In this document: positions 1 through 64,000 of the stretch, in pieces
Position numbering within the stretch: position 1 is the stretch's first letter
How the letters are laid out: every line of letters starts with the position of its first letter
NCBI GenBank assembly: GCA_001771575.1
Contig: MEUD01000001.1
Location: 248,001 to 312,000 of the forward strand
DNA from: a candidate division WOR-1 bacterium RIFOXYB2_FULL_45_9
Lineage (GTDB): Bacteria > Margulisbacteria > WOR-1 > O2-12-FULL-45-9 > XYB2-FULL-48-7
Direction of reading: 5' to 3'
Length of the DNA stretch: 64,000 nt
Program-made: the position numbers and the translations under genes
The notes under the pieces: generated by a model
Seen by the model: only the letters and a program-made list of their open reading frames with translations
What the model was told of the DNA's origin: nothing
The model's database searches: none

Positions 1-32
1 GCGTCGGTTATAAATTTGAGGTCAGATCATGA
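1..32 (+). CDS. phoB: 3' end of a PhoB/OmpR-type response regulator (partial)
   Basis: Only the last nine codons and the stop are present, reading VGYKFEVRS. A VGYKF-type ending is typical of the winged-helix DNA-binding domain of OmpR/PhoB regulators. The TGA at 30-32 overlaps the ATG of phoR at 29-31, the usual coupling of a response regulator to its kinase. Its place ahead of phoR and the pst genes makes PhoB the natural identity, although the receiver domain lies outside the window. Confidence 0.75.
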   Translation, partial: VGYKFEVRS

Positions 33-1396
33 AACTGATCGGTTATTTCAGGCGTTTTTATTTTGCCCTGTTCGTCTCTTTTGTCGGGAACGTGATGGTC
101 GGTTTTTTGGTCATCTACCTGCTCAAATCCAAATGGTATGCCCTGCTGGCGGCGATGGGGGCGGCGGTCGCCCTTAGCGCGGTCTTGTCTCGCCTGTTCA
201 GCGACCCGATCGTCCGTTTATCTGAAGTTGCCAAACGGATCTCCGCCGGTGAGTTTGATAACCTCTTTTTCCGCCGGTCCCGTTTTGAAGTTGGGGAATT
301 AGAGAGAGCGATGGAGAGGATGAGCAAGTATTTACGGATCACCTTTGAGAAGCTTTCGGCCAAAAAAAGCCAGATCAGCGCGGTCCTCTCCAGCATGAAC
401 GAAGGGGTCCTGGCGGTCAACCGGGACGGGGTAGTGATCCTGGCCAACCCGGTCATTGAAAAAGTTTTGGGGGCGACCGAGCCGGAGATCATTGGCAAGA
501 CGATTCGGGAAGTGGTCCGCAATAATGAGATTTCCGACCTGATCGCCCGCGCCTTGCGGAGCGGCGAGCGGACCAGGGAGGAGATCGAGGTCGTTCAACC
601 CTTTGCCGGTATCTTTGACGCTCATGCCGGGCCGGTCTTAAGTGAAGAGCGGGAAGTTATCGGCGTGGTCTGTGTTTTGCACGACATGACCGAATTGCGC
701 AAACTGGAAAAGGTCCGCTCCGAATTTGCGGCTAACGTTTCTCATGAACTAAAGACCCCGCTTACAGTCATCAGGTCGAACGTGGAGACCCTGCTTGGCG
801 GAGCGATAAACGATCCGGCGCATAACGTGGAGTTCGTCAAAAAGATCGATAAGCACGCCCGCGGTCTTTCGGCCCTGATCGACGATATCCTGGAGCTTTC
901 CCGGCTCGAGTCAAAAAAAGAACTGGGTCCTTTTGCCAGGCTTAATCTGGAGGAGATTGTCAATCGGGCGATCGAAACGGTCGCGGACAAGGCGAGGCAA
1001 AAAGAGGTGGCGATAATCGCCGAGTGTCCCGGAGAAGAAGTCCTGGTCAACGGGATAGAGGACCACCTCTTCCGGGCGGTCTTAAACCTGCTCGATAATG
1101 CGGTTAATTATAACAATCCTGGAGGTAAGGTCTCCATTAGCTGTAAAAGAGAGAATGGCCTGGTAAAAATATTGATCGCCGATTCCGGGGTTGGGATCGG
1201 CCATTCGCACCTCCCCAGGATCTTTGAGCGCTTCTACCGGACCGATGTCGCCCGCTCCCGCGAGCTTGGCGGGACCGGCCTCGGGCTGGCGATCGTCAAA
1301 CATGTCGTGAGCCTGCATCACGGGACGGTTGATGTTGCTAGTGAAGAAGGAAAGGGCTCTACGTTTACCGTTACACTGCCGCTGATCTCCGCTTAG
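29..1396 (+). CDS. phoR: Phosphate regulon sensor histidine kinase PhoR
   Basis: Membrane sensor kinase of 455 residues that would phosphorylate the upstream PhoB. Two hydrophobic segments (about 9-31 and 36-58) are separated by only a few residues, so there is almost no periplasmic domain, as in PhoR proteins that sense through the Pst/PhoU complex. A HAMP-like region, a PAS domain (about 110-215), a HisKA domain with the H-box SHELKTPL (phospho-accepting His239) and an HATPase domain with DSGVGIG and GGTGLGLAI boxes follow. The start overlaps the phoB stop (ATGA). The pst genes directly downstream support the Pho assignment over a generic kinase. Confidence 0.9.
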   Translation: MKLIGYFRRFYFALFVSFVGNVMVGFLVIYLLKSKWYALLAAMGAAVALSAVLSRLFSDPIVRLSEVAKRISAGEFDNLFFRRSRFEVGELERAMERMSKYLRITFEKLSAKKSQISAVLSSMNEGVLAVNRDGVVILANPVIEKVLGATEPEIIGKTIREVVRNNEISDLIARALRSGERTREEIEVVQPFAGIFDAHAGPVLSEEREVIGVVCVLHDMTELRKLEKVRSEFAANVSHELKTPLTVIRSNVETLLGGAINDPAHNVEFVKKIDKHARGLSALIDDILELSRLESKKELGPFARLNLEEIVNRAIETVADKARQKEVAIIAECPGEEVLVNGIEDHLFRAVLNLLDNAVNYNNPGGKVSISCKRENGLVKILIADSGVGIGHSHLPRIFERFYRTDVARSRELGGTGLGLAIVKHVVSLHHGTVDVASEEGKGSTFTVTLPLISA

Positions 1397-1406
1397 CCTG
1401 GAAAAG

Positions 1407-1460
1407 TTTACTTCTTGTTAACAAAAGTTTCATCAAAGCTTAATCTTCTTTACCCATAAT
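1407..1460 (+). promoter_or_regulatory. Pho-box array and promoter of the first pst operon
   Basis: Four hexamers start at exactly 11-base steps: TTTACT (1407), TTAACA (1418), TTCATC (1429) and TTAATC (1440). A possible -10 box CATAAT lies at 1455-1460. An 11-base period of 6-7 base units with short spacers is the known architecture of PhoB/PhoP sites, and TTAACA resembles the Bacillus PhoP and cyanobacterial Pho box unit. The same arrangement recurs at 6419. Binding is inferred. Confidence 0.75.
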
Positions 1461-1502
1461 TAGCGCGTCAGCCAAGGCCCTGATAAAGGAGGGGGGCGCT
1501 AA
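1460..1502 (+). repeat. 7-base perfect inverted repeat in the porin leader
   Basis: TTAGCGC (1460-1466) and GCGCTAA (1496-1502) are exact reverse complements 29 bases apart. An inner TCAG/CTGA pair lies between them. The left arm touches the proposed -10 box, so the repeat may act as DNA (an operator) rather than as an mRNA hairpin. I do not recognise a riboswitch family. Confidence 0.45.
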
Positions 1503-1544
1503 AGACTGATCTTAGTTATAAGTTATAAATGAAGGAGTGAAGCA

Positions 1545-2864
1545 ATGAAAAAGATGATTGTTTTAAGCTTTCTAATGATTTTGACCATGGTTTTATTGTC
1601 TTTTCAGGTAATGGCTCAAACGGCCGACCAGAAAAAGGTTGAGTCATATATCAGCGGGTTGAAAGTAAAGTTGGCGGCGGCCCAAAAGACCCGGGACGCG
1701 AAAAGGATCAAGCTTTTACAGTCCTTAATAAGTGAAGCTAAGGCTTCCCTGGAAAAGATCAAGGCCCGGACGGTTGAACCGTCAAAGCCGGCCGAAGAAT
1801 TAGCGGTTGATTCCCAGAATGAGTTGGTTGACATTAAAGAAGAGACCAACGCGGCACTGGCCAGTTTAAAGAATGAACTGGAGGCGGTTAAAGCTGATAA
1901 TAAGGATGTTAAGGTCAGCGGCGTGATATTTTTCCATTGGCAGAAATACACCCAGAATGCCGGCTCATCAAATTACAATCAGTTTGATGTCAGCCGGGCT
2001 TATTTGGATTTTAAGAAAAAGCTTGTCGATGACGCCAGCGCCCGGGTAACCCTTGACGTTCGGCGGCTGGACACGTCGTCCACCGGCACCGATCCGAATA
2101 AAAAGACCCAGAACCTTTTTGATTACCTTAAATACGCTTACGTGGAAAAACCGGTTACAGTCCCGGCCGCCCTTCAGCCGGTCCCCTTTACTTTGACCGC
2201 CAAGATCGGGCTTCAACACACCGCCTGGATCGATTGGGCCGATAAACTGCTCAACGCCCGTTTCATTGCTAAGACCCTGCTGGACAATGAGGGCGTAATG
2301 AGTTCTTCCGATTTTGGTCTCGGCGTGCTGGGAAAAGTAAGCGTCAGCGGTTTTCCGGAAGTGGAATACCACGCGACCCTTCTTAACGGCGCCGGCTACT
2401 CCAAGCCGGAGTCCGACGCGCGCAAAGATCTTGGCCTGCGGCTTAACTCAAATGTATACAGCAATGACACTCTGGGGAGTGTGATCGTCGGTTTGTTCGG
2501 TAACGCGGCGGGCATTAAGACCGACGCTTCAATGGATAGCCACACCAAAAAGCAGGCGGTCGCTTTGCTTGGACTTAAGAATAGTATCTATTCCGTCGGC
2601 CTTGAATACCTGTATGGGACCAATATTTCCGGCTACAGCCTTGGCGGCACTTTTATAATTAATCCCGGCTGGACCATTCTGGCCAGGCTTGATAACTATG
2701 ACCCTTCCCGGAGCGCTGTTAATAATGAGATCAGCCGGTCGATCTATGGCTTGATCTATGACTGGAGCAAAGATGTCCGTCTGGCCGCTGATTTCCAGAG
2801 CGCTAAGACCGGGACCGGGGCGACGACCGGCATCTTTTACCTGCACAGCATGATTACAATATAA
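1545..2864 (+). CDS. Outer-membrane porin-like protein of the Pho regulon
   Basis: Secreted protein of 439 residues. Residues 1-25 form a signal peptide ending near VMAQ. A charged, coiled-coil-like stretch (about 26-125) is followed by a region of alternating polar and hydrophobic strands with many aromatic residues, as expected of a beta-barrel. A coiled coil before a barrel recalls porins that anchor to the cell wall. Its place between the Pho boxes and pstS suggests uptake of phosphate across the outer membrane, like phosphate-selective porins. This is inference from structure and position; the family was not identified with certainty. The SD GGAG lies about 8 bases before the ATG. Confidence 0.65.
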   Translation: MKKMIVLSFLMILTMVLLSFQVMAQTADQKKVESYISGLKVKLAAAQKTRDAKRIKLLQSLISEAKASLEKIKARTVEPSKPAEELAVDSQNELVDIKEETNAALASLKNELEAVKADNKDVKVSGVIFFHWQKYTQNAGSSNYNQFDVSRAYLDFKKKLVDDASARVTLDVRRLDTSSTGTDPNKKTQNLFDYLKYAYVEKPVTVPAALQPVPFTLTAKIGLQHTAWIDWADKLLNARFIAKTLLDNEGVMSSSDFGLGVLGKVSVSGFPEVEYHATLLNGAGYSKPESDARKDLGLRLNSNVYSNDTLGSVIVGLFGNAAGIKTDASMDSHTKKQAVALLGLKNSIYSVGLEYLYGTNISGYSLGGTFIINPGWTILARLDNYDPSRSAVNNEISRSIYGLIYDWSKDVRLAADFQSAKTGTGATTGIFYLHSMITI

Positions 2865-2879
2865 ATGGAGGAAAACATA

Positions 2880-3911
2880 ATGATCAATAAAACACTGGCA
2901 GTTGTTATTTCACTGGTCCTGATTTCCAGCGCCGCTCTGGCCGTCTCTCTGAATGGGGCGGGGGCGACTTTTCCTTACCCGATCTATGTTAAGTGGAACA
3001 AAATATTCGCCGACAAAACCGGGACCCAGGTCAATTATCAGGGGATCGGGTCGGGGGGCGGGATCCGCCAGTTTACCGCCAAGATCACTGATTTCGGCGG
3101 GAGCGACGCTCCGATGACCGAGAAACAAATGTCTGCCGCCGGCGGAGATGTTCTCCATATCCCGACGGTGATGGGGGCGGTGGCTGTTTCCTACAATCTG
3201 CCGGGCGTCAGCGGCTTAAAACTTGATCCCGAGACCCTGGGGCGGATCTTCCTTGGCCGGATCAAAAAATGGGACGATCCGGCGATCGCGGCCCTTAATC
3301 CCGGCATCGACTTGCCGGGTAAAAATATCACGATCGCTCACCGGAGTGATGGGAGCGGGACCACCCATATCTTCACCTCATATTTAGCCAAAGTCAGCAC
3401 TGCCTGGGCGTCTCAAGTCGGGGCGGGGAGCGCGGTTTCCTGGCCGACCGGGATCGGCGGTAAAGGGAATGCCGGTGTCGCCGGGGTGATCAAAGGGAAC
3501 GAAGGAGCGCTTGGCTACGTTGAGCTTTCTTACGCGATCAGCAATGATCTGCCGGTTGTTTCGCTCAAGAATCGGAGCGGTAGATTTGTCAAACCATCAA
3601 TCGAATCGACGACTGCCGCGGCGGACGGCGCGCTTAGTTCAAGCAAGCTGGCCAAGCAGATCGCGGCTGGAGATTTTCGGCTTGATCTGACAAATGCTCC
3701 CGGTCAAAATGCCTATCCAATAGTTGGGCTGACCTGGCTTCTGGTTAGGAGCAGTCTTGATGGAGAGAAAGGGGCCGCTCTTAAAAACTATTTGAAATGG
3801 GCGTTAAGTGACGGACAGAAGTACGCCGCTTCTCTTCTTTATGCGCCTTTGCCGGACAGCATGTCGGACAAAGTAATGAAGTTGATCAATTCAATTGATA
3901 CCAACATTTAA
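2880..3911 (+). CDS. pstS: Phosphate ABC transporter substrate-binding protein PstS (first set)
   Basis: Periplasmic phosphate-binding protein of 343 residues. A signal peptide ends near SSAALA and is followed by a mature start LNGAGATFPYP, which is diagnostic of PstS. Phosphate-contacting motifs such as GSGGG and HRSDGSGTT are present. I place the start at the ATG at 2880 because GGAGG (2867-2871) is well spaced from it; an ATG at 2865 is in frame but has no SD and falls right after the porin stop. Its 3' end overlaps pstC. It has no lipobox, unlike the second PstS. Confidence 0.95.
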   Translation: MINKTLAVVISLVLISSAALAVSLNGAGATFPYPIYVKWNKIFADKTGTQVNYQGIGSGGGIRQFTAKITDFGGSDAPMTEKQMSAAGGDVLHIPTVMGAVAVSYNLPGVSGLKLDPETLGRIFLGRIKKWDDPAIAALNPGIDLPGKNITIAHRSDGSGTTHIFTSYLAKVSTAWASQVGAGSAVSWPTGIGGKGNAGVAGVIKGNEGALGYVELSYAISNDLPVVSLKNRSGRFVKPSIESTTAAADGALSSSKLAKQIAAGDFRLDLTNAPGQNAYPIVGLTWLLVRSSLDGEKGAALKNYLKWALSDGQKYAASLLYAPLPDSMSDKVMKLINSIDTNI

Positions 3912-4830
3912 TAAACAGACGCGTTTTTTGGGACAAGGGGATATCTGGTTCAAAGGCTTTATTTTTGCCTTCGCGGCCAGCATCCCCTTGCTCCTTGTTT
4001 CGTTGGTTGTTGTTCTGTTCTTCTGGGCCTGGCCGGCGATTATTCATTTTGGCTGGAGTTTTATTTTTAGCTCCGCCTGGGACCCATTGGCCGACAACTA
4101 CGGGGCGTTGCCTTTCATATATGGGACCTTGGTCTCATCGCTGATCGCCTTGCTGATTGCCGTGCCGCTCGGTCTCGGCTGCGCGATTTTTATTTCAGAG
4201 ATCTATAAGTCAAAAACAGGTGAATATATCGCTTTAATGGTTGAACTACTGGCGGCGATCCCTTCGGTTGTTTATGGCCTTTGGGGGATCTTTGTTCTGG
4301 CCCCGTTCTCTGCCGCTTATATTCAGCCGGTTTTAGGGGGGATGTTCGGCTTTCTGCCGCTCTTTCAGGGGCCGACTTCCGGCCCAAGTCTTTTAACCGG
4401 CGGGATTATCCTGGCGATCATGATCCTGCCGACCATTACCGCTCTGTCGCGCGAAGTCCTTCAGGCGGTCCCTTACAGCCTGCGGGAATCGGCCATGGCG
4501 CTTGGCGCCACCCGGTGGGAGACCTTTAAGGTGGCGGTCTTTGGGCCGGCCCGCTCCGGGATTATTGGCGCGATAATACTTGGTTTGGGGCGGGCGTTGG
4601 GGGAGACCATGGCGGTGACCATGGTGATCGGCAACCGGCCGCGGGTCTCCGCCTCACTCTTCGCGCCGGCCTATTCTCTGGCGGCGGTGATCGCCAATGA
4701 ATTTGCCGAAGCGGTGACTGAACTGAACCTGGCGGTCTTAATTGAGCTCGCTCTGATCCTGCTTGTTATCACGATCGCGGTCAACGGCCTGGCAAGGTAT
4801 TTGGTATGGCAGACAACACTCAAAAAATGA
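3895..4830 (+). CDS. pstC: Phosphate ABC transporter permease PstC (first set)
   Basis: Inner-membrane permease of 311 residues with about six transmembrane helices. The cytoplasmic coupling segment reads REVLQAVPYSLRESAMALG and is followed by GATRWE, the PstC signature. The proposed start is a TTG at 3895 that overlaps the pstS end by 17 bases, so translation is probably coupled. It forms the channel together with PstA, driven by the PstB ATPase at 5647. Length and motifs are those of a normal family member. Confidence 0.93.
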   Translation: MIPTFNKQTRFLGQGDIWFKGFIFAFAASIPLLLVSLVVVLFFWAWPAIIHFGWSFIFSSAWDPLADNYGALPFIYGTLVSSLIALLIAVPLGLGCAIFISEIYKSKTGEYIALMVELLAAIPSVVYGLWGIFVLAPFSAAYIQPVLGGMFGFLPLFQGPTSGPSLLTGGIILAIMILPTITALSREVLQAVPYSLRESAMALGATRWETFKVAVFGPARSGIIGAIILGLGRALGETMAVTMVIGNRPRVSASLFAPAYSLAAVIANEFAEAVTELNLAVLIELALILLVITIAVNGLARYLVWQTTLKK

Positions 4831-5654
4831 TCCGGGAGATAAAGGAACGCTGTTTTTTAGCGGCCGTTTTTTTTAGCGCGGCGCTGGCGGTCCTGCCCCT
4901 GATCGCGGTCCTTGGCTATGTCTTTGTCAAAGGGATCGGCGCTCTCGATCTTAATTTCTTTACCCAACTGCCGGCGCCGGTTGGCGATCCCGGCGGCGGT
5001 ATGGCCAACGCGATGGTCGGCACCTTTATTTTGGTGGGGATCGCCTGCCTGGTTGGCTTGCCGGTCGGGATCTTTGGCGGGATCTGGCTGGCGCAGTACG
5101 GCTCGGGCAAACGGGGCTTTATTATCCGCTATTCGGCCGACGTTCTTTCGAGTTTACCGAGCATTGTTATCGGGATCTTCGCTTATGTATTAATTGTGGC
5201 GACCATGAAGCGCTTTTCGGCGATCGCCGGCGGTTTCGCGCTTGGGATCATAATGATCCCGGTCGTGACCCGGACCACCGAAGAGATGGTAAAAATGGTC
5301 CCTCGCACTCTTTATGAAGCCGGATTGGCGCTTGGCTTACCAGAGTGGCGGGTCTCTTTGCAAATCGTTTTTCGCACCGCCTGGAACGGGATCTTTACCG
5401 GCGTAATTTTGGCGGTCGCCAGGATCATGGGGGAGACCGCCCCGCTGATCTTTACCGCCTTCAACACAATGTATTGGAACCTGCGGATCGACCAGCCAAT
5501 GGCTTCGATGACGGTCCAGATCTATAATTACGCGATCTCTCCATTTAGTCAATGGCAGGCCAAAGCCTGGGCCGGTTCGCTGACCCTGGTTTTTATTATT
5601 TTAATGGTAACGCTGGTCGTTAGAAAATATTCTAAGAGGGTTTATTATGGATAA
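4806..5654 (+). CDS. pstA: Phosphate ABC transporter permease PstA (first set)
   Basis: Partner permease of 282 residues with about six membrane helices, overlapping pstC by 25 bases and pstB by 8. The coupling region reads [19 protein letters not shown], in which the usual GAT/GAS-R/K-W core is changed to GLPEW. That makes it more diverged than the PstA of the second set. The residues facing PstB may therefore be specific to the first transporter. The family assignment is supported by position and the overall pattern of hydrophobic helices. Confidence 0.92.
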
Positions 5655-6414
5655 ATTGCCGATCAAGATGAAGGCGGTTGACCTAAACGCCTGGTTTTCC
5701 GGTAAACAGGCGTTAAGTAAAATAAACATGGACGTTTATTCCAACAAGGTGACGGCGGTGATCGGTCCTTCCGGTTGCGGGAAGTCGACCTTCGTGCGGA
5801 ATTTAAACCGGTTGCATGAGACCATCCCGGGAGCGACGGTTGAGGGGGCGGTCTTTTTAGATGAGGAGAATATCTTCAAACCCCGGTATGATCTGGTCGA
5901 TCTAAGGCGCCGGGTGGGGATGGTTTTTCAGAAGCCGACCCCTTTTCCGACCATGTCGATCTACGAAAACGCGGCGGCCGGGATAAAGCTGGCCGGCCGT
6001 GTTCCGCGACCGGTCGTTGACCAGGCGGTTGAAACAGCTTTAAAGCAGGCGGCGCTTTGGAATGAGGTCAAGGATTGCCTGGATAAGCCGGGGATCGGAC
6101 TGTCGGGCGGCCAACAACAGCGGCTTTGCATCGCCAGAACTCTGGCGGTCAGGCCGGAAGTGATCTTGCTCGACGAACCATGTTCGGCGCTTGACCCGAT
6201 CTCAACCGGTAAGATCGAGGAGTTGATCCATGAGCTAAAGAAAGAATACGCGATCGTCATTGTTACCCACAACATGCAGCAGGCGGCGCGGGTTGCCGAC
6301 TTTACCGGTTTTTTTCTGCTTGGTGAACTGGTTGAATTTGATGTTACCGGCAAGATCTTTACCGCCCCGCGGGATAAACGGACCGAAGATTACGTGACCG
6401 GCCGGTTCGGGTAG
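5647..6414 (+). CDS. pstB: Phosphate ABC transporter ATPase PstB (first set, canonical)
   Basis: ATPase of 255 residues that powers the first PstSCA system. All nucleotide-binding motifs are intact: Walker [11 protein letters not shown]-loop VFQKPTPFP, signature LSGGQQQR, Walker B VILLDEP, D-loop SALD and H-loop VTHNMQQAA. It can therefore work as a homodimer, and it is the internal reference for the two altered PstB copies at 9076 and 9828. It ends with the family's [10 protein letters not shown] tail, just before the second Pho-box array. Confidence 0.95.
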
Positions 6415-6418
6415 ATAA

Positions 6419-6469
6419 TTAACATTGAATTAACAATTAAGTAACATATATTTAACGTTGAGGGATAAT
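6419..6469 (+). promoter_or_regulatory. Pho-box array and promoter of the second pst operon
   Basis: Four near-identical hexamers occur at exact 11-base steps: TTAACA (6419), TTAACA (6430), GTAACA (6441) and TTAACG (6452). A -10-like GATAAT lies at 6464-6469. The repeat fills almost the whole gap between the first pstB and the second pstS. It is a cleaner version of the array at 1407 and indicates separate PhoB control of the second transporter. The predicted start of transcription is only a few bases before the pstS2 ATG. Confidence 0.85.
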
Positions 6470-6480
6470 AATGATTACAG

Positions 6481-7359
6481 ATGAACATAATAAGGACAAA
6501 AAGTTGTTGCTTTTGCCGGCCACTATTTATGTTTTTGGTTTTAATTATGTTTCTTTCTTCCGGCTGTGCCCGCGGCAACAAAGCGATCCAGATCAAAGGT
6601 TCGGACACCATGGTTAACCTGGCCGAAGCCTGGACCGAAAAGTTCATGGAAAAATATCCGGAAAGCGCGGTCGCGGTGACCGGGGGGGGGTCCGGAGGCG
6701 GGATTGCGTCGCTGATCAGCGGAACGACCGATATCGCCAAAGCTTCCCGAGATATGCATCATAAGGAGATCCTGCTGGCCAATCGCCGCGGGGTTTATCC
6801 ACTGGAACTGCAAGTCGCCAGCGATGGGGTCGTGGTCGTTGTTAATCCGGCCAATCCGATAAACAAACTGACCATCAAAGAACTTTCCGATATTTATACG
6901 AGAAAGGTCAAGAACTGGCGGGAGCTTGGCGGCCCCGACCGGCAGATCGTCGCTCTTTCCCGGGAGAGGAACTCGGGGACCCATGTCTTTTTTCTGGAGA
7001 CGGTGGTCAAGCTTGGACAGAAAAAGAACCCCAATGAGTTTGCCGCCGACGTTCTGATGATGCCTTCATCCCAGGCGGTGGTCGAAGAGGTCATCTCAAA
7101 TAAATCAGCGATCGGCTATATTGGCCTCGGTTATTTAAATAACAGGCAAAAAGCCCTGGCGGTCGGTAAAGATAAAAGAGGGCCGTTTTTTCTCCCTAAT
7201 ATCGCGACCGTCAAAAAAGGGGAATATCCGATCTCCCGTTCTCTTCTTTTTTACACTAACGGGACTCCGGAAGCCAGAGTTCAAAGGTTCATTGATTTTG
7301 TCTTAAGTCCGGACGGGCAGGAGATCGTTAAAACTATGGACTTTGTGCCGATCAAATGA
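6481..7359 (+). CDS. pstS: Phosphate-binding lipoprotein PstS (second set)
   Basis: Substrate-binding protein of 292 residues. The N-terminus has basic residues, a hydrophobic stretch and the lipobox LSSGC, so the mature protein should be a lipoprotein tethered at the membrane, in contrast to the soluble PstS of the first set. PstS-type motifs are visible: IKGSDTMVNLAEAW, GGGSGGGIAS and SRERNSGTHVFF. No SD precedes the ATG at 6481, which sits about 11 bases after the proposed -10; an internal ATG at 6532 would still keep the lipobox. It overlaps pstC2 by 4 bases. Confidence 0.92.
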   Translation: MNIIRTKSCCFCRPLFMFLVLIMFLSSGCARGNKAIQIKGSDTMVNLAEAWTEKFMEKYPESAVAVTGGGSGGGIASLISGTTDIAKASRDMHHKEILLANRRGVYPLELQVASDGVVVVVNPANPINKLTIKELSDIYTRKVKNWRELGGPDRQIVALSRERNSGTHVFFLETVVKLGQKKNPNEFAADVLMMPSSQAVVEEVISNKSAIGYIGLGYLNNRQKALAVGKDKRGPFFLPNIATVKKGEYPISRSLLFYTNGTPEARVQRFIDFVLSPDGQEIVKTMDFVPIK

Positions 7360-8237
7360 AAAGAACAACCGAATGGATAATTGAAAAACTGATCTTTATT
7401 TCCGGGATCGGTTCCATTGTTTTTGTGGCGCTGATCTTCTTTTTTCTGTTAAAAGAAGGGTTGTCCCTTTTTGCTTCGGTCAATGTTTTTTCTTTCCTTT
7501 TCGGTGTTAACTGGTATCCGATCTCGGAACCGCCGCAATTTGGGATCCTTCCCCTGATCCTTGGTTCGCTTCTTGTAACCTTGGGGGCGGTAGTGATCGC
7601 TGTCCCTTTAGGGATTGCCTCGGCTCTGTACGTCGCCGAAGTTGCCCCCAAGTGGCTAAGCGAGATCTTAAAGTCGGGGATCGAGCTTTTGGCCGCTATT
7701 CCCAGCATTGTTCTCGGTTTTATCGGGATCGCGACCCTGGCTCCGTTCTTAAAAAATGTCTTTAACCTTCCAAGCGGCCTGACGGCGTTGGCCGGATCCA
7801 TCATGCTTGCTTTCATGGCAATGCCGACCATTGTTTCGATCATCGAAGATTCGATAAATTCGGTCCCGCGCAGTTACCGGGAAGGATCCCTGGCGCTGGG
7901 GGCGACCCGCTGGCAGACGATCTACCGGGTCATTTTACCGGCCGCTTCGTCCGGGATCCTGGCGGCGATCATGCTTGGGATCGGCCGGGTGATCGGCGAA
8001 ACAATGGCTGTCCTCATGATCACGGGGAACGCGGCGATCCTGCCGACCAGCATTCTCCAGCCGGTCAGGACCCTGACCGCGACGATCGCTGCCGAAATGG
8101 GGGAGGCGGTTTCCGGAAGCGAGCATTACTTTGCGCTGTTCGCGATCGGCATTGTCCTCTTTGTTATTAGTTTTATCATTAACCTGGTGGCCGATTTCTT
8201 TATGAACCGGAATAAAAAGAGGAACAAAAAGAAATGA
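7356..8237 (+). CDS. pstC: Phosphate ABC transporter permease PstC (second set)
   Basis: Permease of 293 residues with about six membrane helices. The coupling segment reads SVPRSYREGSLALGATRWQ, close to the family consensus. ATGA overlaps join it to pstS2 upstream and to pstA2 downstream. It lacks the longer periplasmic insertion of the first PstC. It should pair with the PstA at 8234 and with one or both of the altered ATPases that follow. Confidence 0.93.
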   Translation: MKRTTEWIIEKLIFISGIGSIVFVALIFFFLLKEGLSLFASVNVFSFLFGVNWYPISEPPQFGILPLILGSLLVTLGAVVIAVPLGIASALYVAEVAPKWLSEILKSGIELLAAIPSIVLGFIGIATLAPFLKNVFNLPSGLTALAGSIMLAFMAMPTIVSIIEDSINSVPRSYREGSLALGATRWQTIYRVILPAASSGILAAIMLGIGRVIGETMAVLMITGNAAILPTSILQPVRTLTATIAAEMGEAVSGSEHYFALFAIGIVLFVISFIINLVADFFMNRNKKRNKKK

Positions 8238-9082
8238 TCGATTCAAAATTAAAAGAGAAGGCCGCCTTTGCCATTCTTTTGGCGGCGACCATTATTGTTA
8301 TCGCGCCGGTTGCCCTGATCCTGGCGATCATTTTGATCAATGGCCTGCCGGCCTTAAGCTTTGAGTTCCTCTTCTCCATCCCAAGGGATGGGATGAGAGG
8401 GGGAGGGATATTCCCAGCGCTGGTCGGGACCTTTTATCTGATCGTTGGGACCGCTCTCTTTGCCATACCTTTTGGGATATTGGCGGCGATCTATCTTAAT
8501 GAATACGCCCAGCGGAACCGATTGACCAGGGCGATCGAGCTGGCTATTATCAATTTGTCCGGGGTCCCGTCCATAGTTTACGGCCTGTTTGGCCTTAGCC
8601 TATTTGTCGAGTTCCTCGGGTTTGGGGCGTCGATCCTGGCCGGTTCGCTGACCCTGGCGATCATGACCCTCCCGGTGATCATTACCGCGACCAGGGAAGC
8701 CCTTAGCGCGGTGCCGCGCTCTTTCCGCGAGGTCAGTTTTTCCCTCGGCGCTTCCCGCTGGCAGACGGTCCGCGGCGTTGTCCTGCCTAACGCTATCCCC
8801 GGAATATTGACCGGAACGATCCTGGGGCTCTCCCGGGCGGCCGGAGAGACCGCGCCGATCTTATTTACCGTTGCCGCTTTTTATCTGCCAAAGCTCCCGA
8901 CTTCGGTCTACGACCAGGCGATGGCCCTTCCTTATCATATATACGTTCTTTCCACCCAGGTCCCCAATGTCAGCGTCAAGGTCCAATACGGAACGGTCCT
9001 GGTCTTAGTCGGCATGATCTTTATTTTAAATATTGTCGCGTCGTATATCCGGTCTTATTTCAGGAAGAAAAAAACATGGTAA
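8234..9082 (+). CDS. pstA: Phosphate ABC transporter permease PstA (second set)
   Basis: Permease of 282 residues with about six membrane helices and the consensus coupling segment AVPRSFREVSFSLGASRWQ. Overlaps of 4 and 7 bases with pstC2 and the following pstB show tight operon structure. It is more typical of PstA than the copy at 4806. Because PstC and PstA differ, the transporter already has two different docking faces, which is relevant to the two different PstB copies that follow. Confidence 0.93.
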   Translation: MIDSKLKEKAAFAILLAATIIVIAPVALILAIILINGLPALSFEFLFSIPRDGMRGGGIFPALVGTFYLIVGTALFAIPFGILAAIYLNEYAQRNRLTRAIELAIINLSGVPSIVYGLFGLSLFVEFLGFGASILAGSLTLAIMTLPVIITATREALSAVPRSFREVSFSLGASRWQTVRGVVLPNAIPGILTGTILGLSRAAGETAPILFTVAAFYLPKLPTSVYDQAMALPYHIYVLSTQVPNVSVKVQYGTVLVLVGMIFILNIVASYIRSYFRKKKTW

Positions 9083-9828
9083 ACAATAAAATTGAGATCG
9101 GCGGCTTGAACGTTTTCTACGATGGTGTCCATGCGTTAAAAGACCTGGACCTCAAGGTCAGGGAAAAGGAGATCCTGGGGGTGATCGGACCGGCTAACAG
9201 CGGCAAGACCTCGTTTTTGCGCTGTGTCAACCGGCTCAACGATCTGCACGACAACTTTAAGATGGCCGGCAAGATCATGCTGGACGGCAAGAGCATCCAT
9301 GAAATCGATATCCATCTTCTGCGCAAACGGATCGGGATAGTCTTTGCCCTGCCGCTCCCTCTGCCGCTGTCGGTCTTTGACAATATCGCCTACGGCCCGC
9401 GGACGCACGGGGTCAAAGAACGGACAAAACTGCTGGAGATCGCCGAAAGTTCTCTGCGCGCCGCCGCCCTTTGGGACGAGGTCAAGGACCGCCTGGAGAC
9501 GTCGGCCTTTAAGCTCTCCGGCGGACAGCAGCAGCGGCTCTGCATCGCCCGGACCCTGGCGGTCGGCCCCGACGTTATTTTATACGACGAGCCGTGTTCC
9601 GCCCTTGATCCGATCTCAACGCTTAAGATCGAAGAGGCGATGCGCAGTCTGAAAGAAAATTATACCCAGGTTCTGGTGACCAACAACGTCAAGCAAGCAG
9701 CCCGGGTCGCCGATCGGACCGCGTTCTTTTTGATGGGTGAAATGATAGAAATAGACGAGACCAGCAGGCTGTTTACCGCGCCGGCGGATAAGCGGACCGA
9801 AGATTACATTACAGGCAGGTTTGGCTAA
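9076..9828 (+). CDS. pstB: PstB-type ATPase with altered Q-loop and H-loop but intact signature
   Basis: PstB family ATPase of 250 residues with normal length and ends. Walker A is GPANSGKT (38-45), unusual for PstB but still matching the GxxxxGKT rule. The Q-loop glutamine is replaced by Ala91 (VFALPLPLP instead of VFQxPxPFP). The switch histidine is replaced by Asn203 (VTNNVKQ instead of VTHNMQQ). The signature LSGGQ (147-151), Walker B with Glu172 and the D-loop are intact. Its own nucleotide pocket is therefore probably poor at hydrolysis, while it can still offer a good signature to a partner. The next gene has the opposite defect. Confidence 0.93.
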   Translation: MVNNKIEIGGLNVFYDGVHALKDLDLKVREKEILGVIGPANSGKTSFLRCVNRLNDLHDNFKMAGKIMLDGKSIHEIDIHLLRKRIGIVFALPLPLPLSVFDNIAYGPRTHGVKERTKLLEIAESSLRAAALWDEVKDRLETSAFKLSGGQQQRLCIARTLAVGPDVILYDEPCSALDPISTLKIEEAMRSLKENYTQVLVTNNVKQAARVADRTAFFLMGEMIEIDETSRLFTAPADKRTEDYITGRFG

Positions 9829-10586
9829 TGGATAAACCGATAATCGAAACCAGCAAGTTGAATTTTTATTACGGCTCGTTCCACGCCCTGATCGACGTTA
9901 ATCTGAAGGTCGGGCGGAACAAGATCACCAGCCTCATCGGTCCTTCAGGGTGCGGCAAATCGACCCTGCTTAGGATATTTAACCGGATGAACGATTTGAT
10001 CGACGGGACGACCACGTCCGGCAGTGTTTTAATTGAGGGGCGCGAGATCCTGGGCCCGCAAGTCGATCTGGTCGACCTACGCAAACACGTTGGGATGGTC
10101 TTTCAGCGGCCGAACCCGTTCCCCCTCTCGGTCTTTGAGAATGTCGCTTTTGGCTTGCGGATCCGGGGGGAGCGGAGAAAAAATGTTTTGGAGGAAGCGG
10201 TCTGTAAAAGCCTCTCTTCGGTCCTCTTGTTCGACGACCTTAAAGATAAGTTGTCGCTGAACGCCCTCCAGCTTACCCTGGAACAGCAGCAGCGGCTCTG
10301 CATCGCCAGGTTGATCGCGGTTACACCCGATCTCCTCCTGATGGACGAGATCTGTTCGGCCCTTGACCCGATGGCGACCATGAAGATCGAATCGTTGATG
10401 CTGGAATTGAAAAAACAGTATACAATTGTTATTGTTACCCATAACATGCAGCAGGCGGCCCGGGTTTCCGATGAATGCGGGTTTATGCTGCTTGGAGAAT
10501 TGATCGAGTTTGGCGACACCAAAAAGATCTTTACTGCGCCGGACGATCAACGGACCGACGATTACATAACCGGGCGGTTTGGCTAG
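9828..10586 (+). CDS. pstB: PstB-type ATPase with degenerate signature but intact nucleotide pocket
   Basis: PstB family ATPase of 252 residues that begins in the TAA region of the preceding pstB (1-base overlap). Walker [10 protein letters not shown] (38-46), the Q-loop VFQRPNPFP (Gln93), Walker B LLLMDE (Glu174) and the switch His205 (VTHNMQQ) are all intact. The signature LSGGQ has become LTLEQ (149-153), losing both glycines. In an ABC dimer each site combines the pocket of one subunit with the signature of the other. Pairing with the protein at 9076 gives one complete and one doubly damaged site. A heterodimer is inferred, not shown. Confidence 0.93.
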   Translation: MDKPIIETSKLNFYYGSFHALIDVNLKVGRNKITSLIGPSGCGKSTLLRIFNRMNDLIDGTTTSGSVLIEGREILGPQVDLVDLRKHVGMVFQRPNPFPLSVFENVAFGLRIRGERRKNVLEEAVCKSLSSVLLFDDLKDKLSLNALQLTLEQQQRLCIARLIAVTPDLLLMDEICSALDPMATMKIESLMLELKKQYTIVIVTHNMQQAARVSDECGFMLLGELIEFGDTKKIFTAPDDQRTDDYITGRFG

Positions 10587-10601
10587 AGAAGGAGGGGGAA
10601 A

Positions 10602-11273
10602 ATGGACCATAAAAGAGTATTCGATCAAGAGATGGGGGAGTTAAAGGACACGATCCTGAAAATGGGGGTCATGGTTCAGGGATTGATCTATAAATCGGTC
10701 GATTCCTTGAAGAAATTGGACAAGGAGCTGGCCGAAGAAGTGATCAAAGAAGATGAGAGGGTCGATCAGCTCGAGCTGGAAATAGACGAAAAATGCATTC
10801 AGCTGGTCGCCTTGCGCCAGCCGGAAGCGTCCGACCTCCGGTTTTTAATGACCGGGATGCGGATCGCCAACGACCTGGAAAGGATCGGCGACCTTTCGGA
10901 AGATATCGCCCAGCGGACGTTGGAGCTGGCTGGCCAGCCGCTCCTCAAGCCGCTCATCGACATTCCGAAGATGGCCAGGCTGGCGCAGGAGTCGGTCGGT
11001 CTGGCGCTTGACGCTTTCATTAACTGCGACCTAAAAAAAGCGAAGGAGATCTGGGCGAAGGAAAAAGAAGTCGATAAGCTCCGCGACCAGGTCCACGACG
11101 AGCTGGTCGAGATCATGAGCAAGGACTCGTCGACCGTCGGTAAAGCGATCCCCCTGCTTTTGGTCTCCCGCCATCTGGAGCGGATCTCCGACCATGCCAC
11201 GAATATTTGTGAAGATATCGTTTATATGGTCGAGGGGAAGGTCGTTAAACACAGCGGCCGGCCTAATAATTAG
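10602..11273 (+). CDS. phoU: Phosphate signalling protein PhoU
   Basis: Cytoplasmic all-helical regulator of 223 residues that links the Pst transporters to PhoR. Two PhoU repeats are visible, each with the metal-binding helix motif: ANDLERIGDLSEDIAQR in the first and ERISDHATNICEDIVYM in the second. The SD AGAAGGAGG is well placed. It closes the pst block and is followed after 13 bases by the superoxide reductase gene, so read-through is likely. Confidence 0.95.
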   Translation: MDHKRVFDQEMGELKDTILKMGVMVQGLIYKSVDSLKKLDKELAEEVIKEDERVDQLELEIDEKCIQLVALRQPEASDLRFLMTGMRIANDLERIGDLSEDIAQRTLELAGQPLLKPLIDIPKMARLAQESVGLALDAFINCDLKKAKEIWAKEKEVDKLRDQVHDELVEIMSKDSSTVGKAIPLLLVSRHLERISDHATNICEDIVYMVEGKVVKHSGRPNN

Positions 11274-11286
11274 GAGGTAGATGGAA

Positions 11287-11667
11287 ATGGCAAAACAACT
11301 TGGGATCTACAAATGCGAAGTCTGCGGCAATATCGTCGAGGTCCTCCACGCCGGTGACGGGGAATTGGTCTGCTGCGGCAAACCGATGAAGGAGATGGTC
11401 GAGAACACGGTTGACGCTGCCAAAGAGAAACACGTTCCGGTGATCGAAAAGAGCGCCGGCGGTTTTTTGGTCAAGATCGGAGCGGTCCCTCATCCAATGG
11501 AAGAAAAACATTACATCGAATGGATCGAGCTGGTAGTCGACGGCAAAGCTTATCGGCAGTTTTTAAAGCCGGGGGATAAGCCGGAGGCGGAATTTTGTGT
11601 CAGCGGCCAAACGGTTGCCGCGCGTGAATATTGCAACCTGCACGGCCTCTGGAGCGCGAAAGGATAA
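11287..11667 (+). CDS. Desulfoferrodoxin-type superoxide reductase
   Basis: Reduces superoxide to hydrogen peroxide without making oxygen, a defence typical of anaerobes. The N-terminal desulforedoxin domain has Cys10, Cys13 and the pair Cys29-Cys30. The catalytic domain carries the Glu-Lys-His element (EKHVP), two further histidines (PHPMEEKHY) and the C-terminal Cys-x2-His (EYCNLH), so the active Fe(His)4Cys site is complete. I choose the ATG at 11287 because AGGAGG at 11272-11277 is correctly spaced from it; the ATG at 11281 is too close. Rubredoxin and a flavodiiron protein follow. Confidence 0.95.
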
Positions 11668-11670
11668 GCG

Positions 11671-11832
11671 ATGAAAAAATATATTTGCCTGGTTTGCGGT
11701 TACGTCTATGATCCAGCCAAAGGAGATCCCGGTTCCGGGGTCGCTCCAGGGACCTCTTTCGAGAGCCTTCCGGCCGGTTGGGTCTGTCCGGTCTGCGGCG
11801 CCGGTAAAGATCAATTTACTCCGGAGGGATGA
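11671..11832 (+). CDS. Rubredoxin
   Basis: Small electron carrier of 53 residues. Two knuckles, CLVCG (Cys6, Cys9) and CPVCG (Cys39, Cys42), hold a single iron. The sequence [11 protein letters not shown] between them is the classical rubredoxin signature. It starts 3 bases after the superoxide reductase stop and ends 3 bases before the flavodiiron start; its own last codons contain the SD GGAGGG for that gene. It should supply electrons to both neighbours. Confidence 0.97.
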
Positions 11833-11835
11833 TAT

Positions 11836-13020
11836 ATGGCGACAAGAAAACTCAAAGATAATATTCATGAGGTAGGCGCGATCGATTTTGACCGCCGTTT
11901 GTTTGACGAGCTGATCCCCTTGCCGGAAGGGACAAGTTATAATTCATATTTGGTCAAGGGGAGCGAAAAGACCGCCCTCATTGACACGGTCGATCCTGCT
12001 AAGGTGGCTTCGCTGGTCGAAAACTTGAACGAACTTAATATCGAAAAGATCGATTATATTATCGCCCACCATGCCGAACAGGACCATTCCGGCTCCCTGC
12101 CGTTCATCGTGGAGCTCTTTCCGACGGCCAAGATCGTGACCAATGCCAAGTGTAAAGAGATGCTGATCTCCCTTCTCCTTTTGCCGGAAGATAAGTTTCA
12201 GGTGGTTAACGATAGGGAAACTCTCTCTTTGGGAGACAAGACCCTGGAATTTATTTTTGCTCCCTGGGTCCATTGGCCTGAAACGATGCTGACCTATTTG
12301 AAAGAGGACAAGGTCCTGTTTACCTGCGACTTTTTCGGTTCGCATCTGGCGGCGACCCCGCTTTTTGTCGGCGACGAAGCTCATGTTCTCCGCTCGGCGA
12401 AGCGCTATTTTGCCGAGATCATGATGCCTTTTCGGAACTTGATCAAACAACATCTGGAAAAACTTAAAACGATCGATTTTACCGTTATTGCTCCGAGCCA
12501 CGGGCCGGTTTACGATCGCCCCAAATTGATCCTTGACGCTTATGCCGACTGGTCCGGCGACCAGGTCAAGAATGAAGTCGTCCTTCCTTACGTTTCCATG
12601 CATGGGAGCACCCAGGAGATGGTCGAATATTTGATCAATGCCTTGATCGCGAGAGGAGTGGTCGTTAAGCCGTATAATCTCTCCAGGACCGACATCGGAG
12701 AGCTGGCGATGGACTTGGTTGACGCCGCCACGGTCGTGATCGGCTCGCCAACCGTGCTGGTCGGGCCTCATCCGCTGGCCGCTTACGCCGCTTTCCTGGC
12801 CAACGCGCTCCGGCCAAAGACCAGGTTCGCTTCGATCGTCGGATCGTTTGGTTGGGGAGGGAAAATGGTCGAAACGCTTTCCGCCATGCTTCCTAACCTT
12901 AAAGTGACGATCATTCCGCCGGTCATCGCCAAAGGAGCGCCGCGAGAGGCCGATTACGCCGCTCTTGATAATTTAGCCGACGAGATCAAGAAGAGCCATC
13001 AGGCGGCCGGGATCGCCTAA
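11836..13020 (+). CDS. Flavodiiron protein (rubredoxin:oxygen oxidoreductase)
   Basis: Protein of 394 residues that reduces oxygen to water (or NO to N2O) using electrons from rubredoxin. The N-terminal metallo-beta-lactamase domain has the diiron motif HAEQDH (residues 79-84), a later WVHWPE histidine, Asp in TCDFFGSH and a SHGPVY histidine. The C-terminal flavodoxin domain starts near residue 255 and binds FMN. The directly adjacent rubredoxin and superoxide reductase make a complete oxygen and superoxide detoxification unit. Oxygen versus NO preference cannot be read from sequence. Confidence 0.95.
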   Translation: MATRKLKDNIHEVGAIDFDRRLFDELIPLPEGTSYNSYLVKGSEKTALIDTVDPAKVASLVENLNELNIEKIDYIIAHHAEQDHSGSLPFIVELFPTAKIVTNAKCKEMLISLLLLPEDKFQVVNDRETLSLGDKTLEFIFAPWVHWPETMLTYLKEDKVLFTCDFFGSHLAATPLFVGDEAHVLRSAKRYFAEIMMPFRNLIKQHLEKLKTIDFTVIAPSHGPVYDRPKLILDAYADWSGDQVKNEVVLPYVSMHGSTQEMVEYLINALIARGVVVKPYNLSRTDIGELAMDLVDAATVVIGSPTVLVGPHPLAAYAAFLANALRPKTRFASIVGSFGWGGKMVETLSAMLPNLKVTIIPPVIAKGAPREADYAALDNLADEIKKSHQAAGIA

Positions 13021-13023
13021 AAA

Positions 13024-13440
13024 ATGAAGCTTTTTCTTCTCCGACATGGCGCGGCGGCCGCCGCTGGTTACAGCGAGGACCGTGAGCGTCCCCTTACCGA
13101 CACGGGGAGGGAACAGCTCGGACGCCTGGCCGGGGATCTGGCCGAAAATAACATCAGCTTTGACGTGATCGTTACTTCTCCGTTTGTTCGGGCCTACCAG
13201 ACCGCCGAGATCATAGCGGACCGGCTAAAAGAACGAGATAAAGTTTTTGTCGAAGACCTCCTTGCCCCCGGTTGTGAGCTGGGGGACCTGATGGAGATCC
13301 TGGAGAGAAACCGCCAGTTTGAGCGGATACTCTGCGTTGGGCACGAGCCGGACCTGGGAGAGATCGCCGGTCAGCTTCTTTTTTTGGATACTCCCCGGCC
13401 GCTGAAAAAAGGGGAGCTGATCGAGATCGAATTAAACTAG
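13024..13440 (+). CDS. sixA: SixA-type phosphohistidine phosphatase
   Basis: Histidine phosphatase superfamily protein of 138 residues. The catalytic LLRHG motif is at the N-terminus (His8), and a second histidine lies in CVGHEPDL. Size and the SPFVRAYQTAEI segment match SixA, which removes phosphate from histidine in phosphorelay proteins. It begins 3 bases after the flavodiiron stop. No functional link to that operon is known. Other small histidine phosphatases are an alternative. Confidence 0.82.
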   Translation: MKLFLLRHGAAAAAGYSEDRERPLTDTGREQLGRLAGDLAENNISFDVIVTSPFVRAYQTAEIIADRLKERDKVFVEDLLAPGCELGDLMEILERNRQFERILCVGHEPDLGEIAGQLLFLDTPRPLKKGELIEIELN

Positions 13441-13458
13441 CTCTTCTGGGGCGGTCTA

Positions 13459-13473
13459 TGCTAAAATAATTCC
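13459..13473 (+). promoter_or_regulatory. Extended -10 promoter for leaderless thyX
   Basis: TG at 13459, one base, then TAAAAT (13462-13467), with six bases before the GTG at 13474. No SD is visible. A transcript would start at or next to the start codon. Confidence 0.6.
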
Positions 13474-14850
13474 GTGAAAGTACTCCTCGCCGGTTATAAC
13501 ATTGATGCCGATGTCCTGGCCGAAATTTCCCGCGGTTTGTCCCGGGACGATCTTACTCCCGAAACGCTGTCGGCCGCTTATGCCCGGATCTCCCGCGATC
13601 CCCGGCCGGTCGACGAGCTTCGACAGATCGCCCGGAAAGAAGTGGGGAAAGCCCGCCAATCAAATACCAGGATAGTCTTCGAAATGGGACATTCCTCGGT
13701 CGCTGAGCATGCGGTCTTCAATTTTGACGTTATCGACCTCTCACGGCTGGCCATCGAGGAGCTGGAGAGATTTCGGCTCGCCTCTTACACCGAAAAATCC
13801 CAGCGCTACCAGAAGCTTCATGATAATTATCATCTGCCAAAAGAGATCGAAGGGAGCGAATTTGCCGTCCCTTTCGCTCAATTGATCGAAAAGCAGAACC
13901 TGCTATACCAGGGTCTCCTGGGGCGGGGGATCGATCCTGAGGACGCCCGTTACGTTACTTCCCTGTCGACCAAGGGACAGCTTGGGATGACGGTCAACTC
14001 CCGGACCCTGGAACTGATGATCAGGCGCTTTGCGTCCAGTCAGCTGGCCGAGATCCGGGAATTGGGGAAAACCCTTTTTGACCTTGCCGCGAAAGTCGCC
14101 CCGTCGTTGATCCGTTATACCGCGGCGACCGATTTCGAATCGCTGACCGCCGCCGACTTGCGGAACGGATTTAAGGGGAGATGGGAGAGAAAAAGGCGTC
14201 TTTCACGGCCCTGCATTCTGGTCGATTCCACGAAAGACGCCGACCAGAAGCTGGTTGCGGCCCTGCTCCATTCTTCATCGACCATCTCATACCCGAACTG
14301 CCGCAGGGTTGTGAAAACGATGTCGCGCCCCGAAAGGGTCGCGGCGGTCAAGAATGCCTGCCGCCGCCTGAATTTTTACGACGCGGTCCTGCGGGAATTT
14401 GAACACATTACCTTGACCTTTGACCTGGTCATGTCGGCCGCTTGCTTTGCCCAGCTCAAACGCCATCGTCCTTTGACCCTGACCGCTCAGGCTTATGAGC
14501 CTCTGCTTGGCGTAACTTTGCCGGACCGGCTGGCTAAAGATAAAGACACGGCGGCGATAATTAAAGAGACCGACGCTCTTTTCGCCAGGATCAATCCGCG
14601 GTTTCCATCAATTGCTCCCTATCTTTTGACCGGCGCCCATCGCCGCAGAGTTTTACTGACCGTCAACGCCAGGGAGCTCTATCATCTTTCCCGACTGCGG
14701 GAAGACGCTCACTCCCAGTGGGATATCCGCGAACTTACCGCCGCCATTACAAAAGCCGCCAAGGAGGCAATGCCGCTGACTATGCTCTTGATCGGCGGCA
14801 AAGATAAGTTCCAGGAAATATTTCTCGAGAAAATTGGAGGTGAAGCATGA
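13474..14850 (+). CDS. thyX: Double-length flavin-dependent thymidylate synthase (tandem ThyX)
   Basis: ThyX makes dTMP from dUMP with FAD and methylene-tetrahydrofolate. Most members have about 220-260 residues and act as homotetramers; this one has 458 and looks like two ThyX units in tandem. The N-terminal unit has RFR (99-101) with a matching SQR (109-111), a changed but recognisable RHR-x7-S motif, and NSRTLE plus EIREL near 175-197. The C-terminal unit has a true RHR (330-332) but has lost the following Ser/Arg, and has NARELYHL and SQWDIREL (398-421). Long two-unit ThyX proteins occur in Chlamydia as I recall. GTG start with no SD. Confidence 0.8.
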   Translation: MKVLLAGYNIDADVLAEISRGLSRDDLTPETLSAAYARISRDPRPVDELRQIARKEVGKARQSNTRIVFEMGHSSVAEHAVFNFDVIDLSRLAIEELERFRLASYTEKSQRYQKLHDNYHLPKEIEGSEFAVPFAQLIEKQNLLYQGLLGRGIDPEDARYVTSLSTKGQLGMTVNSRTLELMIRRFASSQLAEIRELGKTLFDLAAKVAPSLIRYTAATDFESLTAADLRNGFKGRWERKRRLSRPCILVDSTKDADQKLVAALLHSSSTISYPNCRRVVKTMSRPERVAAVKNACRRLNFYDAVLREFEHITLTFDLVMSAACFAQLKRHRPLTLTAQAYEPLLGVTLPDRLAKDKDTAAIIKETDALFARINPRFPSIAPYLLTGAHRRRVLLTVNARELYHLSRLREDAHSQWDIRELTAAITKAAKEAMPLTMLLIGGKDKFQEIFLEKIGGEA

Positions 14851-14972
14851 ATACCGCGATCATTATTACGTTGATCATTTGCGGAACGATTTTTCTGATC
14901 ACAATTGTTGCCTTGCTCTTTGCGATGTGGGTCATTAACAAAGGGGTTTCAATGTCCGAAAGGGATAGATAA
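14847..14972 (+). CDS. 41-residue single-span membrane peptide
   Basis: Short ORF with ATGA overlap with the thyX stop and a good SD (GGAGG about 5 bases upstream). Residues 4-31 form one continuous hydrophobic helix, followed by a short polar tail ending SERDR. It stops directly before the ATG of the GH57 gene. I recognise no family. Spacing, SD and coupling on both sides argue that it is translated; it could be a small membrane partner or simply a coupling ORF. Confidence 0.6.
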   Translation: MNTAIIITLIICGTIFLITIVALLFAMWVINKGVSMSERDR

Positions 14973-17117
14973 ATGAACAGACCTGTTTCCCTGGCGCTGG
15001 TCTGGCATATGCACCAGCCGTTTTATAAAGACCTGGTGACTGGAGAGTACGTCATGCCCTGGGTCAGGATGCATGCCGTCAAGGATTATTACGACATGGT
15101 TGCGGTTTTGGACCGCTTTCCGGAAGTCCATGTTACCTTTAACCTGGTCCCTTCGCTCCTTTTGCAGATCGAGGATTACGTCCACAACGGCGCGTCCGAC
15201 GTTCTGCTCGATCTGACCAGAAAAAGCCCCTCCGACCTGACCCATGCGGAAAAGGTCTCTCTTTTGCAGTATTTTTTCATGGCGAACTGGGAGACGATGG
15301 TCAATCCTTATCCCCGCTATCGGGACCTGCTTTTAAAAAGAGGCCGATTTGTTTCCCAGGCCGAACTCTCCAAGGTTGCCAAACGGTTTTCTCCCCAGGA
15401 GCTGCTTGATCTCCAGGTTTGGTTCAATTTGACCTGGTTCGGCTTTATTTACCGCCATGAGGACCCGGTGATCAAAGAACTTCTCGCCAAGGGGAAGTAT
15501 TTTTCCAGCGATGATAAAAAAGCGGTCGTGCTGAAACAGCGGGAAGTAATGGGGAAGATCATTCCCAAATATAAAGAGCTTAGCGACCGGGGCCAGATCG
15601 AGCTGACCACGACCCCGTTCTATCATCCGATCCTTCCTCTGCTCTGCGATACCAACTCTGCGAAAGAGGCGATGCCGCTGGCCAAGCTCCCTCCTTCGGC
15701 TTTTCAGCACCCAGAAGACGCCGCCGCCCAGATCGGGATGGCGGTCGATTTTTTCGCGGAGCGTTTTGGCGCCAAACCTGGCGGGATGTGGCCGTCTGAA
15801 GGGTCGGTCTCGGAAACGATGATCCCGCTGATCGCCCAGGCGGGGATAAAATGGCTGGCGACGGACGAGGGGATACTGGAGCGCTCGCTCCATAAGATCG
15901 AAATGAGAGGGCGCGCCCTGGCGGCGGCCGATCTTTACCAGCCGTACCTGGTTGAGCACGACGGCTCGCAGGTCGCCATGATCTTCCGCAACCATTTTCT
16001 TTCCGACCAGATCGGGTTCGTTTACCAGCGCTGGTCGATCGGCGATTCGCTCCGGGATTTTGCTTCCCATCTCCATAACATCAGGATCAGTCTTCCGGAA
16101 GACGGGCAGAATTATTTGGTCCCGGTGATCCTTGACGGGGAGAACGCCTGGGAATATTATCCCGACGGCGGAAAGTCGTTTTTGGAAAGCTTTTACGGGA
16201 GCCTGGCGAGCGGGCGAGAAGCGCGAACCGTCAGGGTTTCCGACTATTTGCAGGAAAATCCTCCCCGGCGCAAGCTGACCAGGTTGTTCGCGGGGTCCTG
16301 GATCAACAGCAATTTTAAGATCTGGATCGGCCATGACGAGGACAATTTGGCCTGGGATTATTTGAACAAAGCCCGGCTGGCGCTCGAGCCGTTCAAAAAA
16401 GAAGAACAGCCGGTCGCCTGGCAGGAGCTTTACATCGCTGAAGGGTCTGACTGGTGCTGGTGGTACGGCGACGACCATTCTTCCGAGAACGACCACCTTT
16501 TTGACGCTCTTTTCCGCAAACATTTAAAAAATATTTATACCTTGATCGGCCGCGTCCCGCCAAAATATCTGGACAATCCGATCAAGCAAATGTCCACATT
16601 GGTCCGCCCCTTAAAGGAGCCGACCTATTTGATAAACCCGGTCTTAGACGGTGAAGTGACCAGCTATTACGAATGGCTCTCGGCCGGGGTCTTTGATATT
16701 TCAAAAGCCCGAGGGGCGATGCACCAGATCGAGACCCTGCTTCGTGATATTCATTTTGGTTACAGCTTAACCGACTTATTTATCCGGCTTGGCCTGAATA
16801 TCTCAATGTATTCGGAGGAGGCCAAAACCTTTACTTTCGCGGTGGTCTTTACCCATCCGGTCGACAGAAAATTTGAGATCGGTTTTGATCGGAGCAAGGG
16901 TTATTTTACGTTTGACCGGGAAATGCGTTGTGGGATCGCCAAGATCATTGAGATCGGCGTTCCGTTCAGCGTTCTGGGGGTAAAGCCCTGCGACAAGCTC
17001 GAATTTGTCGTGGTCATAAGCAAAGATGGTCAGGAAGTCGAGCGCTGGCCAAAAGGCGGGGGGATATATGTCACCGTCCCAAGCGATACCTATGAACAAG
17101 AACAGTGGTCAGTCTAA
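14973..17117 (+). CDS. Glycoside hydrolase family 57 protein (amylopullulanase/alpha-amylase-like)
   Basis: Alpha-glucan-active enzyme of 714 residues. The N-terminal GH57 barrel starts with WHMHQPF (motif 1). MWPSEGS gives a candidate nucleophile Glu276, and LDGENAWEYY gives candidate acid Asp388, the form seen in amylopullulanase-type GH57 members. The C-terminal third looks like the beta-rich domain common after these barrels. There is no signal peptide, so it probably acts on intracellular glycogen or maltodextrin. It is first of three GH57 genes here. Exact activity (debranching, amylase or transferase) is not determined. Confidence 0.82.
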   Translation: MNRPVSLALVWHMHQPFYKDLVTGEYVMPWVRMHAVKDYYDMVAVLDRFPEVHVTFNLVPSLLLQIEDYVHNGASDVLLDLTRKSPSDLTHAEKVSLLQYFFMANWETMVNPYPRYRDLLLKRGRFVSQAELSKVAKRFSPQELLDLQVWFNLTWFGFIYRHEDPVIKELLAKGKYFSSDDKKAVVLKQREVMGKIIPKYKELSDRGQIELTTTPFYHPILPLLCDTNSAKEAMPLAKLPPSAFQHPEDAAAQIGMAVDFFAERFGAKPGGMWPSEGSVSETMIPLIAQAGIKWLATDEGILERSLHKIEMRGRALAAADLYQPYLVEHDGSQVAMIFRNHFLSDQIGFVYQRWSIGDSLRDFASHLHNIRISLPEDGQNYLVPVILDGENAWEYYPDGGKSFLESFYGSLASGREARTVRVSDYLQENPPRRKLTRLFAGSWINSNFKIWIGHDEDNLAWDYLNKARLALEPFKKEEQPVAWQELYIAEGSDWCWWYGDDHSSENDHLFDALFRKHLKNIYTLIGRVPPKYLDNPIKQMSTLVRPLKEPTYLINPVLDGEVTSYYEWLSAGVFDISKARGAMHQIETLLRDIHFGYSLTDLFIRLGLNISMYSEEAKTFTFAVVFTHPVDRKFEIGFDRSKGYFTFDREMRCGIAKIIEIGVPFSVLGVKPCDKLEFVVVISKDGQEVERWPKGGGIYVTVPSDTYEQEQWSV

Positions 17118-19224
17118 AACTCGCCCGGTCGATCTGCTTTTGGCGGTCCATTGCCATCAGCCTGTAGGGAACCTTGACCAGGTCATTGAAGAAGCCTACC
17201 AGCGATCGTATCTGCCGTTCATCGAAACTCTGCGCGAACATCCCCGGATCAAGTTTGCCGCCCACTACAGCGGTGTCCTGCTGGAATGGTTTGAGGCGCG
17301 GCACCCGGAATTCCTCGGTTTGCTTAAAGATCTGGTCCGAAAAGGACAGCTAGAGCTTTTGACCGGCGGCCATTACGAGCCGATCCTCTCCCTGATCCCG
17401 GACGACGACAAGCTTGGCCAGATCAAAATGTTAAACGATTACCTAAAAGGGAAATTCGGTTCGGCGCCGCGCGGCATGTGGCTGGCCGAGAGGGTTTGGG
17501 AACCGCACCTTCCCAGGGTCCTGGCCCAATCCGGGGTGGAGTATACCTTGCTCGACGATTCCCACTTTATTGCCGCCGGACTGGAGAAAGAAAAACTCGG
17601 CGGCTACTACCTGACCGAAGAATCCGGGGAAATGCTTAGGATCTTTCCGATCAGCAGGTATTTGCGGCACGCTATCCCTTTCAAAAAGCCCGACGAAGTG
17701 ATCGACCATCTGCGCCAGCTTTCGGCCGGCGGCCAGGGACTGGCGGTGATCGCCGACGATGGCGAGAAGTTCGGCCTTTGGCCAGGGACCCAAAAGGTTT
17801 TTAGCGGCGGCTATTTGAACAAACTGTTCGACCTGATCGAGAAAACGGAATGGCTAAGGAGCCGAAGCTTTTCCGACTATTTGGAAGAAGAGCTCCCTGC
17901 CGGCCGGATATATCTGCCGGCTAATTCATATTTTGAAATGATGGACTGGTCTCTGCCGGCCCCGGCCGAAAAAAAATTCAAAAGGATAATTGAAGATCTC
18001 AAGAAAAGCGATTACCTTGAGGAATTCCTGCCGTTCTTAAGCGGCGGATTCTTCCGGAACTTTTTGGTGAAGTATCCGGAATCGAACTTGATGCACAAAC
18101 GGATGCTCCAGGTCAGCGACCGATTATCTCGAATGAAAAAAGGGAAATCGCTCCTTGGCGAAAAAGAATTTGAAAGCCGGCTTAAGGAAGCGGAATTGGC
18201 CCTCTACAAAAGCCAGTGCGGTTGCGCGTACTGGCACGGAATATTCAGCGGGATCTACCTCAATTACCTGCGCCACGCGGTCTACGAAAATATTCTCAAA
18301 GCGGAAGCGGTCATGGATTCTCACGCCCGGGGAAGCGATGATTACGCCGATATCACGATCACCGATTTGGACCGGGACGGCAGGGAAGAGGTCCTTTTGA
18401 CCAGTAGTATGCTCAACCTCTATTTTTCTCCCGCCCAGGGAGGGACCTTGTTCGAGATCGATTATAAACCGAAGAACTTTAATCTGGTAAACAACCTGGC
18501 GCGGCGGGAAGAAGCGTATCACGAGAAGATCAAACCTCCCGCCTGGGAAGGGGGGGCGGAGCTATCTGACGCGGCCCGCAAGAGAGTTGATCGGGCCAAA
18601 AAAGCAGGGCTGGATGAGCTCCTGATCTATGATCGCCGACCCAGGTTTTGCCTGGTCGATCACTTTTTGGGTGAAGGGACGACCCTGGAGAGCTTTAGCC
18701 GGAACAAGTATAAGGAGGAGGGCGATTTTAGCGGCAGTTATACTTTTATGCCGCAAAGGCGTGGGAATGAAGTCCTTCTTAGAATGAAAAATGATGGGGA
18801 AGTTGGCGGCAGGGGAGTTCGTGTCGAAAAAGAGATCTCGATCATGGCCAAGCAATCAATCATCAATATCGTTTATGACCTAAGTAATTTAAGCGATGAA
18901 GTTGTCCATCTCTGGTTTGGGACGGAGTTTAATTTCTCTTTTCTAACGGGAAATAATAGCGATATCCCTTGTCATATTGAAGGGGAGGAAAATGGCCAAA
19001 ATATTTCAGGGGTTACTATTGTTGACGAACGGAAAGGATTTAGTGTAGTATTGGCCCTGGATCGGCCGGCCGCGTTGTGGCGGTTTCCAATCGAAACGGT
19101 TTCTATTTCCGAGTCCGGTTTTGAAAAAACTTTTCAAAGTTCGCTCTTCTTCCCGAATTGGAAGATTAGCTTGCATCCGGGCCAAAAATGGAAGATAAAG
19201 ATAGCCTTGCGTATTGAGGAATAA
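17068..19224 (+). CDS. GH57 4-alpha-glucanotransferase / alpha-amylase with C-terminal DUF1925-DUF1926-like domains
   Basis: Enzyme of 718 residues that would shuffle or hydrolyse alpha-1,4-glucans. HCHQPVGN is motif 1; WLAERVWEP gives the nucleophile (Glu141 with this start), and ADDGEKFGLWP gives the acid (Asp231). These match the Thermococcus glucanotransferase pattern. The long C-terminal region fits the beta-sandwich domains of that subfamily. I prefer the ATG at 17068 because a G-rich SD (GCGGGGGG, 17056-17063) precedes it; the ATG at 17092 is the alternative and overlaps the previous gene less. No signal peptide. Confidence 0.88.
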   Translation: MSPSQAIPMNKNSGQSKTRPVDLLLAVHCHQPVGNLDQVIEEAYQRSYLPFIETLREHPRIKFAAHYSGVLLEWFEARHPEFLGLLKDLVRKGQLELLTGGHYEPILSLIPDDDKLGQIKMLNDYLKGKFGSAPRGMWLAERVWEPHLPRVLAQSGVEYTLLDDSHFIAAGLEKEKLGGYYLTEESGEMLRIFPISRYLRHAIPFKKPDEVIDHLRQLSAGGQGLAVIADDGEKFGLWPGTQKVFSGGYLNKLFDLIEKTEWLRSRSFSDYLEEELPAGRIYLPANSYFEMMDWSLPAPAEKKFKRIIEDLKKSDYLEEFLPFLSGGFFRNFLVKYPESNLMHKRMLQVSDRLSRMKKGKSLLGEKEFESRLKEAELALYKSQCGCAYWHGIFSGIYLNYLRHAVYENILKAEAVMDSHARGSDDYADITITDLDRDGREEVLLTSSMLNLYFSPAQGGTLFEIDYKPKNFNLVNNLARREEAYHEKIKPPAWEGGAELSDAARKRVDRAKKAGLDELLIYDRRPRFCLVDHFLGEGTTLESFSRNKYKEEGDFSGSYTFMPQRRGNEVLLRMKNDGEVGGRGVRVEKEISIMAKQSIINIVYDLSNLSDEVVHLWFGTEFNFSFLTGNNSDIPCHIEGEENGQNISGVTIVDERKGFSVVLALDRPAALWRFPIETVSISESGFEKTFQSSLFFPNWKISLHPGQKWKIKIALRIEE

Positions 19225-19247
19225 GCCTTATAAAAGGAGGATTTTAA

Positions 19248-20285
19248 ATGCCAGAGCTTCGTAAAGATCCCATATCAGATCGTTGGGTGGTAGTTTCAAC
19301 AGAGAGGGGAAGGCGTCCTTCCGATTTTGGTTCGTCCCCAACGGTTGAAGGAGCGGGCGAATCTAAATTTTGCCCTTTTGACGAGGGGAATGAAGGAAAA
19401 ACTCCAAAAGAAATTATCGCCTGGCGCAAGCCGAACACCGCCCCCGATACCCCCGGTTGGGATGTTCGGGTCACTCCAAATAAATTCCCCGCTTTAGTTA
19501 TTGAAGGCGAAGTCAACCGGACCGGGATGGGGATCTTTGACATGATGAGCGGGATCGGCGCTCACGAAGTGATCATTGAAACCCCCAACCACAACCTGAA
19601 TATTGCCGACATGGAAGAATCCCATATCGATAAGATCCTCTGGGCTTACAAGCAAAGGATTGTCGATCTGGAAAAAGACAAGCGCTTTCGCTATATTTTG
19701 GTTTTTAAGAACTATGGGACGGCGGCCGGCGCTTCTCTGGCCCACCCGCATTCGCAGTTGATCGCCACGCCGATCACTCCGCGCTACGTCAAGCTGGAGC
19801 TCGCTTCGGCCCGCTCTTACTTTTTGGAAAAGGAACGCTGTATTTTTTGCGACATGATCAGGCAGGAACTCGGCACGGGGGAGCGGATGGTCTATGAGAA
19901 CGAGTATTTTGTCGCTTTTACTCCTTTTGCTTCCCGTTTTCCTTTTGAGCTCTGGCTTCTTCCCCGCCGCCATGAGGCCGGTTTTCAGGAACTGCCGGAC
20001 GAAGAGCGGATGCAGCTTGCCCGCTGTTTGAAAGATATTATGATGCGGCTGAAAAAGACCCTGAACGATCCGCCGTATAACTACGTGATCCACACGGCGC
20101 CGAATTCCGTTCCCAGACCGGGCAAACCGGATTACTGGGGGACGATCAATTACGATTTTCACTGGCATATCGAGATTATACCGCGCCTGACCAAACAGGC
20201 AGGCTTTGAATGGGGATCCGGGCTCTACATCAATCCGACCGCGCCTGAAGAAGCGGCCAAGTATCTGCGAGAGGTTAAGATCTGA
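19248..20285 (+). CDS. galT: Galactose-1-phosphate uridylyltransferase family protein
   Basis: HIT-superfamily nucleotidyltransferase of 345 residues. The N-terminus MPELRKDPISDRWVV and the active-site HPHSQ are typical of bacterial and archaeal GalT. The classical reaction exchanges UMP between UDP-glucose and galactose-1-phosphate. No other Leloir gene is nearby, and it sits among GH57 and glycogen genes, so a glucose-phosphate or ADP-sugar reaction is possible; GalT-like ADP-glucose phosphorylases are known in plants. The SD AAGGAGG is strong. Confidence 0.88.
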   Translation: MPELRKDPISDRWVVVSTERGRRPSDFGSSPTVEGAGESKFCPFDEGNEGKTPKEIIAWRKPNTAPDTPGWDVRVTPNKFPALVIEGEVNRTGMGIFDMMSGIGAHEVIIETPNHNLNIADMEESHIDKILWAYKQRIVDLEKDKRFRYILVFKNYGTAAGASLAHPHSQLIATPITPRYVKLELASARSYFLEKERCIFCDMIRQELGTGERMVYENEYFVAFTPFASRFPFELWLLPRRHEAGFQELPDEERMQLARCLKDIMMRLKKTLNDPPYNYVIHTAPNSVPRPGKPDYWGTINYDFHWHIEIIPRLTKQAGFEWGSGLYINPTAPEEAAKYLREVKI

Positions 20286-20306
20286 TCGGTCTTGTGAGGT
20301 GATGTT

Positions 20307-21239
20307 ATGCCCAGAAAAAAGAAAGTAATTACGGAGTCGACGATCATTACCAAAAAGAAAACAGCGCGGAAAAGATCGCCGGCTAAAAAGTTGAGCGCTC
20401 TGGCCGCCGCCAAACCGAAGAAAAAGCCGAGATTTAAAAAAGACAAACCTCAAGCGGAGGTTAAGTATTACGCCGGACCGGTAATGCAAAAATTTGAAGC
20501 GGAGCGGAATTTCGAGCTCCCGTCCAGGTACGGAGACAATCGGATCGTGGCGATGGTCCGCGATCCTTACTGGTTCTTCGCTTATTGGGAAGTGAGCGAC
20601 CAGCGGAGGGGCGAGATCAGTCGGATGGCCGGAGGTGAGCTTTTTTCCAGGGCCAAGGAGATTCTCCGGGTTTATGATACCGAGAACTGGAAATATTTTG
20701 ATATTTATCTGGCGGGAGGGGCGGTTAGCTGGTATATCAAGGTTCCGGCCCCTAACCGGACCTATTGTGTTGATATCGGTTTTCTTTTACCGGACGGCAG
20801 GTTTATTGCCGCCGCCCGGTCCAACTGGATCACCATGCCGCTTGACCGGATGTCCGACATCATTGACGAAGAATGGTTGATCCCCGATTGGGAGAAGATC
20901 TATTCGCTTTCGGGAGGTTTTGGGATCGGCCAAAGCTCGCAGGAGGTCAGGGCGCTGGTTGCCGGATCGGGCTGGATATCTTCTGGTTCCGCCAGGCCGC
21001 CGATGCAAGCGCGGCCTTTCTGGCTTACGGCCAATTGCGAATTGATCGTTTACGGGGCGACTGAACCGAGCGCCACGCTGACCGTGCAGGGGAGAAAGAT
21101 CGATCTGCGTGAAGACGGGACCTTTAGTCTCCGCTTCTCACTCCCTGACGGCGATCAGGTTATCCCGATCGAAGCGATCCGGGACGATGGCGCGGAGCGC
21201 CGGCAAATCACCCCCAAGATCGAAAGAAGAACCGAATAA
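20307..21239 (+). CDS. DUF4912 domain protein
   Basis: Protein of 310 residues. The first 55 residues are rich in Lys, Arg and Pro and probably disordered. A central domain (about 65-190) with the run VRDPYWFFAYWEV identifies DUF4912. The C-terminal part (about 225-300) looks like a small beta domain. The function of DUF4912 is unknown to me. Here it lies 3 bases before the GH57 branching enzyme and shares its operon, so a role in alpha-glucan synthesis or granule organisation is plausible. SD GAGGTG. Confidence 0.75.
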   Translation: MPRKKKVITESTIITKKKTARKRSPAKKLSALAAAKPKKKPRFKKDKPQAEVKYYAGPVMQKFEAERNFELPSRYGDNRIVAMVRDPYWFFAYWEVSDQRRGEISRMAGGELFSRAKEILRVYDTENWKYFDIYLAGGAVSWYIKVPAPNRTYCVDIGFLLPDGRFIAAARSNWITMPLDRMSDIIDEEWLIPDWEKIYSLSGGFGIGQSSQEVRALVAGSGWISSGSARPPMQARPFWLTANCELIVYGATEPSATLTVQGRKIDLREDGTFSLRFSLPDGDQVIPIEAIRDDGAERRQITPKIERRTE

Positions 21240-21242
21240 TCA

Positions 21243-22829
21243 ATGGAAAAAGGATATTTAGCGCTGGTCCTCCACGCCCATCTTCCTTTTGTCAGGCACC
21301 CGGAACATGACGAATTTCTGGAGGAGGACTGGCTCTTTGAGGCGATCACCGAGACCTATATCCCGCTCCTTAAGGTCTTTGAAGGGTTAGTCGACGACGG
21401 AGCCGATTTCCGGCTGACCATGTCGATCACCCCCACTCTTGGGGCGATGCTGATGGACCCGCTCCTCCAAGACCGCTACGTCAAACACCTCAATGGTCTG
21501 ATCGAACTTTCCGGGCGCGAGCTTGAGCGGACCCGCTGGCAGCCGGAATTCCAGGCTTTGGCGCGGATGTACCACGACCTGTTTATCGACTGCCGCGACC
21601 GTTTCCTAAATAAATACAACCGGAATTTGATCTACGCTTTCAAGAAGTTCCAGGACCTGGGAAAGCTGGAGATCATTACCTGCGGGGCCACCCACGGCTT
21701 TCTGCCACTGATGGAGAGCAATCCCAACGCGGTCCGCGCGCAGATAAAAGTGGCGGCGGCGCATTATCAGACGATGTTCGATCGGCGGCCGCGCGGGATT
21801 TGGTTGCCGGAATGCGGTTATTATCCAGGGCTTGATGAGATCCTGCGGGACGAGGGGATCAGGTTCTTTCTCGTTGACACTCATGGGATACTACACGGTT
21901 CCCCCCGTCCTAAATACGGGGTCTTTGCTCCCGTCTACTGCCGCTCCGGTGTCGCCGCTTTTGGCCGGGACATGGAGTCGTCCAAAGCGGTCTGGAGCGC
22001 CAACGAAGGATATCCCGGTGATTACAACTACCGGGAATTTTACCGGGACATCGGCTTTGATCTGGATTACGATTATATCCGTCCCTACATCCATACCGAC
22101 GGGACCAGGATCAATACCGGGATCAAATATTACCGGATCTCCGGCCGGATGGACCTTTCGCAGAAACAGCCGTATGTCAGGCAATGGGCCCTCGATCGGG
22201 CGGCAGACCACGCCGGCAATTTTCTTTTTAATCGGGCCAAACAGGTCGAGCATTTGCATGATTATCTTGGCCGGAAGCCGATCGTCGTTTCGCCTTATGA
22301 CGCGGAACTTTACGGCCACTGGTGGTACGAAGGGCCGGATTGGCTCAATTTTCTTTTCCGCAAGATGCATTATGACCAGGATGTGATCAAACCGATCACC
22401 CTTATGGAATATTTGGAGCATAATCCAAAGAACCAGGTTGTTACTCCCTCTTTTTCTTCATGGGGTTGGAAAGGATACAGCGAGTATTGGCTGGAGGGAT
22501 CAAATGACTGGGTCTATCGTCATCTGCACAAGGCGGCCGACCGAATGGTTGAGCTGGCCAAGCGGTTCCCGGATTCCGACGGCATTTTGCGCCGGGGATT
22601 GAACCAGGCGGCGCGCGAACTCCTTCTGGCCCAGTCGTCGGATTGGGCTTTTATCATGAAGACCGGGACCTGCGTCTCTTACGCGGTTAAAAGGACCAAT
22701 GACCATTTAGGCCGCTTTAACCAGATTTATGAGCAGATCAATAATAATTCCCTGGATGGGGCGTGGCTGGCAGACATTGAATACAAAGATAATATTTTTC
22801 AGCAGATCGATTACCGGGTGTACGCGTGA
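21243..22829 (+). CDS. GH57 1,4-alpha-glucan branching enzyme (DUF1957 type)
   Basis: Introduces alpha-1,6 branches into glycogen. It has 528 residues, the usual length of GH57 branching enzymes. HAHLPFVRHPE is motif 1, WLPECGYYPG gives the nucleophile Glu190, and SPYDAELYGHWW gives the acid Asp353, close to the positions in Thermus and Thermococcus enzymes. It overlaps the next gene by 4 bases (GTGA) and lies two genes before glgA. It therefore takes the place of the usual GH13 GlgB. Confidence 0.92.
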   Translation: MEKGYLALVLHAHLPFVRHPEHDEFLEEDWLFEAITETYIPLLKVFEGLVDDGADFRLTMSITPTLGAMLMDPLLQDRYVKHLNGLIELSGRELERTRWQPEFQALARMYHDLFIDCRDRFLNKYNRNLIYAFKKFQDLGKLEIITCGATHGFLPLMESNPNAVRAQIKVAAAHYQTMFDRRPRGIWLPECGYYPGLDEILRDEGIRFFLVDTHGILHGSPRPKYGVFAPVYCRSGVAAFGRDMESSKAVWSANEGYPGDYNYREFYRDIGFDLDYDYIRPYIHTDGTRINTGIKYYRISGRMDLSQKQPYVRQWALDRAADHAGNFLFNRAKQVEHLHDYLGRKPIVVSPYDAELYGHWWYEGPDWLNFLFRKMHYDQDVIKPITLMEYLEHNPKNQVVTPSFSSWGWKGYSEYWLEGSNDWVYRHLHKAADRMVELAKRFPDSDGILRRGLNQAARELLLAQSSDWAFIMKTGTCVSYAVKRTNDHLGRFNQIYEQINNNSLDGAWLADIEYKDNIFQQIDYRVYA

Positions 22830-25279
22830 GGGCGATCGTCCTGGCGGGAGGGTTGGGGACCAGGCTTCATCCGTTGACGGTCAACGCCCCAAAACCGATG
22901 GTCCCTGTTGCCAATCGGCCGCTTATGGAATATACCCTGGAGCTTTTAAAGCGGAACGACTTTGACGAAGTGACCGCTCTTCTCTACCACCAGCCGGAAG
23001 TCATTAAAAAATATTTTGGCGGCGGAGAGAAGCTGGGCCAGAAGATCAGTTATATCGAGGCCAAAGACGACTATGGGACGGCGGGTGCGGTTCGTTTGGC
23101 GGCGGCCGATCTTAAGGAGCCTTTCCTGGTGATGAGCGCCGACGTTTTGTCCGATTTTGACCTTAAAGCGGCGGTCGCTTACCATAAGGAAAAACGCGCC
23201 AAGGTGACCATTGTTTTGACCAGGGTTCCCAATCCTTTGCAATACGGCATCGTTATCCTCAATACCGATGGCAGCGTTAAATATTTTTTGGAAAAACCCT
23301 CCTGGAGCGAGATCTTCTCCGACACCGTCAATTGCGGGATATACATTATCGACCCGGAGGTCGTCGCCATGATCCCTGCCGGGCGCTCTTTTGATTTCAG
23401 TCTCGATCTCTTTCCTCTTTTACTATCCAAAAAGGTCCCGCTTTTCGGCTATGTTTCGACCGGGAGCTGGCGGGATATCGGGAGCATTGACGAGTACGGC
23501 CGGGCGGCCGGCGCTATCCTGAAAGAAGGGGAGAAGCGGATCGACAAAGAAGCGAAGCTCGCCGCCACGGTAAAACTCTCCGGCAAAGTAGTGGTTGGGG
23601 CCGGGTCTTTTGTGGCCGATAACGTCGTTTTGGACAACGTCACTTTAGGACGGAACAATCAGATCGGGCGCGATACCGTACTGCGCGACGTGATCCTCTG
23701 GGATAATGTTACTATCGGCGGCGATGTCCACGCCAGTAAGGCGATAGTCGGACGGGGGACTATGATCGGCGAGCGGAGCTTGATCGAAGAAGGGGTCGTG
23801 ATCGGGGACGAATGCAACATCGGCAAAGAGGTTGTCGTCAAACCTTACGTGAAGATCTGGCCCAAAAAAGTAGTTGAAGAGGGGGTTATCGTCTCCCGCT
23901 CGATGGTCTGGCGCGAACGCTGGACCAAGGGGCTCTTTGGTCCATTCGGGGTCAATGGCTTATGCAACGTGGAGATCACGCCTGAATTTGCCGCTACTTT
24001 GGGGACCGCTTACGCGACCTTGCTGGGTAAAGGGGCGCGGATCAGCACCTCCCGCGATTCTCATCCCGCCTCCCGGATGATCTACCGGGCCCTGCTTTCC
24101 GGCGTTCTATCGGCCGGGGTCAATGTTTCTGACCTGGAAATGATCCCGATCCCGGTCAACCGCTACGAATTAAAAGCCCTTAAGAGCCGGGGCGGGTTTC
24201 ACGTCAGGAAATCGCCCTACGATAACAACGTCATCGACATTAAGTTTTTCGATGAGAATGGGATGGACCTGTCGTCGACCAGCGAGAAAAAGATCGAACG
24301 GTTGTTTTTCAGCGAAGAGTTCAGCCGGGCCGACATCAGCGAGGTTGGGGAGCTCTCATTCCCGTTCCATCGGGTGACCGAATATTACAAGAGCGGGCTG
24401 GTCGGACTGGTTGACCGCGACCTGATCCGCCAGGCGAAAATGAAGGTGGTCATCGATTACGCCTACAGCTCCGCTTCGCAGATCTTTCCGTCAATCCTGG
24501 GGGATCTGGGGATCGAAGTGATCGCCCTTAACGCTTATATCGACGAAACCAAGATCACCAAGAGCAAGTCGATGTTCGACAAAGGCCTGGCGGAGCTTTC
24601 CCAGATCGTCAAATCTCTCAAGGCCGACCTGGGGATCATGCTCGATACCGGAGCGGAAAAAGTTTTTCTCTGTGACGAGCGGGGCCGGATCCTGGACGGC
24701 GATTTGGAGCTGGCGGTCATGACCATTCTGGTCTGCCGCGGCCGCTCCGGCGGGCAGATCGCGGTTCCCGTGAAGGCGAGCCGGGTGATCGACCAGCTGG
24801 CGGCCAAATACGAGACCAGGGTCGTCAGGACCAGGGTCAGCGTCAGGTCGATGATGGAACGCTGTCAAAAGGGGAGTACCTATTTCTTCGGCGAGACCCA
24901 GGGGGGCTTTATTTTTCCCGAATTTCAGTGCGCCTTCGACTCGATGTTCTCGTCGATCAGGTTGATCGAACTGCTCGCTAAAAACAAAACCAAAATATCG
25001 GAAGTCGCCGACGAAGTCCCGAACATTTGCATGCATTCCAAGGAGATCTCCTGCGCCGCGGAAAATAAGGGAAAGGTCCTCCGCTCGATCATCGACGCGA
25101 TCGGCAGTGCGGAGGTTGACCTGACCGATGGGGTCAAGATCTTTCGCGGAGACGAATGGGTGCTGATTCTCCCTGACCCGATGCGGCCGGTAATTCATAT
25201 CTACGCGGAGTCCGACCGGGAAGATAAGGCAAGAAAGCTGGTCGAGGAATATGTCGCGAGGATTGACGCGATTATATGA
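22826..25279 (+). CDS. Nucleotidyltransferase / left-handed beta-helix / phosphomannomutase-like fusion
   Basis: Three-part protein of 817 residues with a GTG start. Residues 1-235 are an NTP-sugar transferase (AGGLGTRLHPLT, then PKPM as the next motif). About 250-360 are hexapeptide repeats. About 380-817 resemble phosphomannomutase. In true mutases a TASH-type serine is phosphorylated; the aligned loop here reads FHVRKSP (458-464), so that serine is replaced, and the domain may be regulatory or inactive. Cyanobacteria have similar fusions annotated as mannose-1-phosphate guanylyltransferases. With no glgC here and glgA next door (ATGA overlap), it might supply the donor sugar. Substrate is uncertain. 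Confidence 0.82.
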   Translation: MRAIVLAGGLGTRLHPLTVNAPKPMVPVANRPLMEYTLELLKRNDFDEVTALLYHQPEVIKKYFGGGEKLGQKISYIEAKDDYGTAGAVRLAAADLKEPFLVMSADVLSDFDLKAAVAYHKEKRAKVTIVLTRVPNPLQYGIVILNTDGSVKYFLEKPSWSEIFSDTVNCGIYIIDPEVVAMIPAGRSFDFSLDLFPLLLSKKVPLFGYVSTGSWRDIGSIDEYGRAAGAILKEGEKRIDKEAKLAATVKLSGKVVVGAGSFVADNVVLDNVTLGRNNQIGRDTVLRDVILWDNVTIGGDVHASKAIVGRGTMIGERSLIEEGVVIGDECNIGKEVVVKPYVKIWPKKVVEEGVIVSRSMVWRERWTKGLFGPFGVNGLCNVEITPEFAATLGTAYATLLGKGARISTSRDSHPASRMIYRALLSGVLSAGVNVSDLEMIPIPVNRYELKALKSRGGFHVRKSPYDNNVIDIKFFDENGMDLSSTSEKKIERLFFSEEFSRADISEVGELSFPFHRVTEYYKSGLVGLVDRDLIRQAKMKVVIDYAYSSASQIFPSILGDLGIEVIALNAYIDETKITKSKSMFDKGLAELSQIVKSLKADLGIMLDTGAEKVFLCDERGRILDGDLELAVMTILVCRGRSGGQIAVPVKASRVIDQLAAKYETRVVRTRVSVRSMMERCQKGSTYFFGETQGGFIFPEFQCAFDSMFSSIRLIELLAKNKTKISEVADEVPNICMHSKEISCAAENKGKVLRSIIDAIGSAEVDLTDGVKIFRGDEWVLILPDPMRPVIHIYAESDREDKARKLVEEYVARIDAII

Positions 25280-26709
25280 GGATATTCTACGTTTCTTCCG
25301 AAGTTGTTCCGTTCGCCAAGACCGGCGGCCTGGCCGACGTTGCCGGTGCGCTTCCCAAAGCGCTAAAAAATATCGGCCATGACGTCAGGGTCTTTATGCC
25401 GCGCTACAAGATGGTCGACCCGGACAAATATGAACTAAAAAAAATCCTTCCCCAAATATATGAAGGGAAAATCCCCGGGACTGACGTGACCGTTTATTTT
25501 TTTGACGATCCGCTCTTCTTCGGAGAGAGAGATGGCCTCTATCAACTGCAGGGGAGCGATTATCCGGACAATCTTGAGCGGTTTTCCGCTTTTTGCCGGG
25601 CGGCCATCCCCCTGCTCAAAGAGCTTAACTGGCGGCCCGATATTATTCACGCTAACGACTGGCAGTCGGCCCTGGTCATCGCTCTGCTGAAGAAGTTATA
25701 TAAAGACGATCCATTTTTTAATCGGACCGCAGCCGTCTATTCCATTCACAACATGGCTTATCTTGGCCTTTTTCCCAAGGAAAAACTTCTCTTTACCGGT
25801 CTGGGTTGGGACTTGTTCAAGCCCAGTGGCCTGGAATATTGGGGAGAGATCGCCCTGACCAAAGCCGGATTTATTTTCGCGGACGTGATCAACACCGTTT
25901 CAGAGAACTACGCCAAAGAGATCCAGACCCACGAATACGGGGCAGGGCTCGATGGACTCCTCCGTTCGCGCTCCAGCGATGTTTATGGCATTATAAACGG
26001 CTTGGATTACGAGATCTGGAATCCGGCGACCGATCAGAATATTATCAAGCGCTACAGTCCGGCGACAATTTTTTTGAAATCAGAGAACAAGATTGAGCTC
26101 CAGCGCCGCAATAAACTGCCGGAAAACAAAGAGGTCCCGGTCATCGGGCTGGTCACCAGACTGGCCGACCAAAAAGGGTTTGATATCTTGTCCGACGCGC
26201 TTGAAGAGATCCTGTCGCATAATTGCCAGATGATCATCCTGGGGACCGGCGATCTCAAGTATCATAAGCTGTTGACCGCGGAACAGAAAAAATATCCCAG
26301 CAAGCTTGCCGTCAACCTTGGCTTTGACGCGATGCTGGCAGAGTTGATCTACGCGGGGGCGGATATGTTTATGATGCCGAGCCGGTACGAGCCGTGCGGC
26401 CTGGGACAGTTGATCAGTTTTAAATACGGTACGATCCCGATCGTCCGCCGGACCGGAGGGTTGGCCGATACGGTCGGGGATTTTGACCCGCGAGTCGGCA
26501 AAGGGGAAGGGTTTGTCTTTGAAAAATACAGCGCCTCCGCCCTGGCCGAAGCGGTCGGTCGGGCGATAGGCGTCTATCAGCAGAAGGAGCTTTGGGAGAC
26601 CCTGCAAAAACGGGTGATGAAGCTTGATTATTCCTGGGACGCGTCAGCCAAGAAATACATTGGTTTGTACCTAAAAGCCCTGAAAAATATCGGGATCTCT
26701 CCTCTTTAA
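25276..26709 (+). CDS. glgA: Glycogen synthase GlgA (GT5)
   Basis: Extends alpha-1,4-glucan from ADP-glucose (or UDP-glucose). It has 477 residues, the usual size. The N-terminal KTGGLADVAGALP binds the nucleotide sugar, and the C-terminal domain has RYEPCGLGQL. The ATGA overlap with the preceding fusion gene and the nearby branching enzyme place it in a glycogen synthesis operon. It is the last gene before the yebC promoter. Confidence 0.95.
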   Translation: MRIFYVSSEVVPFAKTGGLADVAGALPKALKNIGHDVRVFMPRYKMVDPDKYELKKILPQIYEGKIPGTDVTVYFFDDPLFFGERDGLYQLQGSDYPDNLERFSAFCRAAIPLLKELNWRPDIIHANDWQSALVIALLKKLYKDDPFFNRTAAVYSIHNMAYLGLFPKEKLLFTGLGWDLFKPSGLEYWGEIALTKAGFIFADVINTVSENYAKEIQTHEYGAGLDGLLRSRSSDVYGIINGLDYEIWNPATDQNIIKRYSPATIFLKSENKIELQRRNKLPENKEVPVIGLVTRLADQKGFDILSDALEEILSHNCQMIILGTGDLKYHKLLTAEQKKYPSKLAVNLGFDAMLAELIYAGADMFMMPSRYEPCGLGQLISFKYGTIPIVRRTGGLADTVGDFDPRVGKGEGFVFEKYSASALAEAVGRAIGVYQQKELWETLQKRVMKLDYSWDASAKKYIGLYLKALKNIGISPL

Positions 26710-26725
26710 ATTTTATTCAATATTA

Positions 26726-26740
26726 TGGTAATATAGATAT
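26726..26740 (+). promoter_or_regulatory. Extended -10 promoter for leaderless yebC
   Basis: TG at 26726-26727, one base, TAATAT at 26729-26734, then six bases to the ATG at 26741. No SD precedes that ATG. Confidence 0.6.
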
Positions 26741-27484
26741 ATGTCAGGACACTCTAAATGGGCCACGATCAAACGGGCGAAAGCCAAGACCGATGCCGCG
26801 AGAGGACGGGTCTTTACTAAGATAATTAGGGAGATTTCGACCGCTGCCAAAGTAGGGGGAGGAGACCCGGCGGCAAATCCGAGGCTTCGCTTATCGATCG
26901 ATAAAGCCAAAGCGGCCAATATGCCCAATGATAATATTAAAAGGGCGATCGAAAAAGGGGTGGGCGGTGGCGGCGAAGCGATGGAGGAGCTGACCTACGA
27001 AGGTTTTGGGCCCGGTGGGTTTGCCCTTCTGGTGAACGTTATGACCGATAATCGGAACCGGGCGGCTGGCGACATCCGTAATATCTTTGATAAACATGGC
27101 GGCAACCTTGGCTCTTCCGGCAGTGTTTCTTATCTGTTCAACCGACGGGGAAGCATCGTTCTGGAAAAAGCGGGGATCGACGAAGACAACTTAACCCTGT
27201 CCGCGATCGACGCCGGCGCCGAAGATATTTCATCCGAAGAAAATAGTATCGAGGTTATAACCTTGCCGGAAAACTTTGAAAAAGTAAAAAATGCACTGCA
27301 AGAGGCCGGTTTTAAACCGGTACACGCCGGCATCGGGATGATCCCGACCACCACCGTCAAATTGACCGGCGAGACTGCGCAAAAAGCGCTTACACTCGTT
27401 GGCCTGCTGGAAGATCACGACGATGTTCAGGACGTCTTCACCAATTTTGACATTTCCGAAGAAGAGCTGGAAAAAGCCGAATAA
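26741..27484 (+). CDS. yebC: YebC/PmpR family protein (translation or transcription factor)
   Basis: Protein of 247 residues with the family start MSGHSKWATIKRAKAKTDA and the three-domain layout of YebC. The family was named as transcriptional regulators; recent work points to help at ribosomes stalled on proline runs. It begins a small + strand run that continues with the PHP protein 4 bases after its stop. The start has no SD and is preceded by an extended -10 box. Confidence 0.95.
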   Translation: MSGHSKWATIKRAKAKTDAARGRVFTKIIREISTAAKVGGGDPAANPRLRLSIDKAKAANMPNDNIKRAIEKGVGGGGEAMEELTYEGFGPGGFALLVNVMTDNRNRAAGDIRNIFDKHGGNLGSSGSVSYLFNRRGSIVLEKAGIDEDNLTLSAIDAGAEDISSEENSIEVITLPENFEKVKNALQEAGFKPVHAGIGMIPTTTVKLTGETAQKALTLVGLLEDHDDVQDVFTNFDISEEELEKAE

Positions 27485-27488
27485 TCCC

Positions 27489-28199
27489 ATGAAATATATC
27501 GCCGATCTCCATGTCCACACCATCTCTTCCGGTCACGCGTATTCGACCCTGGAGGAATACGCCGCCCGGGCCAAAAAGATCGGGCTTAAAGCTTTTGCCC
27601 TGACCGACCACGCTCCGGCGATGCCGGGGGGCCCCCATCTTTATTATTTTGCCAACATGAAAATGGTCCCCGAAAAGATCGATGGAGTGAGAATCTACCG
27701 GGGTTCGGAAGTCAATGTCATCAGCGCCGAGGGGGAGATCGATCTTACCGATCATGAGCTTGGCGAGCTGGAGATTGTGATCGCCAGCATGCACCCGAGG
27801 GTCGGCTACGACAGCCAGGGGGAAGAAAAAAACACCGAAGTCCTGATCAAAACGATGCGGCGCAATCCCAAGGTCAATATTTTGGGCCACATCGGCAATC
27901 CAAAATTCCCGGTCAATATTCCAGCGGTCGTGGCGGCCGCCAAAGAGGGGCGAATATTGATTGAACTTAATAATAGTTCGGCGATCAGCCGGCCGGGCTC
28001 CTGGGAAAAATGTCTGCAAGCGGCCGAGGAAGTAAAAAAACATGACTGGCTGATCGCGCTGGGGACCGATTCGCACTTTTCCGGCATGCTGGGTGATTTT
28101 CGCCAATCGGAAGAGTTGATCAAAGCGGCCGGGCTTTCCGACAGGCACATTGTCAACACGTCGTTCGAAAAGATCGAAAAATATTTGCTTAAGCGATGA
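27489..28199 (+). CDS. PHP-domain phosphoesterase (YcdX type)
   Basis: Metal-dependent phosphoesterase of 236 residues. The N-terminal ADLHVHTISSGH supplies the first two metal histidines; further ligands are in ALTDHAP, GSEVN, SMHP, GHIGNP and GTDSH. This set matches YcdX-like trinuclear zinc phosphatases rather than histidinol phosphatase. I place the start at the ATG at 27489, 4 bases after the yebC stop; an upstream in-frame extension would lie inside yebC. It overlaps the next gene by 4 bases. Substrate unknown. Confidence 0.88.
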   Translation: MKYIADLHVHTISSGHAYSTLEEYAARAKKIGLKAFALTDHAPAMPGGPHLYYFANMKMVPEKIDGVRIYRGSEVNVISAEGEIDLTDHELGELEIVIASMHPRVGYDSQGEEKNTEVLIKTMRRNPKVNILGHIGNPKFPVNIPAVVAAAKEGRILIELNNSSAISRPGSWEKCLQAAEEVKKHDWLIALGTDSHFSGMLGDFRQSEELIKAAGLSDRHIVNTSFEKIEKYLLKR

Positions 28200-28459
28200 A
28201 ACAACCGACTGAATTTGAAAAAGATGTTTACGCCGCCGTTAAACTGATCCCCAAAGGGGAGGTCAGGAGTTACGGTTGGGTTGCCTGCCGGATCGGCCGG
28301 CCAAAAGCGGCCCGAGCGGTCGGCAACGCTTTGAACAAAAATCCATACGCGCCGATCGTTCCCTGCCACCGGGTGGTAGCCGCGGGCGGTCTTGGCGGGT
28401 TTGCCGGGGGATTGCGCAAAAAGATTGCCTTGTTAAGGAGCGAAGGATACCAATGCTAG
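28196..28459 (+). CDS. MGMT/ATL-type DNA-binding domain protein with PCHR motif
   Basis: Protein of 87 residues containing only the C-terminal DNA-binding domain of O6-alkylguanine-DNA alkyltransferases. The acceptor cysteine is kept (PCHRV, Cys57), unlike ATL proteins, in which it is replaced by tryptophan. The N-terminal domain of Ogt/Ada is missing, which is the usual layout of many short MGMT family members. It either repairs alkylated guanine itself or flags it for excision repair. It overlaps the PHP gene by 4 bases and hisF by 7. Confidence 0.88.
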
Positions 28460-29229
28460 CCAAGAGAATAATTCCTTGTCTTGACGTCAAAGAAGGCCGG
28501 GTGGTCAAAGGGGTCAACTTTGTCGACCTTAAAGACGCCGGCGATCCGGTTGCGCTGGCCGCTTTTTATGATAAAGAAGGGGCTGACGAGCTCGTCTTTT
28601 TGGACATAACCGCCTCATCTGATAAACGCTACATCATGTTCGAAGTAGTGAAAAAGGTCGCGGAAACGATCTATATCCCTTTTACGGTAGGGGGCGGGAT
28701 CAATGATCTTGAGACGATCCGTGAAATTATCGCTAATGGAGCGGATAAGGTTTCAATAAATACGGCGGCGGTCCGCGACCCGTCTCTAATAACTCGGGGC
28801 GCGGAAAAGTTTGGGAGCCAGTGCGTTGTAGTCGCCATTGACGCCAAACGGAAAGGTGATAAGGTGAATAGGGGATCAGGGGAATGGGAAGTCTTTACCC
28901 ACGGCGGTAGGACGGCGACTGGAATGGACGCGGTAGCTTGGGCGAAGAAAGCGGAACAGCTGGGGGCGGGGGAGATCCTCCTGACCAGCATGGACCGCGA
29001 TGGGACCAAGATCGGCTACGATATTGAATTGACCCGTTCGATCAAAGAGGCGGTCAAAATTCCGGTGATCGCTTCCGGCGGGGCCGGCGCGCTGGAGCAT
29101 ATTTATGAGGCGTTCGTTGACGGCAAAGCCGATGCCGCTCTGCTTGCTTCGCTCCTGCATTACCGCGAACTGACCATAAGAGAGATCAAAGACCATCTTG
29201 GGACAAAAGGGATCACGGTGCGGCGGTGA
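28453..29229 (+). CDS. hisF: Imidazole glycerol phosphate synthase subunit HisF
   Basis: TIM-barrel cyclase of 258 residues for histidine and AICAR synthesis. The start [20 protein letters not shown] is canonical and includes the catalytic Asp11; the second catalytic Asp lies in VVAIDAKR. The start is the ATG at 28453, which overlaps the MGMT-type gene by 7 bases. No hisH or other his gene is in the window, so the histidine genes are scattered in this genome. Confidence 0.95.
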
Positions 29230-30026
29230 AATCGGTCGACCGGGCGCTGGATAAATATCTTCCCAGGAGCGGGAAATTGGCCCAGGCAATGCGCTATTCG
29301 ATCTTTGCCGGAGGGAAAAGGTTCCGGCCCCTTCTTTGTTTGGCGACAGCCGACGCATTGGATCGGCCAAAGAAATTGGTCCTCCCTTTTGCCTGCGCGG
29401 TTGAAATGATCCACACTTTTACTTTGATCCACGACGATCTTCCGGCGATGGACAACGCCGATTTTAGGAGGGGAAAACCTTCCAGCCACAAAGTATTCGG
29501 CGAAGCGCTGGCGATCCTGGCTGGCGACGCCCTCAATACTCTCGCCTTCGAAATTATCGCCGATCAGCCGCGCGCTCTGGTCGAGCTTTCCAGCGCTCTG
29601 CTGGAGGTGGTGGAAGGGCAGGTCGCCGATATCGACGCCCCAAACAAGGACTTAACCTTAAAACAACTCCGATTGATCCACCAATGGAAGACCGGAGCTC
29701 TCCTGCGGGCCTGCGTGAGGGGGGTTGGGTCGATTTGCGGCGCTTCCCCAAAAAAATTGGCCGCGCTTACCAAATACGCGGAGCGCCTGGGGCTTGCGTT
29801 CCAGATCGCCGATGATATTTTGGACGCGACCTCGACCAGGGAAAAACTTGGCAAGCCGGTCCAGTCCGACGTTAAAAAGGGGTATCCTTATCTGATCGGG
29901 CTTGAGAAGTCCAGAAAGATGGCCCTGTTAGAAGCCGCCTCCGCCCAAAAAGCCTTGAACGTGTTTGGCGACCGGGGGGCCGCTTTAAGTAAGCTGGCCG
30001 AATATGTGGTTGCGCGGACCAGTTAA
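29226..30026 (+). CDS. ispA: Polyprenyl diphosphate synthase (farnesyl/geranylgeranyl type)
   Basis: Builds C15-C20 isoprenoid diphosphates from IPP and DMAPP. Two aspartate-rich motifs are present: DDLPAMD (70-76) and DDILD (196-200). The chain of 266 residues is slightly short at the N-terminus compared with IspA (about 300), but the KRFRP and GD segments are intact. A GTG start overlaps the hisF stop by 4 bases. Product length cannot be fixed by eye. Confidence 0.88.
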
Positions 30027-30035
30027 TCGCAGTAC

Positions 30036-30047
30036 CATAATAACAAC
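30036..30047 (+). promoter_or_regulatory. -10 box for leaderless trpE
   Basis: CATAAT (30036-30041) stands six bases before the ATG at 30048, and there is no SD. It lacks the upstream TG seen at the other leaderless starts, so support is weaker. Confidence 0.4.
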
Positions 30048-31466
30048 ATGTATTACCCAAGCGAGAGAGAATTCGTCAAACTAGCCAAAAAAGGGAACCT
30101 GATCCCGGTCTATAAAGAGCTAGTCGCCGACCTTGAGACCCCGGTCTCCGCCTATAAAAAGATCGAGAGCGAATATTCCTTCCTGCTGGAGTCTGTCGAA
30201 GGGGGGGAGCAGGTCGCCCGTTATTCGTTCCTTGGTTCGGTTCCTCCAAAAAATGTGATCCGGCCCGGGACGCTTGATGAATTAGACCGGTTGATGAGGC
30301 GCTACCGGCCGGTTCAGCTTCCCCAGCTCCCGCCGTTCTGCGGCGGGTTGGTCGGCTATGTCGGCTACGACGCTGTCAGGGAAATGGAAAAGATCCCGAA
30401 TAAAAACCCGGACCCTTTAAAGCTTCCCCAGGCTCTTTTTTTACTGGCCGATACCCTGCTCGCTTTTGACCACGTCAAACACAAAATACTGATCATCGCG
30501 AACGCTCATTTAGAAAATAAAGATCCGCGGACCGCTTATCGCGCCGCATGTTCGGGGATAGCGGCGCTTGAGAAAAAACTGCGCGGTCCGCTGACTAAAA
30601 TGCCGAAAGAAATATCTCTGCCGCTAAACACCTCCCGGGAAGTAAAATTCTCTTCTAACCTTGGAAAAAAAGAGTACGAAAATATGGTCAAGAAAGCAAA
30701 GGAATATATCAGGGCCGGGGATGTCATCCAGGTCGTCTTGTCCCAGAGGCTCGAAACCGAGTGCCGGGCCGATCCGTTCGACGTCTACCGGGTACTGCGG
30801 ATGATCAATCCTTCGCCGTACATGTACTTTTTAAAGCTGGGTGAGCTAAAGGTGGTCGGCTCATCCCCCGAGGTTATGGTTCGGCTGTCCGGGCGGACGG
30901 CGACTGTCAGGCCGATAGCCGGAACGATCCGTCGCGGGAGCGGGGAGGAAGAGGACAAAAAACTGGAAGCTGAATTGTTGTCTAATAAAAAGGAACTGGC
31001 CGAACACGTCATGCTGGTTGACCTCGGTCGCAACGATCTGGGCCGGGTCTGCGAATTCGGCAGTGTCGCCGTGACCGAAAAAATGACGATCGAACGGTAT
31101 TCTCACGTCATGCACATTGTCAGCAATGTGACCGGCAGGCTTCAGCGGGGTAAAACACCGCTCGATCTGCTAAAGGCCTGTTTTCCGGCCGGGACCGTTT
31201 CCGGCGCTCCCAAGGTCAGGGCGATGGAGATAATTGACGAGCTTGAAAACCTGCGCCGCGGGCTCTATGCCGGCTGTGTCGGTTATTTGAGCTTTTCGGG
31301 CGACCTTGATACCGCGATAACCATTAGAACGATCCTGATCAAAGAGGGGAAAGCTTATCTGCAGGCGGGGGCGGGGATTGTGGCCGACTCTGATCCCGCT
31401 CGGGAATATCAAGAGACGATCAACAAGGCCAAAGCGCTCCTGTCCGCTGTCGGCTATTTCGCATGA
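30048..31466 (+). CDS. trpE: Anthranilate synthase component I TrpE
   Basis: Converts chorismate to anthranilate with the glutaminase subunit. It has 472 residues. The tryptophan-feedback motif LLES is at 46-49, which favours TrpE over PabB. The chorismate-binding domain has SPEVMVRL, RPIAGT, GRNDLG and PAGTVSGAPKVRAMEI. No trpG or other trp gene is nearby. It overlaps rodA by 4 bases. Confidence 0.93.
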   Translation: MYYPSEREFVKLAKKGNLIPVYKELVADLETPVSAYKKIESEYSFLLESVEGGEQVARYSFLGSVPPKNVIRPGTLDELDRLMRRYRPVQLPQLPPFCGGLVGYVGYDAVREMEKIPNKNPDPLKLPQALFLLADTLLAFDHVKHKILIIANAHLENKDPRTAYRAACSGIAALEKKLRGPLTKMPKEISLPLNTSREVKFSSNLGKKEYENMVKKAKEYIRAGDVIQVVLSQRLETECRADPFDVYRVLRMINPSPYMYFLKLGELKVVGSSPEVMVRLSGRTATVRPIAGTIRRGSGEEEDKKLEAELLSNKKELAEHVMLVDLGRNDLGRVCEFGSVAVTEKMTIERYSHVMHIVSNVTGRLQRGKTPLDLLKACFPAGTVSGAPKVRAMEIIDELENLRRGLYAGCVGYLSFSGDLDTAITIRTILIKEGKAYLQAGAGIVADSDPAREYQETINKAKALLSAVGYFA

Positions 31467-32701
31467 TCAATTTCCGGATGCTCAAGCTGTCCGATCTTTT
31501 GATCTGGGGAGCGGTCGCCTTCTTGATCGCCGTTGGCCTTTTAGCGATCTTTAGCGCGACCTATCGTTTGCAGATCAAGGTCGACGGCGACCCCTTTATT
31601 TTTGTAAAAAGGCAATTTTTTTCCGTGCTCATCGGCGTTGTCTTAATGTGGCTTTTTGCTTATGTCGATTACGAACGTTTAAAAAAGTGGTCCCCCTTAA
31701 TTTATCTTGGGTCTCTTGGGCTATTGTTTATGATCCTTTTTACCGGATCAAGCGCTATGGGGGCCCAGCGCTGGCTGCAGATCGGATTTTTTTCCTTTCA
31801 ACCGTCGGAGTTTTCCAAACTGGCCATAATTTTGATCCTGGCCTATTATTTGTCCGCCAACCGCGATCTTAACACCTGGCAGGGTTTGACCTCGGTGGGG
31901 TTGATCGTGCTGGCACCGATCATTTTGATCTTTAAACAGCCGGACCTGGGGACGGCGATCGTTTTTTTCGCGATCCTCCTTGGGATGCTGGTGGAGGGGG
32001 AGGTCTCCCCCTGGACCCTGGCTTTTCTTCTAACCCCTTTGCTTTCATTATTACTGCGACCGATATTTCCTCTCTGGGTAGTTTATTTAGGTCTGGTCTA
32101 TTTGGGGCTTTTTCTTTCGCGGGCCAATTTTTGGCAATGGTTGATAATCTTTGGTTCTAATTTGATGATCGGTTTGGCCATGCCGATGATGTGGGGGGCG
32201 CTAAAGCCTTATCAGCAGATGCGGATCATCTCATTTCTCAACCCGGCGGCCGACCCGCTCGGGGCCGGTTACCATACTCTGCAAAGTTGTATCGCCGTTG
32301 GCGGGGGGGGCTTTTTAGGAAAAGGCTTCCTGCACGGGTCGCAGACTCAACTGCAGTTTATTCCGGAACAACATTCCGACTTTATTTTTTCATCGATCGG
32401 CGAAGAATTTGGTTTTATCGGTTCGTTTTTTGTCTTGATCGCTTACGCCCTGCTGGTCTGGCGGGCGGTCTCCATCGCTCTTGAGGCGAGGGACCTGTTC
32501 GGGCGAATGATCGCCATGGGGATAGCCATTATGTTCGCTTTCCATTTCTTTGCCAACATCGGAATGGTCATCGGGATCCTGCCGGTCGTCGGCATTCCAT
32601 TGCCGTTCGTCAGCTTTGGAGGTTCATCATTGATCGTAAACTTGATCTGCGTGGGAATACTGCAAAGCATCGCGATGAGAAGGCAAAAACTGATCTTCTA
32701 G
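31463..32701 (+). CDS. rodA: Peptidoglycan polymerase RodA (SEDS family)
   Basis: Membrane glycosyltransferase of 412 residues that makes side-wall peptidoglycan, so rod shape is likely. About ten membrane helices and the SEDS motifs QPSEFSKLA, QPDLGTA and GGSSL are visible. RodA is favoured over FtsW by the absence of a cell-division neighbourhood and by the sequence start. Its last 4 bases overlap the end of the convergent lptC-like gene. Confidence 0.9.
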   Translation: MINFRMLKLSDLLIWGAVAFLIAVGLLAIFSATYRLQIKVDGDPFIFVKRQFFSVLIGVVLMWLFAYVDYERLKKWSPLIYLGSLGLLFMILFTGSSAMGAQRWLQIGFFSFQPSEFSKLAIILILAYYLSANRDLNTWQGLTSVGLIVLAPIILIFKQPDLGTAIVFFAILLGMLVEGEVSPWTLAFLLTPLLSLLLRPIFPLWVVYLGLVYLGLFLSRANFWQWLIIFGSNLMIGLAMPMMWGALKPYQQMRIISFLNPAADPLGAGYHTLQSCIAVGGGGFLGKGFLHGSQTQLQFIPEQHSDFIFSSIGEEFGFIGSFFVLIAYALLVWRAVSIALEARDLFGRMIAMGIAIMFAFHFFANIGMVIGILPVVGIPLPFVSFGGSSLIVNLICVGILQSIAMRRQKLIF

Positions 32702-33927
32702 AGCTTGAATTTAGCCTCGACCATCCCTTCGGCCTCAAAAACTTCCCGACTGACGTAGATAGTCACTTTTCCGCAATTTAGCCAATCTTCTCCTTTTTTC
32801 ATCTGGACCGCGCCGCGCATCGTCAGCAGTTCTTTCTGGTCGTCATAATACGCGGTCTCCGCTTTGGCTTCTTTCCCCTTTTGGGTGACGATTACATTCC
32901 CGGCCGCTCTGGCGTTGCCGCTGGTCGTGGAAAACTCGATGCTGTCCGACGTTAATAGCGTTTTTGCCCGAAGGATTTGCCTGACGTCCTGGTTGCGCAA
33001 TTTCTCGGCGGTTTCCGGCTTGATCAAGGCTTGGGCCTTTTCGATCACCGTCCTGGTCCGGCCGGAAAGAAACAGTTTTTTCCCCCGCCGCGAATAGACG
33101 CCGTTGTCGGCCAGCGAGAGCTTTTTACCCTGTGAGGCTTCGACCCCCCCGGAAAGCTCGATCTCCCTGTCAATATCGCTGAACAGGACCGCTCTGCGGG
33201 CGCGAACGGTTGTCGCCTTGGTCCCTTTTTCTTTGGCTTCAAAAGTGACCCCGCCAAAAAGTTCCAGGCGTTCGGTCTCTCCAAAGTAATCTCCAAAGGC
33301 CGACCGGATCAGCCCGTCCCGGCGCCGGAGGGTAAGATGTCCGGATAGCTTGGCTTTTTTGAGCTCATGGTCGACTGAAATGGCGTCGGCGAAAAGCCTG
33401 GAGTCCCGCTTGATCAGTTGGGACTTGCCGGAGATCTCCGAAAAATTATGCTGGGAATTGTACAGGATGTGGTCGGCGATGATCGTCGACCAATCCTGTT
33501 TATTGTTTGAGGATAATTTTCCCAGATCGATCAAGGCTTTAAGTTTGCTTGGTTTGCCGCGTTCGCCTTCCGGTTGGCCAAAAGCTTCGATGATCTCGGT
33601 CCGGGGGTTGACCATGGCCCAGGGAGCGGTCAAATTCGTGACCGTCAGATACCCTTTTTTGTTATAAATACGGCCGCTCCTGACGTTGATCAGCCGGGAA
33701 GCGTCCTGATTCTTCATCGTCCAACCCATTTCAGCGTTAAATTCCCACAATTTGCGGCCGTCCTTGCGTCCTTCGACCCGAGTTCCAAAAAATTCCGCCA
33801 TTTTTTCGGTCTTTTCCTCCAAAAGATGTGCGGGATCGCGCGGCGACATCAAATAATAAGCGAGGCCCAGGACTACAAGGGAAAAGATCGTGGCGAGGTA
33901 GATAATTTTCCAGGCGTTATTTTCCAC
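32698..33927 (-). CDS. lptC: LptC-like envelope protein with extended LptA/OstA-like region
   Basis: Protein of 409 residues with a single N-terminal membrane helix (about 7-28) and a periplasmic remainder made of repeated short beta segments (for example KKAKLSGHLTLRRRDG). LptC proteins usually have about 190 residues; the extra half resembles another stretch of the same jelly-roll fold. It would pass lipopolysaccharide from LptB2FG toward LptA, which implies an outer membrane. The start is a GTG at 33927 with no SD, 7 bases after a TGCTATAAT promoter. Confidence 0.75.
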   Translation of the reverse strand: MENNAWKIIYLATIFSLVVLGLAYYLMSPRDPAHLLEEKTEKMAEFFGTRVEGRKDGRKLWEFNAEMGWTMKNQDASRLINVRSGRIYNKKGYLTVTNLTAPWAMVNPRTEIIEAFGQPEGERGKPSKLKALIDLGKLSSNNKQDWSTIIADHILYNSQHNFSEISGKSQLIKRDSRLFADAISVDHELKKAKLSGHLTLRRRDGLIRSAFGDYFGETERLELFGGVTFEAKEKGTKATTVRARRAVLFSDIDREIELSGGVEASQGKKLSLADNGVYSRRGKKLFLSGRTRTVIEKAQALIKPETAEKLRNQDVRQILRAKTLLTSDSIEFSTTSGNARAAGNVIVTQKGKEAKAETAYYDDQKELLTMRGAVQMKKGEDWLNCGKVTIYVSREVFEAEGMVEAKFKL

Positions 33928-33943
33928 GGGCGGGATTATAGCA
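33928..33943 (-). promoter_or_regulatory. Extended -10 promoter for leaderless lptC-like gene
   Basis: On the reverse strand TGC (33943-33941) is followed by TATAAT (33940-33935), then seven bases to the GTG at 33927. It lies 3 bases from the -35 box of the divergent gapA promoter, so the two may compete. Confidence 0.7.
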
Positions 33944-33946
33944 CGA

Positions 33947-33976
33947 TTGACATCGTTTTAGAAACGGTGCTAGAAT
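33947..33976 (+). promoter_or_regulatory. Promoter of gapA-pgk
   Basis: TTGACA (33947-33952), an 18-base spacer that ends TGC, and TAGAAT (33971-33976). The carA promoter has the same boxes and the same spacer length. Confidence 0.75.
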
Positions 33977-34001
33977 AATGAATAATTTTGGGAATTTTTA
34001 A

Positions 34002-35087
<1,086 letters not shown>

Positions 35088-35095
35088 GAGCGGTC

Positions 35096-36295
35096 ATGAC
35101 CAAGAAGACTATCGAAGATATTAAAGAGTTAAAAGGGAAAAAGGTTCTGGTCAGGGTAGACTTCAACGTTCCGCTTGACGAAAAACAAGCGATAACCGAC
35201 GACACACGGATACGCTGCGCACTCCCGACCATCAAATATCTTACCGGCAAGGGTGGGCGGGTGATCCTGGTCTCCCACCTGGGAAGACCCAAGAGCGGCC
35301 CGGAAGATAAATTACGATTAGCTCCGGTTGCCAAAAGGCTCTCTGAACTAACGGGTAAGCCGGTTGGCTATGTCAAAGATTCCGTGGGACCGGAGGTTCA
35401 GGCGGCTGTCGGCGCTTTAAAAGACGGCGACGTTTTGCTTCTTGAGAATGTCCGCTTTTACAAGGAAGAAGAGAAGAACGACCCGGAATTTGCCAGGAAG
35501 CTGGCTTCCTTGGCCGATATTTATGTTAACGACGCTTTTGGGACCGCCCACCGGGCTCACGCCTCGACCGAGGGGGTGACAAAATACCTCAAGGGGTATG
35601 CCGGTTATCTGATGGAGAAAGAGATCAAGTTTTTGGGCCAATTGATCAGCTCTCCAGTTAGGCCTTTCGCGGCGATACTGGGAGGGGCCAAAATATCCGG
35701 CAAGATCGACGTTATCTCGAACTTATTATCAAAAGTTGACACCTTGATCATTGGGGGAGGGATGGCGTACACCTTTTTTAAGGCCCGGGGGATCAGCGTG
35801 GGTAATTCTCTGGTTGAGGCAGATAAGGTCGGCCTGGCCAGGGATATCCTTAAAAAAGCGATCGATCTTGGGGTGCCGATCATGCTCCCGATCGACCATA
35901 TTGTGGCCGATAAATATGACGCCAACGCTTCGTCCCAATTGGTGACGCGAGCCGGGATCCCCGATAACTGGCAGGGAATGGACATTGGTCCGGAAACGAT
36001 CACCAAGTTCGGACACGCGGTTAAAAAAGCCAAGACGATCTTCTGGAACGGTCCCCTTGGCGTTTTCGAATTTGATAAGTTTGCCAACGGGACGATCTCC
36101 ATAGCTAAATTGGTTGCCGAAGCGACCGAAAAGAACGGGGCGATCTCGGTCATTGGAGGAGGGGATTCGGTCGCGGCGGTTGAAAAGGCGGGGTTGGCCG
36201 AAAAAATGACCCACATTTCAACGGGTGGCGGCGCTTCGCTCGAATTTGTTGAAGGGAAGATCCTCCCGGGGATAGCTTGCCTTCAAGATAAGTAG
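35096..36295 (+). CDS. pgk: Phosphoglycerate kinase
   Basis: Transfers phosphate from 1,3-bisphosphoglycerate to ADP. It has 399 residues, the standard length. Substrate-binding RVDFNVPLD and [11 protein letters not shown] are near the N-terminus, and the nucleotide loop [13 protein letters not shown] is near the C-terminus. It forms an operon with gapA, followed by a tRNA-Ala gene after 8 bases. Confidence 0.97.
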
Positions 36296-36303
36296 AAAAC
36301 TTT

Positions 36304-36376
36304 GGGGCAGTAGCTCAGCTGGGAGAGCGCAGCGTTCGCAACGCTGAGGCCAGGGGTTCGATCCCCCTCTGCTCCA
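36304..36376 (+). tRNA. tRNA-Ala (CGC)
   Basis: Complete cloverleaf: acceptor GGGGCAG pairs with CTGCTCC, the D-arm is GCTC...GAGC, and the anticodon stem CAGCG/CGCTG encloses loop TTCGCAA with anticodon CGC. The T-loop is TTCGATC. CCA is not encoded. Confidence 0.93.
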
Positions 36377-36397
36377 TTTTAATAAAGAGAGGTAAAT

Positions 36398-36619
36398 ATG
36401 ACAGGTTTATTGATTTTTTTACAGATCTCATCAGGGATCCTGCTGGTACTGGCGGTCCTTCTCCACACGGCCAAAGGAGAAGGGTTGGGTGGCATTGGCG
36501 GCACCGCTCGGATTTTCGGTACCCCAAAAGGAATGGAAGAGGGTCTTGATCGAATAACCTGGGGTTTGGCCGGGGCGTTCATGCTCTTTTCTATCTTTCT
36601 GGCGATGCTTAAGGCGTAG
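36398..36619 (+). CDS. secG: Preprotein translocase subunit SecG
   Basis: Small inner-membrane subunit of the Sec channel, 73 residues. Two hydrophobic helices (about 3-23 and 52-71) flank a glycine-rich loop with HTAKGEGLGG, which is typical of SecG. The SD AGAGAGG precedes the ATG. It lies between tRNA-Ala and a membrane protein gene. Confidence 0.9.
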   Translation: MTGLLIFLQISSGILLVLAVLLHTAKGEGLGGIGGTARIFGTPKGMEEGLDRITWGLAGAFMLFSIFLAMLKA

Positions 36620-36631
36620 GAGGGTATATTA

Positions 36632-37285
36632 ATGAACGCATTAATGGACGCGACGGGATCTGCCTGGCAAATGGCAATACCGGTTATCATTAACTTGTTG
36701 GTCGCCCTTTGCCTTTTTTTACTGGTCTTTGTGATTTCCCGTCTGCTTTCACTGGCATTCATAAAACTGCTGACAATGGTTGGCTTGGATGATCTCGCCT
36801 CTAAAGCTGGCTTTAAAAATGTTCTTCTCAAGGGGGGGGTCAAGCAGACCACTTCTCAATTGCTTGCCGATGGCCTGTACTGGTCGACGATATTTATTGG
36901 AACGATCGCCGTCGCCGAATACTTTCAACTGGCGATTGGGCCGGTCCTGGTCAGGTTTATCTCTTTTGTCGGGCTGGTTTTTCTGGCTTCCATTATTTTG
37001 GGGATCGGAGTTCTGGTCGCAACCTTAATATCCGGTATCGTAAGGGTCCTGGCGGCCAATTTTGGGATCGAAAGCGCCGGCACCATTTCCAAGGTCGTCT
37101 TTTACTTGATCGTGGTTATCGCGTTCCTGGTCGTTCTGGAACAATTCGGTATCAGACGCGAATCTTTTATGCCGCAACTTGGGGTGATCATCGGCGCGGT
37201 TGGACTGGCCGCGGCGATTGCTTTTGGGTTGGGGTGCAAGGATATGGCGGCCGATTTCTTTTACGGCATATTTAAAGGGAAATAG
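36632..37285 (+). CDS. TM-helix repeat protein (CmpX-like)
   Basis: Integral membrane protein of 217 residues with about five helices and a loop containing GLDDLASKAGF, as in the conserved TM-helix family related to CmpX. The beta domain of MscS channels is absent; the protein stops soon after the helix GAVGLAAAIAFGLGCKDMA, which resembles the MscS pore helix. Possible roles are a small mechanosensitive channel or an envelope stability protein. The SD AGGAGGG is clear. Confidence 0.72.
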   Translation: MNALMDATGSAWQMAIPVIINLLVALCLFLLVFVISRLLSLAFIKLLTMVGLDDLASKAGFKNVLLKGGVKQTTSQLLADGLYWSTIFIGTIAVAEYFQLAIGPVLVRFISFVGLVFLASIILGIGVLVATLISGIVRVLAANFGIESAGTISKVVFYLIVVIAFLVVLEQFGIRRESFMPQLGVIIGAVGLAAAIAFGLGCKDMAADFFYGIFKGK

Positions 37286-37293
37286 TAATTTAA

Positions 37294-37366
37294 GCGGGAG
37301 TAGCTCAGCTGGTAGAGCTTCTGCTTCCCAAGCAGAAGGTCGCGGGTTCGAACCCCGTCTCCCGCT
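37294..37366 (+). tRNA. tRNA-Gly (CCC)
   Basis: Acceptor GCGGGAG pairs with CTCCCGC. The anticodon stem TCTGC/GCAGA encloses loop TTCCCAA, anticodon CCC. The T-loop is TTCGAAC. CCA is not encoded. Confidence 0.94.
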
Positions 37367-37375
37367 TTTTTTATT

Positions 37376-37446
37376 GGCGGCATGGCCGAGTGGTTAGGCA
37401 GCGGTCTGCAAAACCGTTTACTCCAGTTCAAATCTGGATGCCGCCT
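37376..37446 (+). tRNA. tRNA-Cys (GCA)
   Basis: Acceptor GGCGGCA pairs with TGCCGCC. The anticodon stem GCGGT/ACCGT encloses loop CTGCAAA, anticodon GCA. The T-stem TCCAG/CTGGA encloses TTCAAAT. CCA is not encoded. Confidence 0.94.
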
Positions 37447-37460
37447 TTCAATAATAAACG

Positions 37461-37519
37461 ACTACCAACTGACAACCAACAACTCTTGTTGTATAATTAC
37501 TGGGCTGTCAGTTGGTAGT
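37461..37519 (+). promoter_or_regulatory. tRNA-Val promoter embedded in a 14-base inverted repeat
   Basis: CTGACA (37469-37474) and TATAAT (37492-37497) are 17 bases apart and face tRNA-Val. The -35 box is part of a perfect 14-base arm ACTACCAACTGACA (37461-37474), whose reverse complement lies at 37506-37519, around the predicted start of transcription. A nested 6-base hairpin CAACAA/TTGTTG (37477-37491) lies inside. The arms could be an operator or the trace of a small palindromic element. Confidence 0.65.
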
Positions 37520-37527
37520 TAAAACGG

Positions 37528-37604
37528 GCGCGCTTAGCTCAGCTGGTTAGAGTACTTGCTTGACAGGCAAGGGGTCACTGGTTCGATCCCAGTAGCGCGC
37601 ACCA
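37528..37604 (+). tRNA. tRNA-Val (GAC)
   Basis: Acceptor GCGCGCT pairs with AGCGCGC. The anticodon stem CTTGC/GCAAG encloses loop TTGACAG, anticodon GAC. The T-loop is TTCGATC. This is the only tRNA here followed by an encoded CCA (37602-37604). Confidence 0.95.
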
Positions 37605-37627
37605 TTATAACCATAGAGGCATAAATT

Positions 37628-37675
37628 ATGATCATAAATGCTCGTGCCGGCAATGGGATCGGTGTTCTGCCATGA
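37628..37675 (+). CDS. Possible 15-codon leader ORF before the PAS protein
   Basis: ATG at 37628 with SD AGAGG (37615-37619), reading MIINARAGNGIGVLP, with its TGA overlapping the ATG of the PAS gene (ATGA at 37672). The PAS gene itself has no convincing SD, so this short ORF could deliver ribosomes to it. It may be a coupling leader rather than a functional peptide. Confidence 0.4.
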   Translation: MIINARAGNGIGVLP

Positions 37676-38220
37676 TTCAAGCGGATAAATACGAGCTGGT
37701 TGGCTATGCCAAGAATTCTCCTGCCACGGAAAAGACGATCTCTGACCTTCTTATTGAAATCGCGCCAAACATAATTATTGGCCTTGCTGATGAGTCAAAG
37801 ATAGTTATCTTCAATAAATTCGCGGAAAAACTTACCGGATATCGGGCGGAAGAAGTTCTTGGCAAAAAGTGGGTCGATATTTTTATTCCCCAGGAATCCC
37901 GGACGACTATTTTTTCGTTGTTTAATGAGATAGTTGTCAAAAGCAGCGTCGAACATCACTATGAAAATCCGATAGTCGTTAAAAATGGAGAAGAGATCAT
38001 GGTTTCCTGGTATAACACCGTCCTGCTTGAAAACGGTAAATTTAAAATAGTGCTCTCTCTAGGGACCGACGTTACCGGACAGCGTAAAATGGAAAATGAC
38101 CTGCGCAAAAAGGTTTTAGAGATGGAACGGTTCCAGTCTATCCTGATGGGGAGGGAAGACCGGATCCTGGAGCTAAAAAAGCAGGTTAAAGAGCTAAAGC
38201 TTCGTTTGGGTGAAACGTGA
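37672..38220 (+). CDS. PAS domain protein without output domain
   Basis: Soluble protein of 182 residues. A PAS domain (about 25-140, with AEKLTGYRAEEVLGKKW) is followed by a coiled-coil-like helix (about 140-180). There is no kinase, cyclase or DNA-binding domain. It overlaps the histidine kinase gene by 4 bases (GTGA), so it is probably a separate sensor module acting on that kinase. The ligand or cofactor is unknown. Confidence 0.78.
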   Translation: MIQADKYELVGYAKNSPATEKTISDLLIEIAPNIIIGLADESKIVIFNKFAEKLTGYRAEEVLGKKWVDIFIPQESRTTIFSLFNEIVVKSSVEHHYENPIVVKNGEEIMVSWYNTVLLENGKFKIVLSLGTDVTGQRKMENDLRKKVLEMERFQSILMGREDRILELKKQVKELKLRLGET

Positions 38221-40097
38221 CGCACCTCTTCATCTTGATCTCATTTTTAGGGGCGGTGATCGGGTGGGTGGTCGGTGCGAGCGTGATTGTCCGAGATCCT
38301 GGCTTAAGGATCAACAGGGTCTTTCTCGCTTTTTCCTTTTCGGTTGGATTCTTCTGTTTTTTTGACATGTTGACGGCTATCGCCGTTTCCCCGGAAATGG
38401 CGCTGATCTTTGGCTCTCTTTCGCTTTTATTCTGGTTTATATTGGTCACGCTGATCGTCCCTTTTTGCCTCGAATTCGTCAATCTTAAAACAACCGTCTC
38501 CAATTATTATATCCTTCCTCTTGTCTGCCTCGGGGCAGGTTATATCGCCTATGTTGATTATATTTATCATTTCATTTATGAGATCCCCGTTATGACGTCC
38601 TGGGGTTATGTTGCCGGGGCTGGACCTCATTATTGGTTCCTGGTCGTTTATTCCGTTTCATTTGTCGCGGCCGCCTTAGGGTTGTTATTTTCAGCTGTAA
38701 AAAAGGCAAAATTATTGAGGACCCGCAAACAAGCCGACATAATTATTGCCGGGATCGCGGTCAGCCTGGCGATCGGTCTGCTGGATGTTGTTTTTCCGGC
38801 TTTTAATATTTTTCTGCCGAGCTTTACCCCTTTAGCGACAATTTTTTATCTAATGTTCTTTACCGCGGCGATAGTTGTTTATGGCCCCCTGGCCCCAACG
38901 CCGACTGCCCTGGCCAATGATATTGTCAAGACTATGCCGGGACTCCTGTTGTTCATTGACTCGTCAAATAAGGTAAAAATGGTCAACAAAACCTTGTTGG
39001 CAATGCTGAATTACTCGGAAAACGAGGTGATCGACCGGTCGGGTGATTTTATTATCAGCGACAAAGAAGTTTACCGGGCGTATCATCAAGAATTAGACAG
39101 GGTCGGTTTGGTCAGTAAAAAGCAAATAATCATTAATAAAAAAGACGGGACCCCGGTGCCGGCCAGAATGGAAGCGGCGGTCGTCAAAGATAGGGCCGGA
39201 GAAAAGATCGGCGAGATACTCATTTTCCTTGATATTCAAAAAGAAGAAGATCTGGTGCGGACGCAAAAAGCGACGATCGATGAATTGACCCAAACAAAAC
39301 AACGGATGCTTAGTATCTTGGAAGATATGACCCAGGCCAGGGATGAAGCAAAGCGCAAGAGTGTTGAATTGGCGAAAGCGGTAGAGGACCTGAAGATCGT
39401 TGACCGTCTCAAGACCCAATTTATGTCGGTGATCTCTCATGAGCTTCGGACCCCGCTCACTCCGATCAAGGGGTTTTCTTCAATGCTCCTTTCCGGACAG
39501 CTTGGCCAGCTAACCGATCAGCAGGTTAAGACCATTGAATCGATCAAGAGAGAAGGGGACCATTTGGAGCAGTTGATCGACAACATCCTTGACGTTGGCT
39601 GGTTGGAGCGCGGACATAAGATGGATTTGAAAGCAGAGCCGCTCGCCCTCAACGTCATGATCAAAGAGCTTCTTGCCAATATGAGCCCGCAATTTAGCGA
39701 ACGGGATATGGTCGTTGAGTCCGTTATCCCCGACGACCTCAACACCCTGGTCGCCGATCGCTCCAAGATCTACCGGGTGCTTTCAAATATTATCGGCAAC
39801 GCTGTTAAGTTCTCTCCCAGCGGAGGGAAGATCAAGGTCCTTGCCTCCAACAGCGACAATGGCGTGGAATTGCGGATAATTGATACCGGCATCGGCGTCG
39901 AAAAGCAGTATTTAGAAAAAATATTCGAGAGATTTTTTCAGATCGATAATTCATACTCGAGGACGGCGGGTGGAGTCGGACTGGGGCTGGCGATTTCCAA
40001 GATGATCATTGAATCGCATGGCGGCAGGATTTGGGCGGAATCTGATGGGTTGGGTTGGGGGACAAAGATCGTGATCTATTTGCCCGTGGGAGGTTGA
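38217..40097 (+). CDS. Membrane sensor histidine kinase with seven-helix N-terminus and PAS domain
   Basis: Kinase of 626 residues with a GTG start. About seven membrane helices (1-225) resemble the 7TM histidine kinase N-terminal region. A PAS domain (about 235-345), a coiled coil and a HisKA box SHELRTPLTP (His408) follow. The HATPase domain ends with GGVGLGLAISKMI. Its target is most likely the CheY-like receiver directly downstream. No DNA-binding regulator is nearby, so the output may be protein interaction, perhaps the convergent flagellar operon. That last point is inference. Confidence 0.87.
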   Translation: MTHLFILISFLGAVIGWVVGASVIVRDPGLRINRVFLAFSFSVGFFCFFDMLTAIAVSPEMALIFGSLSLLFWFILVTLIVPFCLEFVNLKTTVSNYYILPLVCLGAGYIAYVDYIYHFIYEIPVMTSWGYVAGAGPHYWFLVVYSVSFVAAALGLLFSAVKKAKLLRTRKQADIIIAGIAVSLAIGLLDVVFPAFNIFLPSFTPLATIFYLMFFTAAIVVYGPLAPTPTALANDIVKTMPGLLLFIDSSNKVKMVNKTLLAMLNYSENEVIDRSGDFIISDKEVYRAYHQELDRVGLVSKKQIIINKKDGTPVPARMEAAVVKDRAGEKIGEILIFLDIQKEEDLVRTQKATIDELTQTKQRMLSILEDMTQARDEAKRKSVELAKAVEDLKIVDRLKTQFMSVISHELRTPLTPIKGFSSMLLSGQLGQLTDQQVKTIESIKREGDHLEQLIDNILDVGWLERGHKMDLKAEPLALNVMIKELLANMSPQFSERDMVVESVIPDDLNTLVADRSKIYRVLSNIIGNAVKFSPSGGKIKVLASNSDNGVELRIIDTGIGVEKQYLEKIFERFFQIDNSYSRTAGGVGLGLAISKMIIESHGGRIWAESDGLGWGTKIVIYLPVGG

Positions 40098-40099
40098 CC

Positions 40100-40462
40100 A
40101 TGAAAAAGATATTATTGATCGAGGATTATCAGCCGACGGTGGAAATGATCACGACCCTGCTTGCTATTAACGGCTATTCTGTTGAGGCGGCGCTGGATGG
40201 GGAGACCGGACTGAAAAAAGCAGAAGAGACCAGGCCCGATCTGATCCTGCTTGACATCATGATGCCGGGAATGGACGGGTTTGAGGTGAGCCGACGGCTT
40301 AAGGAAAAAGACACGACAAAGCTGATCCCGGTGGTGGTCGTTTCTATCAAGGCCGACTCAATAAATAAAGATGAGTTCAAAAATCAAGTTGACGCGTATT
40401 TGACCAAACCGTTTGATCCGCCGAAACTGATCGAGATCATCAAAAGGGTTTTAGGGGATTAG
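40100..40462 (+). CDS. Single-domain CheY-like response regulator
   Basis: Receiver of 120 residues with no output domain. The phospho-acceptor is Asp52 in LLDIMMPGMDG; acidic residues Glu8-Asp9, Ser83 and Lys104 (YLTKPF) complete the site. I place the start at the ATG at 40100 because GGGAGG (40089-40094) precedes it; an in-frame extension back to 40055 lies inside the kinase gene. Its end overlaps the convergent fliA stop by 4 bases. Confidence 0.9.
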   Translation: MKKILLIEDYQPTVEMITTLLAINGYSVEAALDGETGLKKAEETRPDLILLDIMMPGMDGFEVSRRLKEKDTTKLIPVVVVSIKADSINKDEFKNQVDAYLTKPFDPPKLIEIIKRVLGD

Positions 40463-41058
40463 ACCGAGGGCTCTTCCTTGGCTTCGGCCATGGTTTCTTT
40501 AAGTTTGAGAGTGGCGTCTTTACAGATCCTTGAGACCTGCGATTCAGAAAGTCCGATCTCCTTGCCGATCTCCTTAAAGGTCATGTCCTTCCGGTAATAA
40601 TTGTCAATAACGGTCTTTTCCTTTTGAGAAAGGTCCTTTAAGGCGGTGTCGAAATGAAGTTCTTTGTCGACATCCTCCTGGGCAATGTGCTTGCTGTTAA
40701 AGGCCATATAGACATTGGCCGCCGATGTGATGAACTCATACATCCCAACGACCGGATCGTTCCCCCGCTTGCGCAAATAATCCTGCATGGACCCTTTGAG
40801 GCGGACCGAAACATAGGTCCAGAGTTCCCCTTTGCGTGGGTCCCAGGTTTTGATGCAGTCAAGAAAGGCGATCTTCGCTTCCTGTTCCAGGTCATCAGCT
40901 TCGGCTTTGGCGACGTGCCTGGGGAGGGTGGAGACGTACCAGCGGACCAGCGCCTTGATCTTCTCGCCGTATTTTTCCAGCGTTTCGTCGCTGTATTTCA
41001 GGAATTGCTCGCGAAGAAGGGCGACTATCCGGTCTTCGATCTCTTTTCTGCTGATCAT
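40459..41058 (-). CDS. fliA: Flagellar-type RNA polymerase sigma factor (FliA-like)
   Basis: Sigma-70 family factor of 199 residues. Region 2 is represented by DDLEQEAKIAFLDCIKTWDP and region 4 by a helix-turn-helix MTFKEIGKEIGLSESQVSR. FliA usually has about 240 residues, so region 3 is short. Its place at the end of the flagellar operon favours sigma-28 over a general stress sigma. It overlaps the upstream 69-residue ORF by 4 bases. Confidence 0.82.
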   Translation of the reverse strand: MISRKEIEDRIVALLREQFLKYSDETLEKYGEKIKALVRWYVSTLPRHVAKAEADDLEQEAKIAFLDCIKTWDPRKGELWTYVSVRLKGSMQDYLRKRGNDPVVGMYEFITSAANVYMAFNSKHIAQEDVDKELHFDTALKDLSQKEKTVIDNYYRKDMTFKEIGKEIGLSESQVSRICKDATLKLKETMAEAKEEPSV

Positions 41059-41264
41059 CGGAATTTTTTAACTACTTCCTTTATGTATTGTTCTTCCCGG
41101 TCCGAAGCCTTTTCTTCGCGTCCTTCCCGGGAGAAGCGTTTGGCGGTGTTTTTTAAAAAATCCCAGGAAGCGCGCAGTAGCGGCGGCAGGCCGGAGGGCG
41201 GCGTGCTTGGAGCAGTTCGGCCGGGTTTGCTTGTTCTGCCGGCTTCGACTCTTTTGATCGACAT
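41055..41264 (-). CDS. 69-residue unknown protein between flhA and fliA
   Basis: Small basic protein with a Pro/Ser/Arg-rich first third (TAPSTPPSGLPPLL), then a charged helical part ending YIKEVVKKFR. I recognise no family. It overlaps fliA by 4 bases (ATGA) and is preceded by an extended -10 box 7 bases from its ATG, which supports real expression. FlhF or FlhG often occupies this place in other operons, but the protein is far too short for either. It could be an anti-sigma factor or another regulator of FliA; this is speculation from position. Confidence 0.55.
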   Translation of the reverse strand: MSIKRVEAGRTSKPGRTAPSTPPSGLPPLLRASWDFLKNTAKRFSREGREEKASDREEQYIKEVVKKFR

Positions 41265-41280
41265 GTCGTCTATTTTAGCA
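41265..41280 (-). promoter_or_regulatory. Extended -10 promoter for the 69-residue ORF and fliA
   Basis: On the reverse strand TGC (41280-41278) is followed by TAAAAT (41277-41272), then seven bases to the ATG at 41264. No SD is present. It is the same element as that before thyX. Confidence 0.6.
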
Positions 41281-41305
41281 AATGGAGAGACAAAAGTAAA
41301 CTGGG

Positions 41306-43390
41306 CTATTCGACCGAGATCATGCCGATCGATTGGACCTTGACCTGCGGGACGATCTCGTTATAAGAGAGGACGGCGATGTCGGGAAAACTCCTTTCAA
41401 TGAAGCGCTTGAAATGCGGACGGAGGCGCGGGGAACAGAGAATGACCGGCTTCAGTTTGAGCCGCTTGAAATTATTGATATGCCCGGAGATCTGGACCAG
41501 TATCTTTTCGCCGACGTTAGGGTCGACTGCCAGGAATGAGCCGTATTCCGATTGATGGATGGCGCCGACCAGCGTCTCCTCAAGACCGGGATCGATCGTG
41601 ACCACGGTAATGATGTTGTCCTTGTCGGTATAGGCTTCGCAGATCTGTCGCGCGAGCGATTGTCTGACGTATTCTGTGAGAATATTGATGTCCCGCGAAA
41701 GGTGAGCGTAATCGGCCAGCCTCTCCAGAATGGTCGACAGGTCCCTGATGGAGACCCGTTCCCTGACGAGCAGTTGGAGGACCTTGTGGACCTGCCCCAG
41801 AGAGAGGAGGTCGGGGATCAATTCGCGGACGATCGCGGCGTTCGTGTTTTTGACCAGTTCGATCAACGATTGGACGTTTTGACGGGTCATGATCTCATCC
41901 GCGTACCGCTTGATTATCTCCGAAAAATGATCGGAGATAACGTCGACCGGTGGCCTGGCGACCAGGCCGATCTTTTGCAGTTCCGGCAGGTTTTCGTCCG
42001 GTACCCAGGTGACCAGGTCGTTGTTTAACGGGTCGCGCGACTCGGTCCCGGTCAGTTTGTTCGCTTTAATCTGGGCCAGCGGCATGTCGACCCGGTGATT
42101 CCCGAGGAACGCTTCGCCGACCGAAACTTTTGTCCCCCGGATCTCAACGACATATTGGTTGGGCGGCAAACTTAAGTCGTCCATTACGCGGACCCCGGGG
42201 ATAACAAAGCCGAGCTCCTGGCCGATGTTATAGCGGATCAGGGTGATCCGCTCGAGTAGCGGGCCCCTCTGGGTCGGATCGATCAGGGGGATTAAATTCC
42301 GGCCGGTCTTTAGCGACAGAGGATCAAGGCCGAGCGTCCCCAGGATACTTTCCGGTTTCTTTAAAACATCCTTGGCGGAGACCTCTTCCGTGACCACCTT
42401 AGCTTCGTCTTTGGCGCTTTGTTTTTGCATTAAAACCAGAGCGAAGATCCCGGAAGCAAGAGCCATGGTCATGAAAGGAATTGTCGGCATGCCGGGGATA
42501 ATGGCAAATAATCCCATGATGATGGTGACAAAAGCGAGCGCGCGTGGTTGACCAAATAATTGAGCGGAGACGTCATTCCCCAGGCTGGTTTCGGAGGCCG
42601 ATTTGGTAATGATCAGGCCGGTGGCGATCGAGATCAGCAAGGCGCTGACCTGGACGACCAGTCCGGCGCCGATGGTCAGAAGGGCGTAGGTCGACAAAGC
42701 ATCCATAGGGGCCATTCCCAGCGTAAGCCAGCCGACCAGGACCCCTCCCAGGATATTGACCAGCACGATAATGATACCGGCGATCGAGTCGCCGCGAACG
42801 AACTTGTTGGAACCGTCCATACTGCCGAAAAAGGTCGCTTCGCGCTCGATCTTCCGGCGGCGGTTGCGCGCTTCCGTCGCGTCGATCAGCCCCGCGTTGA
42901 GGTCGGCGTCGATCGACATCTGTTTGCCGGGCATGGCGTCCAGGGTAAACCGGGCGGCGACCTCGGCGACGCGTTCGGAACCCTTGGTAATGACCACGAA
43001 TTGGACGATGGTGATGATCGCGAAAATGATGACCCCGACGATGTAGTTGCCGCCGACGACAAAGTTGCCGAAGGCCTGGACGACCTGTCCGGCGTAAGCC
43101 TGGGTCAGGATCAGCCTGGTCGCGGCAATGTTGAGGCCAAGTCGAAAAACCGTGATAATAAGCAGAAGTGAAGGGAACGAGGCCAATTCCAGAGGCTCTT
43201 TCAGGTACATGGCGACAAGAAGCAGGGTTAGAGCCATGGCGATACTAAAAGTAAATAACATATCTACCACAAAAGTCGGCAGGGGAAGAAGCATGAGGGC
43301 CAGTGTTACGACAATTGATCCCGCCAAGAGGAAATCGTTGACTGAAAAGAGGCTTTTAAGCTCTTTTATGCTAATACCAGGAGCTGCCAT
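41306..43390 (-). CDS. flhA: Flagellar type III export protein FlhA
   Basis: Main membrane component of the flagellar export gate, 694 residues. Eight membrane helices occupy the first half with the conserved cytoplasmic loop FTLDAMPGKQMSIDADLNAG; the second half is the soluble ring domain that binds export chaperones. Length is normal. The start follows a TATAAT box by 11 bases and has no SD, so flhA may also be expressed on its own. Confidence 0.96.
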   Translation of the reverse strand: MAAPGISIKELKSLFSVNDFLLAGSIVVTLALMLLPLPTFVVDMLFTFSIAMALTLLLVAMYLKEPLELASFPSLLLIITVFRLGLNIAATRLILTQAYAGQVVQAFGNFVVGGNYIVGVIIFAIITIVQFVVITKGSERVAEVAARFTLDAMPGKQMSIDADLNAGLIDATEARNRRRKIEREATFFGSMDGSNKFVRGDSIAGIIIVLVNILGGVLVGWLTLGMAPMDALSTYALLTIGAGLVVQVSALLISIATGLIITKSASETSLGNDVSAQLFGQPRALAFVTIIMGLFAIIPGMPTIPFMTMALASGIFALVLMQKQSAKDEAKVVTEEVSAKDVLKKPESILGTLGLDPLSLKTGRNLIPLIDPTQRGPLLERITLIRYNIGQELGFVIPGVRVMDDLSLPPNQYVVEIRGTKVSVGEAFLGNHRVDMPLAQIKANKLTGTESRDPLNNDLVTWVPDENLPELQKIGLVARPPVDVISDHFSEIIKRYADEIMTRQNVQSLIELVKNTNAAIVRELIPDLLSLGQVHKVLQLLVRERVSIRDLSTILERLADYAHLSRDINILTEYVRQSLARQICEAYTDKDNIITVVTIDPGLEETLVGAIHQSEYGSFLAVDPNVGEKILVQISGHINNFKRLKLKPVILCSPRLRPHFKRFIERSFPDIAVLSYNEIVPQVKVQSIGMISVE

Positions 43391-43401
43391 AATGCTGTTA
43401 G

Positions 43402-43430
43402 ATTATATACCTATCGAGGAGAGAGGGCAA
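43402..43430 (-). promoter_or_regulatory. Promoter upstream of flhA within the flhB end
   Basis: On the reverse strand TTGCCC (43430-43425), a 17-base spacer, and TATAAT (43407-43402), 11 bases before the flhA ATG. The leader would be only about five bases. Confidence 0.55.
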
Positions 43431-44511
43431 GCGAAGCCTTGCGGCGTTCTTTGCGTTCTTTTCTAACTTTATAGACGTAAGCCAGCACCTCGGCTACCGC
43501 CTGATAAAGCTCCGAGGGGACCTCCTGGTTGACCTTCACCGTTTTATAGAGCGATCGGGCTAATTCGACGTTTTCGACGATCGTGATTTCGTGCGCTTCG
43601 GCCATATTGCGGATCGCTTCGGCGTTCTTCCTCTCTCCTTTGGCCAGGACGATCGGCGCCTTCATTTTGGCGGTGTCGTATTTCAGCGCCACCGCAATGT
43701 GGGTCGGGTTGGTGACGACGACATCCGCTTGCGGGACTGAGCCCATCATCCGCTGGTGGGCCGCCTGGCGCTGGAGATCGCGAATCCTCTGTTTAACTTG
43801 CGGGTCTCCCTCCAAACGCTTGTATTCCTCCTTGATCTCCTGCTTGGTCATTTTGAGGTTCTTCATATATTCCCAGCGGCGGTAAAAATAATCGAACAAG
43901 GCGATGATAATATAGAACATCCCGACGCGGATCGCCACCCGATAGGCGATGCTCCCGCCCAGGAGCAAGGCTTGCCAGGGATGGGTCTCCATCAAGATGA
44001 TGATAAATGGGATGTCGTCTTTCATCGCCGACCAGGAGATATAAAAAACAACGACGATCTTCAGGATCGATTTGATCAGCTCCACAATTCCCTGCATGCC
44101 GAACATCTTTTTGAAACCTTCAAGGGGATTTAACTTTTCCAGCTTTGGGGAAAGCGCTTCCCCGGAAAAGACAAAACCGGTTTGCGCCGCTTCGGCCAGA
44201 AAAGAGCCAAGAAAGGTGATCGCGAAGATCGGGCCGAGGACCAAGAGAACCGCCCGCAAACCGAGCAAAAGGACGTATCCGGCAAAACCGAGATTGAATT
44301 CTTTGGCTTCGGGGATCAATTGCAAAATAGCCTGGGTGACTTCAGCCAGGTTTTTGAACATGAATTCGCCCAGCGTGCGAAGGACATAGTAGGAAAGAAG
44401 GAGAAGAACGGCGGTCGTTACCTCCCGGCTTTTGGCGACTTGCCCTTTTTCCCTCGCCTCACGGAGTCGGTGGGGGGTTGGTTCCTCTGTTTTATCGCCG
44501 CCTTCACCCAT
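43411..44511 (-). CDS. flhB: Flagellar export switch protein FlhB
   Basis: Membrane protein of 366 residues that changes export specificity from hook to filament. The N-terminus DKTEEPTPHRLREAREKGQV is canonical; four membrane helices follow. The autocleavage site NPTH is at 268-271, so cleavage should occur. It would work with FliK, encoded at the start of the same operon. An 8-base gap separates it from fliR. Confidence 0.96.
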   Translation of the reverse strand: MGEGGDKTEEPTPHRLREAREKGQVAKSREVTTAVLLLLSYYVLRTLGEFMFKNLAEVTQAILQLIPEAKEFNLGFAGYVLLLGLRAVLLVLGPIFAITFLGSFLAEAAQTGFVFSGEALSPKLEKLNPLEGFKKMFGMQGIVELIKSILKIVVVFYISWSAMKDDIPFIIILMETHPWQALLLGGSIAYRVAIRVGMFYIIIALFDYFYRRWEYMKNLKMTKQEIKEEYKRLEGDPQVKQRIRDLQRQAAHQRMMGSVPQADVVVTNPTHIAVALKYDTAKMKAPIVLAKGERKNAEAIRNMAEAHEITIVENVELARSLYKTVKVNQEVPSELYQAVAEVLAYVYKVRKERKERRKASLALSPR

Positions 44512-44518
44512 ATTTGCC

Positions 44519-45292
44519 TCACTTTATGAACTGCAGAAATTTTATCAACTCTTCGCCGATGACCTCGATAAGCTTCGCAATATATCTTATCAGGAAAGGA
44601 GCGATGAGGGAAATGCCAAAGAGACCGACGACCGGCTTGAGCTGGAAGCCAAGCTGGAAGACGTTGACTTGCGGAGCGACGCGGGAGACGATCCCAAACG
44701 CGAAATCTGTCAGAAAGATCAACAGAATGATCGGCGCCGCCAGTTTGACCGCTGTCAGCCAGAGGGAACTGCCGAGCGAGATGAACTGCAGCATCAGGTC
44801 GGGGCTGGCAAAATTGGGGACCCTGCCGGCCGGCAGGACGGTGAAGCTCTGGTTCAGCGCGGCCAGGATCATGTGGTGGCCGTCAAAGATCAAAAAGACG
44901 GTCAAAGCGAGCATAAAAGTCGTGCGTCCGATGACCGAGATCTGGGCCCCGAAGACAGGGTCAAGGGCGGAGGCGACCGAGAGCCCCATCTGGGTGTCCA
45001 TTAATTCCCCGGCTGATTGGACGGCCAGAAAAAGAACGTTGGAGATAAAGCCGATCGCGTAGCCCACGGCCGCTTCCAGGACCAGCGCTAATACAAAACC
45101 GATCATCGTCGTTGGCAGGGATTGGTTGAGGGGGACGACGTACAACAGAATAAATGAGATCCAAATGACCAGCGCGGTCTTGCCGAAAGCCGGGAGACTG
45201 CGAGCGCTTAAAACGGGGGCCTGGATAAAAATACCGGTGATCCTGGCCAGGATCAGGAAAAATACCATGATAACGTCGAGCGGGATGATCAT
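44519..45292 (-). CDS. fliR: Flagellar export gate protein FliR
   Basis: Membrane protein of about 257 residues with six or more helices and the conserved early motif ARITGIFIQAPVLSARS. I choose the ATG at 45292, which overlaps the fliQ stop as ATGA. A TTG at 45319 is in frame and would add nine residues, but a non-ATG start inside fliQ is less likely. It forms the FliPQR core complex. Confidence 0.92.
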   Translation of the reverse strand: MIIPLDVIMVFFLILARITGIFIQAPVLSARSLPAFGKTALVIWISFILLYVVPLNQSLPTTMIGFVLALVLEAAVGYAIGFISNVLFLAVQSAGELMDTQMGLSVASALDPVFGAQISVIGRTTFMLALTVFLIFDGHHMILAALNQSFTVLPAGRVPNFASPDLMLQFISLGSSLWLTAVKLAAPIILLIFLTDFAFGIVSRVAPQVNVFQLGFQLKPVVGLFGISLIAPFLIRYIAKLIEVIGEELIKFLQFIK

Positions 45293-45558
45293 TGGACCAT
45301 GTTCGGGATAGAGCTCCAAAGAGTGATCGTGAAATCAGTCAACATTGAGACGATCCAGGGGGAGGTAAAAACGATCATTAAAAGGACCGCGATGACCTTT
45401 GGCACAAAGGTCAGGGTCTGTTCCTGGATCTGGGTCACCGCCTGGAAAAGGCTGATCGTGAACCCGACCAGCAGACCGATGCCGATCGCCGGCATCGATA
45501 CAAGCAGGCAAACTATGACCCCTTGATAAAGTATTTGGGTGACTAGATCCTGGTTCAT
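45289..45558 (-). CDS. fliQ: Flagellar export gate protein FliQ
   Basis: Protein of 89 residues with two long membrane helices and the conserved FQAVTQIQEQTLTFVPK segment. This is the standard length for FliQ. It overlaps fliR by 4 bases and starts 4 bases after the fliP stop. It joins FliP and FliR in the export gate. Confidence 0.95.
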   Translation of the reverse strand: MNQDLVTQILYQGVIVCLLVSMPAIGIGLLVGFTISLFQAVTQIQEQTLTFVPKVIAVLLMIVFTSPWIVSMLTDFTITLWSSIPNMVQ

Positions 45559-45562
45559 TTCC

Positions 45563-46309
45563 TTACCTAAAGCTCATTAAAAGCCCTCTGACGATCAAAC
45601 CCCAGCCGTCGACCAGAACGAACAATAATATTTTAAACGGGAGAGAGATCATGACCGGAGAGAGCATGAACATCCCAAGCGAAAGCAGGATATTGGAGAC
45701 GACCAGGTCGATGATGATGAAGGGAATAAAGAGCAGGAAGCCGATCTGAAAAGCGGTCTTAAGTTCCGAGATCATGAACGCCGGGATCAAAACATAGCTG
45801 GGGACCTGGTCGGGTGTCTTGGGGATCGGGATCTTGGCGAACTGTACGAACAAGGCAAGGTCCTTTTCCCTGGTTTGGCGGAGCATGAATTGATTGAGCG
45901 GCTTCATCCCGAGGTCGACCGCTTTTTCCATGGAGATCTTCCCTTCGTTATAAGGAGTAAACGCTTTGGTATTGACCTCCTGCCAGACTGGAGACATGAC
46001 AAAAATGGTCATAAATAAGGCAAGAGAGACAACGACGGTGTTTGGTGGGACCTGCTGAGTGCCGATTGCCGTCCGAAGCAGGGAGAAGACGATGATGATC
46101 CGCAGAAAGGCGGTGACCGAGATCAGGAAAAAAGGGACCAGTGAGATAAGCGATAGTGAGATGATCATTTGGATGCTGTTGCTGAATTGCGGCGCCGCCA
46201 TGATCTGCCGCAGGTCCAGGTTGACCGCCGGGCGGGCCTGGGCAAGGGCCGGTAAGGCGATAAGGCAAAGGAGGGGGACCAGAAAAACAAAGCGACGGAA
46301 ATATTTCAT
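45563..46309 (-). CDS. fliP: Flagellar export gate protein FliP
   Basis: Protein of 248 residues with a signal-like N-terminus (ends near PALAQA), four membrane helices, and the family motifs FLRIIIVFSLLRTAIGTQ and PFIIIDLVV. A cleavable signal is known for FliP. The ATG directly abuts the fliO stop. All features are typical. Confidence 0.96.
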   Translation of the reverse strand: MKYFRRFVFLVPLLCLIALPALAQARPAVNLDLRQIMAAPQFSNSIQMIISLSLISLVPFFLISVTAFLRIIIVFSLLRTAIGTQQVPPNTVVVSLALFMTIFVMSPVWQEVNTKAFTPYNEGKISMEKAVDLGMKPLNQFMLRQTREKDLALFVQFAKIPIPKTPDQVPSYVLIPAFMISELKTAFQIGFLLFIPFIIIDLVVSNILLSLGMFMLSPVMISLPFKILLFVLVDGWGLIVRGLLMSFR

Positions 46310-46582
46310 TTAAGTCGAAGTCCCTTCGACTTCGTCGATCCTGGCGATCTGTTTATTGCTGATGACGACCAGCCACGACTTTTTCCCGGCTTTGAGGACA
46401 TAAGCGGAAACCTGGGGCTCTAAAATGACCCGGTCAAGGACTTCGATCATTTTTCCGGGCGCGCTGATCTTAAAACGGGGAAGTATGTACCTGGCGGCGA
46501 CGAGCATGATGGCGATAACGATACCAAGCGACAAAAAAACCTGGATGACGTAGCCAAGGGTGATTATCGGAGAGCTGTTCAT
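46310..46582 (-). CDS. fliO: Flagellar assembly protein FliO
   Basis: Protein of 90 residues with one membrane helix (about 8-30) and a small cytoplasmic beta domain (VLDRVILEPQVSAYVLKAG). FliO helps assemble the FliP ring and is poorly conserved; the identification rests on this layout and on its place between fliN and fliP. It overlaps fliN by 4 bases. Confidence 0.85.
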   Translation of the reverse strand: MNSSPIITLGYVIQVFLSLGIVIAIMLVAARYILPRFKISAPGKMIEVLDRVILEPQVSAYVLKAGKKSWLVVISNKQIARIDEVEGTST

Positions 46583-46866
46583 TTCATCACTACGTTGGTA
46601 ATCCTCAATCCGTAATAATCGTCGACGGCGACCACTTCACCCTGGGCGACAAGCTGTCCGCCGACCTTAAGATCGAGAGGTTCCCCTGCCAAACGGTTAA
46701 GCTCAATGATCGAACCTTCCGAAAGTTCCAGGATTTCTTTGAGGGAAAGCTCCGCGTTGCCAAGCTCAACGGTGACGCTGATCGGAATATCTCCCATGAC
46801 GCGCGATTCAAAACGCTCACCCTTGTTCTCGGCCAGTTCTTGGAATTTAACGTTCTTTAAGTCCAT
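46579..46866 (-). CDS. fliN: Flagellar motor switch protein FliN
   Basis: C-ring subunit of 95 residues, essentially one SpoA domain: DIPISVTVELGNAELSLKEI, followed by the hydrophobic patch and LDLKVGGQLVAQGEVV. It stacks beneath FliM and binds the export ATPase complex. It lies 1 base after the fliM stop. Confidence 0.94.
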   Translation of the reverse strand: MDLKNVKFQELAENKGERFESRVMGDIPISVTVELGNAELSLKEILELSEGSIIELNRLAGEPLDLKVGGQLVAQGEVVAVDDYYGLRITNVVMK

Positions 46867-46867
46867 T

Positions 46868-48094
46868 TCATTCCCCCTTGTTTATATTATCATCAAAAAC
46901 GCCGCTTTGACCACCGGATTCTTCCAGCTCGTCTTCGGCAAATGAATCCTCAAGGTCTTCGTCGGTCAAAGTAAATTCGTCTTCCGCGCCGGCTTGTTCC
47001 TGGACCGGGGTTTCTTCCGGCTCGACCGGGACCGCCTCTTCAATTGGCGCCGTCTCTTCCATCGGTCCCTGGCTCTCTTCAATGGGTTTTTCCGGTTCGT
47101 TGTCAAAAGCCAGGGGGGGCATAATTACGACTTCGTCCTCTTCAAAGCCGACCAGACGGATCGCTTTTTTCGCTTTCAGATTACCGGCCTGGGCGAGCAG
47201 TCGCAGGTGGCGGCCCAGCTTCACGCTGATCGCCGATTTAATGCTGGTGTCAAGGGAGATCACGTCTCCGGGTTCGAGTGTGCCCAGATCGGTCGGGGAG
47301 AGGGTAGTTTCTCCAAGCGTCGCCGAGATCGGGATAATGATCTTCCGCAGGATCGCCGCGGGGAGCCGGTCAACGTTGATCTCTTTCTGGTGCTCGCCGC
47401 TTTCGTATAGCTTGATCAATGTTTTCGCGGTCGACGCTTGGTAGCCAAAAACGATCCGGCCGGTTGGATTATCGTTGAACGAAACATCGGCCGTGAAAGA
47501 GATGAACGTTGAAGAAGGGTTCACCGCCGGGTCTAATATAATGTCGGGAGAGCCAAGAAGGGCCAGTTCCGGGGTGTTGAATACGTGGCCATACTCCTGG
47601 GCGTAAAGCGGCAAATAATTCGACAGAGCAAGCTTAAGCGTTTCGCCTTCAGCTTCTGTTAAACCGCGGCCCAGCGGTTCCAGGTCCCGGCTTCCTAAAG
47701 AATGATTGATGATCGAGTTCGCGATCCCCAGATCAAGGATCATCTGGATGTTTTCGTGGATCCCCGGAATGGACAGAGATGTCTGGGCGACGTGGCCGGA
47801 TAAACCCCGTAAAAAATTCAAATAAGTTGTTTGTTCCGCCCAGCAGGCGTAGAATTCAGTCCCGATCCCCAGTTCACGGCGAAGCTTTAAGAATAACGAC
47901 TGCATAAAATGGTAGTGGATCTTAAGAAACAGGTTTAATTCGTGTTTAGCCAATCGGTCAAAGCCAAACAAACCGGTTTTTACGCGTTTTCCCAGGGCTT
48001 TAGCTGGACGATACGTGGTCCAGTCGCCGATCGCTGGCGGCAATTTGATGGAGATCTTTTGCGATCCTATTTCGGGCTTTGCTCGTTCAGCCAT
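46868..48094 (-). CDS. fliM: Flagellar motor switch protein FliM with acidic C-terminal tail and no N-terminal CheY peptide
   Basis: C-ring protein of 408 residues; FliM usually has about 330. The central CheC-like domain and the SpoA domain (about 240-315) are recognisable. The N-terminus (MAERAKPEIGSQKISIKLPP) has no LSQxEIDALL peptide, the usual docking site for phosphorylated CheY. Instead there is a tail of about 90 residues rich in Glu, Asp and Pro, ending in clusters such as EFTLTDEDLEDSFAEDELEE. Switching may therefore use a different contact. FliY is an alternative name for SpoA-containing variants, but FliN follows separately. Confidence 0.88.
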   Translation of the reverse strand: MAERAKPEIGSQKISIKLPPAIGDWTTYRPAKALGKRVKTGLFGFDRLAKHELNLFLKIHYHFMQSLFLKLRRELGIGTEFYACWAEQTTYLNFLRGLSGHVAQTSLSIPGIHENIQMILDLGIANSIINHSLGSRDLEPLGRGLTEAEGETLKLALSNYLPLYAQEYGHVFNTPELALLGSPDIILDPAVNPSSTFISFTADVSFNDNPTGRIVFGYQASTAKTLIKLYESGEHQKEINVDRLPAAILRKIIIPISATLGETTLSPTDLGTLEPGDVISLDTSIKSAISVKLGRHLRLLAQAGNLKAKKAIRLVGFEEDEVVIMPPLAFDNEPEKPIEESQGPMEETAPIEEAVPVEPEETPVQEQAGAEDEFTLTDEDLEDSFAEDELEESGGQSGVFDDNINKGE

Positions 48095-48101
48095 TTACTC
48101 C

Positions 48102-48911
48102 TTATCCTAACTTCTGGATGAAACTATTAATTACGTCCGAGGCCATTTTAACCATGTTCAGGTTGCCGCTCATCGCCCGCTGGATCTCCAGCGTGTCGAT
48201 GGTCTCGGCCAGATAAAAGACGTTGGATTGTTCAACTTGTTTCGGCAAAATGGCGCCGACCGTTCCTCCCGGTCCGGTTGCAATGGCGGGATCTCCGGAG
48301 GCCAGGGTCTGTTCAAAGGCGGTCCCTTGTGCCTGGGCCAGTCCGCCCGGGTTGGAGAAATAGGTCAGAGCGATCTGGTAGCCGGTGCTGACCCCCTGAT
48401 AATACAAGAAGCCATCTTCTTTCCATTCGTAATCTTCGACGTTGCCGCTCGGCAGGCCAGTGATCGGGACGACCTTGCCGCTGGCGTCAAGGCCGTAAAC
48501 CTGCATGCCGTTCGAGGTTAGGTTCCGGTTATCGTCAAATTTGAAGTCGCCGGACCGGGTGTAGAGCATTCTGTTTCCCCCATCCGGTGAAACAATGAAC
48601 ATGCCGCCGGCGCTCGCGATCGCCAGCGAGAGATTGGTCCCTTCGGTCATTTCCCCTTTGGAAAAATCTACCGTGATCCCGCTCAAGGTGACCCCCTGGC
48701 CAAGTTGTTTCGGGTTTGTTCCTCCCGAGTCGCCGTCAGCCGCCGTGCCGCGGTTCAAGACTTGTTCAAAAACAGATTGGAATGAAGTGGTTAACGTTTT
48801 ATATCCAGGGACCTGCATGTTGGCGATATTGAGAGAGTGGATCCGGAGAGCTTCATTATAAGAGTCGATCGCCCCTTTAGCAGAGGTGATAATATCAAAC
48901 ATTCCGCCCAT
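48102..48911 (-). CDS. Flagellar hook/rod protein (FlgE/FlgF/FlgG family)
   Basis: Axial protein of 269 residues. The N-terminal rod motif is LRIHSLNIANMQVPGYK, and the C-terminus QRAMSGNLNMVKMASDVIN is the conserved flagellar basal-body end. A size near 265 is like FlgG or FlgF, but a place next to fliK is where the hook gene flgE often sits. The SD AAGGAGG is 9 bases before the ATG at 48911. It overlaps fliK by 17 bases. Confidence 0.85.
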   Translation of the reverse strand: MGGMFDIITSAKGAIDSYNEALRIHSLNIANMQVPGYKTLTTSFQSVFEQVLNRGTAADGDSGGTNPKQLGQGVTLSGITVDFSKGEMTEGTNLSLAIASAGGMFIVSPDGGNRMLYTRSGDFKFDDNRNLTSNGMQVYGLDASGKVVPITGLPSGNVEDYEWKEDGFLYYQGVSTGYQIALTYFSNPGGLAQAQGTAFEQTLASGDPAIATGPGGTVGAILPKQVEQSNVFYLAETIDTLEIQRAMSGNLNMVKMASDVINSFIQKLG

Positions 48912-49632
48912 GTCGCTCTACCTCCTTAATTTCGATCTCGTCAAAATTGATGTGGGCTTTTTTTAGTGCCGCTTCCAGGTCTTCCCGGCTATCTTCGATC
49001 AGCCGTTTAGCTTCGGCCTGGGCCATGATCTGGACAGAGACCAAACCCTGATGATAGGAGAGGGTAAGTAAAATATTTCCCAACTCCGGTGGCTTCAGGG
49101 TCAGGGAGAGCTCCGTTTTTCCCTTGGATTTGACGACCGCAAGCTGGTCGGCGATCTGGTCGACCAGAGATTGCAGGTCAAAGTTTGGCTGGAGCTTTCC
49201 GGCGAGAAACGCCTGGTAAAATTGCTGGCTCGCTTCAAGATTGGGGACGAGCCAATCGGTCTTAAGGAGCATGTCCCGCAGGGAAGCCGCGTTCATTTGT
49301 CTGGGAGCAAGGGAGGTTTCTATTGCTTCGGCCCTTAACGGTTGGTTGAAATTAGCTTGAACTTGCTTGCTCGTTTGTTTGTCATAGGAAGCGGCAGATT
49401 CATCGGTCCGGGACGAGCGATCCAGCGCTTCCCCTTTATCGCTAAAATAATTTTCACTTGCCGGCATGTAACCAAACATATTGGGGATCTGGGCGAAGGG
49501 AGAATAAGGAAGGCCGAGCCTGGCTTTTTTTAGTTTTTCTTCAAAGGTGTCGTCTGAATTAGGCTGATTGATTAGAGAGGTATTTAACGTCGCGGATTCA
49601 GCGCCGTCAATTTGTTGTAATTGGATAGTCAT
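48895..49632 (-). CDS. fliK: Flagellar hook-length control protein FliK
   Basis: Protein of 245 residues whose C-terminal domain (about 155-235) has the FliK hallmark LKPPELGNILLTLSYHQGLV, which acts on FlhB to stop hook growth. The N-terminal half is low complexity with many Ser, Asn and Gln, as expected of the secreted ruler; it is short for the family. I place the start at the ATG at 49632 after a GGGGGGAGA SD; an ATG at 49650 is in frame. First gene of the flagellar operon. Confidence 0.83.
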   Translation of the reverse strand: MTIQLQQIDGAESATLNTSLINQPNSDDTFEEKLKKARLGLPYSPFAQIPNMFGYMPASENYFSDKGEALDRSSRTDESAASYDKQTSKQVQANFNQPLRAEAIETSLAPRQMNAASLRDMLLKTDWLVPNLEASQQFYQAFLAGKLQPNFDLQSLVDQIADQLAVVKSKGKTELSLTLKPPELGNILLTLSYHQGLVSVQIMAQAEAKRLIEDSREDLEAALKKAHINFDEIEIKEVERHGRNV

Positions 49633-49658
49633 CGCTTCTCCCCCCAACATTTGTCGTA

Positions 49659-49687
49659 ATCATAAGCAAAAAGCTTGCGTAAGTCAA
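49659..49687 (-). promoter_or_regulatory. Promoter of the flagellar operon
   Basis: On the reverse strand TTGACT (49687-49682), a 17-base spacer, and TATGAT (49664-49659), pointing at fliK. This is a housekeeping sigma-70 form, not a sigma-28 or sigma-54 form. Confidence 0.7.
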
Positions 49688-49695
49688 ATAAAAAA

Positions 49696-49777
49696 TGCCT
49701 GGGAAGGGAGTCGAACCCTTAAGTCTTTCGACATACGCACCTCAAGCGTACGTGTATGCCAATTCCACCACCCAGGC
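49696..49777 (-). tRNA. tRNA-Leu (GAG)
   Basis: Reverse strand: acceptor GCCTGGG pairs with CCCAGGC. The anticodon stem TACGC/GCGTA encloses loop TTGAGGT, anticodon GAG. A long variable arm marks a class II tRNA. It lies 4 bases after the murF stop. Confidence 0.93.
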
Positions 49778-49781
49778 ACCA

Positions 49782-51014
49782 TCAATTCAGGGCTTCAACG
49801 ACCTCTTCCATCTTCATGCCGCGAGAACCCTTGATCAAAATTATATCACGAGGCTGGATTAATTTCTTCAGCATTTTTATTAAACGGGATTTGTCACTGT
49901 AATGATTGATGGAGCGGGGCCAAAAGCTTCCGTAGGTGAAAATATGGTTGATCTTTTGCTTCCTGGCCAGAGCAATGGTCTGGCGGTGGGCCGCCGCCGA
50001 CCTGGAGCCAAGCTCAAGCATGCTCCCAAGGACTGCGATCTTGCGGCCGGACATGCCGCCGATCGTCTTGAGCGCCGCCGCCATGGATTGCGGATTAGCG
50101 TTATAGGTGTCGTCAATTATTTTGGTCCGGTCGGGAAAGTTAAAAACGTGCATCCGGCGGCTGGAAAGAGGGACGGTGGAAAGACCTTTGGCGATCGACG
50201 AGCGTTTGACTTTGAGTATCCTGGCGGCGGCGATCGCCGCCAGGGCGTTGTATATGTTGTGTTCGCCGGGGACAGGGAGCTCGATCCCGCTAAGTTCTTT
50301 GGTCCCGATGTCGGCTTTTTCCAGGAGGCCGAAGGTGACGACCTTCGCTCCGCTTGCTTTCGCCCTTTCTTTTAAGCGCTCAAAATATTCGTCGTCCTGA
50401 TTAATGACGGCGTAATCGGTCCGGCGGAGAAAATCAAAGATCTCCGCTTTAGCTTTGGCGATGTTCCTTTTGGTCTTGAGCCGGGCCAGGTGGGATTCTC
50501 CGATATTGGTGACAATGGCGATCTTTGGTCTGACGATTGCCGCCAGCTCCCTGATCTCTCCCAGGCCGCGCATCCCCATTTCTATGACCGCGGCCCGGTG
50601 TTTTTTTGTCAATTTAAGCAGGGTGAGGGGGACGCCGATCTCGTTGTTTAGGTTCCCTTCGTTTTTCAGGATGTCCATTTCCCGGGAGATGATCGAGGCG
50701 AGCATATCTTTGGTCGTTGTCTTGCCGGATGAGCCGGTCACGCCGATAAAAGGAATGTTAAATTTGTTCCGATGGGCGGCGGCCAGGACTTGCAGGGCTT
50801 TTAAGCCGTCTTTGACGAAAAGGGCGGCGCCGCCGCGTTTTAGGACTTCGGGGATAAATTTGGCGCCGTTGAAGTTCTCTCCTTTGAGAGGGATAAAAAG
50901 CTCGCCTGGCTTTATTTGCCTGGAATCGGTGGAGAGAGCGGTAAACCCCCGATCAGTTTTTCCTTCGATCCGCGCGTCCGGAAGAAGTCCGATGATCTCC
51001 GCGACCGTAAACAT
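49782..51014 (-). CDS. murF: UDP-MurNAc-tripeptide--D-Ala-D-Ala ligase MurF
   Basis: Adds D-Ala-D-Ala to the peptidoglycan precursor, using ATP. It has 410 residues (slightly short for the family, about 450). The ATP loop GVTGSSGKTTTKD, the MurF-like start TDSRQIKPGELFIPL, and DTYNANPQSM are present. It stands alone without other mur genes, 6 bases after the rho stop. No SD is seen at the ATG. Confidence 0.93.
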   Translation of the reverse strand: MFTVAEIIGLLPDARIEGKTDRGFTALSTDSRQIKPGELFIPLKGENFNGAKFIPEVLKRGGAALFVKDGLKALQVLAAAHRNKFNIPFIGVTGSSGKTTTKDMLASIISREMDILKNEGNLNNEIGVPLTLLKLTKKHRAAVIEMGMRGLGEIRELAAIVRPKIAIVTNIGESHLARLKTKRNIAKAKAEIFDFLRRTDYAVINQDDEYFERLKERAKASGAKVVTFGLLEKADIGTKELSGIELPVPGEHNIYNALAAIAAARILKVKRSSIAKGLSTVPLSSRRMHVFNFPDRTKIIDDTYNANPQSMAAALKTIGGMSGRKIAVLGSMLELGSRSAAAHRQTIALARKQKINHIFTYGSFWPRSINHYSDKSRLIKMLKKLIQPRDIILIKGSRGMKMEEVVEALN

Positions 51015-51020
51015 GAAAGC

Positions 51021-52268
51021 TTACTTTTTGACGTCGGCCGATTCGTAGAACTGCTTGTTGGTCTTGAATTCCTTCAAGCGTTCGATCAATTGTTCGGTCG
51101 CTTCAACCGTCTCGTAACTGTCCATTACTTTTCGCAGAAGCCACATCTTTTTGAGGTCTTTTTCGTCCATCAGGAGCTCTTCGCGGCGGGTGCCGGAAAG
51201 CCTAACGTCGATCGCCGGGAAGACGCGCCTTTCGGCGAGCTTGCGGTTGAGGTGGAGTTCCATGTTCCCCGTTCCCTTGAATTCCTCGTAAATGATGTCG
51301 TCCATTCTGGAGCCGGTGTCGACCAGGGCGGTGGCGATGATGGTCAGGGAGCCTCCTTCTTCAATGTTGCGGGCGGCGCCGAAGAAGCGCTTTGGCCGAT
51401 GAAGACAGGTCGGGTCAAGACCGCCGGAAAGGGTACGACCTGAAGGAGGGGTGACCAGGTTGTAGGCGCGGGCCAAACGAGTGATCGAGTCGAGTAAAAT
51501 GACGACGTCTTTCCCTTCTTCCACCTGACGTTTGCACGATTCCAGGAGGAGCTCGGCGATCCGGACGTGGTCTTCCGGCGGTTCGTCGAAGGTCGAGGCG
51601 ACGACCTCCCCTTTGACCGAGCGCTGCATGTCGGTCACTTCTTCCGGCCGCTCGTCGACCAAGAGAACTTTGATCAGAGCTTCAGGGAAATTGGCGGTGA
51701 TGCTGTTGGCGATGTTTTTCAGCACGGTCGTTTTACCCGCTTTTGGCGGCGAAACGATCAAGGCGCGCTGGCCCTTGCCGATCGGGGCGATCATGTCGAT
51801 GAGGCGGGAGGTGATGGAAGCGTCGGCATGCTCCAGGGTAAAACGCTCGTTAGGGAAGATCGGGGTGAGGTGCTCGAACGGGACCCGGTCGCGGGCCGTT
51901 TCCGGATTAACGCCGTTGATCGCTTCAATCTTCAGCAGACTGTAGTATTTTTCCCCTTCTTTTGGCGGCCTGACCTGGCCGGTGACGTAATCGCCGTTCA
52001 TCATGTCGAAGCGGCGGATCTGGGTTTGCGACACGTAAACATCCTCGCGGCTGGGGAGGTATCCGCCGGTCCGCAGGAAGCCGTAGTTTTCGGGAAGGAT
52101 CTCCAGTACCCCTTTGGCGAACATAAAACCGTTCTTCTGCGTCTGGGCTTCTAATATTTTAAAGACCAGGTCGTGTTTTTTTAATTGACGATAATTGGGG
52201 AGATCAAGTCCTTTGGCGATTTCATACAACTGGGGCAGGGTCTTACCTTCTAATTCGACAATATCCAT
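51021..52268 (-). CDS. rho: Transcription termination factor Rho
   Basis: Hexameric RNA helicase of 415 residues. The N-terminal Rho-N helix ([20 protein letters not shown]), the primary RNA-binding OB fold with [18 protein letters not shown], and Walker A PPKAGKTT are all visible. The Q-loop and secondary site segment [15 protein letters not shown] reads normally. It has a leader of about 95 bases and an SD GGAGGA. In other bacteria, rho leaders are self-regulated by termination. Confidence 0.96.
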
Positions 52269-52369
52269 TATTATCCTCCTACTAATATATCGGTCATGAT
52301 GGGTTTTTGTGAGAAATTGAAATACATAGAAAAATTGTTAGGACTCGAAGAGGCCTTTCAACAAAACCA

Positions 52370-52398
52370 ATTATACAATACTCCTTTTGCGTTGTCAA
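52370..52398 (-). promoter_or_regulatory. Consensus promoter of rho
   Basis: On the reverse strand TTGACA (52398-52393), a 17-base spacer, and TATAAT (52375-52370): a perfect sigma-70 match. Transcription would start near 52363. The -35 box lies in the repeat that flanks tRNA-Leu (CAG). Confidence 0.85.
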
Positions 52399-52514
52399 TA
52401 AAATTGGAATGCCGCGGAGAGGAATTGAACCTCCACGGGTGTGACCCCACATGTACCTGAAACATGCGCGTCTGCCAGTTCCGCCACCGCGGCAAGAGCC
52501 AATTTTATTGTCAA
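52392..52514 (-). repeat. 16-base inverted repeat flanking tRNA-Leu (CAG)
   Basis: TTGTCAATAAAATTGG (52392-52407) and CCAATTTTATTGTCAA (52499-52514) are reverse complements with one mismatch. They stand on either side of the tRNA gene, 2 bases from its 3' end and 5 bases from its 5' end. In the precursor RNA they could pair into a helix of 15 of 16 bases that extends the acceptor stem. Confidence 0.75.
52410..52493 (-). tRNA. tRNA-Leu (CAG)
   Basis: Reverse strand: acceptor GCCGCGG pairs with CCGCGGC. The anticodon stem CATGT/ACATG encloses loop TTCAGGT, anticodon CAG. A long variable arm is present and the T-loop is TTCAATT. It is flanked by complementary 16-base sequences. Confidence 0.94.
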
Positions 52515-52518
52515 ATCA

Positions 52519-52603
52519 TGCCGCTGGTCGGAATCGAACCGACACGGGGGTTAACCCCACCTGATTTTGAGTCAGGCGCGTCTGCCAGTTCCACCACAGC
52601 GGC
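52519..52603 (-). tRNA. tRNA-Leu (CAA)
   Basis: Reverse strand: acceptor GCCGCTG pairs with CAGCGGC. The anticodon stem CCTGA/TCAGG encloses loop CTCAAAA, anticodon CAA. A long variable arm is present. It starts 5 bases after the accA stop, so it is probably co-transcribed with accDA. Confidence 0.94.
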
Positions 52604-52608
52604 ACAAG

Positions 52609-53580
52609 CTACTCGTTGAAAATCCCCATTTTGCGGTACTTATTGTAACGATCCGCGATCAGTTCCCTCGCGGAGAGGGAAAGAAGAGGATTCAGATTCT
52701 TTATTATAGCAGATTTCAAGTTCTTTGCGGCAAGTTTCGGGTCCTGGTGGGCGCCGCCGGGGGGTTCCTTGATGATCTCGTCGCTTACTCCCAGCTCCAG
52801 CATGTCCTTGGCGGTAATCTTCATGGCGACCGCCGCTTCATTGGCCCGCTTGGCGTCCCGGAAAAGGATCGAGGCACATCCTTCCGGGCTGATCACCGAA
52901 TAGATCGCGAATTCCATCATCAAGACCCGGTTCCCCATGGCGATCCCCAGCGCGCCGCCGGACCCCCCTTCACCGGTGATCGCCGCGACGAAGGGGACGG
53001 TCAGCTCGGTCATTTCCCGCAGGTTCTTGGCGATCGCTTCCGCCTGTCCCCGTTCCTCCGCGCCGACTCCGGGATAAGCTCCCGGGGTGTCGATCAGGGA
53101 GATGACCGGTTTGTTGTAGCGCTCCGCCAGGCGCATCAGGCGCAGGGCTTTGCGGTATCCTTCGGGGTGGGCGGTCCCAAAATTACGGGTGAGGTTCTCT
53201 TTGGTCGAGTGCCCTTTCTGATGTCCCATAACGACCACGGAGCGGCCATCCAGCGTTGCGATCCCGCCGACTATCGCCGGGTCGTCGCCAAAGTTCCGGT
53301 CGCCGTGCAGTTCAACGAAGTCATCGAAGATCATGCCGAAATAGTCGAGAGTGGTCGGCCGCTGAATAAAGCGGGCGACCTGGACGATCTGACTCGGACT
53401 TAGGTTAGAAAAGATCTGCTGGCGGACCGCGTCGATCCTTTTTTCCATCAGTTTGACCTCTTCGGTCATGTCGAACTTACCGGATTCGCTCATTGTCTTT
53501 AGCTTCTCCAGCTTATCGTAGAGCTCGATGAGCGGTTTTTCAAATTCCAGGAGCTGTCGGTTTACTTTTTTTTCCGCCAT
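52609..53580 (-). CDS. accA: Acetyl-CoA carboxylase carboxyltransferase subunit alpha
   Basis: Transfers CO2 from carboxybiotin to acetyl-CoA together with AccD, the first step of fatty acid synthesis. It has 323 residues, the standard length. LDYFGMIFDDFVELHGDR, DTPGAYPGVGAEERGQAEA and EGGSGGALG are family signatures. It starts 2 bases after the accD stop and is followed by two tRNA-Leu genes. Confidence 0.96.
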   Translation of the reverse strand: MAEKKVNRQLLEFEKPLIELYDKLEKLKTMSESGKFDMTEEVKLMEKRIDAVRQQIFSNLSPSQIVQVARFIQRPTTLDYFGMIFDDFVELHGDRNFGDDPAIVGGIATLDGRSVVVMGHQKGHSTKENLTRNFGTAHPEGYRKALRLMRLAERYNKPVISLIDTPGAYPGVGAEERGQAEAIAKNLREMTELTVPFVAAITGEGGSGGALGIAMGNRVLMMEFAIYSVISPEGCASILFRDAKRANEAAVAMKITAKDMLELGVSDEIIKEPPGGAHQDPKLAAKNLKSAIIKNLNPLLSLSARELIADRYNKYRKMGIFNE

Positions 53581-53582
53581 GA

Positions 53583-54440
53583 TTAGTTCTTGAAAAACTT
53601 GAGCAGTTTCGTCAAGGCCTCCTTAAGCTCTCTTCTGTCAACGACCGCGTCGAGCATTCCGTGAGCGAGCAGGTATTCGGATCGCTGGAAACCGGGAGGA
53701 AGTTTTTGCCTGATCGTTTGTTCAATGACCCGGGGGCCGGCGAAACAGATCAGGGCGTTCGGTTCGGCGAGGTTGACGTCGCCAAGCATGGCGAAGCTGG
53801 CCGAGACCCCGCCGGTGGTGGGGTCGGTCAACACGGAAATGTAAGGGATCCCCGTTTCGCGCAGGCGGCCAAGGACCGCCGAAGTTTTGGCCATTTGCAT
53901 GAGCGACATGATGCTTTCCTGCATCCTGGCTCCCCCCGAGGTCGAGAAAATTATCACGGGCGATTTTTTTTCGATCGCTTCTTCGATCAGCCGGGCGATC
54001 TTTTCCCCGACCACCGAGCCCATGCTCCCCCCCATAAATGAGAAGTCCATTACGCCGAGCGCGGCGTCAAAGCCGTTGATCCTGGCGTGGCCGGTGACAA
54101 TGGCGTCTTTAAGCCCGGATTTCAGGATCGAATCCTCGATCCTGGCGGTATAAGACTTGGAATCGGTAAAATTCAAAAAGTTCTTTGAGGTCAAGGCCGG
54201 GTTGATCTCCAAAAATGAATCGGTCAACTGGCGGATCCTCTCGGCCGAGGTCAATTTAAAATGGTATTGGCACTTGGGGCAGACCTTGAGGTTCTCCTCC
54301 AGGTCCTTGGCATAGATCGCCTGGCCGCATTTAAAGCATTTTACCCAAACATTGCCTGGGATATCTAATCTTTCGCGGGCGATTTCTTTTTGTTGTTGTT
54401 TACGGTTAAACCAATCGTGGATGCTCAAAGTGCTTGCCAT
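53583..54440 (-). CDS. accD: Acetyl-CoA carboxylase carboxyltransferase subunit beta
   Basis: Partner of AccA, 285 residues. The N-terminal zinc ribbon has Cys35, Cys38, Cys54 and Cys57. The crotonase-like body shows SGGARMQESIMSLMQMAKT and TTGGVSASFAMLGD, both typical. The ATG at 54440 has no clear SD; a TAAAAT box on the reverse strand (54454-54449) ends eight bases before it, so this start may also be nearly leaderless. It is divergent from rpsT. Confidence 0.96.
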   Translation of the reverse strand: MASTLSIHDWFNRKQQQKEIARERLDIPGNVWVKCFKCGQAIYAKDLEENLKVCPKCQYHFKLTSAERIRQLTDSFLEINPALTSKNFLNFTDSKSYTARIEDSILKSGLKDAIVTGHARINGFDAALGVMDFSFMGGSMGSVVGEKIARLIEEAIEKKSPVIIFSTSGGARMQESIMSLMQMAKTSAVLGRLRETGIPYISVLTDPTTGGVSASFAMLGDVNLAEPNALICFAGPRVIEQTIRQKLPPGFQRSEYLLAHGMLDAVVDRRELKEALTKLLKFFKN

Positions 54441-54454
54441 GTTAGCGTATTTTA

Positions 54455-54463
54455 TGGTATATT
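54455..54463 (+). promoter_or_regulatory. Extended -10 promoter of rpsT
   Basis: TG (54455-54456), one base, then TATATT (54458-54463). It overlaps the possible accD -10 box on the other strand. The leader of about 30 bases carries the SD CGGAGG. Confidence 0.5.
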
Positions 54464-54498
54464 GTCAACAAGGGTCCGAAATCATACGGAGGAACATA

Positions 54499-54783
54499 AT
54501 GGCAGAAGCAGTTAAGAAGAAAAAAAATATATTAAGACGCGGGATCAAGAATGTCCGCAAGGCCCAGATTCGAACCGATCGGAATTTGATCGAGAAAAAA
54601 AAGCTTAAATTGGCGATAAAAACCGCCAAGCTGGCGATCGCCAAAAAGACACCTGAAATGGCTAACTTAGTCACAACCGCTGTTTCGATCATTGATAAAG
54701 CGGCCGAACGGAAGCTTATCTACCGGACTAAAGCGGCCCGGATGAAGTCCCGTTTGATGCTCGCCCTAAATAAAGCGAAATAG
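54499..54783 (+). CDS. rpsT: 30S ribosomal protein S20
   Basis: Primary 16S rRNA-binding protein of 94 residues, very rich in Lys and Arg. The start MAEAVKKKKNILRRGIKNVR and the end IDKAAERKLIYRTKAARMKS are typical. I place the start at the ATG at 54499, 7-8 bases after CGGAGG; an in-frame extension upstream lies opposite accD. Its stop shares one base with the ispE GTG. Confidence 0.95.
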   Translation: MAEAVKKKKNILRRGIKNVRKAQIRTDRNLIEKKKLKLAIKTAKLAIAKKTPEMANLVTTAVSIIDKAAERKLIYRTKAARMKSRLMLALNKAK

Positions 54784-55634
54784 TGCGGCTCAAAGCCTTT
54801 GCCAAGGTAAATTTAACCCTAAAAATCCTGGCCAAGCGCTCCGATGGTTATCACAGCCTCGAATCAGTAATGCAATCGGTTTCTCTCTGCGACTATATTT
54901 CTTTGGAACCTCATTCTTCCGGGATCGAACTGTCGATCGTCGGCGACCACAAGCTTCCCACTGACAACAAAAATTTAGCTTTTAGAGCCGCCGAAGCGTT
55001 TTTCCTCGAACTGGATAAAAAAGGGATCGCTCATGGAGGGATAAAGATTAACCTGGAGAAAAAGATCCCATTGGCGGCTGGTTTAGCCGGAGGGTCGGCT
55101 GACGCGGCCGGAGTTCTTTTTGGCCTGAACAAGTTGGCTGATAAACCATTTAACGAAGAAGAATTAATCATGATCGGTGCCTCCCTTGGATCGGATGTCC
55201 CGTTCTGTCTAAAGGGGGGGCGGTGCCTGGCGACCGGTTGGGGGGAGAAGCTGGCCGCGAAACCATTGGAAAAGACCGAATACTACATTATAGTTGTCCC
55301 TGACCTTGAGGTCCCAACCCCATGGGCATATCAGGAATTTGATCGCGTCGTGGAGAGTGAACCGTTGCTTATTGAAGGGAACAAGAACGATCTTGAGCCG
55401 GTCGTCGTTCGGAGGTATCCGGTCATTTCGGAGGTCATGGGCAAATTAGTCGAAGCCGGGTGTGAATGGGCCCAAATGTCAGGGAGCGGCCCGAGCGTTT
55501 TTGGCCTGGTCCGCGACCAAAACCTTGGACGGCTGATCACCACTAAAATAAGGCACGCTTATCCCCGCGCTTTTTTTACGGAAACGGTCGGGGTAGGGGT
55601 GGAAGCAGAACACCACTACTCGCCCAACACTTGA
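54783..55634 (+). CDS. ispE: 4-diphosphocytidyl-2-C-methyl-D-erythritol kinase IspE
   Basis: GHMP kinase of 283 residues in the MEP isoprenoid pathway. The start KAFAKVNLTLKIL, the ATP loop PLAAGLAGGSADAAG and the C-terminal AQMSGSGPSVFGL are all present. A GTG start overlaps the rpsT stop by 1 base. It supplies IPP and DMAPP that the prenyl synthase at 29226 would use. Confidence 0.95.
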   Translation: MRLKAFAKVNLTLKILAKRSDGYHSLESVMQSVSLCDYISLEPHSSGIELSIVGDHKLPTDNKNLAFRAAEAFFLELDKKGIAHGGIKINLEKKIPLAAGLAGGSADAAGVLFGLNKLADKPFNEEELIMIGASLGSDVPFCLKGGRCLATGWGEKLAAKPLEKTEYYIIVVPDLEVPTPWAYQEFDRVVESEPLLIEGNKNDLEPVVVRRYPVISEVMGKLVEAGCEWAQMSGSGPSVFGLVRDQNLGRLITTKIRHAYPRAFFTETVGVGVEAEHHYSPNT

Positions 55635-55729
55635 CGTCGCCTCCGACCTTCTTGGCAAGTTCATTGTTCATTATTGTACTGGTTTAAAAAGATATTTTAG
55701 TTTATAATCAACCTCCGGAGGGAGCGATA

Positions 55730-56020
55730 ATGAAAAAACACCTGATTTATATTATCCTTATTTTGATGGCCGGCGTTTGTTTGGCGGCCCCGGCGCCAGG
55801 GTGGGGGCCTTTGTCGAGCAAGATCAAAGTTAAACATACAAAAGCTGAAAAACAGAGAATTAGAGAGGACCGCAAAGCTAAAATGGCCGCCAGAAAAAGG
55901 GACAAAATAGCTAGAGAGGCGCAAATAACCGAACATGAAGAGGTATATGCCGCCAAAAGAAAAGAACGCCAGCTCAAGTCGGCCCGGAAACCAGTTAAGC
56001 CGATGAAAACAACCAGATAA
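55730..56020 (+). CDS. Small secreted Lys/Arg-rich protein
   Basis: Unknown protein of 96 residues. Residues 1-19 are a clear signal peptide (ends near CLAAPA). The mature part is highly basic and likely helical (KAEKQRIREDRKAKMAARKR), ending in Lys/Pro. The SD GGAGGG is well placed, and TATAAT at 55703-55708 could be its -10 box. I recognise no family. A basic secreted peptide could bind anionic wall or envelope polymers, but this is a guess. Confidence 0.6.
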   Translation: MKKHLIYIILILMAGVCLAAPAPGWGPLSSKIKVKHTKAEKQRIREDRKAKMAARKRDKIAREAQITEHEEVYAAKRKERQLKSARKPVKPMKTTR

Positions 56021-56061
56021 GTTTGAAATTTTAACCTCTTTTGACCGATAATTGGCTAGAT

Positions 56062-56871
56062 ATGCTGTCAAAAATTATGGCTCAACTGACTACGGACAAG
56101 ACCATTGCCCGTTTCCGTTTAAGGACTGACGGTCGTGATATCGATCGCCGGATCGCGAACGTTAAGCTGATGGCGAGGATCGGGCCGGGCTATGTTGATC
56201 GGGAAGAGCCGTTAAGCGGCAGGTACAGTCTTGGGCGGGAGATGTCTGACGGGACCAGGATCGTTCATTTTGGGCCTTATGAATCAAGCAATGGCTATTC
56301 GCGCCGTGAAGTTCCGATCACGACGCTGGAAGAAGCGCTGGAGACTGCGGTTTTGCCGGCTAGCCGTCGCGCGAAATTGGAATTTGCCTCTCCTGAACCT
56401 GACCCCATTAAGATAGCGGTCGGAGCGATCGGTGGGTTTGAGTTGATCTGGCCGGAGAGAAATATTTTTCCGCCCGATAAAAACTTCTTTAGAGGACAGG
56501 AGGCCGTTTTCGCGTCTTTCGGCTCTTCATATCACCAGGCAAAAGTTAAAATGGTCCTTTACTTCAAATCGGCCCGTTGGGACCTGCGGTGGAACGGTTA
56601 TCGGCTGGCTGAAATGAGCAGTTTTTCTACAGAGCTCAATTTTGTGCTTGGCAGTCGGGATGAGCGGGAAAGTCTCTCCGGTTGGCAAGTGCTTAATGCC
56701 GGCGCCGCTCTATTTTGCAAACGTTTGGCCGAAGCTCCATTCTTTCTTCGGCCGGGGGGCGAGCCGGGGTCGCTGGCTATAAATATTGACGCGGCGGAGA
56801 ATGTTTCGATATTGGAACACTTTGGCCTGACTGAAGAAGGTACAATTGATCCGCTCGGCTTTAATTGCTGA
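56062..56871 (+). CDS. Hypothetical protein of 269 residues
   Basis: Soluble protein with no signal peptide or membrane helix and no motif I recognise. The first 110 residues contain GPGYVDREEPLSGRYSLG and many charged residues; the second half has alternating strands with several Trp and Phe (SARWDLRWNGYRL), suggesting a mixed alpha/beta fold. The start is uncertain: the ATG at 56062 or a TTG at 56041, and neither has a good SD. It stands alone between the basic secreted protein and the RRM gene, with normal codon use. Confidence 0.6.
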   Translation: MLSKIMAQLTTDKTIARFRLRTDGRDIDRRIANVKLMARIGPGYVDREEPLSGRYSLGREMSDGTRIVHFGPYESSNGYSRREVPITTLEEALETAVLPASRRAKLEFASPEPDPIKIAVGAIGGFELIWPERNIFPPDKNFFRGQEAVFASFGSSYHQAKVKMVLYFKSARWDLRWNGYRLAEMSSFSTELNFVLGSRDERESLSGWQVLNAGAALFCKRLAEAPFFLRPGGEPGSLAINIDAAENVSILEHFGLTEEGTIDPLGFNC

Positions 56872-56967
56872 TTTTTAATTAAAGTGAAATTAATCCAGGC
56901 CCCTTCCGATAACTATGTGAGAGGGATGTCGATCGCGACGGTCCCCATGAGTCGATAAAAAAAAGGA

Positions 56968-56996
56968 TTGACAAGATATAATAGCCGTGTTATTAT
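56968..56996 (+). promoter_or_regulatory. Promoter of the RRM gene
   Basis: TTGACA (56968-56973), a 17-base spacer, and TATTAT (56991-56996). The predicted leader is about 130 bases, unusually long for this window. It could hold a cold-responsive structure, as in other RNA-binding protein genes. The rest of 56872-57134 shows nothing else I can name. Confidence 0.7.
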
Positions 56997-57134
56997 TTAA
57001 TACGTAAGAGTCGAAGTTAATGAGCAGATGTATGAAGTTACAAATGAATACCAAAGTTTCTGCCCCGGTCTTCAGTGGTCCCAGCGACCTCACGCCATTA
57101 ATCGCAGAAGAATCCATATTTAGGAGTGAATACT

Positions 57135-57431
57135 ATGAAAAGTATATTTGTTGGTAACCTGCCCTGGTCCGTTACCGATGCTGATCTTCAAGCGAAGTTC
57201 GCTGAATTCGGCAACGTGATTTCGGCCCGGGTCGTCAGCGATAAGTTCTCGGGCAAGTCCCGGGGATTTGGTTTTGTTGACATGGAAGATGCCGATGCCG
57301 AAAAAGCTATTGCCGGGATGACCGGTTATAAGTGGGGCGATCGGGAAATCACCGTCAACGAAGCGCGGCCGAAGACCGAGGGTGGTCGCGGCGGCGATCG
57401 CGGCGGACGCAGGGATTTCAACCGGTTCTAA
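57135..57431 (+). CDS. RRM-type RNA-binding protein
   Basis: Single RNA recognition motif protein of 98 residues. RNP2 is IFVGNLPW (4-11) and RNP1 is KSRGFGFV (41-48). A glycine/arginine-rich tail (GGRGGDRGGRR) follows, as in cyanobacterial Rbp proteins, which are cold-regulated. I place the start at the ATG at 57135, with SD TAGGAG at 57121-57126; a GTG at 57126 is in frame but overlaps that SD. A strong terminator follows. Confidence 0.94.
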   Translation: MKSIFVGNLPWSVTDADLQAKFAEFGNVISARVVSDKFSGKSRGFGFVDMEDADAEKAIAGMTGYKWGDREITVNEARPKTEGGRGGDRGGRRDFNRF

Positions 57432-57454
57432 CCGGTTTCTTTCCTGAAAAAGTC

Positions 57455-57488
57455 AAACGGTCCGGGGTAAAACCCGGACCGTTTTTTT
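57455..57488 (+). terminator. Intrinsic terminator of the RRM gene
   Basis: Arms AAACGGTCCGGG (57455-57466) and CCCGGACCGTTT (57473-57484) pair perfectly around a 6-base loop and run into seven T residues. Confidence 0.93.
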
Positions 57489-57499
57489 ATATAAAACGT

Positions 57500-57529
57500 T
57501 TGACACTGTTTTGGGGCAAGTGCTAGAAT
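57500..57529 (+). promoter_or_regulatory. Promoter upstream of carAB
   Basis: TTGACA (57500-57505), an 18-base spacer ending TGC, and TAGAAT (57524-57529). Same design as the gapA promoter. Transcription should start near 57536. Confidence 0.8.
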
Positions 57530-57547
57530 TAAAGTAATAAAGGGAAC

Positions 57548-57577
57548 GCCCCGATCCACGACTCGGGGCTTTTTTTT
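57548..57577 (+). terminator. Terminator-like hairpin in the carA leader (possible attenuator)
   Basis: GCCCCGA (57548-57554) pairs perfectly with TCGGGGC (57563-57569) around an 8-base loop, followed by eight T residues (57570-57577), only six bases before the carA ATG. Placed about 12 bases after the predicted transcription start, it would end the transcript at about 42 bases unless overcome. It occupies the place where an SD would be. Confidence 0.8.
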
Positions 57578-57583
57578 GACCAA

Positions 57584-58693
57584 ATGAAAGCAATACTCGC
57601 GCTAGAAGATGGGACAATATTCGCAGGGCGATCTTTCGGAGCGGTCGGCGAAAGATGCGGCGAAGTTGTTTTCAATACCTCGCTGACCGGCTACCAGGAA
57701 ATATTGACTGACCCGTCATATAAGGGGCAGATCGTCTGCATGACTTATCCTTTGATCGGCAATTACGGGATAAATGACGCGGACATTGAATCGGCCATTC
57801 CTCATTGCGAAGGGTTTGTGGTCCGCGAAAACTCTCGTCTTGCCTCCAATTTCCGTTCCACCGGCAAACTTGACGACTATCTCAAAAAGCACGGCATTAT
57901 CGGCATTGAGGGGATCGATACCCGGATGCTGACCAGGCGGCTTCGCTTACAGGGGTCACTTAAAGGGATTATTTCAACCACAGTTAGCGATCACCAAGCC
58001 TTAGTGGCTAAAGCGAAAGCCTCGGCTGGGGTTGAAGGTGTTGATCTGGTTAAAGTAGTCACCTGCAAAAAACCTTATATCTGGAACGAATCCCAATGGG
58101 CGGAAAAATCTTTGGCCGTTCCTAAATATAACATTGTCGCTTACGATTTCGGTATTAAGTTCAATATCCTACGGAACTTTGAACGGCTTGGCTGTAAGGT
58201 GACGGTTGTCCCGGCGACAACTTCGGCAGACGATGTTTTAGCCATGAACCCGGACGGTGTTTTTCTCTCCAACGGCCCGGCCGATCCGGCGGCGGTCACT
58301 TATGCCATTGAAAATATCAAACAACTGATCGGGAAGAAGCCGATTTTTGGGATCTGCCTTGGCCACCAACTCCTGGGATTGGCGATGGGAGCTAAGACTT
58401 ATAAACTTAAATTCGGCCATCATGGCGGCAACCAGCCGACGATGGATCTTAATACCAGAAAAGTTGACATTACCTCGCAAAACCACGGGTTTGCCGTTGA
58501 CCCCAAGACCTTTACCAAAGAGATGGAAGTGACACATATTAACCTGAACGACGAAACGGTCGAAGGGTTCCGCCACACCAAACTGCCGATCTTTTCGGTC
58601 CAGTACCATCCGGAAGCGGGACCGGGACCGAGAGACGCGAACTATTTATTTGCTAAATTCATTGGGATGATAAACGATGCCAAAACGTACTGA
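57584..58693 (+). CDS. carA: Carbamoyl phosphate synthase small subunit
   Basis: Glutaminase subunit of 369 residues that feeds ammonia to CarB for pyrimidine and arginine synthesis. The N-terminus [18 protein letters not shown] is canonical. The GATase domain has [10 protein letters not shown] with nucleophile Cys258 and a later YHPEAGPGP. No SD is visible; the terminator-like hairpin ends 6 bases before the ATG. It overlaps carB by 17 bases. Confidence 0.96.
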
Positions 58694-61600
58694 CATAAAA
58701 AAGATCATGATCATCGGAGCCGGGCCGATCGTTATCGGCCAGGCGTGCGAGTTTGATTACTCCGGTTCGCAGGCCTGTAAAGCTTTGCGGGAAGAAGGGT
58801 ACGAAGTCGTCCTGATCAATTCCAATCCGGCGACGATCATGACCGATCCGGAGCTGGCCCATCGGACCTACATTGAGCCGATTACCCCGGAGATGTGCGC
58901 CAAGATCATTGAAAAAGAACGTCCGGACGCGCTTTTGCCGACGCTTGGCGGGCAGACCGCCCTCAATACCGCGGTAAAACTGGCGGAGATGGGGGTGCTG
59001 GAGAAATATAAGGTTGAAGTGATCGGAGCGAACATCGCGTCGATCAAAATGGCGGAAGAACGCGACCTCTTTAAACAAGCGATGGAAAAAGCGGGGCTTG
59101 ATGTTCCTAAGTCCGGCTTTGCCCACAACATGGAAGAGGCAAGGGCGACGATGGAAAAGGTCGGCTTGCCGGTCATTATCCGGCCGAGCTTCACCCTGGG
59201 TGGGACCGGCTCCGGGATCGCCTATAATATCGACGAGTTTGAGCAGGTTGCTAAACTTGGCCTGGAGCTTTCCCCAGTCAGCGAGATCCTGATCGAAGAG
59301 AATTTGACCGGCTGGAAAGAGTACGAGCTGGAAGTGATGCGCGACAAAAAAGATAATGTCGTCATTATCTGTTCGATCGAGAATTTTGACCCGATGGGGG
59401 TCCATACCGGCGATTCGATCACCGTCGCGCCGGCGCAGACCTTGACCGATCGGGAGTATCAAAACTTACGCGACCAGTCGATCGCGGTCATTCGGGCGAT
59501 CGGTGTCGAAACGGGGGGATCCAACATTCAGTTCGCGGTCAATCCCGATACCGGGCGGATCGTGATCATTGAAATGAACCCGCGTGTTTCTCGCTCCTCT
59601 GCCTTGGCCTCCAAGGCGACCGGCTTCCCGATCGCCAAATTTGCCGCCAAGCTGGCGGTCGGCTACACGCTGGACGAGATCCCCAACGATATTACCAAAG
59701 AGACCCCGGCCTCTTTTGAGCCGTCGATAGATTACTGCGTCATTAAGATCCCGCGCTTTACCTTTGAAAAGTTTCCCGACGCAGAACCGGTGATCGGGAC
59801 CTCGATGAAGTCGGTCGGCGAGACAATGGCGATCGGCCGGACCTTTAAGGAAGCTCTGCAAAAAGGGCTCCGTTCCCTTGAGATCGGCCGGGCCGGCTTA
59901 GGCGCGGACGGGAAAGACGAGATCGACCAGGAGATGTTAAACAATAAGCTGACCATTCCCAATCCGGACCGGATCTTTTACGTGAAACACGCCCTTCAAA
60001 CCGGAATGTCGATGGACGAAATCTTTGAGCTCTCCAAGATCGACCGCTGGTTCCTGCAGAACATGAAGGAGATCATTGATGAGGAAAAGGTAATTAGGGG
60101 ATTGGGGAAAAAGGTTTTGGATGATAAAGAAGCATTATATAAAGCGAAACAATTTGGTTTTTCCGACAAACAACTCGCTTATTTGACCGGGGAGACGCCG
60201 GAAGAGGTCAGGAAAAAGAGAAAAGAGCTCGGGGTAGCGGCGGTCTATAAACTGGTCGACACCTGCGCCGCGGAATTTGAGGCCTATACCCCGTATTATT
60301 ATTCGACTTACGAGACCGAATGCGAGGTCAGAAGCTCCCAAAAGAAAAAGATCATGATCCTGGGGGGTGGACCGAACCGGATCGGACAGGGAATAGAGTT
60401 CGATTACTGCTGTGTCCACGCCTCGTTCGCCATCAGGGAAGAAGGGCTAGAGTCGATCATGGTCAATTCGAACCCGGAAACGGTCTCGACCGACTACGAC
60501 ACTTCCGACCGCCTCTATTTTGAGCCGGTGACGGTCGAAGACGTGCTGAATATTGTCGACAAAGAAAAACCGGACGGGGTGATCGTCCAATTTGGCGGTC
60601 AAACCCCGCTCAATATCGCTTTGGCGCTGGAGAAGGCGGGAGTGCCGATCATCGGGACCTCGCCGGCGTCGATCGACCGGGCCGAAGATCGGAAGCGGTT
60701 CGCGGCGATGCTCCGCAAGCTTAAGCTCAATCAACCGCCAAACGGGACCGCTACTTCAAAAATTGAAGCGAAAAAGATCGCCAACCGGATCGGCTATCCG
60801 GTCCTGGTCCGGCCAAGCTATGTTCTTGGCGGGCGGGCGATGCGGCTGGTCTACGGCGAGGACGAGCTGGAAGATTTTATGCAGAACGCCGTCAAAGTCT
60901 CGCCTGAACACCCGATCCTGGTCGACAAGTTCCTTGACGACGCCATTGAAGTCGACGTCGACTGCGTTTCGGACGGCAAGCAGACGATGATCTGCGGCAT
61001 TATGGAGCATATTGAAGAGGCGGGGATCCATTCGGGCGATTCCGCCTGCTCCATCCCGCCGTATTCGCTAAGCAAGAGCGTGGTCGAAACGATCAAGAAA
61101 AACACTTATGCCATGGCCAAAGAGCTCAAGGTCATCGGCCTGATGAACACCCAGTTTGCGATCAAAGGGGGGAAGGTTTACGTTTTAGAGGTCAATCCGC
61201 GCGCTTCCCGGACCGTCCCTTTTGTCAGTAAAGCGACCGGCATTCCCTGGGCCAAGGTCGCGACCAAGGTCATGCTCGGCAAATCGCTCAAAGAACAGAA
61301 GATCAGCGAAGTGGAAGTCCGGCATTTCTCGGTGAAAGAGGCGGTTTTTCCCTTCAACCGTTTTCCCGGCGTTGACGCGATCCTTGGGCCGGAAATGAAG
61401 TCGACCGGGGAAGTGATGGGGATCGACGACGATTTTGGCTCCGCTTTCATGAAATCGCAGATCGCGGCAGGCCAGCGCCTGCCGCTGGAAGGCAAAGTCT
61501 TTGTCTCCGTCAAGGACAAGGACAAGCGGTCGATCGTTTATATTGTCAAACACCTGGTCGATCTTGGTTTTAAGATAGTCGCCACTCCGGGGACAGCCGA

Positions 61601-61883
61601 CGTGCTGAAAAAATCAGGGATCGAGGTCCAGGAAGTCTATCGGATCGGTGATGGGCGGCCGGACATTACAGATTTGATAAAAAACAACGAAATCAACTTA
61701 ATTATTAATACGCCTTCGGAAATAAAAAAACAAAAGCAGGATGAGAGTAAAATACGATTTAGCGCGGTTGTTCAGGGGATCCCGCTGGTCACTACCATTT
61801 CCGGGGCGCAGGCGACGATCAATGGGATTGAAGCGGCCAAGAAAAAAGGATTCGGCGTCAAAGCGCTCCAGGACTATCATTAA
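58677..61883 (+). CDS. carB: Carbamoyl phosphate synthase large subunit
   Basis: Synthetase subunit of 1068 residues, full length. Two homologous ATP-grasp halves are evident: the first opens with [20 protein letters not shown], the second with [20 protein letters not shown]. The C-terminal MGS-like allosteric domain (about 930-1068) has the TPGTADVL segment. It is coupled to carA by a 17-base overlap. All expected parts are present. Confidence 0.97.
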
Positions 61884-61931
61884 TCCGCCCAAATATTGAG
61901 AATATTCCCCCCTTTTATTTTGACCTTATAG

Positions 61932-61940
61932 TGTTATAAT
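61932..61940 (+). promoter_or_regulatory. Extended -10 promoter of the large surface protein
   Basis: TG (61932-61933), one base, TATAAT (61935-61940). No -35 box lies at proper distance. The leader to the ATG at 61987 is about 40 bases with a weak AGAGG SD. Confidence 0.6.
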
Positions 61941-61986
61941 TCGGCGTTCGTTGAATTACATTAATATTAAGAGGTCAATCGGCATA

Positions 61987-64000
61987 ATGCAGTCCATGCT
62001 AAAAATATTAGGACGCTTTTGCTTTTTAGTGATTTTATTAGGAGTAATCCTTTTTCCCGCCGGCTTGTTTGCCGCCCCGCCGACGATCGACTCCATTTAT
62101 CCGACCAGCGGGTCAACGCTCGGCGGAACGCATGTTACAGTTACCGGTAGCAACTTTGATCTCTATCTCTATCGCCGGCTGATCACCGTTACCAACTCGG
62201 GAGCGGCGTTGATTGATCATCCTGTTCAAATATCAATGGATACGGCGGCTTTGATCTCTGCCGGAAAGTTAAAAACGGACGGGAGCGATCTTCGTTTTGT
62301 CAGCACTGACGAGGCGACCGAATACTCATACTGGTTGGACAGCTCGACCATTAATACGACAGCGACTAAAATCTGGATCAAGTTCCCCGACCTGCCGGCG
62401 GCTTCAACGCTTGAGATCTTCGCCACATACGGAAATTATGATCGTGCCGCGGCAAGCAACGGCGACACTGTTTTTACTTTTTTCGATGATTTTACCGGGA
62501 CCGCGATCAGCACCGCTGAATGGTCGATCACCAATTCAACAGGGTTTAGCGTAAGCGGCGGTGAACTACGCGGCACAAACACAACCGGACGCCTGACCTC
62601 GATTCAAACCTTTAACAGCGGCGTGATCCTGGAAATTAAATCTCGGCGGGTTGGCGATACCTCCGCCAACGGCAATATGATCGGTGGTTTTTTTCTAAGC
62701 ACTTCAAATGGTTTTGGTCTTCTCAATCATCCAGGCACGGATTTTTACTGGAACAACGGGTTGTGGACCGCCCTCTCAACCACCGTGCCGGCTTCGACCG
62801 ACCTGCTGACAAAAATATCGGTCAAATCCGCCAGCCAGCTCGACCTTTCCGTTACCAATTTCCAAAGCGGGACCAGCTATCAGAGCGCCAGCAATATTTC
62901 TAATGGCGTTGCAGGTGAACCGATCGTCCTTGGGAAGCGTTATGACGGCGATGGCTTTAATAATCAAACCTATAACGCTTTTTGGGATTGGATCAGGGTG
63001 AGGCCATACGCGACGACAGAACCTTCGGCAGTAGTTGGAGAAGCGGAAAACGCCGGAGCGTTATTGCTGGGAGGGTTGTCCGCTAATAATATTAGCGTGT
63101 TGAATGATACGACCATTGAAGCGCTAACTCCGGCAAACGCGGCGGGGATTGTTGACGTGACGGTTAAAAATATATTGGGCGAAACGGCGACCCTGGAGAG
63201 CGCGTTTACTTTTTCTGCCGATGAGCCGGGTATCAGACTGCTGACCCCTAATGGCGGGGAGACCTGGGAGGCGGGGACCTGGCAATATATTACCTGGGAG
63301 ACGACAGGTTCGCCGGATTACGTAGACATATATTTTTCAACGGACAACGGCAATAACTATACTGTCATTTCGACCGGGGAGGCGGATGACGGCTCATATT
63401 CCTGGTATATTCCGGGACCGGTAACAACAAGCGCGAGGATCAAGCTGGAAGCGGTCAAGGGCGATTTAATTTCCATTGATGAATCAGACGCGAGTTTTAA
63501 CCTGACCGCGGCGGCCAATGTCTTTGTCGACGCGGTCAACGGGGATAATAGCTATAGCGGTTTAACCTCGGAGGTGTATGTGAGCGGCGGTGTGACCCAT
63601 GGCCCCTGGAAAAATATTGTTTACGCGGTTAGCAATTCCTCAATTGGGGCGACCATCCATGCCGCCCCTGGCTTATATAACACAACCGCTGGTGAAACAT
63701 TTCCTATTACTTTAAGCTCAAGCCGGAAATTAGTCGGCGCCGGCCGCCAGCTGACCACGGTTGAAGCGAGCAATAGCGAGATTTTTATTCTTCAGACAAA
63801 TTGCCGGCTAAGAAATATGTACGTGAGGTTAATTACGACCGGCAATAATAACATTGTTAAAGTAACGGGAGGCGGCGTTGTTATTGAAGAAGTGGAAATT
63901 GTTGGCCGGGGTTGGTTGTCTGACCGGGGGACCGGGGTATATTTTGACGGCTACTACGGGACGAGCAGTGGGGGGAGGATCAGCAATTGTGAGGTGTGGA
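61987..64000 (+). CDS. Large secreted multidomain protein with split IPT domain and beta-helix (partial)
   Basis: Open for 671 codons to the window edge with no stop. A signal peptide (1-36) is followed by the first half of an IPT/TIG domain (PTIDSIYPTSGSTLGGTHV). About 60-170 resemble DUF2341, and about 170-345 a concanavalin-like jelly roll. The second half of the IPT domain resumes at about 357-412 (LLLGGLSANNISV ... GIVDVTVKN). Then come a Kre9/Knh1-like Ser-Thr-rich domain (TPNGGETWEAG, about 419-505) and a DUF1565-like right-handed beta-helix (from about 510). Domain names are from motif recall. Likely a cell-surface adhesin or glycan-binding protein. Confidence 0.8.
   Translation, partial: MQSMLKILGRFCFLVILLGVILFPAGLFAAPPTIDSIYPTSGSTLGGTHVTVTGSNFDLYLYRRLITVTNSGAALIDHPVQISMDTAALISAGKLKTDGSDLRFVSTDEATEYSYWLDSSTINTTATKIWIKFPDLPAASTLEIFATYGNYDRAAASNGDTVFTFFDDFTGTAISTAEWSITNSTGFSVSGGELRGTNTTGRLTSIQTFNSGVILEIKSRRVGDTSANGNMIGGFFLSTSNGFGLLNHPGTDFYWNNGLWTALSTTVPASTDLLTKISVKSASQLDLSVTNFQSGTSYQSASNISNGVAGEPIVLGKRYDGDGFNNQTYNAFWDWIRVRPYATTEPSAVVGEAENAGALLLGGLSANNISVLNDTTIEALTPANAAGIVDVTVKNILGETATLESAFTFSADEPGIRLLTPNGGETWEAGTWQYITWETTGSPDYVDIYFSTDNGNNYTVISTGEADDGSYSWYIPGPVTTSARIKLEAVKGDLISIDESDASFNLTAAANVFVDAVNGDNSYSGLTSEVYVSGGVTHGPWKNIVYAVSNSSIGATIHAAPGLYNTTAGETFPITLSSSRKLVGAGRQLTTVEASNSEIFILQTNCRLRNMYVRLITTGNNNIVKVTGGGVVIEEVEIVGRGWLSDRGTGVYFDGYYGTSSGGRISNCEVW

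Follow-up and report, generated by a model that had tools for sequence, protein, structure and literature searches.

Why should one tRNA gene lie between two arms that can pair with each other, when the other tRNA-Leu genes near it do not? In the window (the whole 64-kb stretch of DNA that was analysed), the genes concerned lie on the minus strand in the order accD, accA, tRNA-Leu(CAA), tRNA-Leu(CAG), and rho. The tRNA-Leu(CAG) gene, found with ARAGORN and Rfam (genome positions 300410-300493) and supported by its fold, is 84 nt long and encodes no CCA. ARAGORN prints its bounds as 52409-52494 and the cloverleaf gives 52410-52493, with an A at 52410 as the discriminator base. In the direction of transcription, the locus reads TTGACAATAAAATTGG - CTCTT - tRNA-Leu(CAG) - TT - CCAATTTTATTGACAA, that is, a 5' arm on the leader side of the pre-tRNA (52499-52514), a leader spacer that in the predicted fold makes up the RNase P side of an internal loop (52494-52498), the tRNA, an unpaired trailer spacer after the discriminator base (52408-52409), and a 3' arm on the trailer side (52392-52407). 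In other words, leader and trailer become complementary close to the tRNA, 5 nt before it and 2 nt after it.

The upstream tRNA-Leu(CAA) (52519-52603; ARAGORN and Rfam) runs in the same direction, and the stop codon of accA (52609-53580) lies 5 nt from it, so that both tRNA-Leu genes are very probably co-transcribed with accA. Downstream is rho, the gene for the transcription termination factor (51021-52268), recognized by its Rho_N, Rho_RNA_bind, and ATP-synt_ab domains. It is preceded by a sigma-70-type promoter (52370-52398) that matches the consensus at 12 of 12 positions, with TTGACA at 52398-52393, 17 nt, and TATAAT at 52375-52370. The end of the 3' arm, as delimited by the repeat search and the promoter scan, thus contains the rho -35 box, and in this the preliminary description of the locus was correct. 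The 5' arm also carries a TTGACA, for which the promoter scan gave no -10 partner, and a second promoter there was rejected; a terminator scan of the locus found no intrinsic terminator. With the tRNA pair 5 nt behind accA and ahead of rho, this gene arrangement indicates that tRNA-Leu(CAG) is very probably made within a long mRNA-tRNA transcript.

The two arms form an inverted repeat of 16 nt (52392-52407 / 52499-52514) that is complementary at 15 of 16 positions, as first described, with A52511 facing A52395 as the sole mismatch, and it is the only such repeat found in 52000-53000. The helix consists of 12 continuous pairs, one A.A mismatch, and three more pairs by simple pairing; the computed energy of the arm duplex is -13.2 kcal/mol, and the precursor fold has a z of -4.5. 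In the predicted fold, the flank helix lies beyond a small loop adjoining the acceptor stem, where four leader and two trailer nucleotides stay open beyond a U-A pair, which places the loop at the cleavage sites. The flank score of tRNA-Leu(CAG), 31.5, is the highest among the 46 tRNAs of the genome; tRNA-Leu(CAA) and tRNA-Leu(GAG) reach 12.5 and 14.5, respectively, and so do lack such flanks. Among eight order-1 Markov sequences of 64 kb, none contained a 15/16 repeat whose arms lie 60-149 nt apart; the real window has, besides this one, another at 47370-47372. This second repeat (47370-47512, gap about 107-111 nt) occurs in three overlapping registers within an open reading frame and probably reflects simple-sequence coding.

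Could the match have arisen by chance? On this account, the rho promoter maintains the A+T-rich 3' arm with its -35 box, and the 5' arm, likewise rich in A+T, matches it by accident, so that tRNA-Leu(CAG) would stand outside the class-wide excess described below, real as that excess is. We regard this as unlikely. When leaders and trailers were traded among the 46 tRNAs of the genome, the score of tRNA-Leu(CAG) was reached with P = 0.023 for 25-nt flanks, rising to 0.087 for 35-nt flanks, and its gapped duplex energy is unexceptional, 3.4% of the traded pairs being as good; the rise and the energy rank favour coincidence. So does the heptamer TTGACAA, which is near its own reverse complement, so that two copies in the same direction pair at 6 of 7 positions. 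Against coincidence, of the 2070 traded pairs none at 25 nt and one at 35 nt matched the close placement on both sides of the tRNA. Genome-wide, gapped duplex energy revealed no tendency of leaders to pair with their own trailers, either in this genome (P = 0.36) or in the related species G001 (P = 0.24; 30 nt). Because neighbouring tRNAs within the flanks join many gapped duplexes, subsequent tests were limited to ungapped helices, with tRNA sequence masked out. The statistics of the locus, taken alone, are suggestive and not decisive for pairing at tRNA-Leu(CAG).

The comparison within the genus is with one other species, G001, in which the arms read TTTATAAATAAAAATTGG and CCAATTTTTTATTGACAA and form nine pairs, a bulge, and three more pairs (precursor fold z = -2.9). 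The inner AATAAAA-TTGG of the 5' arm is retained there with one extra A. It is difficult to explain by coincidence that G001 retains both strands of the inner CCAATTTT/AAAATTGG part, which lies outside the -35 box, with each tract lengthened: our genome has 4 A and 4 T where G001 has 5 A and 6 T, and the inner helix persists. The outer part of the 5' arm is unpaired in G001, and the TTGACA -35 box of the 3' arm is retained with the promoter, a pattern that coincidence would predict. These outer pairs are probably a by-product, since on the 3' side the sequence is held in place by the rho -35 box and on the 5' side it has not been conserved. The preliminary description had proposed to look in relatives for compensatory changes and named non-compensating ones as the evidence against pairing; in G001, the inner half still pairs, and the outer half, which has changed without compensation, goes against it. 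Beyond our genome and G001, the class survey yielded no flank pair of tRNA-Leu(CAG) with a score of at least 16. In other families of the class, the order CAA-CAG-rho occurs without the arms (L006, L007, L009, L010, and L024), with the start of rho in the trailer, and TTGACA is also found 3' of a tRNA-Leu in L003, L005, L013, and L023. It should be mentioned that the second acceptor pair of tRNA-Leu(CAG) in G001 (L002:1665-1750) is an A.G mismatch (GACCAGG / CCTGGGC) and that the Rfam score of this gene is low, at 42.5 bits; either decay or a sequencing error may be the cause.

Is such pairing confined to this locus? We surveyed the tRNA flanks of 19 genomes of the class plus single loci, as a first set of 333 tRNAs (our genome, relatives, and single loci) and a confirmation set of 176 tRNAs from eight further genomes. 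The tRNAs of most relatives were sampled in part (for example, 22 of 46 in G005, 12 of 30 in G007, and 5 of 32 in G029), and for G001 Rfam gave 46 rows and ARAGORN 44. Genes within 60 nt of the end of a contig or stretch were excluded from most survey tests (one listing kept those at 40 nt or more), and the final count covers 508 of the 509 tRNAs of the clade, one with a flank shorter than 60 nt having been dropped. The criterion was an ungapped helix scoring at least 18 between 20-nt flanks with tRNA sequence masked; the first set served to fix the scoring, the flank length, and the threshold, with several combinations examined, and the confirmation set was read at the same settings. The first set contained 14 inverted matches vs three direct, three mirror, and three complement matches. 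In the confirmation set, 8 of 176 tRNAs had inverted matches, vs none direct, none mirror, and two complement, three of the eight coming from G024, where one case was known beforehand. Pooled, 22 of 508 tRNAs had inverted matches vs three direct and three mirror, and 20,000 composition-matched pseudo-sites in the same loci gave 0.63% (binomial 4e-12). The excess drops with distance from the tRNA, to nine cases at 20-40 nt and one at 40-60 nt.

In unrelated bacteria, from distant phyla and found through a search with the rho protein, 1 of 187 tRNAs had inverted flanks (orientation controls 0, 1, and 0; trading P = 0.79), and the comparison with the class (Fisher P = 0.014) is merely indicative, since the control genomes are more masked in their 20-nt flanks (22% vs 13%) and mostly encode CCA. 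Trading of trailers within genomes gave a pooled P of 0.0003 (294 tRNAs, 11 genomes, helices starting no more than 6 nt from both ends); for the confirmation set, the corresponding values were 0.01-0.06, and 0.01-0.05 for the mean score. Taken singly, G002, G003, G006, and G010 had no excess. Our own genome has a second clear case at tRNA-Asp, where AAATAAG/CTTATTT lies beside the tRNA and the pairing extends to 14 positions; its inner seven pairs are retained in G001, and weaker cases occur at other tRNAs of the genome. The survey suggests, from sequence comparison, that paired flanks are a recurring, selected trait of tRNA genes in the class and not a one-off coincidence.

The strongest evidence that the pairing itself is kept comes from orthologues. 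When trailers were traded between orthologous tRNAs, 19 of 444 scored at least 18 with their own trailers, vs 3.8 expected after trading, and none of 5000 shuffles reached the observed number. The swap of orthologous trailers thus destroys the pairing, which indicates that leader and trailer arms coevolve. The result persists when flanks with heptamer repeats are left out (15 of 390 vs 2.6; 0 of 5000) and when, in addition, our own genome and G001 are left out (12 of 312 vs 2.05; 0 of 5000). Across genera, the pairing at one and the same tRNA is made by unlike sequences: the flanks of tRNA-Phe pair as TCGAGA/TCTCGA in G003 and as TTCGAAGA/TCTTCGAA in G005, and those of tRNA-Arg(CCG) pair in G002, G004, and G005 with differing sequences. 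A precursor helix next to the acceptor stem, as initially proposed, is therefore supported locally by the fold and class-wide by the orientation controls and the trading of orthologues.

The relatives also have heptamer repeats beside their tRNA genes, of the AGTTGTNAG type and, in G024, of the AGCTATA type, and these bear on whether the arms could be the product of events at the DNA level, with a small element or template switching leaving behind an inverted repeat that has no role in RNA. Template switching is a known route to quasi-palindromes, and this speaks for such an origin. So do the heptamers themselves, which adjoin tRNA genes in a fixed orientation and form the longest helices (L025, 25 nt, and L312). 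Repeats of the AGTTGTNAG type face the tRNA with the same end from either side (21 vs 3 in leaders, 11 vs 1 in trailers), and their density is 1.84 per kb within 60 nt of tRNAs vs 0.06 per kb at 151-1500 nt, a ratio inflated because the motif was derived from the tRNA flanks themselves and the more distant sequence is probably coding for the most part. On the other side, heptamer-like flanks account for only 6 of the 22 strong cases, and the excess of inverted matches survives their removal (16 vs 3 and 3 of 447). Neither a AGTTGTNAG / GTTGTNAGT nor an AGCTATA-type heptamer is present beside tRNA-Leu(CAG), whose flanks were classed as non-repeat.

A genome-wide pattern search for the 16-nt arm, which the preliminary description had called for, returned nine places with up to two mismatches, namely the two arms and seven others at two mismatches (the reversed pattern gave four), and no further exact or one-mismatch copy, so that the arm is not repetitive. 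Because the tRNA pair holds its place before rho in the five loci of other families that have no arms, the tRNA was not carried in, and the idea that the arms are the ends of a small element that brought the tRNA is rejected, being contradicted both by this synteny without the repeat and by the copy search. Overall, we consider an origin at the DNA level improbable. Two observations concern the repeats in their own right. In G024, a tRNA-Leu(TAG) gene (L025:1460-1625) lies between inverted arrays of AGCTATA-type heptamers that match over 25 nt. In several families, tRNA genes are directly bordered by compound repeats, which consist of G/T-rich heptamers followed by a variable hairpin and then by CGTGTTGTCAGTTAA or a similar sequence; here too, the end turned towards the tRNA is the same on both sides (L312, L240, L089, L095, L217, L283, and others). 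Heptamer repeats of the TAACTGA type are described for Beggiatoaceae and Cyanobacteria (PMC4679880); some relatives here likewise carry TAACTGA/CAACTAA-type heptamers. In comparison with that description, the heptamers here are concentrated beside tRNA genes and turn one end towards the tRNA, and the arms of tRNA-Leu(CAG) are not of this kind.

What might the helix do? We propose that the arms are a leader-trailer helix of the tRNA precursor that would close and insulate tRNA-Leu(CAG) within its mRNA-tRNA transcript, a reading that we hold to be moderately probable. The helix would hold the precursor closed at a distance of two to five nucleotides from the ends of the tRNA, so that the acceptor stem could not pair with neighbouring mRNA sequence, and the positions at which RNase P and the 3' endonuclease have to cut would lie in a small open loop. 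The computed effect on the acceptor stem agrees in direction: among tRNAs with a helix score of at least 18, real flanks raise the acceptor-stem pairing probability over shuffled flanks by 0.150 (13 of 14 cases), vs 0.026 at scores below 10, and the helix-bearing tRNA-Val of L226 goes in the opposite direction. We infer that the helix forms in the cell, that it may be under selection at the tRNA-Leu(CAG) locus, and that it may be used in insulation and ordered processing. Closure and insulation of the precursor seem the likeliest role, with ordered processing as a variant.

Another conceivable function is that of a processing stem for RNase III, in the manner of rRNA precursors, by which the tRNA would be freed from the accDA-rho transcript. 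The position of the arms resembles that of rRNA leader-trailer helices, and an RNase III gene scored over the cut-off in 10 of 10 genomes searched. However, most of the strong cases in the class span only 6-17 positions, which is short for an RNase III substrate, and all 10 genomes searched for it have RNase P RNA, which would suffice for the 5' cut. We therefore regard this function as very improbable. Cleavage of the arms by a double-strand-specific nuclease more generally, as first suggested, is possible, with nothing pointing to it. The likeness to rRNA leader-trailer helices is that a long-range helix closes a structured RNA; here the helix is much shorter and surrounds a single tRNA.

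The closing helix proposed above can be compared with nuclear pre-tRNAs of eukaryotes, in which leader and trailer are described as pairing beyond a bulge (Lee et al. 1997, as cited in PMC9705548). That description agrees with a helix that closes the precursor and leaves a loop open at the cut sites, and the earlier remark that a flanking helix is not normal for tRNA was accordingly too strong. The eukaryotic precursors are alike in that the 5' leader and the 3' trailer pair beyond a bulge by the mature ends and CCA is added later. They are unlike in that the present helix is bacterial, lies in an mRNA-tRNA transcript, has up to 15 pairs, and overlaps a downstream promoter, and in that strong helices occur here at only about 4% of tRNAs. 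The extended acceptor stems of bacteria (PMC9433436 and PMC10731613) are similar in that the leader forms pairs on the 3' side of the precursor, a structure that RNase P would have to accommodate. There, one to three leader nucleotides pair with the 3' RCCA, whereas here the leader finds its partner in the trailer, on the far side of a loop, and the gene encodes no CCA. According to PMC9433436, RNase P of E. coli works more slowly when the leader is paired with the 3' RCCA, which means that the flank helix could also hinder processing. In the part of the literature covered, we found no bacterial group reported to have covarying helices between the leaders and trailers of its tRNAs.

A tentative extension of this proposal, which we think possible but short of probable, is that the class repeatedly renews a selected leader-trailer closure with unrelated sequences, in some lineages by means of facing heptamers, and that this is perhaps tied to CCA-less tRNAs, tRNA genes embedded in mRNAs, and the lack of a standard RNase Z. 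By a simple rule, CCA is not encoded in 457 of 509 tRNAs of the clade vs 26 of 187 in the controls. No RNase Z scored over the cut-off in the 10 clade genomes searched (our own and nine relatives), vs 9 of 14 control genomes that pass. The best candidate in our genome is a weakly RNase Z-like metallo-hydrolase of 252 aa (54.5 bits, Lactamase_B_2; L484:1210-1968, minus strand). The folding and excision of mRNA-embedded tRNAs are known mainly from a few model bacteria. If the extension is true, a lineage that repeatedly evolves closing helices would be a natural experiment on whether the pairing of leader and trailer aids or impedes RNase P and the processing of the 3' end, and the class would offer independent sequence solutions (Asp, Phe, Arg, Lys, and Leu) for biochemical comparison.

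Two minor observations on tRNA flanks may be added. The tRNA-Lys(CTT) genes of two species from two families, G001 (L079) and G009 (L221), have near-identical paired flanks and our own genome differs, which may reflect either transfer or a mix-up in binning. In the window, between tRNA-Cys and tRNA-Val (37447-37527), CTACCAACTGACA and TGTCAGTTGGTAG could form a large hairpin that encloses a TATAAT.
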